A stretch of 44,265 nt of DNA from the NCBI GenBank assembly GCA_030595715.1, contig JAUVCN010000011.1, forward strand, positions 1 to 44,265. Reading direction: 5' to 3'. The position numbers and the translations under genes are program-made. This DNA is from Thermoplasmatales archaeon (GTDB lineage: Archaea > Thermoplasmatota > Penumbrarchaeia > Penumbrarchaeales > Penumbrarchaeaceae). Shown piece after piece: positions 1 through 44,265 of the stretch. Each line of letters begins with the position of its first letter. Within the stretch, counting starts at the first letter, position 1. The notes under the pieces are model-generated. The model was not told the DNA's origin and made no database searches. It saw nothing but the letters and a program-made list of their open reading frames with translations.

Positions 1-1
1 A

Positions 2-2056
2 GCATTCCTTCACGGGAATAACTTCTACACCGGCAACACATTTTCCCGGATGGCCGATACCGCCCAGAAGCTTGACCTGTATTTCACGGACAGCGAAAAT
101 TACCAGAAATGCGAAGCACACTCAAATTTCCGCGCTTACGAGATCAACGAGGATCTATCATCTGGGACATTGACCTCATATCTGTCAGGGGAGGACATTG
201 AGCATGTGGTTCTTTCCAACATGGGTTCACTGAACACCGAGAAGCTTTTTTCATTCAACGTGACCGTCTATTCACTCCCTGCTGTACTCATCACATCACC
301 CGAGGATGGCAATCGATTCACGCATACCGACATTGTCGAGTTCACGGGATCTGCCCATTCGAACGTGGGATTGGAAACAGTGCAGTGGAGCATCGATGAT
401 GGAGAGTGGATCGAAGCTGTGGATATTTCAGATGATTGGTCCATCTTCTCCTTTTCCTTGGATACAACTCCTCTTGAAAAAGGAGAACACAGGATCAATG
501 TGAAAGCGATCACAAATGAGCAGAAGTACATTATTAGCGATATCTCGATCACTGTTGAGGACCATATCTCGCCGGAAGTTGCAATATCATCTCCATCTGA
601 GGATGAGATAGTAATCCAGGGGAGCTTGATGGAGATCAAAGGGTCCTGCTGGGATGACTACATTATCAACAGCCTGACCTTGACAATGGATGATGGAACG
701 GCCCGGGACATTACCTCTGTCATTATTGATGGAAATTGGACCTGGACCCTTGAAACCGAAGGACTTTTCATCGGGGAGCATGATATTCTCGTTACAGCCT
801 GGGACCCTTCAGATCATAAGGTGGAAAGCGGTGTGACCTTTTATCTGACGGAGATCGTTACACCGGACGTTGCCATTCTTTCCCCCGAGAACAACACCAT
901 TATTATGTCGGGCGACCCCGTGATCGTAGAGGGGGAGGCTTCGGACAACGTCGAGCTCCGGTTCCTGAGCTTGTTCATCGACAGCGTCAATATGGACCGT
1001 ATCTCCCTGCCTGCGGGGGATCCTTCCTGGAGCTATGAGGTCGAGACCATCACCATGTCCGAGGGACCCCATATTATCGAGGCAAGAGCAGAGGATATGG
1101 AGGGGAATTTGAACTCCTCGTGGTTGACGATCGTGATCGATGGAACACCACCGACGTTGGAGATCCTCTTCCCCGAGACTGGAATTGTATTCGCTCCCGA
1201 GGGGTTCCTCCTGGTAAAGGTTGACGCCCGGGATATCCATGGTATAACAGGGGCCCAGCTGGTCTTTGATAGAACAGAGATAATACAAGGGGATCAGGTC
1301 TCAGACTCTGTATGGGAAATGGAGTTGGATATATCATCTCTATCTTCGGGAAGGTATGATTATTACGTTGAGGTAACCGACATTGTCGGCCTGACCACGC
1401 GAATGGATGGAACCTTCACGATCGATCGGGATGCGCCCTCTATTTTTTCCTACATCAATGATCTCGATACGTTCTTCATTGGGGATGTTGTCTATTTTAA
1501 CGGAAGCATTTCCGACAGGAACGGAATATCCCTTTTTACGATCTCATATGGTGATGAAATATGGAACCTGACAGGTGAATTGTTCGATGGAGCCTACAGC
1601 TTCGCCTGGGATACATCGATGTTGGCTCCAGATAACTACACCCTTGAGATCAAAGCGGTCGACAGTGTCGGGAACGTAGCTTTCCTGGCCCTCACTCTAA
1701 AGGGTATCGAACGGGTGATCGATGATAATGATGATGATAAAATTGAACCTGAAGTTGTTGATAATGGAAGCGATAATGGTGCCCTCATCATTGTTCTGTT
1801 CTTGCTTTTCCTCCTGTTCATGGTCATTATAGTGGCCACACTGTTGGTATTGCTGAAAAGGAAGAAACAGGCAAACACCGTCCCCCAGGGGCCACCAATG
1901 GTCCAATACCCCGGAATGATGGGACCTTCTTCCGTGCCTCAGGGACTGCCAGCTCAAACCACATCATCATACGGGCTCCCTCCACCTGGAGGAGTCCCGG
2001 CCATACAGCCGGCTAAGGTTACTCCTACCTTACCTCCATCTCAGCAAGTCAAATGA
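2..2056 (+). CDS. Ig-like repeat cell-surface protein, C-terminal part (5' end outside window)
   Basis: The reading frame is open from base 2, so the start lies upstream and only the last 684 residues are seen. At least five Ig-like repeats of about 90-100 residues follow one another, most opening with a short S/F-P-E/S motif (SPEDGN, SPSEDE, SPENNT, FPETGI). They end in a single strongly hydrophobic membrane segment (residues about 595-620) followed by basic KRKK and a Pro/Gln-rich cytosolic tail of about 50 residues. An Asp/Asn-rich linker precedes the membrane segment. This is the usual plan of an archaeal envelope protein anchored by its C-terminus, with the repeats outside. Function beyond adhesion or envelope structure cannot be read. 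It converges on the next gene, with 18 bases between the stops. The same anchor-plus-tail design recurs in the surface proteins at 28.6-41.5 kb. Confidence 0.85.
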   Translation, partial: AFLHGNNFYTGNTFSRMADTAQKLDLYFTDSENYQKCEAHSNFRAYEINEDLSSGTLTSYLSGEDIEHVVLSNMGSLNTEKLFSFNVTVYSLPAVLITSPEDGNRFTHTDIVEFTGSAHSNVGLETVQWSIDDGEWIEAVDISDDWSIFSFSLDTTPLEKGEHRINVKAITNEQKYIISDISITVEDHISPEVAISSPSEDEIVIQGSLMEIKGSCWDDYIINSLTLTMDDGTARDITSVIIDGNWTWTLETEGLFIGEHDILVTAWDPSDHKVESGVTFYLTEIVTPDVAILSPENNTIIMSGDPVIVEGEASDNVELRFLSLFIDSVNMDRISLPAGDPSWSYEVETITMSEGPHIIEARAEDMEGNLNSSWLTIVIDGTPPTLEILFPETGIVFAPEGFLLVKVDARDIHGITGAQLVFDRTEIIQGDQVSDSVWEMELDISSLSSGRYDYYVEVTDIVGLTTRMDGTFTIDRDAPSIFSYINDLDTFFIGDVVYFNGSISDRNGISLFTISYGDEIWNLTGELFDGAYSFAWDTSMLAPDNYTLEIKAVDSVGNVAFLALTLKGIERVIDDNDDDKIEPEVVDNGSDNGALIIVLFLLFLLFMVIIVATLLVLLKRKKQANTVPQGPPMVQYPGMMGPSSVPQGLPAQTTSSYGLPPPGGVPAIQPAKVTPTLPPSQQVK

Positions 2057-2074
2057 AGAGATCATCATGGACCT

Positions 2075-2860
2075 TCATTTCAACTTCTTTACTTTCCTCC
2101 CTATGACCTTCTTGAGCTTTTCATAGGACGGAGGGGGGCCGGTCCTTATCTCCTTCCCATTAATGAAGAGAGCGCTGGATATTCCCCACTCTTCGAATGT
2201 TTTTCTATCAAGGGTGTTTATCACGTTGAATTCCACATGGCTCCCGAATTCTCCGGAATCTCTCTTTGCCCTCTCGAAAGTGATATTGTATGCCGAGCAC
2301 CATCCGTTGAGGAAAGCTGTAATATTCACCTTCCCCGGGGTCTTTCCCGCTGTTTTCCGAGGTCTGATCCACTTCGGTTCCACAACATCGTTCGAAAAAG
2401 GTTTCAGAAGAAGGACCGTCCCTTTCTCCTTGTCCACTTTTCTGTAACCATGCTTTTTGAACCAGGATGCCCTCATCCAGAAAGGCAAGGTTATTCCCCA
2501 AGCTGCTATCCCCCTGGCACCCAGATGCCTTGCATCCTCCTCAGCCGCATGTAGAAGGGCCTTCCCCATTCCTCTCTTCCTGAAATCTCCCCTTCCCTGC
2601 TTGTATCCATGGACCCAGATGCATAGAATGAAGTAGGTATCCTTTCCGTCGATCCATGAATGTTCACATGGAAGGTAGTGGATCATGCCTCCGATCTTGC
2701 CATCGTCATCCCTTGCAAGCTTCACCCGGAGGCCGCTTCTCTTCATTCGTTCGTACCAGTTCCGTTTATGCGGGCCAGCTTCCTTCATTTCACCGGACCA
2801 ATCCTCGAGGCAGACGAAATACAGCTCCTCGTTCTCTTCTGTCAGATCAATGATATCCAT
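2075..2860 (-). CDS. GNAT-family N-acetyltransferase with C-terminal YoaP-like (thioredoxin-fold) domain
   Basis: 261 residues. The N-terminal half (about 1-150) is a GNAT acetyltransferase: IGGMIHYLP forms the beta4 region, and the acetyl-CoA loop reads RKRGMGKALL (R/Q-x-x-G-x-G/A pattern), followed by an EEDARHLGARGI helix. The C-terminal about 85 residues (VNITAFLNGWC to the end) look like the thioredoxin-like domain of YoaP proteins. The usual CxxC is reduced to one Cys in GWCSAYN, so disulfide chemistry is doubtful. Acceptor substrate is unknown. A TATA-like element lies at 2889-2898, leaving a leader of only a few bases. The gene is monocistronic and converges on the preceding surface-protein gene. 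Confidence 0.85.
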   Translation of the reverse strand: MDIIDLTEENEELYFVCLEDWSGEMKEAGPHKRNWYERMKRSGLRVKLARDDDGKIGGMIHYLPCEHSWIDGKDTYFILCIWVHGYKQGRGDFRKRGMGKALLHAAEEDARHLGARGIAAWGITLPFWMRASWFKKHGYRKVDKEKGTVLLLKPFSNDVVEPKWIRPRKTAGKTPGKVNITAFLNGWCSAYNITFERAKRDSGEFGSHVEFNVINTLDRKTFEEWGISSALFINGKEIRTGPPPSYEKLKKVIGRKVKKLK

Positions 2861-2888
2861 TCCGAACCCGATACCATTCGATCTGAAT

Positions 2889-2898
2889 GGTTATAACT
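2889..2898 (-). promoter_or_regulatory. TATA box of the GNAT gene
   Basis: On the minus strand this reads AGTTATAACC, centred about 33 bases before the ATG at 2860. It predicts a transcript start near 2867 and a very short leader. Assigned by sequence and distance only. Confidence 0.4.
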
Positions 2899-2972
2899 AT
2901 TGTTCAGGGAGAGATGACAGATAATGCTGTAGGTCTCGAAAGTCGGGATATTAAGAACGATCTGTGCCCAAC

Positions 2973-2980
2973 GTTTAAGG
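2973..2980 (+). promoter_or_regulatory. Possible TATA box of tbp
   Basis: GTTTAAGG lies about 60 bases before the tbp ATG and would start a leader of about 35 bases. A second AT-rich stretch (GATATTAAG, near 2947-2955) is an alternative. Confidence 0.3.
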
Positions 2981-3037
2981 CTACGACGGCCATACACCGG
3001 AATGATAGTAGGGGTAATCGTCTGAACGGGTGATCTC

Positions 3038-3580
3038 ATGGATGTATGTGTACAGAATATAGTTGCCTCTGTGGTGACAGGTGAAACGTTCGACCTTGAC
3101 TATATCTCAAGCAAGTTGGAAGAAGCCGAATATTCCCCCAAGAAGTTTCCGGGCCTGATCTACAAGCTCAAGGAACCCAAAACGGCACTACTTGTCTTTA
3201 CCAGCGGAAAACTTGTATGCACCGGAGCAAAGACCGTTCCGATGGTCCACAAGGCCGTGGACAAGGTCAGAAAAAGGTTCAAGGAGATCGGGGTAGAGAT
3301 AAAACAGGATCCCGAGATCAAGGTACAGAATATCGTCGCCACCTCTGATCTGAAGAAGGAGATCAACCTGACCTCCATCGCCATCACCCTTGGACTGGAG
3401 AATGTCGAGTATGAACCGGAACAGTTCCCAGGTCTGGTCTATCGGGTCCGTGAACCGAAGGCTGTTGCTCTACTGTTCACGACCGGAAAGATCGTCTGTA
3501 CCGGGACGAAGAATAAGGAAGATATCAAGATAGTCCTTGGGAAGATCGAGGCCGAGCTATCAAATGCAGGATTCATATGA
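3038..3580 (+). CDS. tbp: TATA-box-binding protein (TBP)
   Basis: 180 residues, the usual archaeal length. The protein is made of two direct repeats of the TBP saddle: VQNIVAS near residue 5 and VQNIVAT near residue 96, each followed by FPGLIY/FPGLVY, then a variant of KEPK (KEPKTA, REPKAV), and LVFTSGKLVCTG or LLFTTGKIVCTG. TBP binds the TATA element and with TFB recruits RNA polymerase. GGGTGATC precedes the ATG as ribosome binding site. The extreme C-terminus (ELSNAGFI) lacks the long acidic tail found in some archaeal TBPs. It stands alone between two oppositely oriented genes. Whether the genome has further TBP copies cannot be seen here. Confidence 0.97.
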   Translation: MDVCVQNIVASVVTGETFDLDYISSKLEEAEYSPKKFPGLIYKLKEPKTALLVFTSGKLVCTGAKTVPMVHKAVDKVRKRFKEIGVEIKQDPEIKVQNIVATSDLKKEINLTSIAITLGLENVEYEPEQFPGLVYRVREPKAVALLFTTGKIVCTGTKNKEDIKIVLGKIEAELSNAGFI

Positions 3581-3681
3581 TGATAGGATCAAGACATGTG
3601 AGATGATATCACATATCGATCTTAATGAAGTAGAGTGGAATGATCATGGAAATGAAGAGATAAGAAAGATGAGCATGGACC

Positions 3682-4443
3682 TCAAGCTGACATAACGCGC
3701 TTGATCCGTTTGATCATCTGATGGAGCTCTCTTGCTGTTATCACTCCATCACCATTGGCATCGACACCATTGATGATCCTCTTGATCAGATCGATCTGGT
3801 CCTTGTCAAGATCGGATATCTTGTTCCTTACCCTCTTCTTGACATCATCTATCTTCTTTTCGATCCTCTCCTTGACCCTATCCTTCACAAGGTCCTTCAG
3901 AAGGGAATATGCTTTCTTCTGTTCTCTCAGGTCCAGCTCACCGTCGCCATCAGCATCGGCTGCATTGAAGATCCTCTTAACAGTTGCATCATCAAGTCTT
4001 CCATTTATGAAGGAATGGAATTCTCTGAGGGTCAGGGCCCCATCTCCGTCAGCATCGGGCCCATTCTTCATTCTCCCGTAGTTCATGTTCTTGACCCTTT
4101 CGGCTTTTATCTTTTCGACCTTGACCTTCAAAAGGAGCCTGCCTGCTTTCATTGCTTCCCTTTTTGTCAGCTGGTCATCATCATCTGCATCTGCGGCATT
4201 GAAGATCCTCTTCAATGTATTTTCATCGTATCTATCTGAAAATCTGGCATAGAACTCGCGATAGGAGATGTATCCATCACCATCTCTGTCTATTCTGGTC
4301 CGGGCCCCTCTCCCCTCTTGGGCCTCTCTCTCTGTTTCCGGATCTCTCTCCCTTCCATCATCTTCACCAAGAACTATCGGAATGGTGCCGATCAGGATGA
4401 GAACAAGTGACATTGCTATAACGGACCTTAATTTTAAAGACAT
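3682..4443 (-). CDS. Secreted protein with five EF-hand calcium-binding loops
   Basis: 253 residues from the ATG at 4443, preferred over an in-frame ATG at 4464 because GAGGG sits 6 bases before it and the first residues then form a clean Sec signal peptide (KLRS, hydrophobic core to about residue 26, EDD after it). Five canonical EF-hand loops follow at about residues 52-63, 85-96, 130-141, 163-174 and 228-239 (DRDGDGYISYRE, DADDDDQLTKRE, DADGDGALTLRE, DADGDGELDLRE, DANGDGVITARE). Each has Asp at positions 1, 3 and 5 (Asn at 3 in the last) and Glu at 12; the second has Asp instead of Gly at loop position 6. Loops 1-2 and 3-4 are spaced as pairs. A long basic/acidic helix (residues about 175-220) separates pair two from the last loop. 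The likely role is extracellular calcium binding. No enzymatic or anchoring domain is seen. Confidence 0.88.
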   Translation of the reverse strand: MSLKLRSVIAMSLVLILIGTIPIVLGEDDGRERDPETEREAQEGRGARTRIDRDGDGYISYREFYARFSDRYDENTLKRIFNAADADDDDQLTKREAMKAGRLLLKVKVEKIKAERVKNMNYGRMKNGPDADGDGALTLREFHSFINGRLDDATVKRIFNAADADGDGELDLREQKKAYSLLKDLVKDRVKERIEKKIDDVKKRVRNKISDLDKDQIDLIKRIINGVDANGDGVITARELHQMIKRIKRVMSA

Positions 4444-4490
4444 ACAGGACCCTCTATAGGTCATTACACATGACCGTATAATATTGCTTC

Positions 4491-4500
4491 TCTTATAGCT
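4491..4500 (-). promoter_or_regulatory. TATA box of the EF-hand gene
   Basis: The minus strand reads AGCTATAAGA here. A transcript starting about 26 bases on (near 4469) would give a leader of about 25 bases that carries the GAGGG ribosome binding site before the ATG at 4443. This also argues against the upstream ATG at 4464. Confidence 0.45.
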
Positions 4501-4584
4501 TGTACATTCATATCAACAAAAAATCATCACGGTTGAAGAATTGGTGGTACAATCTTACCGTCCGTTCTCTAAATAATAATAAAT

Positions 4585-4615
4585 AAAAAAAAAGGGAATG
4601 GAGCGATCCATCCCC
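4585..4615 (-). terminator. Intrinsic terminator of the TM2 gene
   Basis: Read on the minus strand, GGGGATGGA, loop TCGC, TCCATTCCC (9 pairs, one G-T wobble) is followed directly by nine T residues and more AT-rich sequence. It lies 9 bases beyond the stop of the TM2 gene. Confidence 0.75.
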
Positions 4616-4624
4616 TTGAGAATA

Positions 4625-4858
4625 TTACATGAATCCTTCTGCTTCGACATACTCTTCGAAAGCCTCTTCTGTTCCGGTAAGAGCCTTTATGCCTGCTATT
4701 AGACCAAGTGCCCATGGGATCAAAGACAACATTCCTCCGGTGCAAAGCGTTATCAGTAGGTAAACAACACCCCATTTCGTATGACCCACATAGAATTTAT
4801 GTACTCCAATAGAACCAAGCAATATTGCCAATATTCCAAAAACCATTTTATCTGCCAT
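4625..4858 (-). CDS. TM2-domain small membrane protein
   Basis: 77 residues. It has the TM2 pattern: a first membrane helix (VFGILAILLGSIGVHKFYVG) with the hallmark G-x-H-K/R-F-Y-x-G turn, then a second helix with LCTGGMLSLIPWALGLIAGIKAL, ending in an acidic tail. TM2 proteins are widespread two-helix membrane proteins of mostly unknown role. The start has GGGGG six bases before the ATG. A TATA box is at 4921-4930 and a strong terminator at 4585-4615, so this is a complete one-gene transcription unit. It is divergent from a second TM2-like gene at 5025. Confidence 0.9.
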   Translation of the reverse strand: MADKMVFGILAILLGSIGVHKFYVGHTKWGVVYLLITLCTGGMLSLIPWALGLIAGIKALTGTEEAFEEYVEAEGFM

Positions 4859-4920
4859 AATAATCCCCCATTTCCATGGATTGTCCCACTGATTAGGAAC
4901 TAAAGTATCAACATGACGTA

Positions 4921-4930
4921 CATATATAAA
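4921..4930 (-). promoter_or_regulatory. TATA box of the minus-strand TM2 gene
   Basis: The minus strand reads TTTATATATG, about 65 bases before the ATG at 4858. The predicted leader is about 40 bases and contains the GGGGG ribosome binding site. Confidence 0.5.
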
Positions 4931-4984
4931 ATGTTCGTAATTTCATTATGAAAGGTTTAAATGAACTATTAGGTTTTTATACTG

Positions 4985-4995
4985 GCTATATATTT
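4985..4995 (+). promoter_or_regulatory. TATA box of the plus-strand TM2-like gene
   Basis: GCTATATATTT lies about 35 bases before the ATG at 5025. The predicted start near 5015 leaves a leader of about 10 bases around the AGAGGTG ribosome binding site. Together with the box at 4921-4930 it forms a divergent promoter region. Confidence 0.5.
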
Positions 4996-5024
4996 CGGAT
5001 ACAGGGATAGATAGAGGTGTTAAT

Positions 5025-5288
5025 ATGTCAGACGAAATGATCAGTGGAGAGAAAAGCCCGATCGTAGCATTGTTGTTGAATCTGTGCTTATTGGGTTGTG
5101 TCGGATATTTCTATATGGGTCAGTGGCAGAAGGGAGTTGCAGCATTGGTAGCAACACTTGTTCTGAGCAGTATTGGAATAGGTCTTATCATACCGGTCCT
5201 GACCTGTATCGACGGATACATGCAGGCCAAGATCATGGAAGAAGGTGGATCCGTGAAACACTGGACCTTCTTCAGCAATGGTGCCTGA
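5025..5288 (+). CDS. TM2-like small membrane protein
   Basis: 87 residues with two hydrophobic helices (about 12-28 and 37-63). The joining turn GYFYMGQWQKG corresponds to the TM2 G-x-x-x-F/Y-Y-x-G motif, but the usual H-R/K is missing, so this is a divergent family member. AGAGGTG lies 5 bases before the ATG. The gene has its own TATA box and ends shortly before the hairpin/T-tract at 5338-5383. It belongs to a group of three TM2-like genes within 1.9 kb (4625, 5025, 6180). Function unknown. Confidence 0.82.
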   Translation: MSDEMISGEKSPIVALLLNLCLLGCVGYFYMGQWQKGVAALVATLVLSSIGIGLIIPVLTCIDGYMQAKIMEEGGSVKHWTFFSNGA

Positions 5289-5291
5289 GCA

Positions 5292-5302
5292 TTATAAATA
5301 TA
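5292..5302 (+). promoter_or_regulatory. TATA box of the Cys-containing membrane-protein gene
   Basis: TTATAAATATA directly follows the stop of the preceding TM2-like gene. It predicts a transcript start near 5323. The hairpin at 5338-5374 would then lie at the very 5' end of the new messenger. Confidence 0.45.
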
Positions 5303-5337
5303 AATCATTAGACCTTGCTCTTGATACTATGAGCTTC

Positions 5338-5383
5338 AGGGAAGTAATGGCCGTATTCAAGGTATTACTTCCCTTTCTTTTTT
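5338..5383 (+). terminator. Hairpin with T-tract; probable terminator that overlaps the next gene's start
   Basis: AGGGAAGTAAT (5338-5348) pairs perfectly with ATTACTTCCCT (5364-5374) around a 15-base loop, and TTCTTTTTTC follows. That is an 11-bp stem with a T-tract about 50 bases beyond the stop of the 5025-5288 gene, as expected for a terminator. The left arm also contains AGGGA and the first two bases of the ATG at 5347, so it could hide the ribosome binding site of the downstream gene. Which use is real cannot be decided from sequence alone. Confidence 0.6.
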
Positions 5384-6105
5384 CACATCATCCAATATGT
5401 TCATTCTTCTCCCATGATACCTACACCATATTCGGAAGAAGGTTCTGCCTCGGATGTTCCATTACCTATCCGCTTGCGATCATCACAGTATTGATACTCT
5501 CGATGACCGGGGCCCACAAGAACCTGCCGGAACCCATCTTCCATCAATCGATCCTGCTCCTGTCATCCATCATCATGGGTTCCATCCAGGGACTTAAGTA
5601 TGGATCTACCACAGAAGGAAGGACCTATCGGATCATAGTGAAGGTCCTTTTAGGGTTGGCAATAGGGGGGGTCGTTTTCTGGACACTGACCCTACCCATT
5701 ATCTGGCCTTTCAGGATCGGACTCCTATTTGGTGCAATAGTTTCCATCATGTTCCTCGGGACATTTCGGATCCTTTATATGAGACGAATATGCGCAGGCT
5801 GCATCTATCACGGTGACTGGGACATCTGTTACGGGTTCAGGGGGATAAACAGATACCACGCCTTCAGGGATATCACATCAACAAGAAAACTCTCAAACCT
5901 CATCTTCGACAGGGACAGAAAGAAAAAAGCCCCTCATGGAACAGGACCAAGCGCTTTCGAAGATGACCGGGAACCCCCATTGAAGGATGACATCAGATGG
6001 TTATATCATGACGGTAAAGGAGATATTGCGTGGCTTCCAAAAACAGGCTTGGAGGTCAGTTCCGTTTACCAGCTCTCTGATCACAAGAGGAGAAAAAAAC
6101 AATAA
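5347..6105 (+). CDS. Multi-pass membrane protein with Cys motifs, DUF2085-like
   Basis: 252 residues from the ATG at 5347, which has AGGGA four bases upstream. In-frame ATGs at 5329 (near-leaderless relative to the TATA box at 5292) and 5278 (overlapping the previous stop) are alternatives. Near the N-terminus HHPICSFF...GRRFCLGCSITYP resembles the Cys-containing head of DUF2085 membrane proteins. Four or so hydrophobic segments follow up to about residue 160. A second Cys cluster (RRICAGCIYHGDWDICYGF) opens the hydrophilic C-terminal tail of about 90 residues, which is basic and ends KRRKKQ. The two Cys groups could bind a metal or form disulfides. Function unknown; family placement is from motif resemblance only. 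Confidence 0.72.
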   Translation: MAVFKVLLPFLFSHHPICSFFSHDTYTIFGRRFCLGCSITYPLAIITVLILSMTGAHKNLPEPIFHQSILLLSSIIMGSIQGLKYGSTTEGRTYRIIVKVLLGLAIGGVVFWTLTLPIIWPFRIGLLFGAIVSIMFLGTFRILYMRRICAGCIYHGDWDICYGFRGINRYHAFRDITSTRKLSNLIFDRDRKKKAPHGTGPSAFEDDREPPLKDDIRWLYHDGKGDIAWLPKTGLEVSSVYQLSDHKRRKKQ

Positions 6106-6179
6106 AAGATCAACTATAGAACTGATTTTATACCTTGTTAACGATTTAGAGATGTCGGATCGATCCGGAGGAGAGAAAA

Positions 6180-6476
6180 ATGTCAGATGGATTGAAAGAT
6201 GTTGACAGGAACCTCGCGTTCGTTATCGAACTTGTCGGAGGAATCTTTGGTATACTCGGAATAGGCCATATGTATGCAGGTGATATTACAGGCGGTGTGA
6301 TCCGACTGATCGTCTGGCTCTCTGTGATAGCATTCTCTTGGGTGTTGATTTCAATACTATTAATTTTCTTCATTGGACTCTGCTGCATTCCGTTCATGAT
6401 TATTGCTCAGATCGGAGTTCCTATCTGGTCAGCATTTTCATTGAAGAAGAAGCTCGAAGAAGCCTATCCCGAGTAA
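6180..6476 (+). CDS. TM2-like small membrane protein
   Basis: 98 residues. VIELVGGIFGILGIGHMYAG followed by GGVIRLIVWLSVIAF is a TM2-type helix-turn-helix with the G-x-G-H-x-Y-x-G turn. A third hydrophobic stretch (LISILLIFFIGLCCIPFMII) and a short acidic C-terminus (LEEAYPE) follow, so it is longer than a minimal TM2 protein. GGAGGAGAG sits 6 bases before the ATG, one of the strongest ribosome binding sites in the window. It lies 74 bases after the Cys-containing membrane protein on the same strand. Confidence 0.83.
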   Translation: MSDGLKDVDRNLAFVIELVGGIFGILGIGHMYAGDITGGVIRLIVWLSVIAFSWVLISILLIFFIGLCCIPFMIIAQIGVPIWSAFSLKKKLEEAYPE

Positions 6477-6499
6477 AGTTGGTATGCTCTTTGAACCTT

Positions 6500-6533
6500 G
6501 AAGAAATGGGGCCGACTCTGACCCTATTTCTTC
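6500..6533 (+). repeat. 12-bp inverted repeat after the TM2-like gene
   Basis: GAAGAAATGGGG (6500-6511) pairs with CCCTATTTCTTC (6522-6533), one G-T wobble, 10-base loop, 24 bases after the stop. No clean T-tract follows, so it may be a 3' end stabiliser or a weak terminator. The rest of the 282-base gap to the next gene shows nothing recognisable. Confidence 0.4.
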
Positions 6534-6758
6534 CCTTCCCATGACATTATTATTTGATATTTGAAATATCAACATTCCATATCTGTAATTGCCGAACTTA
6601 CTGAGAATTCTGGCGATTGCATAACATGGGATCGAGTTAATTGATCGATGAATTGATCTAATGAAGTTGCGGATTACCTTCAAGACTCGGTAATAATCAG
6701 ATGGTAACCTTATTCTACCCCAACATCATTGCCCTGGTATCCATGATAGGTGAATAAA

Positions 6759-7034
6759 ATGCAGCAGAATGTCAGAGCAGGTGTAAGAAGAGCAGGTCCG
6801 AGGCCCTCATCCGGTCCGGTAGCGCCACCAACACCAAAAAGAAAGGTATCGAAGGCCGCAAGGGTTTTCTATCTGATGAGATGGGGCTACCATTTTCTGA
6901 CACCGGTAGGCTTGGTGATAATAATCTGGGGAGTTATCGAGGCCCAGTCAGGAAAACCCGAGATCGCCTGGCCCATAATCATTGGTGGTGCACTTTTCAC
7001 CTACCTTGCAAACTACTTCAACAAGGCACGTTAA
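6759..7034 (+). CDS. Small membrane protein with basic, Pro-rich N-terminus
   Basis: 91 residues from the ATG at 6759. AGGTG six bases before it makes this start better than the in-frame GTG at 6750, which lies inside that ribosome binding site. The first 40 residues are Arg/Pro-rich and hydrophilic (RAGPRPSSG, APPTPKRK). Two hydrophobic helices follow (about 50-65 and 72-86), and it ends NYFNKAR. No family is recognised. It is 12 bases upstream of the HAD gene and probably co-transcribed with it. Confidence 0.7.
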   Translation: MQQNVRAGVRRAGPRPSSGPVAPPTPKRKVSKAARVFYLMRWGYHFLTPVGLVIIIWGVIEAQSGKPEIAWPIIIGGALFTYLANYFNKAR

Positions 7035-7046
7035 GGATAGGTCAGC

Positions 7047-7823
7047 ATGGTCAATAGACTGGCCTATGACGGCGTCCTGTTCGACCTGGGAAATACCCTT
7101 ATACCGTTCACTCCGAAGGATTCCATGGAGTTCGTTGTCAAGTGGTATCATACCTCCAATATAAAGGAGACGGAGGTCCCTTTCACCGATTTCTTGCAGG
7201 TTTTCAGAAACGTCGTTCTTGAGGAAAGAGAGAGGTCCGATACCGAACTATGGGAATCTTCGGTCGAGATCCGATCGAAGATGATGAAGAACGAACTCGA
7301 ACGGAAAGGATTTGACATCCCGAATATCGAGGAACGACTGAAAAGCACGCATACCGGAGCATTCACAACTTGTTTAAGGATCAGGCATTCCAGCAGATAT
7401 CTTCTTGATATCCTGAGGTCCTCCACCGACCGGTCCGGGGAACCTGTAAGGATCGGCCTGATATCCAACGCCATCGATGGAAAGGCACTCAGGTCATTCC
7501 TGGACAGGGAGGGACTGACAACATACTTCGATCTGATCATCATCTCGGAGGAGGTCCGCATGGCCAAACCAAGCAAGGAGATATTCCAGATGGCCCTGAA
7601 GGAGCTGGAGCTCAGACCTGAAAAGAGCATATACATCGGTGATAGGTACAAGGCCGATATCCTGGGGCCAAGGTCTGCTGGTATGGATGCGGTCTACATC
7701 CGGGAATACAACACTGCGGGAGAACCGCCCAGGGGTGTCGAGATAGATGCGCCGATCATCAAAAATATCCTTGACCTCCTCCCGATACTCGAGTCAGGCA
7801 TCGATAAGGATAAACACGGGTAA
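7047..7823 (+). CDS. HAD-superfamily hydrolase (subfamily I)
   Basis: 258 residues. The four HAD motifs are in order: FDLGNT at residues 12-17 (nucleophile Asp13; the second motif-I Asp is Asn16), LISN with Ser140, the motif-III Lys in MAKPSKEIF (Lys174), and YIGDRYKAD with Asp199 and Asp204. The insert between motifs I and II is helical, as in the subfamily I cap. The family is mostly small-molecule phosphatases; Asn16 in place of the acid/base Asp means phosphatase activity cannot be assumed. Substrate unknown. GGATAGGTC precedes the ATG. It is likely co-transcribed with the small membrane protein before it. Confidence 0.88.
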   Translation: MVNRLAYDGVLFDLGNTLIPFTPKDSMEFVVKWYHTSNIKETEVPFTDFLQVFRNVVLEERERSDTELWESSVEIRSKMMKNELERKGFDIPNIEERLKSTHTGAFTTCLRIRHSSRYLLDILRSSTDRSGEPVRIGLISNAIDGKALRSFLDREGLTTYFDLIIISEEVRMAKPSKEIFQMALKELELRPEKSIYIGDRYKADILGPRSAGMDAVYIREYNTAGEPPRGVEIDAPIIKNILDLLPILESGIDKDKHG

Positions 7824-7856
7824 ATGGTTAAGTGTTAAATTCCCGTTCCAATAACG

Positions 7857-9323
7857 ATGTGGAACCTGGTGAAACTCTTCCTTGTGGAAGAGATCAGATT
7901 GAGACGTTCATTCTCATCTTCACTTTCAATGATCATCTTTCCAGAAGTGACACTGATGGGGGCCTTGGCAGGGTATATATTCCTCCCTCAGCTGGTGGGA
8001 TCGTTCACCTATGATCAGATCCATATGGCGATACTTGGTTCCCTGTTCATGTTCGGTGTTTCCATGGGGGGAATCGCATTTCTCGGGAAGGATTTCATCG
8101 AAAGATCATTGGGTCCGGTCACAATGATCGCCGCATCGATATCATACCACCCGGTGGATGAAAAAAAGATGTATCTTTCCTATTTCCTTCATGATCTTGT
8201 ATTCTATCTTTTCCTTATCCTTCTCCCGATGACGGGGGGGCTTCTACTTGGAACTATTATCAGACCGATGCCAGTTGATAGGTTCCTGATCATAACTGCA
8301 GCCCAGTGGTCTACATTCCTGATGGGATTATCTCTCAGTATGCTGGTATCATCTCTGATCAATAATCCAAAGAGGCGGTTGCTCCTCCTTGTACCGATCT
8401 CTATCCTTCCACTTGTGGCGATCCAGGTCCTGACATCCGATGTTCAGGGTTTCATTCCAGGAATGCTTGCTGTCACGTCTGATTCCTGGCCCTGGGCCAT
8501 CTTGACGGTCCTGTTGACGATGATCTATGTGACCTTGGGCGTACTTGCGTTCGACGGATCGGAGATAGGATACAAGAGAGGGGTGCCGGGATCATACAAG
8601 AAGATGCTTTCCTTTGCGAGGATCATCTATCCAAGGGACACCATCTCGAGATCGCTCTTTGCAAGGGAAATGATCGGATTGATAAGGGGCAGAGCCTATG
8701 TTCGGATAGGTTTTTCCCTGTTTTTCCCACTTCTTGTGATGACAGGGATGGTTGGGTTGATCTCCGGTATGGAAGGGATCCCGGTTACCTTCAATCTAAC
8801 ATTCTTCGCCGTGATGGTATCCTTCTTTGCAATGTCGACCTATGCTCATCTGTCGAATATAGATTTCCTGGAGTTCGATCAGACCATACCGATCGATACT
8901 CCCAAACTCATCAAGGTTAAGGTCAGGGTCTATCTTCTGTTGTCACTTCCCATGGCCATAGCATTCCTTGTTATCATGTCCATCATCATGGGGGACATGG
9001 AAGGTTTGCTCTACGGGTTGCCGCTTGTGCTGGTAGCGGTTCCATACATGGGTTATGTGACCGCATACCTCACAGGGTTGTGGACGAACTCTCTGCTGTT
9101 CGATCCATCCGTATTCTTGAAATATATTATCTTCACGGTATTGCCACTGATGTTCTCAACGATCCTGTCCCTGATGATGGTGGAGATGTTCTTAGAATCC
9201 ATCATCGGGATAGCAGTCATACTGGCAATGGGCATCGCTGCAATAAAGATCATCTCCGGTTCAATTGACAGGAGATGGAAAAATATGGTCCTATCTTCAA
9301 CGGGGATCGGTTTCAGGGATTGA
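7857..9323 (+). CDS. Multi-pass membrane protein, ABC-2-permease-like, without an adjacent ATPase
   Basis: 488 residues with about 11-12 hydrophobic segments from residue 20 to 470. The N-terminus (LVKLFLVEEIRLRRSFSSS) is an amphipathic basic stretch of the kind that begins ABC-2-type permeases. A second such element at about residue 265 (SLFAREMIGLIRGRAYVRIG) suggests an internally duplicated two-half arrangement. No ATPase gene lies nearby, so any partner would be encoded elsewhere. There is no ribosome binding site before the ATG; AT-rich TATA-like sequence (GGTTAAGTGTTAAATT) ends about 16 bases upstream, so the messenger is probably leaderless. Assignment to ABC transport is by general pattern only. 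Confidence 0.65.
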   Translation: MWNLVKLFLVEEIRLRRSFSSSLSMIIFPEVTLMGALAGYIFLPQLVGSFTYDQIHMAILGSLFMFGVSMGGIAFLGKDFIERSLGPVTMIAASISYHPVDEKKMYLSYFLHDLVFYLFLILLPMTGGLLLGTIIRPMPVDRFLIITAAQWSTFLMGLSLSMLVSSLINNPKRRLLLLVPISILPLVAIQVLTSDVQGFIPGMLAVTSDSWPWAILTVLLTMIYVTLGVLAFDGSEIGYKRGVPGSYKKMLSFARIIYPRDTISRSLFAREMIGLIRGRAYVRIGFSLFFPLLVMTGMVGLISGMEGIPVTFNLTFFAVMVSFFAMSTYAHLSNIDFLEFDQTIPIDTPKLIKVKVRVYLLLSLPMAIAFLVIMSIIMGDMEGLLYGLPLVLVAVPYMGYVTAYLTGLWTNSLLFDPSVFLKYIIFTVLPLMFSTILSLMMVEMFLESIIGIAVILAMGIAAIKIISGSIDRRWKNMVLSSTGIGFRD

Positions 9324-9333
9324 TCTCTGATGG

Positions 9334-9501
9334 TCATGCATGGGTCTTTGCCCAGGCATATGTCCTCAGTTTGGCAGTCTTGCCAAATCCACAGGAGGAG
9401 CAGGCCTTCTTCCTTATATGATATGAATGACCGCCACATCTTCTGCACCTGATGTGCAGGGTCTTCTGCCTTTTTCCCTGTGCTGGAGTACCTTTACTCA
9501 T
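9334..9501 (-). CDS. rpl37e: Ribosomal protein L37e (eL37)
   Basis: 55 residues, read directly: it begins [19 protein letters not shown] and ends AKTHA. Two CxxC pairs (Cys19/Cys22 in CRRC, Cys34/Cys37 in CSSC) form the zinc finger typical of eL37, set in a basic body with [10 protein letters not shown] between them and [11 protein letters not shown] after them. It belongs to the large ribosomal subunit. AGGAGGTG lies 5 bases before the ATG, and the gene starts 11 bases after the LSm stop, the widespread archaeal LSm-L37e pair. It is complete and of normal length. Confidence 0.96.
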
Positions 9502-9512
9502 CAATACACCTC

Positions 9513-9731
9513 CTATGGTGATATGTAGATCACATTATCCCCTCGGACGATGGTCACTTCGGTCCTTTTTACAAGTTCTCCGTTCATGAACTCCTCGGCC
9601 TGTCTCAGAACGAGGTTCATATGGACATCGTAACCATCCAGGGTTCCCCTGAACTCTCTTCCACCCTTCAATTCAACGATTACCCTGTTGGAAAGGGATT
9701 CTTTGAGTGAGTTCAGTGGTTTAAGGGACAT
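9513..9731 (-). CDS. LSm/Sm-like archaeal RNA-binding protein
   Basis: 72 residues, normal for SmAP proteins. Sm motif 1 spans about residues 14-45 ([24 protein letters not shown]), with the conserved G in FRGTL and the D-x-H-x-N RNA-contact pattern (DVHMN). Sm motif 2 is [11 protein letters not shown] in variant form (IVRGDNV), where Arg and Gly contact RNA. Archaeal LSm proteins form seven-membered rings that bind U-rich RNA. GAGGAG lies 5 bases before the ATG. A TATA box at 9768-9776 sits at the 3' end of the upstream peptidase gene, so LSm and L37e form their own unit. Confidence 0.95.
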
Positions 9732-9767
9732 GTAAGCTCCTCGAATGTGCCACTACAAGCCGGTTAG

Positions 9768-9776
9768 TTATTTAAG
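9768..9776 (-). promoter_or_regulatory. TATA box of the LSm-L37e unit
   Basis: The minus strand reads CTTAAATAA, about 40 bases before the LSm ATG. It lies just before the peptidase stop codon, extends to within 3 bases of it, and predicts a leader of about 15 bases carrying GAGGAG. Confidence 0.55.
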
Positions 9777-9778
9777 GG

Positions 9779-12700
9779 TTACCGTTTGGCCTTGGCAGGA
9801 TACAGTTCATCAATGACATCATCCAGATCCGATTCAAGATCTTTATAGGCGGGAGATACATCTTCGACCTTCTCATGCCCTTTCAGGTCCACAAGCTCCT
9901 TTCTGGCCAGATCTCCTTCGAGTTCCGTTGGAGCAGGTGGCACGGGAATGCTAACCTGCTTATGTTTTGGCGACGATGATCTTTGTCTTCTTCCTCCCCG
10001 TGGTATGGTGAGCATTGCCTCATCGCCCACTTTATCAAGTATCTCCTTCTGCTTGCTCTCCCGGGTTCGGAGAAAGATCCCGTATGATGCAAGGATAAGG
10101 ATGATCAAACCTACAAGGAAGATGAATGTCAGGAATATCGGTTCCCTGTCCTTCTCATTTATCTTCACTATCATCCTGAATGTCACGTTGCCTCCGGTAT
10201 CATTGTCATCGACCCATATATCTATGTTATACGACCCTTTTTCAATACCGTCAGTGTAATTGAGGTAGAGAACACCATCTGCGAAATAGTACGATGAGAC
10301 AATAACACCCTGGGCGCCTACCTTGATATTCTTACTGCCGTCGGGGTCGAAAATGTCCAATGGGACCTTGATCTCCCTTCCTTCTTCCACCTCGATGATA
10401 TCCGGATAAACTACCTCGGGAGGATCGTTCCTGGTGGTTATTATCATTGGGATCAATCTATCTGTACTCTCATCCATACCATCAAACGCGACTATCAACA
10501 AGGAAGATGAGCCAACATGCTCATTACCCGGTGTGAAGGAGATATTGTATACCAACCCGGATCCGTTCATCGAACGTTCATATGTAAAGTCCTCGACACC
10601 AGGAAGATCGAACATGATCTCGGTCGAATCCACATCAGAGAGTACCACCTGAAATTGCTCTGTTTCTCCCTCGAAACCGGTGATCATTTCCGGAAATTCC
10701 CGGAACACCGGTGGATCCGGGACAGATTGGACGATAATGGCCAGATCCTTGGTGGCAGTGACCGACCCATCCGATGCATGGACCCGGATAGTACCGTTCC
10801 CGTTGAAATCATGGCCTGGAATGATATCGATAAGACCCGGTTTCACTTCTTCGACCGTGAGGTCGCCCAATATCGTTTCCATTGAAAAGGAAATTGGTGA
10901 CGGATAATTGTCAGGATCGATAACGAAGGTGCTGATGTTGAACAGTCCGATACTGGCCGAAAGCCTGGTATCTTCCAAGGTCGCCAGATTGGGTAAGCTC
11001 CCAAAGAAGAGAGGATCGTTGACAAGGACCCCTATCGATATCATGTTATCATCGGTCTCACTTTCAACTGAATCGGAAAGGAGGATGACACGCCCCGAGA
11101 TGGTATTCAATCCGGCAGTTTCTGCGGGGAATGAAAGGTTCACAGTGATAGTCTCATCCGGTTCAATATATGTGATAAGCCTTTCCTGTGAATAGGGGCT
11201 TATCTGGGCCGGGCTTTTCAATTCTATACTCAACAGAACGTTATCAAGGGGGACCTCTCCTCCGTTCAATACCTGGGCACTGACAACAAAAGGCTTTCCT
11301 TTGACCGGTATCTCCGGCACAAGGACAAGACCTCCCACCATCTTCAGGTTCTTCAAAGAAACCACCTCGATTTCCTTGATGTGGGGTCGGTAACCTTCCA
11401 TTGTGACGGTCAATTGGAGGGGGGAGAGACCATCGGGCCTGTGATATATCACAACCTCTCCATCCTCATTGGTGGTGCTTATGAAATACACATCCTCATC
11501 TGTTGGATCCATCAAGGTGATCACTGCACCTTGTACCGGACTTCCCGTGAGCGGGTCCTCGACCTTGAATCTGATGGACGTATTGTCCTGATCGTATTGA
11601 TAGGGATGATCCACAGACAGTTCACGGGGTGTATCAAGCCAGATCGGACCTTCTGGATCGCCCAGAAGGTTGTAGGCAAGATTATCGATATAGAACATCC
11701 TGAAAAGCTCCGTCTCGAACTGCAGGGACGGATGTGAAAAAATGTAATTGATATAGTTCTCCTTCTGTTTGTAGAGGGCTTCACCCGGCCGTGGTGACTC
11801 GCCATAGAGGATCCTGTAGAACTCCTTTGCCAGCCACCAATTGCCATATGAGTTCTCATCTCCGAACTCACCCCTGTAGGTCGTGACACTGGCGCCGATG
11901 ATCCCGATAGCTCCCCCGTTGGGGTTCCTCAACACTCTCTCCATGTTCGTGTCATCCTCCTCGGTGAAGTTCAAGGAGTCGCAATTCGAGATGTACAGAA
12001 GAGGGGTCCTCCTGCCGTTTGCGATGGTCTCTGCTGTGCTGTAATCAAAATGTGTCTCGTAGTCGGCCCAGTAGGGGTAATTCCCCCCTCCCTCACCTTT
12101 GTAATTTGTGCAATTCCCGTTAACATCGCCGTGGCATGCAATAAGTACTGTAGAGAAACCCATTTCGTAATGGTCTTCAAAGGATGTGTGGTTCAGATCG
12201 TCGAACATCCTGTTGTACCCTCCCCACTCAAGGCGGGGATAATCAAGAAGGTGGAATGGTTCCACATATGAGGGCAGCTGGTTCTCCACCTCGATGACCA
12301 ATTCATAGGCATTATCCTTGTAAGGATCGAACATGCCCTGGTTGTTGGGGGCATCCATCAAAGAACCTGCAAGAAGCATCGATCTGGACCATGATCCTGG
12401 GGCCGGGTCCTTCTCGTACCTGACCTGCCTATCCACCATTATCTTGAGCTCATTCTTGTCGGAAGCTGGAAATCTGCCTAGGTTCACATTGGCATACCAG
12501 GCTTGTTCACCTTCCTCACCGAATATCTGATTGCCATTGGTATCCCATGACCCCTCAAGACCTGCATAATAATAGTCGGTCAGGACGTAATTGTCATTAT
12601 CATCAGCACCGTTCTCGGCCGTTCCGTTCACGAAGGTCCTTCTCGAAGGGATAATCTCTCCATCGCCCACAAGGAGGACCCATTCGACATACGGGTTCGT

Positions 12701-13087
12701 ATCCTTCAGGGCCTTGATATAGAAACGGACCTTCTCCTGAATATCCCTGCCCTGTGAGTTCTCAAGGACCCCTTCACTTCCTTCAAGTTCGAAGTAATGG
12801 GCCTTGACCCCTTTTTGTGTTTTCCATTCGATGAGGGGAGCTATGGTATCCGAGTAATTTTCCGGCCCTATGGCCACATATTTCAGATCCTTAATATAGG
12901 GCACTTCAAGGATATCCCTCGTTACATCTTCATCTATCTGCCCGATGATATCATTTGTCGATGTTCCTTCGACCTGATATGAAAAGAACAATGGAAATAT
13001 ATTGGGTAAAGTTAGTACTATGATGATCGCTGCAAAGATCAAATATGGCGCAATTGAAGCCATAGCCGGATACCGTTCCTTACCCAT
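9779..13087 (-). CDS. Membrane-anchored C25 (gingipain-like) cysteine peptidase with cadherin/Ig-like domains
   Basis: 1102 residues from the ATG at 13087; a GTG two codons upstream is possible. A membrane segment lies at about residues 10-38. The C25 peptidase region (about 65-470) includes VEWVLLVGDGEIIPSR, the DYYYAGL segment and NLGRFPA. The catalytic pair is visible as His319 in LIACHGD and Cys369 in ISNCDS. After the catalytic domain come a carboxypeptidase-regulatory-like beta domain (VQGAVITLMDP), a CARDB-like domain (PVKGKPFVVSAQVLNGG) and two or three cadherin-like repeats (VPDPPVFREFP, RNDPPEVVYP). A second membrane segment follows at about 980-1003, then a charged cytosolic tail of about 95 residues. 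It probably works outside the cell in envelope-protein processing or proteolysis; the natural substrate is unknown. Confidence 0.87.
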   Translation of the reverse strand: MGKERYPAMASIAPYLIFAAIIIVLTLPNIFPLFFSYQVEGTSTNDIIGQIDEDVTRDILEVPYIKDLKYVAIGPENYSDTIAPLIEWKTQKGVKAHYFELEGSEGVLENSQGRDIQEKVRFYIKALKDTNPYVEWVLLVGDGEIIPSRRTFVNGTAENGADDNDNYVLTDYYYAGLEGSWDTNGNQIFGEEGEQAWYANVNLGRFPASDKNELKIMVDRQVRYEKDPAPGSWSRSMLLAGSLMDAPNNQGMFDPYKDNAYELVIEVENQLPSYVEPFHLLDYPRLEWGGYNRMFDDLNHTSFEDHYEMGFSTVLIACHGDVNGNCTNYKGEGGGNYPYWADYETHFDYSTAETIANGRRTPLLYISNCDSLNFTEEDDTNMERVLRNPNGGAIGIIGASVTTYRGEFGDENSYGNWWLAKEFYRILYGESPRPGEALYKQKENYINYIFSHPSLQFETELFRMFYIDNLAYNLLGDPEGPIWLDTPRELSVDHPYQYDQDNTSIRFKVEDPLTGSPVQGAVITLMDPTDEDVYFISTTNEDGEVVIYHRPDGLSPLQLTVTMEGYRPHIKEIEVVSLKNLKMVGGLVLVPEIPVKGKPFVVSAQVLNGGEVPLDNVLLSIELKSPAQISPYSQERLITYIEPDETITVNLSFPAETAGLNTISGRVILLSDSVESETDDNMISIGVLVNDPLFFGSLPNLATLEDTRLSASIGLFNISTFVIDPDNYPSPISFSMETILGDLTVEEVKPGLIDIIPGHDFNGNGTIRVHASDGSVTATKDLAIIVQSVPDPPVFREFPEMITGFEGETEQFQVVLSDVDSTEIMFDLPGVEDFTYERSMNGSGLVYNISFTPGNEHVGSSSLLIVAFDGMDESTDRLIPMIITTRNDPPEVVYPDIIEVEEGREIKVPLDIFDPDGSKNIKVGAQGVIVSSYYFADGVLYLNYTDGIEKGSYNIDIWVDDNDTGGNVTFRMIVKINEKDREPIFLTFIFLVGLIILILASYGIFLRTRESKQKEILDKVGDEAMLTIPRGGRRQRSSSPKHKQVSIPVPPAPTELEGDLARKELVDLKGHEKVEDVSPAYKDLESDLDDVIDELYPAKAKR

Positions 13088-13116
13088 GATCACTGAATGT
13101 TCAGGAACTTCAAATT

Positions 13117-13127
13117 CTTAATATTTT
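13117..13127 (-). promoter_or_regulatory. TATA box of the C25 peptidase gene
   Basis: The minus strand reads AAAATATTAAG, about 35 bases before the ATG at 13087. No clear ribosome binding site is seen, so a short leader or leaderless messenger is likely. Confidence 0.4.
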
Positions 13128-13167
13128 GTGGTTTATCTTCTCCTCATGTGACAATATATTGAAAAAG

Positions 13168-13178
13168 TTCATTATATC
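13168..13178 (+). promoter_or_regulatory. TATA box of the MobA-like gene
   Basis: TTCATTATATC lies about 54 bases before the ATG at 13227. The region is divergent from the C25 promoter. Confidence 0.35.
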
Positions 13179-13226
13179 CTAGTCACGATACAAGGTAGGG
13201 AGAGAAAACCCCAAAGGATGTTGAAA

Positions 13227-14468
13227 ATGGGATCCGAGGAAAATAAAAGGATCGGAGCCATCGTGCTCGCCGGGAATGCCAAGATCAAAAAACAGATCAG
13301 GCGAAGGAAGAGGAGGGGGTTATTCTATCGGATCTTCCGACCGAACCTTTGGAGTTCCAGGAGGACGGATATCGAGGCAAATCTCGCATCCAAGATCAAC
13401 AAGGACGATTACATCGTGGGAGAGAACAAATCCCTTCTTTATCTGCATCCGGACCTGTCATCGCAGAGAAATCTGAACTTCTTGAAAAGAACACTCTACT
13501 TTGCAGGAAAGACCGGAGGCAGGTTCTACAGGAAGAACAAGGAGAACCTTCTGGAATACCTATCCCGAAATGGTGAGACCTCTGTCTCCTTGGTCCTGAA
13601 AGCAGTGAAAGGGTCGAACATGATCGATCCGGAGTTCACGATAGTGATAGGTCCAAAGGAACAGATCCTGAACGAACTCAAGAGGACTGGCCGATCCGGG
13701 GTCCGGGTGGAGGACCAGGGTGGTTCGATCGGTGAGAACATATTGATCGGAAAGAAGGTCCTGTCGGATCTGGGATATTCAAAGGATGAGATCCTTGTTA
13801 TAGGTGGGGACCTTCCGTTGCTCCACGGGAAGGACCTGGACAGGTTCATGGACCGGGCGATGGAGAGGGGTGGATCTCCCGATATCAGGTTCGGAATGGG
13901 ATCGAGACAGGAGCTCTCGGTATTCATTGATGATCACAACATTGCATCGCTTGGTACCATCGGACCCAATTATCCGAAGGCCGGATATCTGAACAAGTTC
14001 GGGATCCCGCTCATCGATGACATTGGTCTATTTGGAAAGAAAAAGGAAATGATACATTTCATGATGGGGAATATTTTTCTGGTCAGGTTCGAAAAGATCA
14101 ACAGAACCTTCATAGACAGGTTCTACTCTTTGAGGAAGATGGGGGCGAATCCATTGACCTATCCATATCTGATCTTGCACTTCGGACGAACTCTGTTCAG
14201 GGCCGTTCGATGGAAACTCACACTTACCCAGGCAGAGGAGATATTCAACAGGTCAACCGGCGTGTTCCTGCAGGTTGTTCCAGCACAGTCGGAGTTCACA
14301 ATGGACCTGGATTCATATTCTGATCTCAGAAGATTATCTTCCCTTTACTATCATAGGTTAGGGACCAGTCACGACCTGGAGATGGATCTAAGGAAGTTTG
14401 CCCATGGGAAGCACCTGGAGAGAAAGATGCTAAGAAAACAGGAAAGAAAGAGCGGAGGTGGTTCATAA
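13227..14468 (+). CDS. MobA-like NTP-transferase-fold protein
   Basis: 413 residues from the ATG at 13227, which has AAAGGA nine bases upstream; an ATG at 13218 directly abuts that site. GAIVLAGNAK (residues 10-19) matches the opening strand of NTP-transferase-fold enzymes, but the usual GG-x-S/G-x-R-M nucleotide loop is replaced by a very basic stretch (KKQIRRRKRRG). GGDLPLL (193-199, Asp195) and MDLDSYSDLRRL (Asp360, Asp362) match the two metal-binding Asp sites of MobA/CofC-type nucleotidyltransferases. An insert of about 100 residues separates the first strand from the rest, and the C-terminus is basic. Either a specialised nucleotidyltransferase or a non-catalytic relative is possible. 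Its stop overlaps the next gene's ATG by one base (TAATG), implying translational coupling. Confidence 0.7.
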   Translation: MGSEENKRIGAIVLAGNAKIKKQIRRRKRRGLFYRIFRPNLWSSRRTDIEANLASKINKDDYIVGENKSLLYLHPDLSSQRNLNFLKRTLYFAGKTGGRFYRKNKENLLEYLSRNGETSVSLVLKAVKGSNMIDPEFTIVIGPKEQILNELKRTGRSGVRVEDQGGSIGENILIGKKVLSDLGYSKDEILVIGGDLPLLHGKDLDRFMDRAMERGGSPDIRFGMGSRQELSVFIDDHNIASLGTIGPNYPKAGYLNKFGIPLIDDIGLFGKKKEMIHFMMGNIFLVRFEKINRTFIDRFYSLRKMGANPLTYPYLILHFGRTLFRAVRWKLTLTQAEEIFNRSTGVFLQVVPAQSEFTMDLDSYSDLRRLSSLYYHRLGTSHDLEMDLRKFAHGKHLERKMLRKQERKSGGGS

Positions 14469-15832
14469 TGCCGCCATTTCGATTGATGGACCGACAATTC
14501 GGGTCCGAGTTCTGCAAGCTTGAAAGAAGTCTGATCTTCGACCCGGAGATGAAGGATGTTGGATTCGTCCATTTTCTAACCGGCAATACGATCGTCCTGA
14601 AAGGTTCCAAATTCACCCAGATGGACAAAGATCGTGTATACGTACTTCCAGTGGAAATATCAAAGGAGATAGTTGAAGGGCAGTTCGTAAAGGTGGAAAC
14701 AGGGAAGATCGAAAGGGCCGTCATCCCTTCCGGGGCCGGAAGGGGAGCTTTGAAGAATGCCTCGTACAAGGAAGTGACAGAAGCTATCAGTATCGAGGAT
14801 GCCAGGATCCCGCTTCCTCCGCCATCCCTTCCGGCCGATGAATTCCTATACAGGGCATCATCCAACTGGAATTCGGCCGAAGAAGATCTTCTGGACAAGA
14901 TAATAGCACTTTTGATGGTCTCGGCTCCGAGCTCTGTCTACGGTCATGGTGGAATAGGGTCCGAAGGATTGGAGGTTATGAGATCTCCAGGTACCGGAAC
15001 ACCGAGGGATGTTGCACAGACCATATACTCGCAGCTCCCGGTTGAGTTCAGGATCAAAGGAAAAAGCCCCTATAGATATTCCACCGTCGATTCCCTCAAA
15101 GGACTGATCGAGTTCGAAAGGGGAAGGGCACCCGAGAATTCATACAGTATCCTGAAACCGATGAGATATTCAGAAAGGCTGAAGGAGAAAAGGGTCCCTA
15201 TACAGCTTCCGTTCGTCCTGAAGGATTCGGAGCTATCGGGAAAGAAAGAGGATTTGGACCTTGATGTCCTTGAATACCAGCTTACTGCCCTTTACACTCC
15301 GCCACCTTCCGAGAACATGGTGAAGAAGGTGGCTGCTGACCTTGCAAGGACATCACATGGAGAATCCATCTGGGGTGGAAAGGCCATATCTGCCATCGAT
15401 CCGCTTTCATCCTTGCGAATTGGACTCTCATTGAGCCGGTTGAATGTTGGAAAACACTTCGATGGTAAAGGATACTCGAGAAGGATCACGGATATTGGCG
15501 ATGGGAGGGACCTTTTCCGGGAATTGATCTCAAGGGGACTAGAAGAGGTCGAAAGAAGAGCCAGAAGAGAAAAGATGGTCGATTCAATGGGGGTCCATCC
15601 ATGGAGGGACGGACTCCGCCCCATCGACAGAGAGGTCTATTTCGAACTCCGAACGAGGTCCGAGGAAACCGGGGTCGATGAGTTCAAGGTGGATGATATC
15701 GACATAGAACTGGACGGGAGAACACTTGAGGTCTCCCTGGATAGATTGAATCGGTATGGGTATATCCTCTATCTCAAAGGAAAGACAGTTATCAAACTGA
15801 TCATCGACAGTTCCCCGGAGGATAGCTCCTGA
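14468..15832 (+). CDS. Unrecognised protein, translationally coupled to the MobA-like gene
   Basis: 454 residues; no family recognised. The N-terminal about 90 residues look like a small beta domain (KDVGFVHFLTGNTIVLKG, YVLPVEISKEIVEGQFVKVETG). The centre holds a helical stretch (AEEDLLDKIIALLMVSAP) followed by a Gly-rich run (YGHGGIGSEGLEVMRSPG). A charged helical segment with GLEEVERRARREKMVDSMG follows. The last about 60 residues resemble a winged helix (EVYFELRTRSEETGVDEF ... LNRYGYILYLKG). There is no signal peptide or membrane segment, so it is cytosolic. The ATG shares one base with the upstream stop. The stop directly abuts that of the convergent ATP-grasp gene, with no intervening base. 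Confidence 0.75.
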   Translation: MPPFRLMDRQFGSEFCKLERSLIFDPEMKDVGFVHFLTGNTIVLKGSKFTQMDKDRVYVLPVEISKEIVEGQFVKVETGKIERAVIPSGAGRGALKNASYKEVTEAISIEDARIPLPPPSLPADEFLYRASSNWNSAEEDLLDKIIALLMVSAPSSVYGHGGIGSEGLEVMRSPGTGTPRDVAQTIYSQLPVEFRIKGKSPYRYSTVDSLKGLIEFERGRAPENSYSILKPMRYSERLKEKRVPIQLPFVLKDSELSGKKEDLDLDVLEYQLTALYTPPPSENMVKKVAADLARTSHGESIWGGKAISAIDPLSSLRIGLSLSRLNVGKHFDGKGYSRRITDIGDGRDLFRELISRGLEEVERRARREKMVDSMGVHPWRDGLRPIDREVYFELRTRSEETGVDEFKVDDIDIELDGRTLEVSLDRLNRYGYILYLKGKTVIKLIIDSSPEDSS

Positions 15833-16927
15833 TCACTCCTCCGGAAGCTGATCTTTGAACTTCCTCCAACCGGCAAGATCCCATTTTCTCGATAGTTCTG
15901 CCTTGATCCCGGGCCCCAGGGCCAACAGGTCTGCACCATCCTTCCTGATCCTGGTCTCTACCCATCTGATCCGTCTTCTGAGACCGGACCTGTTGGCATT
16001 CTGTATCTCGAGACCTGGCCTTTTATTCACCTCGAGGACCACGACCCCAAGGTCCTGGTCCATGGTCAGGTCGACCCCCACGAATCCAAAGCCCGATGCC
16101 TCAGCGGCCATCGAGGCGGTCTCGAGGATCTCTTCCCACATATTGAAACGGAATCCTACCACCTGTTTTCCCGATGAAGGATGGCGCTTCACACCCCTTC
16201 TGAACAGAGTGGCAGATGTGATCCTTCCTTCCGATAGCGAAATGCCCGCTCCGATCGCACCTTGATGAATGTTCGCCTTTCCCATTGACCTCCTTGTTGG
16301 AAGTCTGGTCATTGCCATCAGTGGAAATCCCTGAAGCACAACGATCCTGATATCGAGAAGACCTGGTGTGAGGAGCTCCCGAAGGGAGTTATGCAGGATC
16401 AACCTTCGCTCCACAATTGCAGGATCAGGTTCTCCCCGGGTGAAACTGCCCTTGAGGATCTTACCCGCATGTCTGATGATGTCATCAATATCAAGTCCCT
16501 TCCCGGATATTGTTATAAACCTGCCTGCAACTCTTTTTTCGATCACTTTGATACCAGAACCACCATGCCCCGAAGAGGGTTTAAGGGCGAATCCAGTTCT
16601 CTGTTCCTTTAACCATTCCCTGAACCTATCGAGATCTTCCTCCGACTCCATAACAAGATAGTTCTCGGGAACGGTCACACCTGCTTCTGCAAGTCTCACC
16701 TTCTGATCAAGTTTGTTCAATGTCTCAAGGAGTTCCTGTGGATTGTATTTGGCAATGACCTTTCTCCACTGGTCCTTGGTGAGAATATCGGAACGCCCGT
16801 ATAGAGCTGTGGGCAATATAGAACCGCTCTCCTTCCTGAGTGAACTCTGCACCTGTCTGAACCTGTTGGTCCTTCCTCTGAGGCCCCTTACCATCCTATC
16901 GATGGGAGTCGGTCTTCTAAGTGCCAT
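15833..16927 (-). CDS. ATP-grasp protein, alpha-L-glutamate-ligase-like
   Basis: 364 residues from the ATG at 16927, chosen because GGAGG lies 7 bases before it and the TATA box at 16964-16974 puts the transcript start past the other in-frame ATG (16954). LNKLDQKVRLAEAGVTVPENY leads into the ATP-grasp domain. The ATP-binding Lys and Gly-rich loop are in FALKPSSGHGGSGIKVI. RSMGKANIHQGAIGAGISL and the metal-binding VVVLEVNKRPGLEIQNANR are the diagnostic stretches of the RimK-related glutamate-ligase-like group. Such enzymes join an amino acid or other amine to a carboxylate through an acyl phosphate; the substrate is unknown. It converges on the unrecognised protein and the MobA-like gene, which may act with it. 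Confidence 0.85.
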   Translation of the reverse strand: MALRRPTPIDRMVRGLRGRTNRFRQVQSSLRKESGSILPTALYGRSDILTKDQWRKVIAKYNPQELLETLNKLDQKVRLAEAGVTVPENYLVMESEEDLDRFREWLKEQRTGFALKPSSGHGGSGIKVIEKRVAGRFITISGKGLDIDDIIRHAGKILKGSFTRGEPDPAIVERRLILHNSLRELLTPGLLDIRIVVLQGFPLMAMTRLPTRRSMGKANIHQGAIGAGISLSEGRITSATLFRRGVKRHPSSGKQVVGFRFNMWEEILETASMAAEASGFGFVGVDLTMDQDLGVVVLEVNKRPGLEIQNANRSGLRRRIRWVETRIRKDGADLLALGPGIKAELSRKWDLAGWRKFKDQLPEE

Positions 16928-16963
16928 CCAGTCCCTCCGCTGGTCGAGGTCCATCTACCGGAG

Positions 16964-16974
16964 GTTAATAAATG
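16964..16974 (-). promoter_or_regulatory. TATA box of the ATP-grasp gene
   Basis: The minus strand reads CATTTATTAAC. Its position predicts a transcript start near 16943, which supports translation from 16927 rather than 16954. Confidence 0.5.
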
Positions 16975-17025
16975 AATTGTGTTCTCGTAACCGAAAGTAT
17001 ACACTTGTTGGAGATCGGTCCATGC

Positions 17026-18597
17026 TCATGTGGAATGGATGACCCTTTCTCCGGGGACCCTCTCCAGGACCATTCCTTCGATACTGAATGGTATCAGTTT
17101 GTTCGCCGTGTTCAGGGCCATCTTCAATCTCTGTTCATTGCTTGAATAAACCCTGAACAGAATATCTCCTTTTTCCACCTGATGGCCGATCTTCTTCTCC
17201 AGAACAATGCCTCCGAACTTGTCATGAGGGCAGCCAGCTGCCCTGGCTATCCTGACAAGGTTCTTGTTATGAATGGAAGAGACGTAGCCTCTCCCGGGTG
17301 ATATGACATCTCCGATCAGTTCTCCAAGAGGTACCTGACCTGAAGTGATGCCGGGGTGGTCAGTACCCTGCGCTTTGATCATCTCGTGGAACTTGGAAAG
17401 GGCCTCTCCAGATCGAAGGATCCTGAGTGCCTCCTCCTTGCCATCGCCAGACATTCCCCCCATTTCCAGAATGATCCCGGCGAGTGATGTCGCTTTCTCG
17501 ACTGTACTGGAAGATGGCGGGTCGTTCTCAAGGACCTGAAGCGCTTCTTTCACCTCCAATGCCGGTCCGATGTTCCGTCCAATAGGTTGACCACCATAGG
17601 TAATTGCGCACTGGACATTGATACCGATATTCTTTCCAACCTCCATGAAATCCCTTGCATATGTCCTGGCAAGGTCCATGGACGGGACCTTGGTATACGG
17701 GCCCGTTGGGATATCCATCAGAAGATGGTCTGCCCCCACGGCCTTCTTCTTGGCAAGGACCGAGGCGATCACCTGCGAATAGGGATCGATCGAAAGCGGA
17801 TATTCGGCCCTGATGATGATATCATCAGCAGGTGCGATATTGACACCGCCACCCCAGGCTATCGTGCCGCCCACTGTCTCGGTGATCTCTTTGATCTTCC
17901 ATCCCGGAAGGGTAACGTTGGCTATTGTCTCAAGGATGTCGGCCGTTCCTCCGGCAGATGATATCGCCCTCGAACATGTTTTTGGAATACTGAGGCCGGC
18001 TGCAGCAACTATGGGAACAACGATAAGGGTCACCTTGTTTCCCGGGACGCCTCCGACCGAGTGAAAATCAAATATCGGATCCACATCTATGTCAATGATC
18101 TCCCCGGAATTGACCATGGCCATGGTCAGGTCTGTGATCTCCCTGTTGTTCAACGGATTCATGTAGGTGGAACAGACAAAGGCCGACAGTTCGACATCGG
18201 ACAATCTATGATTGGTGATCTCATCCGTGAGTATGTTGATCTCCTCGGTTGAGAGTTCAATGCCGTTCAGCCGCTTCTTGATCAATTCGATCGAGCGGGG
18301 CCGGGTCACGGGGATGATCCTCACATGGGCATCCTGTTCAAGATCCAGTTGTTTCCTGCCTTTCTTCAGCACTCCTACATGACCTGTGCTCACGACCGAA
18401 TCGGTCAATTCCACGATCGCGACCATGGAATCCTTTTCGGTTGATACCTTGACACGGTCAAGTGACCTTACACCCATGATACTTGCGTCCTTACGGTTCA
18501 GGATGACAGTGAACTCACCCGTTTCAAGGTCGATCTCTGAAACATTGAACATGACCGGAACACCGGCCGACTCCTCACCTCTATCCATATCGTGCAT
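17026..18597 (-). CDS. deoA: AMP phosphorylase
   Basis: 523 residues from the ATG at 18597, which has GGGAG 8 bases upstream and begins two bases past the previous stop; in-frame ATGs at 18618 and 18588 are less supported. An N-terminal about 95-residue beta domain (FNVSEIDLETGEF) precedes the thymidine-phosphorylase-like catalytic fold: DFHSVGGVPGNKVT and CSRAISSAGGTADILE bind phosphate and substrate. The enzyme splits AMP (also CMP, UMP in characterised homologues) with phosphate to ribose-1,5-bisphosphate and base. The next step is encoded by the gene immediately upstream in the same operon. Gene symbol follows archaeal usage (deoA-like); the enzyme is not thymidine phosphorylase. Confidence 0.94.
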   Translation of the reverse strand: MHDMDRGEESAGVPVMFNVSEIDLETGEFTVILNRKDASIMGVRSLDRVKVSTEKDSMVAIVELTDSVVSTGHVGVLKKGRKQLDLEQDAHVRIIPVTRPRSIELIKKRLNGIELSTEEINILTDEITNHRLSDVELSAFVCSTYMNPLNNREITDLTMAMVNSGEIIDIDVDPIFDFHSVGGVPGNKVTLIVVPIVAAAGLSIPKTCSRAISSAGGTADILETIANVTLPGWKIKEITETVGGTIAWGGGVNIAPADDIIIRAEYPLSIDPYSQVIASVLAKKKAVGADHLLMDIPTGPYTKVPSMDLARTYARDFMEVGKNIGINVQCAITYGGQPIGRNIGPALEVKEALQVLENDPPSSSTVEKATSLAGIILEMGGMSGDGKEEALRILRSGEALSKFHEMIKAQGTDHPGITSGQVPLGELIGDVISPGRGYVSSIHNKNLVRIARAAGCPHDKFGGIVLEKKIGHQVEKGDILFRVYSSNEQRLKMALNTANKLIPFSIEGMVLERVPGERVIHST

Positions 18598-18599
18598 AT

Positions 18600-19586
18600 C
18601 TACATCTCCCTGAACCATTTGTGATCCTCATTTCCCCTCTCCATGGAAATGGGACCTGTGATCTGGAACATCCCCCTGATGATCTCGGTTGCCATGTAAG
18701 GTGAGATCACCCCCATCTCCGTCACGATCGAGTTGATATATTCCGGGGGTGTAACATCAAAGACGGGATTCTTGAACCTGACCCCTGGAAAATCATCTGG
18801 TTCCAATGGGTCGGCCACCTCCTTCGGCCCCCTGTCCTCTATCTCCACAAGTGATCCCATCAGTGTCTCCATGGAGAACTTGTAGGTCTCAGCGCATACG
18901 ATGAACGGAGTTCTTGCTTCATGGGCGGCCAGAGCAAGCTGTGATGTGCCGATCTTGTTGATCACTGCACCATTTGCGGTGATCGTATCGGCTCCCACAC
19001 AGACGATATCCATATCGTTCATGAAATGTCTCACAGCGGAGTCGACGATCATTGTTACGGGAACTTCCCTTTCGGCAAGCCATCTGGCTGTAATATGCCC
19101 TTGCCTCCAAGGTCTTGATTCGGTCGAATAGACCTCATCCACCCTTCCGTCCTTGAATGCCTGATAGATAACCGAAAGGGCTGCGCTTGAATTGCAATGT
19201 GTAAGGACAGTGGAACCCTTGCGTATCCTCTTTGCTCCGAATTGTGAGATCTTTTCCAGTGCCAGATGTGATGACGATATGAACTCATCGGATCTCATCA
19301 TCAGCAATTCCTTCATACCATCGATGGAATCCTGCTTCTCCACATCTCTCAATGTCAGGAGGATCCCATTCCTTAGAGAGACGGCAGAAGGGCGGGTCTC
19401 ATGGAGTATCGATGCAGCCTTTGAAATATCCGCCAGGAGGTCCTCGGGGCTTTGGCCATCCCAGTCCCTGGCAAGGTCAGCAAGGGCATTCGCTGCAGCT
19501 CTTGCGATCTTACCCGCACCTCTAATGGACATATCACTGATACTATCAGCTGTTTTTCTGAGGCGTTTCCAGGCCTCACCGTTCAT
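18600..19586 (-). CDS. e2b2: Ribose-1,5-bisphosphate isomerase
   Basis: 328 residues, of the eIF2B-alpha-related fold. The catalytic pair of the R15P-isomerase group is visible: Cys131 in THCNSSAAL and Asp200 in VGADTITANGAVINKIGT (Cys133 and Asp202 in the Thermococcus enzyme). RGAGKIARAAA near the N-terminus and STESRPWRQGHITAR at 154-168 are the phosphate-binding segments. It turns ribose-1,5-bisphosphate into ribulose-1,5-bisphosphate, the RuBisCO substrate. GAGGGG lies 8 bases before the ATG. It sits between the MBL-like gene (4-base gap) and AMP phosphorylase, so the two consecutive pathway enzymes are made together. Confidence 0.94.
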   Translation of the reverse strand: MNGEAWKRLRKTADSISDMSIRGAGKIARAAANALADLARDWDGQSPEDLLADISKAASILHETRPSAVSLRNGILLTLRDVEKQDSIDGMKELLMMRSDEFISSSHLALEKISQFGAKRIRKGSTVLTHCNSSAALSVIYQAFKDGRVDEVYSTESRPWRQGHITARWLAEREVPVTMIVDSAVRHFMNDMDIVCVGADTITANGAVINKIGTSQLALAAHEARTPFIVCAETYKFSMETLMGSLVEIEDRGPKEVADPLEPDDFPGVRFKNPVFDVTPPEYINSIVTEMGVISPYMATEIIRGMFQITGPISMERGNEDHKWFREM

Positions 19587-19590
19587 GCTA

Positions 19591-20277
19591 TCAACCCCTC
19601 ACAGGGAACATTGGACCGTAGGCAGGTATGACATGATCGCAATATGCCAGGAACTTCTCGATCGAAGTGATCTCCCCTTTCGGCTTTGGCATATTCCTTG
19701 CCTTTGATAATGCTTCTTGGACCGTTGGATCATCTTTGGTGGGAATGGATATTCCTGCAATACCAACGACCTTCCCTGCGTATGGGGCCGTTGATGGTTC
19801 CAACATCTCTTCCTTTGCCGGGAAGTGAGCCAGCAGGGCTAGTGAATCACCCTCGGAGGAAGGAAGGATTATGATCAGAAGATATTTGTCGATCCAGTGG
19901 TACGGAGTGGTTATTGCCACTCTTCGATTGGTTTTTATCGGGACCTTGCTCCAATCATCTCCAACGATATGTTGCAAGCAGTGAACAAAGAGATCATCGT
20001 TTCCGCTGTGAAGGTCATGGGCCGTGGATGTCACGAGAACGTTGACCTTATCGATCTTCGCCTCATTCTCTCTAACGATCCGTACCAGCTCATCACGGAC
20101 ATGCCTGGCTCCCGAGTCTACAATGACCGTTGATGTTGGTGTCTTGACCATCGTGACCGCGGATGTCATCTCACCTTCGGACCCATTTACACCAGCGATC
20201 AATTCAACGAGTTCCATTTTCCTTATTCCAAAATCATGCCTCTGCAACGCATCCGAAACCTCTTTGACATCGTTCAT
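19591..20277 (-). CDS. Metallo-beta-lactamase-fold protein with degenerate metal site
   Basis: 228 residues from the ATG at 20277 (GGGAG 9 bases before it; an ATG at 20304 has weaker support). VIVDSGARHVRDELVRIV (51-68) matches the second strand of MBL proteins (I-D-T/S-G). VLVTSTAHDLHSGNDDLF (80-97) aligns with the V-T-H-x-H-x-D-H-x-G-N metal motif, but the first His is Thr and the Asp is Leu. The terminal VIPAYGPMF (216-224) aligns with V-P-G-H-G-P-x-F with the His replaced by Tyr. So the fold is MBLAC1-like with most metal ligands lost. It is probably non-hydrolytic, a binding or regulatory protein. It lies inside the AMP-salvage operon between tgtA and e2b2. Confidence 0.7.
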   Translation of the reverse strand: MNDVKEVSDALQRHDFGIRKMELVELIAGVNGSEGEMTSAVTMVKTPTSTVIVDSGARHVRDELVRIVRENEAKIDKVNVLVTSTAHDLHSGNDDLFVHCLQHIVGDDWSKVPIKTNRRVAITTPYHWIDKYLLIIILPSSEGDSLALLAHFPAKEEMLEPSTAPYAGKVVGIAGISIPTKDDPTVQEALSKARNMPKPKGEITSIEKFLAYCDHVIPAYGPMFPVRG

Positions 20278-20316
20278 TGGTCTACACTCCCAGATATGAA
20301 TCATCTCAATTGATTG

Positions 20317-22338
20317 TTAATCCTTGTCCTTACCGGAAAGGACACCTTCTCTGACCTTGACACCTATCCCGGACTTCGATTCCTTGAGGTACTTCCATCC
20401 GGTCTGAGCTTTTCCAACCGCCAGGAGCTTGTCCTTCTCGTCAACTACCAGGACGTCATCTCCGGGTCTGATCCTCCCGTCGGCATCATTGATGAACTTG
20501 CAGAACACGTTCAAACCCCTGGCGTTGAATTCACCGGTCTCGCTATCGACGATGACCCTCATCCAGGGAGCGGGGATATTTTTATGTAATCGTTTTGCCC
20601 CTTCAATTTTTATCGAGAACAAGCCATCCTCGGCCCTGAGTGAAAGGAGATGTAGCTTGCCCCCATCCTTGGCCAGATGGATGTTCCGGATCTTTCCGGT
20701 CTTCCTGGAAGTGATCATGTCGATCCTCTCTTCCAGATCATCATCCTCTCCGAAAAGAGCGACCACCGGGTCCGTAACGTCGTTGGAGAATTGACACCTT
20801 ATCAAGGCCATTGCTCGACGGATGTTCGCCTGCCTGTGACCTATCCTGCCCGGTAGCTCTTCCGGCTGTTTTTTCCCATTCCAATCGATGATATCTTTCA
20901 TGGGGACCTTCTTTCTCATCGCTTCCATGTGACCCAACATTCCTTCATCCAGGCCGCCAGGAGGTGGGAATATGGCCTGCCCCAGAGGGTACATATCGTT
21001 CAGCTCGTAAGGAATAGGTCCCAGTGGCGAATCGATGAATGGATCGACACCCTCCGGAGGGTTTCCCATCAGGTCCATGACCGATCTCGAGTAGTTCCTG
21101 GCCCAATCCGTCAATCTCAGGGTCCTATCACTTGACAGATCTGCATTCGACAGATATCTTTCATATCGAATGAACTCGGGCCTGGAAAGGGATAATGAGG
21201 ATGAACACATGAAACGGCGGGTCGACCGTGGAGCCTGCTCTTCGATCAAGGATCCGTGTTCCTTGACCCGCCTCACAGCTGCATACATCTGGGGGTTTGA
21301 CATTGCGGACCTTTCCACAAGTTCCCACAAGGTCCCCTCGCTAATGGCGGACCTCACTGAATCAAGAACTATCCTGAGAACCCATAGGTTATGCCGGGCC
21401 AATAGGGGTGTCCTTTCTCCCTTTGGCATTGATAGCAGATCCATAGGGTCATATTTTGAACAGACCGGACAAGGGCAGGGAAATGTATCCAATTCCTTCA
21501 GATGGTAGGTCCGGTCGCTTGTCATGTATCTGTCATCATTTGCGAACTTGATGTAGGATGCGGAATCGAAAAGATCGCACCCCATGGCAGTCGCAAGAGG
21601 TAGGATCATGGGGTGTCCAGCACCGAATAGATGAGCAGGTATTGCCGGACCCAGGCCTTTCTTTGCATTTGCAATGACATCGACCAGGAGAGTGTAATCG
21701 TATGATTCCATGATCGGTACAACACCACCGATAGGGGCATATGATATGCCGAGCTCCTTGACCCTCCTTCCCGATAGCTCTCTCAGGTCAAGGTGTCTAC
21801 CTCCCTGGACAGGAACTGCCATTTCCATGTTCTTGTTGACATCCAGGGAATCCTTTGCCCTTTTCATTGTAATGTTCAGGTCGTTCTCTGCATCTTCATG
21901 TTCCGAACCCGGAACAGTGAAACGGTCCAGGATGGTTCCAACATCCGAACCGATACTGTTCTGGAACCTGATGATATCGAGCGGATCGACATCCACCTCT
22001 CCTTTTCCACCACCATACATGAAACTCTGGAATGTGCCGGAATCTGTCATGATCACTCCATCAAAGGATAGTAACCTGTGGAGACCTTCGGAGATCGCTC
22101 TTTCCTTCATGTCCTCGGTCCTTCTGATAATATAGGAATTGGTGATGATCATGTTGAACCGGAAACGATCCTTCAATTCCTTCGGTTCGATAGAACCTCC
22201 GGAACCCAGCTTGTTGGGATTTATCACCGGCATAAGCTCCGGGGTCTCCACTTTTCTCCCCTTCACCTTGAGTATGCCTCTTCGTCCCATGAGGTCGCAG
22301 TCGGTCACCTCGAAATTTGAGATAGGATCGTCCGTCAA
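20317..22338 (-). CDS. tgtA: Archaeosine tRNA-guanine transglycosylase
   Basis: 673 residues, full archaeal length, from a TTG start at 22338 preceded by GGTGATG; it puts FEVTDCDLMGRRG at the N-terminus as expected. The TIM-barrel catalytic part has TDSGTFQS (Asp99) and DLFDSASY (Asp258, the expected nucleophile). The zinc site is Cys288/290/293 in CPCPVC with His316. The long middle region leads to a C-terminal PUA RNA-binding domain (about 595-673; FCKFINDADGRIRPGDDVLVV). TgtA replaces guanine-15 in tRNA by preQ0 on the way to archaeosine, releasing guanine. It starts 4 bases after the dehydrogenase stop in the same operon. Confidence 0.95.
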   Translation of the reverse strand: MTDDPISNFEVTDCDLMGRRGILKVKGRKVETPELMPVINPNKLGSGGSIEPKELKDRFRFNMIITNSYIIRRTEDMKERAISEGLHRLLSFDGVIMTDSGTFQSFMYGGGKGEVDVDPLDIIRFQNSIGSDVGTILDRFTVPGSEHEDAENDLNITMKRAKDSLDVNKNMEMAVPVQGGRHLDLRELSGRRVKELGISYAPIGGVVPIMESYDYTLLVDVIANAKKGLGPAIPAHLFGAGHPMILPLATAMGCDLFDSASYIKFANDDRYMTSDRTYHLKELDTFPCPCPVCSKYDPMDLLSMPKGERTPLLARHNLWVLRIVLDSVRSAISEGTLWELVERSAMSNPQMYAAVRRVKEHGSLIEEQAPRSTRRFMCSSSLSLSRPEFIRYERYLSNADLSSDRTLRLTDWARNYSRSVMDLMGNPPEGVDPFIDSPLGPIPYELNDMYPLGQAIFPPPGGLDEGMLGHMEAMRKKVPMKDIIDWNGKKQPEELPGRIGHRQANIRRAMALIRCQFSNDVTDPVVALFGEDDDLEERIDMITSRKTGKIRNIHLAKDGGKLHLLSLRAEDGLFSIKIEGAKRLHKNIPAPWMRVIVDSETGEFNARGLNVFCKFINDADGRIRPGDDVLVVDEKDKLLAVGKAQTGWKYLKESKSGIGVKVREGVLSGKDKD

Positions 22339-22342
22339 TTCA

Positions 22343-23335
22343 TCACCTTCGTTCTATCACATCAGGATTGACAATATTTCCCGGGATATTTCCCTCAAGG
22401 ACCTTGAGGACCCCTTCTGTCACCATAAGGGCCATCCTGGTCCTTGTGACCGTCGTGGAAGATCCTATATGGGGGACCATTACGACATTATCCAGATCCA
22501 TCAGGGGTTGATAGATATCCGGTTCTTCCTCGAATACATCCAATCCAGCAGAGAGGATATCTCCATTACTTAGAGCGTTGAATAGCTCCTTCTCATCCAC
22601 GACCGGTCCTCTTGCCGTATTGATGAGTATCGCATCATTCTTCATCATCTTCAGTTCTGCCCTGCCTATCAAATGTTTCGTTTCAGCAGTGAGCGGGCAG
22701 TTCAGGGATACGAAATCGGATCTTTTCAGCAGCTCCTCCATGGAAACATATTCCGCTCCTATCTCATCTTCCAGTTCCATGTTCCTCGATCTGGAATGGT
22801 AGAGGAGCTTCATTCCGAATCCTTTTCCTCTCCTTAGGACAGCTGATCCGATCTTTCCTGCCCCGATGACGCCAAGAGTGGAGCCCCAGACATCCTTGCC
22901 AAGCATCAATTTGGGACCCCAGGTCTTGAACTTGCCTTCCCTCACATATCTCTCGCTCTCACCGATCCTCCTGGCAGCTGCAAGGAGGAGGGAAAAGGCC
23001 AGGTCTGCAGTGGCATTGGTCAGGACCCCAGGAGTGTTCAGGACCACGATACCCTTTTCAGTGGCGTGATCCACATCGATATTGTCATATCCCACTGCAT
23101 AGTTGGCGATTACCTTCAGATCGCTCCCGGAATCGATCGCTTCTTTGTCCATCTTCTCGTTAAGAAGGCATATCAATGCATCCTTATCTGATAATCTTGA
23201 AAGAAGTTCATCCCTGGGGATCGGCCTATCCTCGTTCCAAAGATCAATATTCACATTCCCAACCAGTGGTTCCATACCTTCCTCCGGAATTGACCTTGTA
23301 ACAAGTATCCTTGGTTTAATTCCATCTTCGGCCAT
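22343..23335 (-). CDS. D-2-hydroxyacid dehydrogenase (glyoxylate/hydroxypyruvate reductase type)
   Basis: 330 residues. The cofactor loop is GVIGAGKIG (155-163), and the catalytic triad is Arg242 (INTARGP), Glu271 (FEEEP) and His289 (VPHIGSS). After the second beta strand YHSRSR, with Ser and Arg, replaces the Asp of NAD-specific members, suggesting NADP(H). It is shorter than PGDH and lacks the ACT domain, so glyoxylate, hydroxypyruvate or another 2-oxoacid is the likely substrate. It is the first gene of a five-gene operon ending in AMP phosphorylase. A TATA box lies at 23374-23386 and the leader is short. Confidence 0.88.
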   Translation of the reverse strand: MAEDGIKPRILVTRSIPEEGMEPLVGNVNIDLWNEDRPIPRDELLSRLSDKDALICLLNEKMDKEAIDSGSDLKVIANYAVGYDNIDVDHATEKGIVVLNTPGVLTNATADLAFSLLLAAARRIGESERYVREGKFKTWGPKLMLGKDVWGSTLGVIGAGKIGSAVLRRGKGFGMKLLYHSRSRNMELEDEIGAEYVSMEELLKRSDFVSLNCPLTAETKHLIGRAELKMMKNDAILINTARGPVVDEKELFNALSNGDILSAGLDVFEEEPDIYQPLMDLDNVVMVPHIGSSTTVTRTRMALMVTEGVLKVLEGNIPGNIVNPDVIERR

Positions 23336-23373
23336 CTGAAGCGCCCCATTTGACAGAATTGGAAATGACAGGT

Positions 23374-23386
23374 GTTAGTTAAATTG
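23374..23386 (-). promoter_or_regulatory. TATA box of the dehydrogenase-tgtA-e2b2-AMP phosphorylase operon
   Basis: The minus strand reads CAATTTAACTAAC, about 45 bases before the dehydrogenase ATG, predicting a leader of about 20 bases. No other clear promoter is seen within the tight cluster of five genes. Confidence 0.4.
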
Positions 23387-23415
23387 ATTCCCGGTGGATC
23401 GCCTTCACGGAGGGA

Positions 23416-23428
23416 TTATAATTATATG
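23416..23428 (+). promoter_or_regulatory. TATA box of the MoxR-VWA operon
   Basis: TTATAATTATATG lies about 68 bases before the ATG at 23490. The predicted leader of about 40 bases ends in AGGAGGGAG, a strong ribosome binding site. It is divergent from the operon on the minus strand. Confidence 0.45.
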
Positions 23429-23489
23429 ATTGTCACGATTATGATTGAAATGATAGGACCTGTATCTATAGGCCACAGGAGGGAGAAAG

Positions 23490-24938
23490 ATGGCCCTTGA
23501 ACAATATTCGAATGCGCTGGAACTAAAAAATTCAGGATACGAACCTTTGACTGCCAAGGAGCTTCTTGCCAGGGAGATCATATCAAAAATGGCAGAGATC
23601 ATGAAGAAGGGATATTCCAAGGAAGAATCGATGTCGCTTCTATTCCCAGGAACTGTGATGGACAGGGATGTCCTGGACAGCCTTCTGGCCGCGCTTGTGG
23701 GTGGATCCCATATTCTCCTTTTCGGACCGTCCGGAACCGGAAAGACATCACTTGCAAAGGAGCTGTGGAACCTATTCCCGAAAGAGGTGTATGTGGTAGA
23801 TGGGTGCCCGGTCCAGGATGATCCCATGTCGGTCATCGATCCGGAATTCTCATCGATCATCAGATGCTGTCCATCGTGTGAGTCAAGGTTCGGCATCGAG
23901 GAGACGGACTTTGACCCCTCAATGGTGGACGCATCGAAGGTCCCGGTCAAGATCGTCAATCTCAAGGAAGGATTTGGTCTTTCCAGGGTCCAGGGTTCTT
24001 CAGAGGTGTTCCCTGACAATCTAACGGGTGTTTTCAACCTCCATAAACTTGAAGAGATCGGAGATCCTACCAGTCCTCTGGTCTTAGAACCGGGGAAGCT
24101 CCTTCAGGCGAATAGAGGCCTATTCATGGTCGATGAGGTCGGGAAGCTTCCACTGGGAACCCAGAACGTTCTTCTTCAAGCTCTTCAGGAAAGTATCGTG
24201 ACACCGGCGAAGTCCAGGGAGACCTTCCCCGCATCATTTGTTGCGATCACAACATCGAACCTGAGGGATCTGGATGCCATAAATGAACCTTTGAACGACA
24301 GGCTCTCCAACCTGTATGTGGACTATATCAAGGATCACATGAAGAACAGGTCCATCGTCGATGTGGCCCTCAGAGGGTCCACCGGTCCTCTTTTCTTCCC
24401 GGAGATCTACATCCATGCTGCTGTATTCATCGTTGAGGCATGGAGGGACCTTTCAGTGGATATCCCTGAACTTTCCGAGGTCGGGTCCAACAGAACGATC
24501 CTCGACACCATCACAAGGTCGGTCGCGTTCTCTACACTGGAGAGTGAGCCCTATGTATCCTATACCAGTTTTGAAAAAGGGGTCAAGGACGCACTCTTTG
24601 GAAGGATAAGGGCAAGAGGGGGTGATTCGTTCCTCAGGAATGAAGAGGTTTTGAAGGAATTCCTCGAGGGCAACATGTCATTGGCCCTTGAGAGGGCGTT
24701 CAGAGTATACTGGTGCACATTCTTCCAGAAGGATCTCGGTTCTTCTGTTTCAAGGGCGGAGAAGCTTGCCAGGGGACTATCTTCCGGGTCGATCCCGAAG
24801 GGAGGTGACGGCGACCTTCTCAGGGAGTTCATATTGAAAACGGAAAGGAACAAAGGACATCTCAAGGAAGAAGAGATCCTCTCCCGTATCGCACAGATAC
24901 TGAACTCCATGGATGATTTTGGATGCAAGGAACTGTAG
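23490..24938 (+). CDS. MoxR/ChlI-type AAA+ ATPase
   Basis: 482 residues. Walker A is GPSGTGKT (79-86), Walker B LFMVDE (211-216), and a sensor-1 Asn lies in ITTSN. The NEPLNDRLSNLYVDYI stretch matches the arginine-finger region of the MoxR/magnesium-chelatase-I clade. An insertion between Walker A and B (about 100-200) carries Cys106 and the cluster Cys126, Cys127, Cys130 (CCPSC), which could hold a metal; MoxR proteins usually lack this. The C-terminal lid is longer than usual (about 200 residues). MoxR ATPases act with VWA-domain partners in protein or metal-centre maturation, and a VWA gene follows 19 bases on. AGGAGGGAG precedes the ATG. Confidence 0.9.
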   Translation: MALEQYSNALELKNSGYEPLTAKELLAREIISKMAEIMKKGYSKEESMSLLFPGTVMDRDVLDSLLAALVGGSHILLFGPSGTGKTSLAKELWNLFPKEVYVVDGCPVQDDPMSVIDPEFSSIIRCCPSCESRFGIEETDFDPSMVDASKVPVKIVNLKEGFGLSRVQGSSEVFPDNLTGVFNLHKLEEIGDPTSPLVLEPGKLLQANRGLFMVDEVGKLPLGTQNVLLQALQESIVTPAKSRETFPASFVAITTSNLRDLDAINEPLNDRLSNLYVDYIKDHMKNRSIVDVALRGSTGPLFFPEIYIHAAVFIVEAWRDLSVDIPELSEVGSNRTILDTITRSVAFSTLESEPYVSYTSFEKGVKDALFGRIRARGGDSFLRNEEVLKEFLEGNMSLALERAFRVYWCTFFQKDLGSSVSRAEKLARGLSSGSIPKGGDGDLLREFILKTERNKGHLKEEEILSRIAQILNSMDDFGCKEL

Positions 24939-24957
24939 ATGAGGGTGTTGTCAATTG

Positions 24958-26886
24958 ATGAACGAGCGACCCATTCCGTACCCGCATATCAAAGGAGCAG
25001 GAGTGATCCTCCCTGATTGCTCCGAGGGAGTCTACACTCCGTTCAGATTGACCAATTGTGAAAAGAGGGAACTTGTCAGAAAGATCGCAGAGAACGGTCT
25101 CAAAGGGATCGATGAGTTCCTTGAGTCCGACAGAAAAGAGGGAGCGGTCTCGGAGAAGTTGGATGAGCTCAGAAAACAGATGAAAGAACAGCTTGAGAAG
25201 ATCAAGGCGAAGAGGAGAAGGTCATTGGACGATCAGATAAGGAACCTGATGAACAAGGGCGGGATAGCAACCAGGGAATCCTCCGATGGTCTGTTGAGGG
25301 AGAGCGGGTTCAGAAGGTTCTCCTCCGAGGAGATCCGGGGAGAGATACTTGCATCCGAACTTATCGGTGCATTGGAAGGCAGGGTACAGATACCGGATTA
25401 TATCGAAAAGATAGGGCTGATCAGAAGGATCTGGAGGGCGATCAAGAGGTTCTTCGTTAGGATCATGTCTGGTATCCTGAGGCTCATCAGATGCATCAAG
25501 AACAGGTTCAAGAAGGATGCCGATAGAGATGAAAATATCAGGTCCAGGAGGAAAAAGAAAGGGGCATTGATCTTGCCATTTCCCTCGCTTCAAAAGGACC
25601 TTTCCGATTGGGAGAAGAGGATGGACAGGCAACTGGACGATGATGATAATCTTCAAAAGGCCGTTGATCAGAGGATATCGGATAAATTCGGATTCACATC
25701 AGGATGGATACAACTCAAGAGGTCATCCGACCCTGAGTGGTACAAAGAGGAAGCACGGAAGATCCTCCATGAAGAGGTGAAAGATGCCGTCAAGGAAAAG
25801 GAATCTGACCTCGAAAAGAAGAGAGTGGACCTTCGATCCGATGAGAGGCAAAGGATCGAGGACGAGAGATCAAGAAGACAGGAGATCATGCGATTGGAAA
25901 AGGCCTTCGAAAAGGAAGCGGCAGATGAGGAAAGATCACTGAAGGAGAGGACCAAGGAAGAAATGAAGAAAGAGCTCGTATCCACTCTTGCGAACATGGG
26001 ATATCTGAAAAGGGTCTTGTTCAAGGACGATATTGATGATGAGACCCGGGAATGGGAGATAACGGAAGCCCTTGTGGAGAAGTTCTCCGAACTGATATAT
26101 GCAGAAGTGATGGAAGGAAGAAGAGGGATCAAGGACCGAAGGGGACGGCAGGCATCAGATGCCGGGGTCTATGAAAAGGCCAGGCTGAGGACCATCAATG
26201 AGGAATCCAGGATGGATATACTTCAGACCATTGTAAATGCCAGGTTGAACCACCCGGATGATCGCCATATCGATCACCATGACATGACAGTATATCGGGA
26301 GGTCACAACGTCGGAGATGCACGGCGTGATCATAATGGACATCTCAGGTTCAATGGAAGAGAACATGAGAATAGAAGCTGCAAAGAGGTCGGTTCTCGCT
26401 CTCACACAGGCGATCAAGAGGGACAATCCACGCAACAGGGTGGACCTCATCTCTCTTTCTACCCGGGCGGTGCCGCTTTCCTTGAGAGATGTGATGACGA
26501 TCGAACCCAGAGGATTCACCAATCATCAGGAAGCGATCGGCCTGGCAAGGGCGATATTCGATAGGAGCAGGGCTGATAAATTCTTGCTTTTCCTGATCAC
26601 CGACGGCCTGCCTGAAGCATATACCAACGAAAAAGGTGAAGCTGTTGCCGGCGATCTCGATAGGTCCATGGAACTTGCGTTGAAAGAAGCATCAGGGTTG
26701 ATCAGGTATCCGGATCTTGTGTTCAACATCTTCCTTCTGGAACCTGAAGATGAGACATTCGTCAGTTCCGCAAGGAAGATAGCAAAGGAAGGGAGTGGGA
26801 GGGTCATCGTTGCCGACCCCAAACAATTGGCCAGCAGGGTCCTTGGGACATATGATGACGGGACCTCCATCCTTGGTGGAGTATAG
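24958..26886 (+). CDS. VWA-domain protein, partner of the MoxR-like ATPase
   Basis: 642 residues from the ATG at 24958 (a TTG precedes it; GAGGG 12 bases upstream). The C-terminal about 190 residues are a von Willebrand A domain with a complete MIDAS: DISGS (Asp461, Ser463, Ser465), Thr521 in GFTNH, and Asp549 in ITDGLPE. The first 450 residues are highly charged and helical with long coiled-coil-like runs (EKKRVDLRSDERQRIEDERS). A short hydrophobic/basic segment near 160-185 (RIWRAIKRFFVRIMSGILR) could touch the membrane but is amphipathic. The arrangement is that of BchD/CoxE-type partners. It is co-transcribed with the AAA+ gene. The target is unknown. Confidence 0.9.
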   Translation: MNERPIPYPHIKGAGVILPDCSEGVYTPFRLTNCEKRELVRKIAENGLKGIDEFLESDRKEGAVSEKLDELRKQMKEQLEKIKAKRRRSLDDQIRNLMNKGGIATRESSDGLLRESGFRRFSSEEIRGEILASELIGALEGRVQIPDYIEKIGLIRRIWRAIKRFFVRIMSGILRLIRCIKNRFKKDADRDENIRSRRKKKGALILPFPSLQKDLSDWEKRMDRQLDDDDNLQKAVDQRISDKFGFTSGWIQLKRSSDPEWYKEEARKILHEEVKDAVKEKESDLEKKRVDLRSDERQRIEDERSRRQEIMRLEKAFEKEAADEERSLKERTKEEMKKELVSTLANMGYLKRVLFKDDIDDETREWEITEALVEKFSELIYAEVMEGRRGIKDRRGRQASDAGVYEKARLRTINEESRMDILQTIVNARLNHPDDRHIDHHDMTVYREVTTSEMHGVIIMDISGSMEENMRIEAAKRSVLALTQAIKRDNPRNRVDLISLSTRAVPLSLRDVMTIEPRGFTNHQEAIGLARAIFDRSRADKFLLFLITDGLPEAYTNEKGEAVAGDLDRSMELALKEASGLIRYPDLVFNIFLLEPEDETFVSSARKIAKEGSGRVIVADPKQLASRVLGTYDDGTSILGGV

Positions 26887-26926
26887 GGCTGAAGCTTGTA
26901 AGATATGACATTCCATTATTTTTCGT

Positions 26927-27406
26927 CTAACTTCTTACGACAACTGTGAGGAACAGGAAAAGGGCCAGACCGCCTCCAAATATCACTCCTATCACGGCAA
27001 GTAGAGGTTTTATTATCGGAGCGGTGGACCAGTAGATGATCCCAAATATCGTATCATCGGGATATGATGCTTTGATCACGAACTTGAAATATATCCAGAT
27101 CCCCCAGATAACTATACCTGAAAGAATCATGGAACTGGCAATGATCTTGGACCTTTTCTGGCCGTATTTCATTGTGAAAAGACCGGCAAGTATAGCTGCC
27201 GCCCCGAAGGTCATTACGAATGATATCAACAGGAATGTCCACTCATTATTATGATATTCATGTTCCGAATCATCATCGGTCGAGGCAGCGTCCACCAGAG
27301 GAAGTGATGTCACTAGCACGATCGCTATGATCATCGCAAGGGCCAATGGAAACCATCTCATTGGCGAGTTACTTACCTTCCCCTTTGTATCACTTTGTCG
27401 TTGCAT
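26927..27406 (-). CDS. Small membrane protein with signal-like N-terminus
   Basis: 159 residues, no family recognised. A basic N-terminus is followed by four hydrophobic segments (about 18-38, 56-78, 88-110, 130-155). Segment one may be a cleaved signal (LVDAAS), after which an acidic His-containing loop (DDDSEHEYHNNEW) lies outside. The start at 27406 is uncertain: neither it nor the in-frame ATG at 27361 has a convincing ribosome binding site. The Lrp-type gene ends 31 bases upstream on the same strand. Function unknown. Confidence 0.65.
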   Translation of the reverse strand: MQRQSDTKGKVSNSPMRWFPLALAMIIAIVLVTSLPLVDAASTDDDSEHEYHNNEWTFLLISFVMTFGAAAILAGLFTMKYGQKRSKIIASSMILSGIVIWGIWIYFKFVIKASYPDDTIFGIIYWSTAPIIKPLLAVIGVIFGGGLALFLFLTVVVRS

Positions 27407-27437
27407 TGGGATCTACCCGAGTGATATTTGTCCAAGC

Positions 27438-27674
27438 TCATGTAAACTTGATACCAGTGAGGGTCTTTGTATCAATTACTCCGGGGATGGACCTTACTTT
27501 TTCAACCACGATCTGACCCAATGTGTTGAAATCCCTCGCTTCTATCTTGGCGATGAGATCATATTCACCAAATAGTGGATGTAGTTCAACGATCTCGGGT
27601 ACGTTCATGAGTGACTTGAAAACATCGTGCTCCTTGGCAGGCGCGGTACTTATCAGAATGAAACCAATCACCAT
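27438..27674 (-). CDS. Stand-alone Lrp/AsnC-type ligand-binding (RAM) domain protein
   Basis: 78 residues: only the alpha-beta RAM domain of Lrp/AsnC regulators, with no DNA-binding helix-turn-helix. IGFILISTAPAKEHDVFKSL, PEIVELHPLFGEYDLIAKIE and the closing IPGVIDTKTLTG are the diagnostic strands; GEYDLIA is the effector-pocket region. Such short members sense amino acids or partner with full-length Lrp proteins. GGTGA lies 6 bases before the ATG, with a TATA box at 27708-27720. The small membrane protein gene follows on the same strand. Confidence 0.9.
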   Translation of the reverse strand: MVIGFILISTAPAKEHDVFKSLMNVPEIVELHPLFGEYDLIAKIEARDFNTLGQIVVEKVRSIPGVIDTKTLTGIKFT

Positions 27675-27707
27675 ATAAATTCACCTTTTATCCCATACGG
27701 TAGAATA

Positions 27708-27720
27708 CCTAAATACTTTT
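27708..27720 (-). promoter_or_regulatory. TATA box of the RAM-domain gene
   Basis: The minus strand reads AAAAGTATTTAGG, about 40 bases before the ATG. The predicted leader of about 15 bases contains the GGTGA site. Confidence 0.5.
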
Positions 27721-27883
27721 CGTAATAATAATCCCATGGTAATGATATCATTGGAAAAAACCCCTTTTTTCTATGCTATTGATCATATTGATGTTCGATC
27801 AATTCCCATACTTTAATTAGGGTCATTGGTGTTACAGATAAACGACCTGGAGACCTGATCGGGGCCGTGGTTGGTGAGAGCAA

Positions 27884-28453
27884 GTGAGCAAGAAGATCAA
27901 GATAGGTATCACTGGACTTCCAGGTGCCGGAAAGACCCATACCCTCAGAAAGGTCGTAGAGATGCTGGAGGTAGAGGGGATCAAGGTCGGTGGAATGATC
28001 ACCGACGGGATCATTGAGGATGGGAAGAAGGTGGGCTTCATGGTACAGGACCTTCTAACCAAAGAGGAAGGAGTGCTGGCCAGATTGGACATGCAGTCCG
28101 AGGTCAAGTTCCTTGACTACGGCGTCGACATGGAATCTCTCAACAATATCGGAGTGGCCGCAATATTGAGGTCCGTCGATGATGCCGAAGTGATAGTGAT
28201 AGATGAGGTCGGCAAGCTCGAGGTTGAATCAAAACATTTCATCGAAGCGGTGAAGGATGCGCTGGAAGCTGATAAACCGTTGCTCCTTACACTTCACAAG
28301 AAATCAAGGAACCCTCTTCTGCAGGACATTCGAAGAAGGGATGACGTTCGGATCCTTGAGGTTACTCCCATCAACAAGAACATACTCCCATACAAGATAA
28401 TCCCTCTTATCAAGGAAGAGCTCAACAACAAACCGAACAGGGATGCTTATTAG
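27884..28453 (+). CDS. THEP1-type nucleoside-triphosphatase
   Basis: 189 residues from a GTG with GGTGAGAG five bases upstream. Walker A is GLPGAGKT (residues 10-17) and Walker B VIVIDEVGKLEV with the E-V-G-K signature of the THEP1 family. Other family marks are KVGGMITDGI, a beta hairpin after the first helix, and LLLTLHKKSRNPLLQDIR near the end. THEP1 proteins hydrolyse several NTPs in vitro; the cellular role is unsettled. It stands alone between the RAM-domain gene (divergent) and the large surface-protein gene. Confidence 0.92.
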   Translation: MSKKIKIGITGLPGAGKTHTLRKVVEMLEVEGIKVGGMITDGIIEDGKKVGFMVQDLLTKEEGVLARLDMQSEVKFLDYGVDMESLNNIGVAAILRSVDDAEVIVIDEVGKLEVESKHFIEAVKDALEADKPLLLTLHKKSRNPLLQDIRRRDDVRILEVTPINKNILPYKIIPLIKEELNNKPNRDAY

Positions 28454-28559
28454 CAAATTACAGAGGTATTCCGTTATTTTTTAATAACTGAATGAGCTTG
28501 AAGCCTGTCCAGGTCCAGTTATAGTTCAATGATCGTTACAAGTTGTGTACAGTAATGTA

Positions 28560-28570
28560 CTTATATAACC
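28560..28570 (+). promoter_or_regulatory. TATA box of the 1412-residue surface-protein gene
   Basis: CTTATATAACC, a strong archaeal box about 65 bases before the ATG, predicts a leader of about 40 bases ending in GGAGG. A short palindrome (GTAC-AGTAAT-GTAC, 28547-28560) abuts its upstream side and could be an operator or chance. Confidence 0.55.
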
Positions 28571-28629
28571 GCTCAGGATTATTTGATGTAGGAGACGTAA
28601 TTCCGGTTCTTGGATAGGAGGCATGGAAC

Positions 28630-31600
28630 ATGAACGACGAAAAATTCCACCCCAAAGGTCTGATGCTTGCCATCGGCATTATCATGCTGCTGACCGCATC
28701 TGCCATAGGTGGGTATGTGTTATACAAATACGTCGACGAGGGTGATATCGACGCCCTCATTTTCGATACCTGGCTTAACAGGAAGAGAGAGCTCTTTGAG
28801 AACTTCGCAGAGCTTCCATCGAGTGTCGACGGCAATGGAAATCCGCTTGTGAACGATTACATAACCAGGTCCGGCGGTGGTCAGCTCGAATGGATGACCA
28901 CCCTGTTCGAGGCAGAAGGTGAATATGTGTCATCTCCAGCTATTGTGGATCTTGATAACGATAACGATCTTGAGATCGTTGTCGCATCCGCTGGTGATTA
29001 CATTTACGCTCTCAGACCCGATGGTGGTTACTTCTGGCAGAGTCCTTATGGTGATGATGTCATAGACTACCTGGGACAGACAGCGGGAACCTCCGGTCTC
29101 GACTTCGACCCCCCCCACATTTTTGCATCTGTCATTGCAGCTGATGTGAATCTCGGTGATACTCCCGAGGTCATCATTGGCGTGAAGGATGGCGCACTTT
29201 GTATCGGTTCAGATGGTGAGAAACAGTGGAAAAAAGGTCTGACGACCGGCTACTACTTCTCGACACCATGTATCACCGATCTTGAGGGTGAGTGGACCGG
29301 AGAGAAGGAGGATCTCGAGATAGTCCTGGCTTCAGATGATGAAGGCAGAAAGGGATGGATCGAGGCTTTCGAGGTCGATGGTGGTGCCATCTTCCGTGAA
29401 GAGGCCCCCACCGGCGGTGAGGGCGGTCTGATCGGCTGTTCAGTTGTCGCCCACGACCTTGATGGTGATTTCTGGGACGGCCCAATGGCCATCACACCTG
29501 ATGAGTCAAAGGAAACGGATACCGAACTTATCATTGGTAACCACGACAGGGGGCTGCGGATATGGGAGCGTCAGGGAGAGAACGCTGAGGGTAAGCCAAA
29601 CTACGATGAGTCTACCTCAGCCTGGCTTGCTGGTCACCAGACCTATGCTACAACTGCAGTAGCAAACGTTACCGGAACCCCGGATTGCGAGATATTTGTG
29701 GGTTCATCCGAAGGATATCCCAGAACATGGACCGGATGGGGCGGTAAACTCTATGTCTACACCCCTGACGGAAAGAAACTTTGGGACTTCCAGACCGGAA
29801 GCTCCAGGGCATCTATTTTCTCATCACCGGCAATTGCTGACCTCCAGGTGGCCAAGGACGATCCGGAAGAGAAACATCTTGATTACGAGGTCATTTTCGG
29901 AGCAGACAACGGGATCATGTATGTCATGAATACCGAAAAAACCAACGTTATCTGGCAGTTCGATACCGGCGGTAGATGCATGTCATCCCCTGCTATCTGC
30001 AATATAGATAATGATGATGAACTGGAGATAGTGATCGGATCCGATTCCGGAAAGGTCTTCTGTTTCGATGGAGATCCGAGTGACGGTATCGATGAAGGTA
30101 TCCCATATCCTGGTGACAGTATCAATCAGGATGTTCTCTGGGTCTACGATACCGGCAGTCCGATCGGGATCTCATCCCCTGTTGTTGGCGATATCGATCT
30201 CGACGGTATGCTTGAGGTCGTCATCGGCGATCAGGAAGGACATGTATACTGCATCTCCGCTGGCGGCAGGTCCGTCAGGGGACAGTCAGACTGGCCTGAG
30301 TTCCACTATGATCTGAACAGGACGGGTTTCTACAACCCACAGACCTCGTTCGGTGTGGATATTTATCCCAGGAAGGACCCCGTGACAGGTCTCCAGCTGG
30401 ATGTCCTGGTGAAGTCGGTCCAGCCCGGAACGACGATCACCTTCAACCTGACCGTTGAGAACACTGGAAAAGGTATCTCAGAGGTCAACAAGGACACCAT
30501 CTATGTGGCGATCGAGCCAGAGTCCATCCCTGAAGGATGGACAGCGTTCCTTGATACTCCTCCGGATAGAGGAAATGATAATCCGGGATATGTGAGATTG
30601 GCATCCCAGGAAACAGCTAATCTACAGCTACAAGTAAGTGCCCCCTGGGAAGGTGAGATCGGTGAGATGGCAAGGATCAACGTGACATGTAATTCGTCTG
30701 CTGATCAATGGGCATCGGATACTGTCACTACCCTAGCTATCCTTGATCTGTTCGTCGATTTCCAACTGAACTATCTCAAGCAACCCTCATCCGACCCCCT
30801 CGATCCACTCATAGGTGAAAAGTGGGACAAGATCAATCCGGGTGCAGAGGGATTGTATGTGATATCCATACTGAACAAGGGCAACCTGAATGATACCTAT
30901 GAACTCAGCCTGAGCGTTCCGCCAAGGGATGCAGGATGGGACTGGTACTTCGTGGAGACCGGCATGATAACAGCCAATATCTCACTGATAGCGCCTACCC
31001 TCATGGAACAGTTCGGTGGTATAACTGGTTCGGATTTCACCATCAAGGTCGTCTGCCCGATAGATGCTTCGAAAGACACACAGATACCCATCATCCTGAA
31101 GGGGACATCCGTGAAGTCGCAAAGCTCCGTCATCGAAGACATCACCAAGACAGATAAGCTGATCATGATAGTGGGTGAGGTCAATGAACTGCAGCTGAAG
31201 ATCGAGGATTCCACCAAATACGTGGACCCCAACGGAACCGTAGAGTTCTACCTGCAGATCACCAACCTTGGTAACAAGGACATAATCAATGTGATCCTCT
31301 CCATTGAAGGAAGGCAGCCCGGCTGGTTGATCAAGTTCCAGGAAGAACCCATACCTGTCTATCAGGGGCAGACAAAGCAGGTGACGATCAGGATCACCTG
31401 TCCAGGATATGTGGGTGCGAACCAGAAGCTTGTCCTGAATGTGATCGGAGTGATACAAGGTGCTACCAACTTCAGAGATTCGGCGCCTCTTACGGTCATA
31501 GTCAATCATGTCTATGACTTCGACGCTGTCGTGATCGAAAAGGAAGGCGTGAAGGTAGACCCTGGCCAAAATGTATGGTTCAGAATGCAGGTTTCCAACA

Positions 31601-32868
31601 TCGGAAACGGCGAGGATACCATCATGCCGAATGCATACGAGATCCTCCTTGATTGGAACCTCACCTTCTACAACCTTGAAGGATACCAGAAGTATGACTT
31701 CACCCTTGATTGGAAGTCCAATATATTCATCGACGGCAGGATCAAGATACCGGTTGATACAAGGACCGGATGGTATGTAGTTGGTGTGAACCTAACAGGT
31801 GGAGGCTCATCCAAGGTTGTATATGTCAAGGTATTCGTCAACCAGACATATGACCTGCAGGTGAAGACCCTGGATGATAAGAATAACCTTACCACCCAGA
31901 TCAGACCGGATCAGGAGAAACCATTCGTTCTCCGGGTCAGCAATTTCGGTAATGGTATCGAGATCGTTACTGTAAGACTCGGAAAGCAGTATGATCCTGT
32001 GAGGGACACCATGGATGTACTCTACGATGGATGGGAGGGCAAGTTCGTTGCTATTGCCAATACACCGGACTTCACAACGAACATCCGACCGTTCGACTTC
32101 AGGGAACCTATCCCGATATCAAATCTCATTGCTGATGTGTATTACACACCGAACTTCACCGCAGCAGCGGTCTCAGGTTCCAGCATCGAGGAGATCAGGG
32201 AGATCACACTGGTCCTTGACAAGGGTCAAACCTCGTGGATCCATCTATCCCTGAAAGCACCAAGGTTCGAGGTCCAGTCATCCTCGACGACCGATATCGA
32301 CGTTTCCGCACGCGGTGAGGGAGGTCCGACCGATTGGGATAAGACCACTCTCAAACTTGAGGTCCTCTTCCCTGATCTTGTATTCGTAAAGGATGAAAAG
32401 GGTAGAGCGATCGAATTCTCCGGAGGATCGTCCGACGGAGACTATCATGCGACCGTTGGGGACGTGGTGACCATCATCGTCAAGATCAAGAACACGGGCG
32501 ACATCCCGGCAGAAAATGTGGATGTTCAGCTCAAGATCGATGGCGAGGGTAAGAAGGTATCCACCCTCAGAGCGGTGAAGAACGGAGACAACGAGACCGA
32601 TGAGAAGACCGTTATCTTCTCCTGGGTTGCAGAAGCAGGCGAACATAAGGTGCAGGTGATCCTTGATCCCGAGAACACTATTGTCGAAGCACCCGGCGGA
32701 GAAAAAGAAGCAAACTCCGTCTCAAGGACCATCAAGATCCAGGGTAACTTCATCGTCAAGGATCTCGTAAACAACAACCCGATCATCTCCACCATGTTGA
32801 TCATACTGCTTGCGATCGTGATCCTTGTGGGAGCTGCTCTACTGCTCAAATCAACAAAAAAGATCTGA
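28630..32868 (+). CDS. Giant surface protein: beta-propeller plus NEW3/CARDB-type repeats, anchored at both ends
   Basis: 1412 residues. An N-terminal membrane segment (about 11-33) is not obviously cleavable. Residues about 85-560 contain at least five propeller blades of FG-GAP/PQQ type, each with SSPAIVDLDNDNDLEIV-like Ca-binding Asp-rich turns (e.g. CNIDNDDELEIVIGSDSG, GDIDLDGMLEVVIGDQEG). Residues about 575-1270 contain repeated beta-sandwiches typical of NEW3-like domains (FNLTVENTGKGISEV, FYLQITNLGNKDI, FRMQVSNIGNGED, FVLRVSNFGNGIE). A CARDB-like domain (IIVKIKNTGDIPAENVDVQL) comes before a C-terminal membrane helix (about 1387-1407) and a short basic end. It is likely an abundant envelope component. 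A perfect hairpin/T-tract terminator follows 22 bases after the stop. Confidence 0.87.
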   Translation: MNDEKFHPKGLMLAIGIIMLLTASAIGGYVLYKYVDEGDIDALIFDTWLNRKRELFENFAELPSSVDGNGNPLVNDYITRSGGGQLEWMTTLFEAEGEYVSSPAIVDLDNDNDLEIVVASAGDYIYALRPDGGYFWQSPYGDDVIDYLGQTAGTSGLDFDPPHIFASVIAADVNLGDTPEVIIGVKDGALCIGSDGEKQWKKGLTTGYYFSTPCITDLEGEWTGEKEDLEIVLASDDEGRKGWIEAFEVDGGAIFREEAPTGGEGGLIGCSVVAHDLDGDFWDGPMAITPDESKETDTELIIGNHDRGLRIWERQGENAEGKPNYDESTSAWLAGHQTYATTAVANVTGTPDCEIFVGSSEGYPRTWTGWGGKLYVYTPDGKKLWDFQTGSSRASIFSSPAIADLQVAKDDPEEKHLDYEVIFGADNGIMYVMNTEKTNVIWQFDTGGRCMSSPAICNIDNDDELEIVIGSDSGKVFCFDGDPSDGIDEGIPYPGDSINQDVLWVYDTGSPIGISSPVVGDIDLDGMLEVVIGDQEGHVYCISAGGRSVRGQSDWPEFHYDLNRTGFYNPQTSFGVDIYPRKDPVTGLQLDVLVKSVQPGTTITFNLTVENTGKGISEVNKDTIYVAIEPESIPEGWTAFLDTPPDRGNDNPGYVRLASQETANLQLQVSAPWEGEIGEMARINVTCNSSADQWASDTVTTLAILDLFVDFQLNYLKQPSSDPLDPLIGEKWDKINPGAEGLYVISILNKGNLNDTYELSLSVPPRDAGWDWYFVETGMITANISLIAPTLMEQFGGITGSDFTIKVVCPIDASKDTQIPIILKGTSVKSQSSVIEDITKTDKLIMIVGEVNELQLKIEDSTKYVDPNGTVEFYLQITNLGNKDIINVILSIEGRQPGWLIKFQEEPIPVYQGQTKQVTIRITCPGYVGANQKLVLNVIGVIQGATNFRDSAPLTVIVNHVYDFDAVVIEKEGVKVDPGQNVWFRMQVSNIGNGEDTIMPNAYEILLDWNLTFYNLEGYQKYDFTLDWKSNIFIDGRIKIPVDTRTGWYVVGVNLTGGGSSKVVYVKVFVNQTYDLQVKTLDDKNNLTTQIRPDQEKPFVLRVSNFGNGIEIVTVRLGKQYDPVRDTMDVLYDGWEGKFVAIANTPDFTTNIRPFDFREPIPISNLIADVYYTPNFTAAAVSGSSIEEIREITLVLDKGQTSWIHLSLKAPRFEVQSSSTTDIDVSARGEGGPTDWDKTTLKLEVLFPDLVFVKDEKGRAIEFSGGSSDGDYHATVGDVVTIIVKIKNTGDIPAENVDVQLKIDGEGKKVSTLRAVKNGDNETDEKTVIFSWVAEAGEHKVQVILDPENTIVEAPGGEKEANSVSRTIKIQGNFIVKDLVNNNPIISTMLIILLAIVILVGAALLLKSTKKI

Positions 32869-32890
32869 GCGTAGATAATATTGGACCTTC

Positions 32891-32923
32891 GGGGACCTCT
32901 TTTGAGGTCCCCTTTTTTTTTTT
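32891..32923 (+). terminator. Strong intrinsic terminator of the 1412-residue surface-protein gene
   Basis: GGGGACCTC, loop TTTT, GAGGTCCCC (perfect 9-bp stem) is followed by eleven T residues. It is nearly the same design as the terminator at 38620-38649 after another surface-protein gene. Confidence 0.85.
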
Positions 32924-33025
32924 GAAAAATGAAATTAGTATATGATCAACATCTTTTTTCATCCTATCTAAATTCAGACCGTACAATATATATCTTCAAA
33001 AGAACTCATTCTCTGATTCCCCGGA

Positions 33026-34543
33026 TCAAAGGTCAATATACTTCTTGTAGGGCCAATCGACCCATCCGATGTAAGCTGACAGCTCATTTAGCCAATCCCT
33101 CGCGTCATATCCGGACAGCTCCCAGAAATCATCTGTCTTGTAACCCTGAATGATATCCCTGGTGGATTCAAGCCATATCGGAATATCCTTTGGAACTGCT
33201 CCAAACAGGAGAGAGACCAGCATTCCGTTCTTGAAGCCTAGATCGATATCTTCAGATGGAGTAGGTATCGGTTGGGGCTTCAGATTGGCCGCATGGCTGA
33301 TAACACCGAGTTTCGATCCCTGTTTTCCCGTGATGAAGTTCATCCTTCCGGAAAGGCCCGGGAACCACATATCAGCGATGAAATCACCGAACTCATCGAA
33401 ATATTCACTCCCCTCGGGATAAATGGGAATACAGTAAACTGAAGTGGCTCTGAACTCGTATAGACCTGCAGAGGACCCGTTGAACGTGAAAAGTCCCAGG
33501 TCCTTTTCATCGCAACTGCCATTTTCTTTTTCAAGCTGGATCTTTCCGTTCTCAAGATCATCCAGGACCATCTTCATGGCATCCGGATCCCAGATCTTTG
33601 GATCTATCCATAAATGAGGGATGACAAATGGCCTTTCAGGTGTCAGGCCTGCCATTATATCCGGAATATCGATCGGTCCCAAAGGCCAATGCTCCTGCAT
33701 CCAGGACCTTTCCTCATCTGTCGCTACATTGTACTTCAGGTAAGGATACAATGCCTGTGAGAGAAGTTCAATGGGGAATGGGTTGAGAACCTCTTCCCGG
33801 ACCTGCTTTCTTCCAAAGTCCTTCATGCACTGCGAGAAATGATGATTTGAAAGAGGGAATATTGCTATCCTTGAATGCTGGAACTCATATGATTGGTCCA
33901 ACTTTCCCACTTCGATGACCGAATTGATCACTTCCCTGCATCTGAACGGGATCTGGGTAAAATCCCTCCTGGAGATCCTCCTTGCTATCTTCAGGAGCTT
34001 CCCCATGGTCGGAGCCACGGTCCTTGGTCCCTGAAGAGAAAGAGCCGATCTCTTTGGAAGGACTGTAAACACCCAGAATATTGTGGACATTGGCAGGCAG
34101 TATCCAAGATGCTGTAACACCTCGGGTGTGAGCCCACCCCCGGTTCCACCATCTGCTGTATGGATTATAACAACAATAGCCGGTTCTGCCTCTGATATGG
34201 GTTTATAGAGGTTGAAAGCCAGATTCTTGACGACCTCATCGTTCAATACGGCCTTGGCAGCTCTACCTGGCCTCCCCCCGGCTCCGCGGGACATCCCTCT
34301 GGCTGATTGTGATAAGGATATCTTCTGTTCCTTTGGTATGTTCTCGAAGAATCCCTTCCTTGTAGGGTCACTGGATGTGTCCACGATGAAGGTGAGGGGT
34401 CTTTCAGAATTTGCCTTCACAGATCTTGCGAGACAATTATATCTGTCAACATTCTGATATTTCAATACCTTTTCCATTCCATCAGACAGGATCCTTGAAC
34501 CTCCTCCACCGATACCAACTATCACAATGGAAGGTATCTTCAT
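33026..34543 (-). CDS. Divergent FtsZ/tubulin-superfamily GTPase-like protein
   Basis: 505 residues from the ATG at 34543 (GGGG five bases upstream; the ATG at 34564 has no such site). Nucleotide-binding loops of the superfamily are recognisable in order: GIGGGGSR (10-17), VDTSSDP (54-60), RGAGGRPGRAA (86-96, like the FtsZ G-x-G-A-G-x-x-P-x-x-G loop), and the signature loop DGGTGGG (131-137; canonical GGGTGTG). A T7-like D-I-P-D (Asp292, Asp295) aligns with FtsZ N-x-D-F-A-D, so acidic catalytic residues may be kept. The C-terminal about 200 residues do not resemble FtsZ, CetZ or tubulin, and no FtsA/ZipA-binding tail is seen. It is probably a GTP-binding, possibly polymerising protein with an unknown job. 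It is encoded just downstream of aspS with its own TATA box. Confidence 0.8.
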   Translation of the reverse strand: MKIPSIVIVGIGGGGSRILSDGMEKVLKYQNVDRYNCLARSVKANSERPLTFIVDTSSDPTRKGFFENIPKEQKISLSQSARGMSRGAGGRPGRAAKAVLNDEVVKNLAFNLYKPISEAEPAIVVIIHTADGGTGGGLTPEVLQHLGYCLPMSTIFWVFTVLPKRSALSLQGPRTVAPTMGKLLKIARRISRRDFTQIPFRCREVINSVIEVGKLDQSYEFQHSRIAIFPLSNHHFSQCMKDFGRKQVREEVLNPFPIELLSQALYPYLKYNVATDEERSWMQEHWPLGPIDIPDIMAGLTPERPFVIPHLWIDPKIWDPDAMKMVLDDLENGKIQLEKENGSCDEKDLGLFTFNGSSAGLYEFRATSVYCIPIYPEGSEYFDEFGDFIADMWFPGLSGRMNFITGKQGSKLGVISHAANLKPQPIPTPSEDIDLGFKNGMLVSLLFGAVPKDIPIWLESTRDIIQGYKTDDFWELSGYDARDWLNELSAYIGWVDWPYKKYIDL

Positions 34544-34615
34544 CTCATCCCCTTCATAATCCAAATCTATCCCTCAGTAATTACGATCCGAAGCCAGGGT
34601 CGATCGGTAGAGAAT

Positions 34616-34628
34616 CTATATTTAAATT
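34616..34628 (-). promoter_or_regulatory. TATA box of the FtsZ/tubulin-like gene
   Basis: The minus strand reads AATTTAAATATAG, just past the aspS stop. It predicts a leader of about 55 bases and start at 34543, so this gene can be expressed apart from aspS. Confidence 0.5.
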
Positions 34629-34650
34629 GCTACTGGTGAGTTGGTCGGCA

Positions 34651-36000
34651 TCACGGGGTCAGTCTATGCTTGTCCCTTGGGAACAGGACAGTCTCTCTCA
34701 CATTCGAGAGGCCTGTAATGATCATTGTAAGCCTTTCAGCTCCAAGGCCCCATCCAGAGTGGGGTGGCATTCCGTAATCGAATGCTTTCAGATAGAACTT
34801 GAACCCTTCGAGATCCAGCCCTCTCTCCTTGATCAGGGTCTTCAGCTGTCCCGGGTCATGGACCCTCTGTCCACCTGACACCAGTTCCTTTTCTCCATAG
34901 TTGAGGTCGAATCCCTGGGATATCTCGTGATCATCCGGTGATGGCTGGATATAGAAAGGTTTGAGCTTCATCGGCCACTCGGTGACAAAGTAGAGGGATG
35001 GCCTATCCTTTGCTATCTCTCTGAATCCTTCCAGGGGGATGTCGTCTCCCCACTCGATCGTTCTCTTCTTTCCGCTAACCTCATCCGCCATCTCAAGATC
35101 AATCGAAGCAAGTTTTTCGATGATCTCCCCGTATTTTAGCCTTGGGAACGGTCTTTCCGGTGAGACTATCTTGTGCTGGAGGTTCTCAAGGTCCATGTAA
35201 TTGGTATTGAGGACATTTGAATAGGCCCTCTGGATCACTTTCTCGAGGATCTCGAGGGAATCATCAAGGTCCCCCCAGGCCATCTCACAATCGATGGATG
35301 TGTATTCATTGAGATGCCTGACAGTGTCATGCTCCTCAGCTCTGAATGCCGGTCCGATCTCGAAGACCCTATCAAGTCCGGTAGCCATCATGGTCTGCTT
35401 GAACAGCTGTGGAGATTGGTTGAGATATGCCTTCTTGTCGAAGTAATTCATCTCGAACAGGGCCGTTCCACCCTCCGTTGCTGTTGCAACGATCTTGGGT
35501 GTCTGGATCTCAACGAAGTCCTCTTCCAGAAAAACCTCTCTTGCAGCATTGAGGATGGTTGACCTGATCATGAAAATTGACTGTATATGGGGTTTCCTGA
35601 GATCAAGGAACCTGTTATCCAGCCTTGTATCCATATCGGCCTCTACTTTATCCACAACACCAAGTGGGAGAGGGGTCGATGCTTTTCCCATAACCTTTAC
35701 CTTGTATGGGATTATTTCCCATCCGGCCTTTGCCTGGGTGGATTGTTTTACTATGCCCCTAACGCTTATCGCGGATTCCCTCGGGACTGAAACAATGAGA
35801 TCGAAAATTTCTTTATCCATTGTCTTTGAGAGGGCAGTTAGCTGTGCAACACCGGATCTATCCCTGAGATGGATGAATGCCATCTTCCCGAGATCACGGG
35901 TGTATTGGACCCACCCGCAAAGCGTTACCTCTGTATTGTAATCATCCTCGCCGATTTCTGCTGCGAACTTTGTCCGTTTCCAGTTGATGTAATCTTTCAT
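34651..36000 (-). CDS. aspS: Aspartyl-tRNA synthetase, archaeal type
   Basis: 449 residues. An OB-fold anticodon domain (about 15-110) precedes the class II catalytic core. Motif 1 lies near [17 protein letters not shown], motif 2 is [16 protein letters not shown], and motif 3 is GWGLGAERL; the C-terminus [15 protein letters not shown] is typical. It charges tRNA-Asp, and in some archaea also tRNA-Asn. The determinants are mixed: Gln32 in GWVQ stands where discriminating enzymes have Trp and non-discriminating ones His, while Lys91 ([10 protein letters not shown]) matches the discriminating Lys. GGGGGGATG precedes the ATG and a TATA box is at 36067-36076. Confidence 0.96.
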
Positions 36001-36066
36001 GTGTTACATCCCCCCATATGATACTGTCTTGGACTAAAAACAGGGTTAGGCGCTGAAACAAGTACT

Positions 36067-36076
36067 GATATTTATG
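36067..36076 (-). promoter_or_regulatory. TATA box of aspS
   Basis: The minus strand reads CATAAATATC, about 70 bases before the ATG. A second, symmetric TATA-like element at 36088-36097 is an alternative. Confidence 0.4.
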
Positions 36077-36373
36077 AGTGACCCTCAGATTATATAACCA
36101 CGTACATTCGTGGTCAATAAATATCCCCGTTTTCTACTTGATCGCCACATCGGGAGGTATGGAGAATCTTATCGGATGGGCCATATGAGATTTGTGATAT
36201 TCATTTTTATTCAGAATAAAAGTGGTTACAACAATAAGAAAAATAATCATTTTTCCTACTGGACAATGAAAAAAACGGCAATAATCTGCGGTTCCCATAT
36301 ATCGATGTGATTCACCAATATAATATAATTAATTGATTAAAGTTCGACAATAAGTAAATAAATGCGGGAAACT

Positions 36374-36382
36374 CTTAAATAA
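36374..36382 (+). promoter_or_regulatory. TATA box of the 703-residue surface-protein gene
   Basis: CTTAAATAA predicts a transcript start near 36404, which would make the first bases of the leader the left arm of the hairpin at 36405-36436. Confidence 0.5.
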
Positions 36383-36403
36383 TGATTAGTGTTTTTCTTC
36401 TGT

Positions 36404-36485
36404 AAGGTGAGCATCAAAGGGGACATGGACTCACCTGGAGAAATAAACATAGGAACCTATGTAAAAATGCTAGGTGGTGACGAGA
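36404..36485 (+). promoter_or_regulatory. Structured 5' leader of the 703-residue surface-protein gene
   Basis: The inferred leader of about 80 bases holds two hairpins: AGGTGAG (36405-36411) with CTCACCT (36430-36436), and ACATAGG (36447-36453) with CCTATGT (36456-36462). AGGTGGTGA then precedes the ATG at 36486. The first arm looks like a ribosome binding site held in a stem. Such leaders are known to stabilise abundant surface-protein messengers; that role here is inference. Confidence 0.45.
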
Positions 36486-38597
36486 ATGGAGAAACTAACT
36501 GGAAATAGAGCTCTTGCTATATTTTTGGCAATGAGCCTCGCCTTGGTTACTTTTGTTGGCTTATTTGCAATTGCGCTTCCTCCGGATTTCACGGTGGTTG
36601 TTGCCGATGATAGTGGCGATATGGGCGATAAGGAAGGATATGTGGGTGACGGATTCTTGTTCGCAGTCGATGCTCAACCGTTCATCGATGACTGGGATTA
36701 TAATAATGTATCCGCAAACCTTACTGCTACGCTTACGATCAACCTGTCCACCCCATTGGACCTTGACATGCCGTTCGAGGATATGTCGGGAGATGGCGGT
36801 AGTATATTGTTCATGACAATATGGACCGCAGATGTTGCCGGAACCTTTGACTTCCTGGTATACATCGTTGATGATGGGAATGCATCAATAAATGTCAACA
36901 GCACAGGCCAGATCATAGTCCATGAGGTAGTGTCATTCAACGCAGCTTTCGATGATACGATCGAAATTGCAGAGGACGCTGAGGCCTTCACATGGAACAT
37001 CACAGATGCTTTCCTCCCTGCCGGGCTTGATTATGCGATCACATGGCCCGCTGAGATAAGTGCCGTTATGATCGAGGACATGGTCTACAACATCACAGCA
37101 GCAGAGGATTTCAATGGTGAATTGACCGTTGTTATCAATGCAACTGATGATTATATCGGATACTTTGAACATAACTTCACCATCACTGTCTCTGCAGTGA
37201 ACGATGCTCCAGTGATAGAGCACTTCATGATCGGAGAAGACCAGACAGATATCGAGATCTGGAACTATACCTGGGTCGATGAGACCGATGGTAACATGTC
37301 CGAATTCAGGAACGTTGTTAACCTGACCTTCGATGAAGAGGGAAATATCTCCTTCATGGTCTCAGCAGCTGATATCGACATGGATGACCTGACATACACA
37401 CTCGACATGGGTGACGCTCCGGTAACCATTGACAATCTCGACGTTAACGAGACCAATGTGACCATCCCATTCAACTTCACCATTATCGGTGATGAGGATG
37501 CAAATGGAGTGTTCTGGGGAACCATGAATGTCTCCGATGCTGAACTGTGGAACGAGATCTACGTCCAACTCACTATCGAGGCAGTCAATGATGCTCCAAC
37601 AGCAACCGGCGACTGGGATGCAATATACGATATCAAGACAGAAGAGGAGATCAACGTCTCTGCTTCCGGAACAGATGTCGATGGAGATGATCTCACATTC
37701 ATCTGGAAGGTCGATGGAACGACCGTGGTTGAGATGGAATACTTCGCCTATAACTGGACCGCAGCCGGGACCTACAACGTCTCTGTAGAGGTCTCAGATG
37801 GGACCGAAACCATTGATATCGGATACTTCACCGTAAACGTCGAGGTCGCAAACACTGCACCTGTCATCTCTTATGTGACCGTTTATCCGGTGGGACTCAG
37901 TCTCCTGGAGGCAATTGACTTCATCAGTGGAGATGTCGAGGAAGGAAAGGATGTTGAGCTCACCTGTGTCGCAACCGATGCAGAGGGTGATGATCTGACC
38001 TACACCTGGACAAACGACCAGGATTCATCCTGGACCGCAGCAGGAGATGTTGTCATCGTATCCGCAGACGACTTCACAATGGGTCTCTCTTACGTCTTCA
38101 CCTGCACCGTCTCGGATGGTCTGGAGGAAGTCTCAGAGGATACAACCACCATTAATATCGTGGAAGAGGAGGATGACCCCCCCTTCCTCGAAGCATGCGG
38201 TATTATGCTCGCCATACCCATCATTATCATCATCCTGATCATCGTTATTATCATCGTGATCATCATGAAGAAGAAGGGTAAGAAGGATGAGGAAATTCCG
38301 GAAGAGACCCCGATGGAAGGCGAGATGCCTGTTGAGGAACCTGGAATGGAAGGCGAGATGCCCATGGAAGGCATGGAACAGCCCATGCCCGAAGAGGCAC
38401 CTGTCGAGCAGACATATGAGGCACCTGTAGAGGAACCGATTGCACCTGCACCCGAAGAGCCTGTGGCACCAGCACCTGAAGAGCCGGTTGCACCACCTGT
38501 AGAAGAACCGGTTGCACCAGCACCAGAACAGCCAGTTCCACCGGCCCCCGAGGCACCTGTAGCACCACAGCCTCCAGCACCTATGCCTCCACAGTGA
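36486..38597 (+). CDS. Surface protein with Ig/cadherin-like repeats and Pro/Glu-rich cytosolic tail
   Basis: 703 residues from the ATG at 36486 (AGGTGGTGA 5 bases upstream; GTG codons at 36474/36477 lie in that site). A hydrophobic signal or anchor spans about residues 10-31. The acidic, Thr/Asn-rich ectodomain carries many N-x-S/T sites and repeated cadherin-like units (SAVNDAPVIEHF, EAVNDAPTATGD, ANTAPVISYV). One very hydrophobic helix (about 573-593, almost all Ile) is followed by KKKGKK. A tail of about 110 residues follows, first acidic Met/Glu/Pro (PMEGEMP repeats), then repeated EEPVAPAP-type units. The strong leader, terminator and abundance of sites suggest a major envelope or S-layer-type protein. 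Confidence 0.85.
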   Translation: MEKLTGNRALAIFLAMSLALVTFVGLFAIALPPDFTVVVADDSGDMGDKEGYVGDGFLFAVDAQPFIDDWDYNNVSANLTATLTINLSTPLDLDMPFEDMSGDGGSILFMTIWTADVAGTFDFLVYIVDDGNASINVNSTGQIIVHEVVSFNAAFDDTIEIAEDAEAFTWNITDAFLPAGLDYAITWPAEISAVMIEDMVYNITAAEDFNGELTVVINATDDYIGYFEHNFTITVSAVNDAPVIEHFMIGEDQTDIEIWNYTWVDETDGNMSEFRNVVNLTFDEEGNISFMVSAADIDMDDLTYTLDMGDAPVTIDNLDVNETNVTIPFNFTIIGDEDANGVFWGTMNVSDAELWNEIYVQLTIEAVNDAPTATGDWDAIYDIKTEEEINVSASGTDVDGDDLTFIWKVDGTTVVEMEYFAYNWTAAGTYNVSVEVSDGTETIDIGYFTVNVEVANTAPVISYVTVYPVGLSLLEAIDFISGDVEEGKDVELTCVATDAEGDDLTYTWTNDQDSSWTAAGDVVIVSADDFTMGLSYVFTCTVSDGLEEVSEDTTTINIVEEEDDPPFLEACGIMLAIPIIIIILIIVIIIVIIMKKKGKKDEEIPEETPMEGEMPVEEPGMEGEMPMEGMEQPMPEEAPVEQTYEAPVEEPIAPAPEEPVAPAPEEPVAPPVEEPVAPAPEQPVPPAPEAPVAPQPPAPMPPQ
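38389..38595 (+). repeat. Coding repeat of Pro/Ala/Glu/Val units in the surface-protein tail
   Basis: Units of about 24-30 bases encode variants of APAPEEPV and APPVEEPV, six to seven times with drift. Length variation by slippage is likely between strains. Confidence 0.6.
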
Positions 38598-38619
38598 GCG
38601 GATAGGAAAAAGGACTCTT

Positions 38620-38649
38620 GGACACCTCTTTTTGAGGTGTCCTTTTTTT
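38620..38649 (+). terminator. Strong intrinsic terminator of the 703-residue surface-protein gene
   Basis: GGACACCTC, loop TTTTT, GAGGTGTCC (perfect 9-bp stem) then seven T residues, 22 bases after the stop. It shares the ACCTC-T-GAGGT core with the terminator at 32891-32923. Confidence 0.85.
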
Positions 38650-38678
38650 ATGTACAAATACCTATTCGGAAGGTAATT

Positions 38679-38688
38679 CCATATATAC
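38679..38688 (+). promoter_or_regulatory. TATA box of the 914-residue surface-protein gene
   Basis: CCATATATAC lies about 40 bases before the ATG at 38723. The predicted leader of about 14 bases carries AGGTGATAGG. Confidence 0.5.
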
Positions 38689-38722
38689 CAGAGTATACCT
38701 TACACATCGTCCAGGTGATAGG

Positions 38723-41467
38723 ATGGAATCCGCTTTCCGTTATTATATTCTGTCAGTTTTGCTTCTGATCACATCGATCTCGCCAGTCCTGCTATTCTCG
38801 GATTACACGGAAGGTTATTCGAACCCATATCTTTTCGATGAGGCTGTAGATATCTTCTACGATACGGATCTCAGATCAGGTAATTCCCTTGATAATGCCA
38901 ATTCCAGGAATGTGTACAGGATCAACAACCTTGTGGGTGATGAGCTTAATGGTCAAGAAAATGCCCATCGCTTCACCGTGGGCATCATCAAGGATAGTGG
39001 AGCCAATATCAAGGGCATATTCTATGAACCAAATGGAAGGCCGATCGGTACCATGTATTCCGAAGGTGAAAGGTCGGAGATAGAATTCTATATCCCGTAT
39101 GATGGCAACTATTATCTGGAGGTTATAACAGACCCTATAGGGAGTTCCGCAGAGTACAGCTACCAACTGGGTGGGACCGAGAATTCAAACAATAACAAAT
39201 ATATTGCAGATAACAAACCCGGGATGACATCCCTCCCCTCAAAATCTACGGGTAATGACCTGCACCCAACACATGATATTGTCGATTATTTCCAGTACGA
39301 TCTACAGCCGTCCAGATCAATGGAGATATGGTTGGTCACGGAAGCAACATTCAAACTGGATATATTGAATTCCACCCAGGATCTTGTTGGCACACTCGAT
39401 GTGGAAGAGAAGATGACCATCACAAACGATGGAGGACTTGCCAGAAGATACTTCTTCAGGGTCTACTTCGATCTCGATGGGAATACTGTATACGCCCCCG
39501 TTTTCAGTTCTTACACATTATACGTTGATATATGGTCGCATACGACCATACCAAAGATCAATGGGTCCGATCCCTGGCCCAACACATTCACCATAAAGGA
39601 AGACACTGAATTGATCCCATGGCTGAGCCTGACTTCCCATTTCATCGAAACCGGAGGAGATGGATTAGCGTTCGAAATAACCTCTGAAAATGAGAACATC
39701 GATATCATGTTCAATGAAACACCCATAGGAACAGGGGATAATATCTGGATGTTCACCGAAGTTAGACTGATACCAGAAAAGAACTGGCATGGACAAGAAG
39801 TGATATCCTTCAGAGCAACGGACAGGGATGGAGCTGTAACCGACAGTTTCACCTTAATGGTTCAAGAGGTCAATGATCCCCCACGCATAACCAAGATCGG
39901 AGAATCAGATCATACAGGTGGGATCTTCAACATATACGGCCTGGAGGATCTTGTAAGGGTATACAAGATCAATTACACAGATGAGGACGATCCGTTCGAG
40001 AACCTGTTCTTCACTACGAACGCATCCGCTTCCAATATGCCGTTCCTCGAGGTCCATCCCAACGGAACGATCGTGGTATCTCCCTTACAAGATGACGTGG
40101 GTAACTATCTTTTCAACATCACGCTCGAAGATGGCAGAGGAGGACATTACATCCTGGATGTGGCCCTTGCAGTTGAATCCGTTAACGATGTTCCTCTCAT
40201 CCCTACGATCACGATAGTGGAAGGTAACATGACGTTGTTACCTGGAGAGATGATCACACTAGAGGCAGGAAACGTGGTGGATGTTGATGATGATGATCTC
40301 GATATCGAATGGGACTGGGGGGATGAAAAGACATCTTCAGGTAAGGTCGCTTCACATACCTATTCCACGTCCCATTCCGGAAACACGACCATAACTCTAA
40401 CGGTGTCAGATCATTTCCTTTCATCCTCCACAGATATCACGATATTCGTGGAATCACCCGAGGACATTGCCAAGGGAGAACTTATCCGGACCGTCCATGA
40501 TCCGGAGGCCGATTCTGTCAAAACGATGGAGGAGTGGAGGCTGAAAGGTGAGGAAAAGAGGATCTTCTCTGTAAGCACGGTCTCGGAAAGAGGGCTTGAT
40601 ATCCTCTCCCTCAGGACCCAGAGAAGAGGAAATACAATCCAGATATTCATGGATATCAAAGATACGATCCAGATAGATGGAAACTTCCAGTATCATATCT
40701 TCGTGATGAAAAAGGGATACAATGAGACCCATGTGGATTTCAAGAACATCTCATCATGGGAGTCCATACCTGATAGAATTCCAAATACTGATATGGTCCT
40801 TGCAAGCCGGAGCTATGTTGGAGACCCTTTCATCCACAACACATCGACCGGTATCATCATGAACAAAGCAACACTTGTCTGGGCGATACCATTTACAGAG
40901 CTTGTCGAAAATGGTCTGGAATTCCCGATCGATCCTGACGATTTCGATCTGTTTGCTGTTTCTATTCATATCCTTGGTCATAGAGAGATCGGAGTTCTGG
41001 CGGAAAGATACATCATAACGGACACTGCCGGCGAGGGAGCATTGGATGTGGGTACGATCTTGCAATTGGATAATAATACAGGAAGTTCCTCATCCACATT
41101 CGGTGATTTCGCCCGTCCTACCAATATTTTGGTGGTTATCGGCATCCTGATCGTGCTCATCATCTTCGGAGTTGCTGGATTCGTTCTTGTCAAAAAACAG
41201 ATGAAAGAGAAGAAACAGAAGGAGATGGAGTTCATCGAGCGTATTGAAAAATTACACGCTGAAGGAAAGGACCCATTCGGTAAGGACCTGAAAGATGAAG
41301 AAAGTCCAAGGAAAGCTTCTTATGAATCCCTTTACGGAGCTCCCAAACCAGCAGGTCATCTGGAGAAGAAGACAGACGTTTCAGCTCAGCCCCTTCCCGG
41401 ACCGGGACTTGGCGGGCCATTGGAGGCCCAATCCCATATCGAGGAACTCGAGATCAAAAATAACTGA
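38723..41467 (+). CDS. Surface protein with PPC-like, cadherin-like and PKD domains and a C-terminal anchor
   Basis: 914 residues. A signal peptide (about 1-28) is followed by a region resembling a bacterial pre-peptidase C-terminal domain (NVYRINNL ... YIPYDGNYYLEVITDP). A second PPC-like unit and cadherin-like repeats follow (VQEVNDPPRI near 390, VESVNDVPLIP near 485), then a PKD domain (DIEWDWGDEKTSSG ... HTYSTSHSGNTTITLTVSD, about 525-570). The next about 200 residues form an unrecognised beta domain. A membrane helix at about 796-818 precedes a charged coiled tail of about 95 residues (KKQMKEKKQKEMEF; PLPGPGLGGP). It starts 125 bases after the preceding surface-protein gene's stop but has its own promoter. 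Ligand unknown. Confidence 0.85.
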   Translation: MESAFRYYILSVLLLITSISPVLLFSDYTEGYSNPYLFDEAVDIFYDTDLRSGNSLDNANSRNVYRINNLVGDELNGQENAHRFTVGIIKDSGANIKGIFYEPNGRPIGTMYSEGERSEIEFYIPYDGNYYLEVITDPIGSSAEYSYQLGGTENSNNNKYIADNKPGMTSLPSKSTGNDLHPTHDIVDYFQYDLQPSRSMEIWLVTEATFKLDILNSTQDLVGTLDVEEKMTITNDGGLARRYFFRVYFDLDGNTVYAPVFSSYTLYVDIWSHTTIPKINGSDPWPNTFTIKEDTELIPWLSLTSHFIETGGDGLAFEITSENENIDIMFNETPIGTGDNIWMFTEVRLIPEKNWHGQEVISFRATDRDGAVTDSFTLMVQEVNDPPRITKIGESDHTGGIFNIYGLEDLVRVYKINYTDEDDPFENLFFTTNASASNMPFLEVHPNGTIVVSPLQDDVGNYLFNITLEDGRGGHYILDVALAVESVNDVPLIPTITIVEGNMTLLPGEMITLEAGNVVDVDDDDLDIEWDWGDEKTSSGKVASHTYSTSHSGNTTITLTVSDHFLSSSTDITIFVESPEDIAKGELIRTVHDPEADSVKTMEEWRLKGEEKRIFSVSTVSERGLDILSLRTQRRGNTIQIFMDIKDTIQIDGNFQYHIFVMKKGYNETHVDFKNISSWESIPDRIPNTDMVLASRSYVGDPFIHNTSTGIIMNKATLVWAIPFTELVENGLEFPIDPDDFDLFAVSIHILGHREIGVLAERYIITDTAGEGALDVGTILQLDNNTGSSSSTFGDFARPTNILVVIGILIVLIIFGVAGFVLVKKQMKEKKQKEMEFIERIEKLHAEGKDPFGKDLKDEESPRKASYESLYGAPKPAGHLEKKTDVSAQPLPGPGLGGPLEAQSHIEELEIKNN

Positions 41468-41586
41468 CGCAGATCCCCGGCTTCTAGATATATATTCCAT
41501 GAATAAGTTAAATACACAGGAAACATTATTTAGAATTGAATCTGTGGCTTTAGTTGGCATAATATTTTGTCGGAGGTGATGGTTCC

Positions 41587-44265
41587 ATGACCCAGCAAGG
41601 GAATGAAACGATCAGGGAAAGATTAACCCGCAATTGGGATAGATTAAGAGCCATTGAAGGTAGAGGGCAGGATATTAGCAGATTGAAGACCAGTTTTGGG
41701 AAGATCCAAAAAGTTTCCGAAACAGCCCCTGCAAAGGACCTTGATCGAGCCATCACCAAATTCGAAGAATATGTTTCCAAAATAGAAAAGAGGCTGGGGA
41801 AGAGAGTAGTAAAAAAGACAATAAAGATAGATAAAGTTCCAAAAGAGGAGAAGAAAGAGGAAGAAGAGCCACCTTCTGTGGAAGAAAAGGTTAAAGATGG
41901 AACGGAAGAAGAAACTCCACCCACAGAAGAAGAAGCTCCGGAAGAGGAGCCAAAACCGGAAGAAGAGGCCCTGGTAGAAGAGGCAAAGCCCGAAGAGGAA
42001 ACTTTACCTGCTGAAGAAGAAGCTCCGGAAGAGGAGCCAAAACCGGAAGAAGAGGCCCTGGTAGAAGAGGCAAAGCCCGAAGAAGAAGCTCCTCCGGCTG
42101 AAGAAGAGACCACCGTTGAAGAAGAAAAGCCTGATGAAAAGCCTCCGGCTGAAGAAAAGGTGGAAGAAGTTGCAGAGATCGATACGGAAGAGATCGATCA
42201 GATGACGGGAGAGATCGATGGATTCGACGAGGAAGCAAAGTCCCTTGGTGGAGATACCAGTTCGATCCTGCCACATATTCAGGCAATGAAGGATGCAAGA
42301 TCGAACAATGACCGTAACATGTTCGACCAATATTATCAGATATCAAAGGACTGGTTTTCCCAGTTCCTGGTGACCCTTTATCCTCCTGCGATCAATGACA
42401 GGATCAACGAGATCAATGGTTTGGAAACCTCGTATCTTGACATAGGAAAACAGGAACGTTTGGATGATAAGATCCCCGATCTTCACAACATCATGAAGGA
42501 TCGAGGTTCGGGAGACCTTGACATATTGAGAACATCATGGAAAGACCTCGGATCATGCTTGGAGAAGATCCATGCAGATATGATATTACTTTCAAATGAC
42601 ATCGTTTCAGAGGTCAAGGGATCGATCAAAGAACTCAAGAAGATGACAGCAAGGATCGCAGACAGTGAGAAGAGGGGAGATCTTGAAAATAGGATCGATA
42701 CGACCCTCACACTTTCAAACACAGATCCATTTAGTTCCTATTCCAGTATGAGATCGATATCCAGAGATATACAGGAAGAGGTCTCGAAGGGTGAAATGGA
42801 TAAATTCGGAAAGATCCTTCACTCTGTTGAACCTCTGATCTCGCGTGTTGCGGAATTAAGCGAGGGGAATGGTGATCAACACCTTGAGCTAATCAAAGAG
42901 AAGGACAGGTTGCAATCCCTTTTCTCCACCGATATCCAAGAGGCAATGAAAGGTATGGGGTCATTGCTCGAATCATCCTCTATGAAAGCTGCGGAGCTTG
43001 AAGAGAATGCTGTCCTGGGGCTGGAGGATAGGATCGATAAATTGAATTCCGAGATGGAGAAGATCAAGGACATAGTGGATGTATCTCCCATTGCAAAGAT
43101 ATTGAAAAAAGCATCCAATATGGTGGAGAGCAATATACTGAAGAATGTCGATACACTACTTGATAAGGCCGAAGCTGTATTGCTCAAGATCAGGGAGAAG
43201 AAAGCTATTGAGGAAGCCAGGGCGAGCCTGGACGGGATCCTTGACACCAGGAAGGAGCTGGTGGAGCTATCCATAGATGTCACCCCTCTGGACGGACCTA
43301 TTGAAGTTGCCAAGAATACACTTGATAACAATGATATACTATCATTCGAGGAACAGTTGCAGATCCTCAAGGAGAGGATCTCATCCATGAAGAAAGAAGA
43401 AAAGAAGGTGGAATACCAGAAATTACTGATCACCATAATGAACGAGATCAAAAGTATCAAGGAAGAAGGGATCGACCCGACATCCTATGAGGTAGAACTG
43501 GAGAAGATCAAGGAATCCTACCTCTCACGGGACATCGACGGATGCGTGGAATTGGAACGGGACCTCCTTAGGAAAATAAGGAAAATAAGACTCTCGGATA
43601 TTCTATCCGTAAGGATCGAAAAGACATCAGCTACACTGCAAGAGGCAGAGGGCCTTCTGATCGAAACCAGCAAGGCCAATTCCATGATCAACGAAGCAAA
43701 GGAGCTGATGAGATCAGACCAGTTGGAAGAGGCCCTTGAACTCTTTACACTTGCCCAGGTGGACCTTGAGGACCGGATGACAAAAAGGACCTTCTCTTTG
43801 GTTGAAAAGGAGATCAGGAGGTCCATTGAGGAATGCAGAAAATATTCAATTGACCTTGGAGATCCGGAAGATTCGATCCAGAAAGCCTACAATCTTGCAG
43901 ATGATGATATGTTCAAGGAGGGCATGGAACACCTCTACGGGCTCAGGGAATCGATAGCCAACAAGCTGATGAACAAGAAGGCTGTCGTGCATCTCGAGGA
44001 ACTTTCCAATTTGATCAAACAGGCAAGGTCCCTGGGCCTCAAGATAGCTTCATTCAAGGCAAGCCATACCAGGGCAAAGGTCCTTATCGAAGCTGGGGAC
44101 CTGGAATCTGGACTTGACCTTGTCGAGAGGCAGTTAAAGATCATCCAGGAAAGCATTTCAGACAAGAAGGAACTTCGATCGACCCTTGATTCGATCCGCG
44201 GTAGATTGATCGGTTTCGAGACCCAAATGAAGCGAAAGACAGACTCTGGCATAGAAGTCGATGAT
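41587..44265 (+). CDS. Large acidic coiled-coil protein (3' end outside window)
   Basis: 893 codons open without a stop to the right edge, beginning at the ATG at 41587 (GGAGGTGAT 6-14 bases upstream). There is no signal peptide or membrane helix in the visible part, so it is cytosolic. A short helical head (1-80) is followed by a Glu/Pro/Lys-rich linker (about 80-195) that contains a 29-residue tandem duplication. From about residue 200 to the edge it is almost continuously helical with heptad-like Leu/Ile spacing, many Glu-Lys pairs and few Pro. It has no recognised catalytic motif. Repeat units of about 100 residues in the second half (EEARASLDGILDTRKELVEL; NEAKELMRSDQLEEALELF; IKQARSLGLKIASFKAS) look like spectrin- or TPR-like helical pairs. 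A structural or scaffolding role is likely. Full length unknown. Confidence 0.85.
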   Translation, partial: MTQQGNETIRERLTRNWDRLRAIEGRGQDISRLKTSFGKIQKVSETAPAKDLDRAITKFEEYVSKIEKRLGKRVVKKTIKIDKVPKEEKKEEEEPPSVEEKVKDGTEEETPPTEEEAPEEEPKPEEEALVEEAKPEEETLPAEEEAPEEEPKPEEEALVEEAKPEEEAPPAEEETTVEEEKPDEKPPAEEKVEEVAEIDTEEIDQMTGEIDGFDEEAKSLGGDTSSILPHIQAMKDARSNNDRNMFDQYYQISKDWFSQFLVTLYPPAINDRINEINGLETSYLDIGKQERLDDKIPDLHNIMKDRGSGDLDILRTSWKDLGSCLEKIHADMILLSNDIVSEVKGSIKELKKMTARIADSEKRGDLENRIDTTLTLSNTDPFSSYSSMRSISRDIQEEVSKGEMDKFGKILHSVEPLISRVAELSEGNGDQHLELIKEKDRLQSLFSTDIQEAMKGMGSLLESSSMKAAELEENAVLGLEDRIDKLNSEMEKIKDIVDVSPIAKILKKASNMVESNILKNVDTLLDKAEAVLLKIREKKAIEEARASLDGILDTRKELVELSIDVTPLDGPIEVAKNTLDNNDILSFEEQLQILKERISSMKKEEKKVEYQKLLITIMNEIKSIKEEGIDPTSYEVELEKIKESYLSRDIDGCVELERDLLRKIRKIRLSDILSVRIEKTSATLQEAEGLLIETSKANSMINEAKELMRSDQLEEALELFTLAQVDLEDRMTKRTFSLVEKEIRRSIEECRKYSIDLGDPEDSIQKAYNLADDDMFKEGMEHLYGLRESIANKLMNKKAVVHLEELSNLIKQARSLGLKIASFKASHTRAKVLIEAGDLESGLDLVERQLKIIQESISDKKELRSTLDSIRGRLIGFETQMKRKTDSGIEVDD
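41926..42087 (+). repeat. 87-bp tandem duplication in the acidic linker
   Basis: The 75 bases from 41926 recur at 42013 with a single visible difference near the end, a period of 87 bases (29 codons). Both copies encode EEEAPEEEPKPEEEALVEE and what follows. The near identity at silent positions points to a recent duplication. Confidence 0.85.

Follow-up and report, generated by a model that had tools for sequence, protein, structure and literature searches.

A gene on the minus strand of a 44,265-nt stretch of DNA from a Thermoplasmatales archaeon (the window, that is, the whole stretch that was analysed) encodes a strongly conserved protein related to tubulin and FtsZ, the builders of microtubules and of bacterial division rings. 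To judge from its sequence, the protein probably belongs to an undescribed family and forms a nucleotide-driven filament; its C-terminal half resembles nothing in the databases searched, and members occur in a small number of lineages within a single phylum of archaea. We consider it fairly likely that this new family of the FtsZ/tubulin superfamily builds a nucleotide-switched accessory filament and not the division ring. The prokaryotic builders of tubulin-fold filaments known to us are FtsZ, CetZ, TubZ and tubulin, and the debate on the origin of eukaryotic tubulin still draws on very few sequences from archaea. A conserved family outside the known groups, with tubulin as its nearest structural match and a novel C-terminal domain, would provide a test case for the evolution of such filaments. 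With a narrow range of three families in a single phylum, the weight given to it will depend on biochemistry.

The open reading frame recognized in a preliminary description of this DNA, which had been made from the letters alone, was confirmed (Table 1); the window is contig C110 of a genome (G000) of 3.07 Mb that is 95.6% complete. While the frame stands, the ATG codon at position 34543 that had been taken as its start probably does not; a TTG codon at position 34564 is more likely the true start. The N-terminus read from TTG (MDYEGDEMKIPS) agrees in length and acidity with those of the orthologues (MDEEETDEIKHP, MVGEEIEERKHP), a Shine-Dalgarno-like GAGGGAT lies 5' of it, and the orthologue in genome G048 apparently starts with TTG as well; it is the agreement of these three features that leads us to favor the TTG codon. 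Several orthologue starts are preceded by G-rich stretches, most clearly those of the f1 and f27 orthologues. The protein comprises 512 amino acids when read from TTG and 505 when read from ATG; residues are numbered from the ATG codon throughout. The promoter of its own that had been proposed for the gene is supported by an archaeal TATA-box-like sequence: in the 86-nt gap that follows aspS, TTTAAATAT precedes the TTG codon by 53 nt; this putative element occurs once in the whole window (0.24 copies expected). The ratio dN/dS was 0.035–0.16 in the three orthologue pairs that allowed an estimate, which shows that the family is under purifying selection.

Table 1. Positions in the window of the tubulin-like gene, its putative expression signals and the segments of its product (residues numbered from ATG 34543)
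Feature	Residues	Position	Strand	Basis
Tubulin-superfamily gene		33026..34564, stop included	minus	Open reading frame, orthologue N-termini, dN/dS
Shine-Dalgarno-like GAGGGAT		34569..34575	minus	Sequence, 5' of the TTG start
TATA-box-like promoter element TTTAAATAT		34618..34626	minus	Sequence; putative function
T1 loop GIGGGGSR	10-17	34493..34516	minus	MAFFT and hhalign alignment with FtsZ T1
T2 loop FIVDTSSDP	52-60	34364..34390	minus	Invariant except one position (FIVDTSxDP)
T3 loop GMSRGAGGRPGRA	83-95	34259..34297	minus	Aligned with FtsZ T3 'RGLGAGxxP'
T4 glycine loop HTADGGTGGGLTPE	128-141	34121..34162	minus	Paired with GGGTG[TS]G by all alignments
T5 region FTVLP	159-163	34055..34069	minus	Aligned with Asgard tubulin B 'YSILP' and FtsZ T5
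T6 loop FPLSNHHF with N233	229-236	33836..33859	minus	hhalign: L042 'MVSNLRL'
Predicted core helix H7	256-285	33689..33778	minus	AlphaFold; partial L042 alignment
T7 loop GPIDIPDIMAG with D292 and D295	289-299	33647..33679	minus	Family-invariant
C-terminal region	300-505	33029..33646	minus	Conserved HxANLKPQPI, LGFxNGxLVxLxFGA and Trp-rich end

Profile comparisons show the N-terminal half to have the sequence of a tubulin-superfamily GTPase domain, as the preliminary description had proposed. With Pfam family PF00091, the window protein gave E 1.4e-7 (32.4–32.5 bits, with a cut-off of 33; 34.9 bits in the genome search), and 9 of the 11 family members matched altogether (best E 6.3e-8). In a profile–profile comparison with the FtsZ proteins of Thermoplasmatota, the score was 41.9, while 40 column shuffles reached a maximum of 25.2; this alignment spans residues 4–142, and its statistical support is confined to that span. 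Residues 165–505 scored no higher against the FtsZ profile than the shuffles did, and profile comparison detected no similarity to FtsZ past residue 143. Since the support from FtsZ ends near residue 142, the D-x-x-D motif further downstream rests on its position, its conservation and the structural model. A partial bridge is offered by L042, an orphan Thermoplasmatota protein whose profile matched residues 119–277 weakly (score 31.3; shuffle maximum 23.4) and aligned T4, T5, T6 (SNHHF opposite SNLRL) and a portion of H7 in their proper sequence, ending short of T7. By its best PDB matches (Asgard tubulin B, 4b46, a CetZ structure deposited as FtsZ, and gamma-tubulin), L042 is a tubulin-side protein.

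When the new family was compared with PDB sequences, Asgard tubulin B ranked first (E 0.025), followed by TubZ (0.09), gamma-tubulin (1.5) and FtsZ (1.8). Similarity to tubulin over most of the length was not significant; the top match, which lies over T3–T5, covers about 63 residues. As a control, a 352-residue FtsZ-side paralogue from the same genome matched FtsZ at 2.5e-23 and no tubulin. This paralogue (L036:3643-4698, plus strand, contig C122 of genome G000) carries an altered T4 loop, LGKGTASGA, and has relatives in most genomes of the window's family.

Of the 505 residues, 232 (46%) do not vary among eight near-full-length orthologues, and the motifs singled out earlier (GIGGGGSR at residues 10–17, GAGGRPG at 87–93, DGGTGGG at 131–137 and D292-x-x-D295) are all present and invariant or nearly so. 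The invariant T1 stretch reads GGGGSRILS, with Arg17 in the position of an FtsZ Asn; the register of T2 relative to FtsZ varies among alignments; and T3 is invariant in the eight orthologues except for one position (GMSRGAGGxPGRA). T4 differs from the consensus GGGTG[ST]G at two of seven positions and falls in register with it in every alignment, its first Gly being replaced by Asp131, which is invariant in the family. Further downstream, T6 follows the pattern FPxSNxHF (its match to FtsZ is not significant), H7 contains the conserved segment LNPFPxELLSQALYPxLKY, and T7 lies in the stretch WPxGPIDIPDIMAG, where it co-aligns with FtsZ LDFADLKT. The T6 Asn, H7 and the acidic T7 are invariant and consistent with the structural model; their profile support comes weakly from L042, as far as H7, and not from FtsZ. 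Loops T1, T3, T4, T6 and T7 are conserved across three families.

For the last 200 residues, neither Pfam (at useful E-values) nor the PDB sequences (up to E 10) yielded a match, which bears out the earlier impression that they resemble nothing recognizable. No hydrophobic segment scored as high as a typical transmembrane one (maximum 19-residue mean, 1.37). An AlphaFold run on five orthologues gave no usable model (pLDDT 33). A second run was not blind, since its alignment, chosen for motif register, contained 25 further members of the superfamily as padding besides 11 orthologues; this alignment placed T6 and T7 in register and T2 off by several residues, while several other superfamily alignments put T6 or T2 wrongly. 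The resulting model (pLDDT 66.7, pTM 0.79) reaches about 80–92 in most of the Rossmann domain and has low confidence in segments 326–359 and 385–438 and in the T7 loop itself. It predicts helices 256–264, 266–273 and 276–285 in H7, strands 306–312, 368–374 and 441–447 together with three terminal helices in the C-terminal region, and, from the padded alignment, the order S1-H7-T7-H8-S8 that is characteristic of the superfamily. A Foldseek search with this model returned 805 PDB matches at E ≤0.001 (best E 1.8e-7, probability 1.00, TM about 0.5–0.6), and the top 50 were all alpha-, beta- or gamma-tubulin entries. The tubulin-type fold with H7 that had been anticipated was thus predicted, although the blindness of the prediction was given up with the padding: since the alignment contained superfamily members, the fold itself is no independent proof of membership. 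As the padding was mostly of the FtsZ type, it would not itself have imposed a preference for tubulin, and the PDB sequence ranking weakly agrees with this structural preference.

In the superfamily, loops T1–T6 hold the nucleotide, and an acidic residue in T7 of the next subunit triggers its hydrolysis. By analogy, the protein would consist of two domains, the N-terminal one binding a guanine nucleotide via T1–T6; subunits would stack head to tail, with D292 and D295 in T7 of one completing the hydrolysis site of the next, and stacking and hydrolysis together would yield a filament switched by its nucleotide. Family-specific contacts (lateral, partner or membrane) may be provided by the C-terminal region, which is enlarged by an insertion of some 100 residues. 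The retained acidic pair of T7 makes it most likely that the protein is an active GTPase coupled to filament formation. The same genome encodes FtsZ1 and FtsZ2, both with the FtsZ_C domain, so that division presumably does not depend on the protein studied here and the filament would be an accessory cytoskeletal or scaffold structure; Makarova and Koonin applied the same argument from coexistence to FtsZl1 and FtsZl2 (PMC2875224). We infer the identity of the nucleotide, polymerization, hydrolysis through T7 and the accessory role. Counting against this explanation are the replacement of Asn by Arg17 in T1 and of Gly by Asp131 in T4, the padding of the model, and the lack of significant FtsZ similarity in residues 165–505.

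The neighborhood of the gene gives little that is constant. Within the window, aspS lies upstream on the same strand, a converging gene downstream encodes a surface-type protein of 1412 amino acids, and genes for PKD/Ig-repeat proteins lie beyond it. The window further contains a gene for a 1104-residue protein with a gingipain-type Peptidase_C25 domain (9779-13093, minus strand; E 7e-38) and, about 6 kb from the tubulin-like gene and on the opposite strand to it, an AAA gene of the MoxR/Mg-chelatase type with a vWA-domain gene after it (23490-26886, plus strand). The location among envelope genes noted in the preliminary description is therefore correct for the window, but it does not extend to the relatives: in genus g4, a divergent small ORF and an apparent cyclophilin gene lie beside the gene, with an apparent ABC transporter following it in genome G003, and in family f27 the divergent neighbor is apparently ribosomal protein L18e, read by eye. 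An envelope-gene operon was ruled out on the grounds that the neighbors differ between lineages. With no neighbor common to all, and with the surface-protein surroundings confined to the window's own genome, the suggested role in cell shape or envelope assembly is left without support.

In family f48 (L073, L080, L081, L082), the stop codon is followed after 1–4 nt by an apparent mevalonate kinase ORF in all four genomes with a readable 3' side, the kinase being named by eye. So short a gap points to co-translation and suggests, in f48, a translational coupling with isoprenoid synthesis. This arrangement bears on the strongest competing explanation, which we regard as unlikely: that the protein is a member of the superfamily that no longer forms filaments and serves instead as a regulator or scaffold binding a nucleotide, tied, for instance, to the synthesis of isoprenoids as membrane-lipid precursors. 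Such a role would suit not only the f48 gene order but also the altered T1 and T4 residues and the disappearance of FtsZ similarity past residue 143, and FtsZl1 has similarly been suspected of possibly not making filaments (PMC2875224). However, T7, both Asp residues included, ranks with the best-conserved parts of the protein, which is hard to explain unless T7 completes the site of a neighboring subunit, and the mevalonate kinase neighbor is absent in the other lineages, so that the link to lipid synthesis is limited to one family.

Orthologues with 57–77% identity were recovered in three Thermoplasmatota families, all of them known from incomplete genomes. Their distribution is patchy: the gene is present in two of the four genera of the window's family, in one genus of f27 and in two of the three genera of f48. 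Among 390 genomes drawn from the phylum, matches at E 0.1 turned up in 12, of which seven were clear. When short peptide patterns were run against the contigs of all GTDB species, nothing but the two close relatives was detected; this method reaches close relatives only, so that absence from other phyla is not established by it. The window protein is 68% identical to that of f27, and the protein of G003, from the window's family, 73%; for comparison, the aspS product of the window is 45% identical to that of f27 and 43% to that of f48. In the family tree, f27 and genus g4 of the window's family are joined to the exclusion of the window gene, with 98% ultrafast bootstrap support. This conflict with taxonomy points to horizontal movement of the gene between classes.

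Horizontal spread of this kind would be accounted for if the protein formed a filament that serves a mobile element in partition or replication, as TubZ or PhuZ do. The conflicting tree, the patchy distribution and the second rank of TubZ among the PDB sequence matches speak for this idea, which we nevertheless hold to be quite improbable. Searches of viral contigs, plasmids and phages revealed no relatives; the genes read near the tubulin-like gene, both in the window and in the stretches of seven relatives, are of housekeeping or envelope type, with no replication or partition gene recognized there; and the new family is longer than TubZ and PhuZ. Returning to the accessory filament, a more far-reaching version of it, which is itself unlikely, would be a tubulin-side family exchanged between classes and co-translated with mevalonate kinase in f48, forming a cytoskeletal polymer tied to membrane growth and representing an archaeal branch of its own, close to where tubulin arose.

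The new family shares with FtsZ1 and FtsZ2 a significantly alignable T1–T4 region and a D-x-x-D motif in T7. That it might be an ordinary divergent paralogue of FtsZ or CetZ is suggested by the alignment of T1, T3 and T4 with FtsZ and by a weak match to the TIGR00065 equivalog (best E 0.022), but we regard this as very improbable. The TIGR00065 score is 11.8 bits, far below the cut-off of 295.2; FtsZ_C (PF12327), present in both true FtsZ proteins of the same genome, is absent; and the members, 505–527 residues long, have a different C-terminal region. With the full-length protein or the full family profile as query, the PDB matches up to E 10 included neither CetZ nor FtsZ chains. Entries 4b45 and 4b46, which we take to be CetZ, were among those not matched, whereas L042 matched 4b46 at 2e-5. 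The earlier judgement that the protein is neither a normal FtsZ nor a CetZ is thereby upheld, for CetZ within the PDB sequences compared. An unrelated Rossmann protein of the ThiF or SDR type, with glycine loops imitating tubulin, is essentially refuted at the sequence level, given that ThiF or SDR matches were occasional (E 0.03–0.2, single members; ThiF at E 0.19 in one), while PF00091 matched nine members, with E-values five to six orders of magnitude lower, and both glycine loops stand in the right order.

The best structural matches of the predicted model are, as noted, eukaryotic tubulins, and the family's conserved acidic residue at the catalytic T7 position corresponds to E254 of alpha-tubulin and not to K254 of beta-tubulin (PMC13394414). 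The differences from eukaryotic and Asgard tubulins are a T4 loop reading DGGTGGG in place of the tubulin signature, about 70–100 extra residues, and the lack of an alpha/beta gene pair. With FtsZl1 (Tubulin_2, PF13809), the family has in common its divergence, its coexistence with FtsZ and a novel C-terminal region, but it is shorter and lacks the long coiled-coil extension of FtsZl1, as judged without a coiled-coil predictor. Identity with Tubulin_2/FtsZl1 was ruled out by a best E of 0.089 for PF13809, in 3 of 11 members, and by the absence of an FtsZl1-type operon (vWA, kinase, GTPase or OmpA genes) next to the gene, in the window and in the seven relatives' stretches. A further parallel is FtsZl2 of Proteobacteria, described as keeping T1, T4, T6, T7 and H7, with an unmatched C-terminal region of about 300 residues and mixed alpha/beta type, and as lacking conserved neighbors (Makarova and Koonin 2010; PMC2875224). 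The new family resembles it in the kept loop motifs and the predicted H7, in the unmatched C-terminal region and in having no conserved neighbors, and is set apart from it, by description alone, as non-proteobacterial and through the size of that region.

In the accessible text of the literature consulted, the described groups comprise FtsZ1, FtsZ2, CetZ, TubZ, the artubulins, the Asgard and Halo tubulin-like groups, FtsZl1, FtsZl2 and scattered non-canonical archaeal members (PMC2875224, PMC9871819, PMC9856176, PMC3349469, PMC13394414). Within the open-access literature searched, we found no description of the present family, in line with the earlier suggestion that it is undescribed.

Thermoplasmatota contain other orphan tubulin-superfamily proteins of about 390–530 amino acids. 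Apart from the tubulin-side protein L042:3338-4846, these include L041:3628-5043, a member of Tubulin_2, and two proteins encoded within one 6-kb stretch of genome G012 (L046:3327-4505 and 7911-9104); a tubulin-like ORF is also present in genome G053 (L105). Genus g2 (L047-L049), in which the family studied here was not found, encodes a tubulin-superfamily protein of 314–319 amino acids with the altered glycine loop PGGGTGTPGA. Finally, contig C127 of genome G000 carries an FtsZ-like ORF of 325 amino acids (L157:578-1555, plus strand) that has no recognizable T4 glycine loop and has kept a T7-like segment, GVVNLDQADL, together with the C-terminal half; similar matches occur in other f1 genomes.
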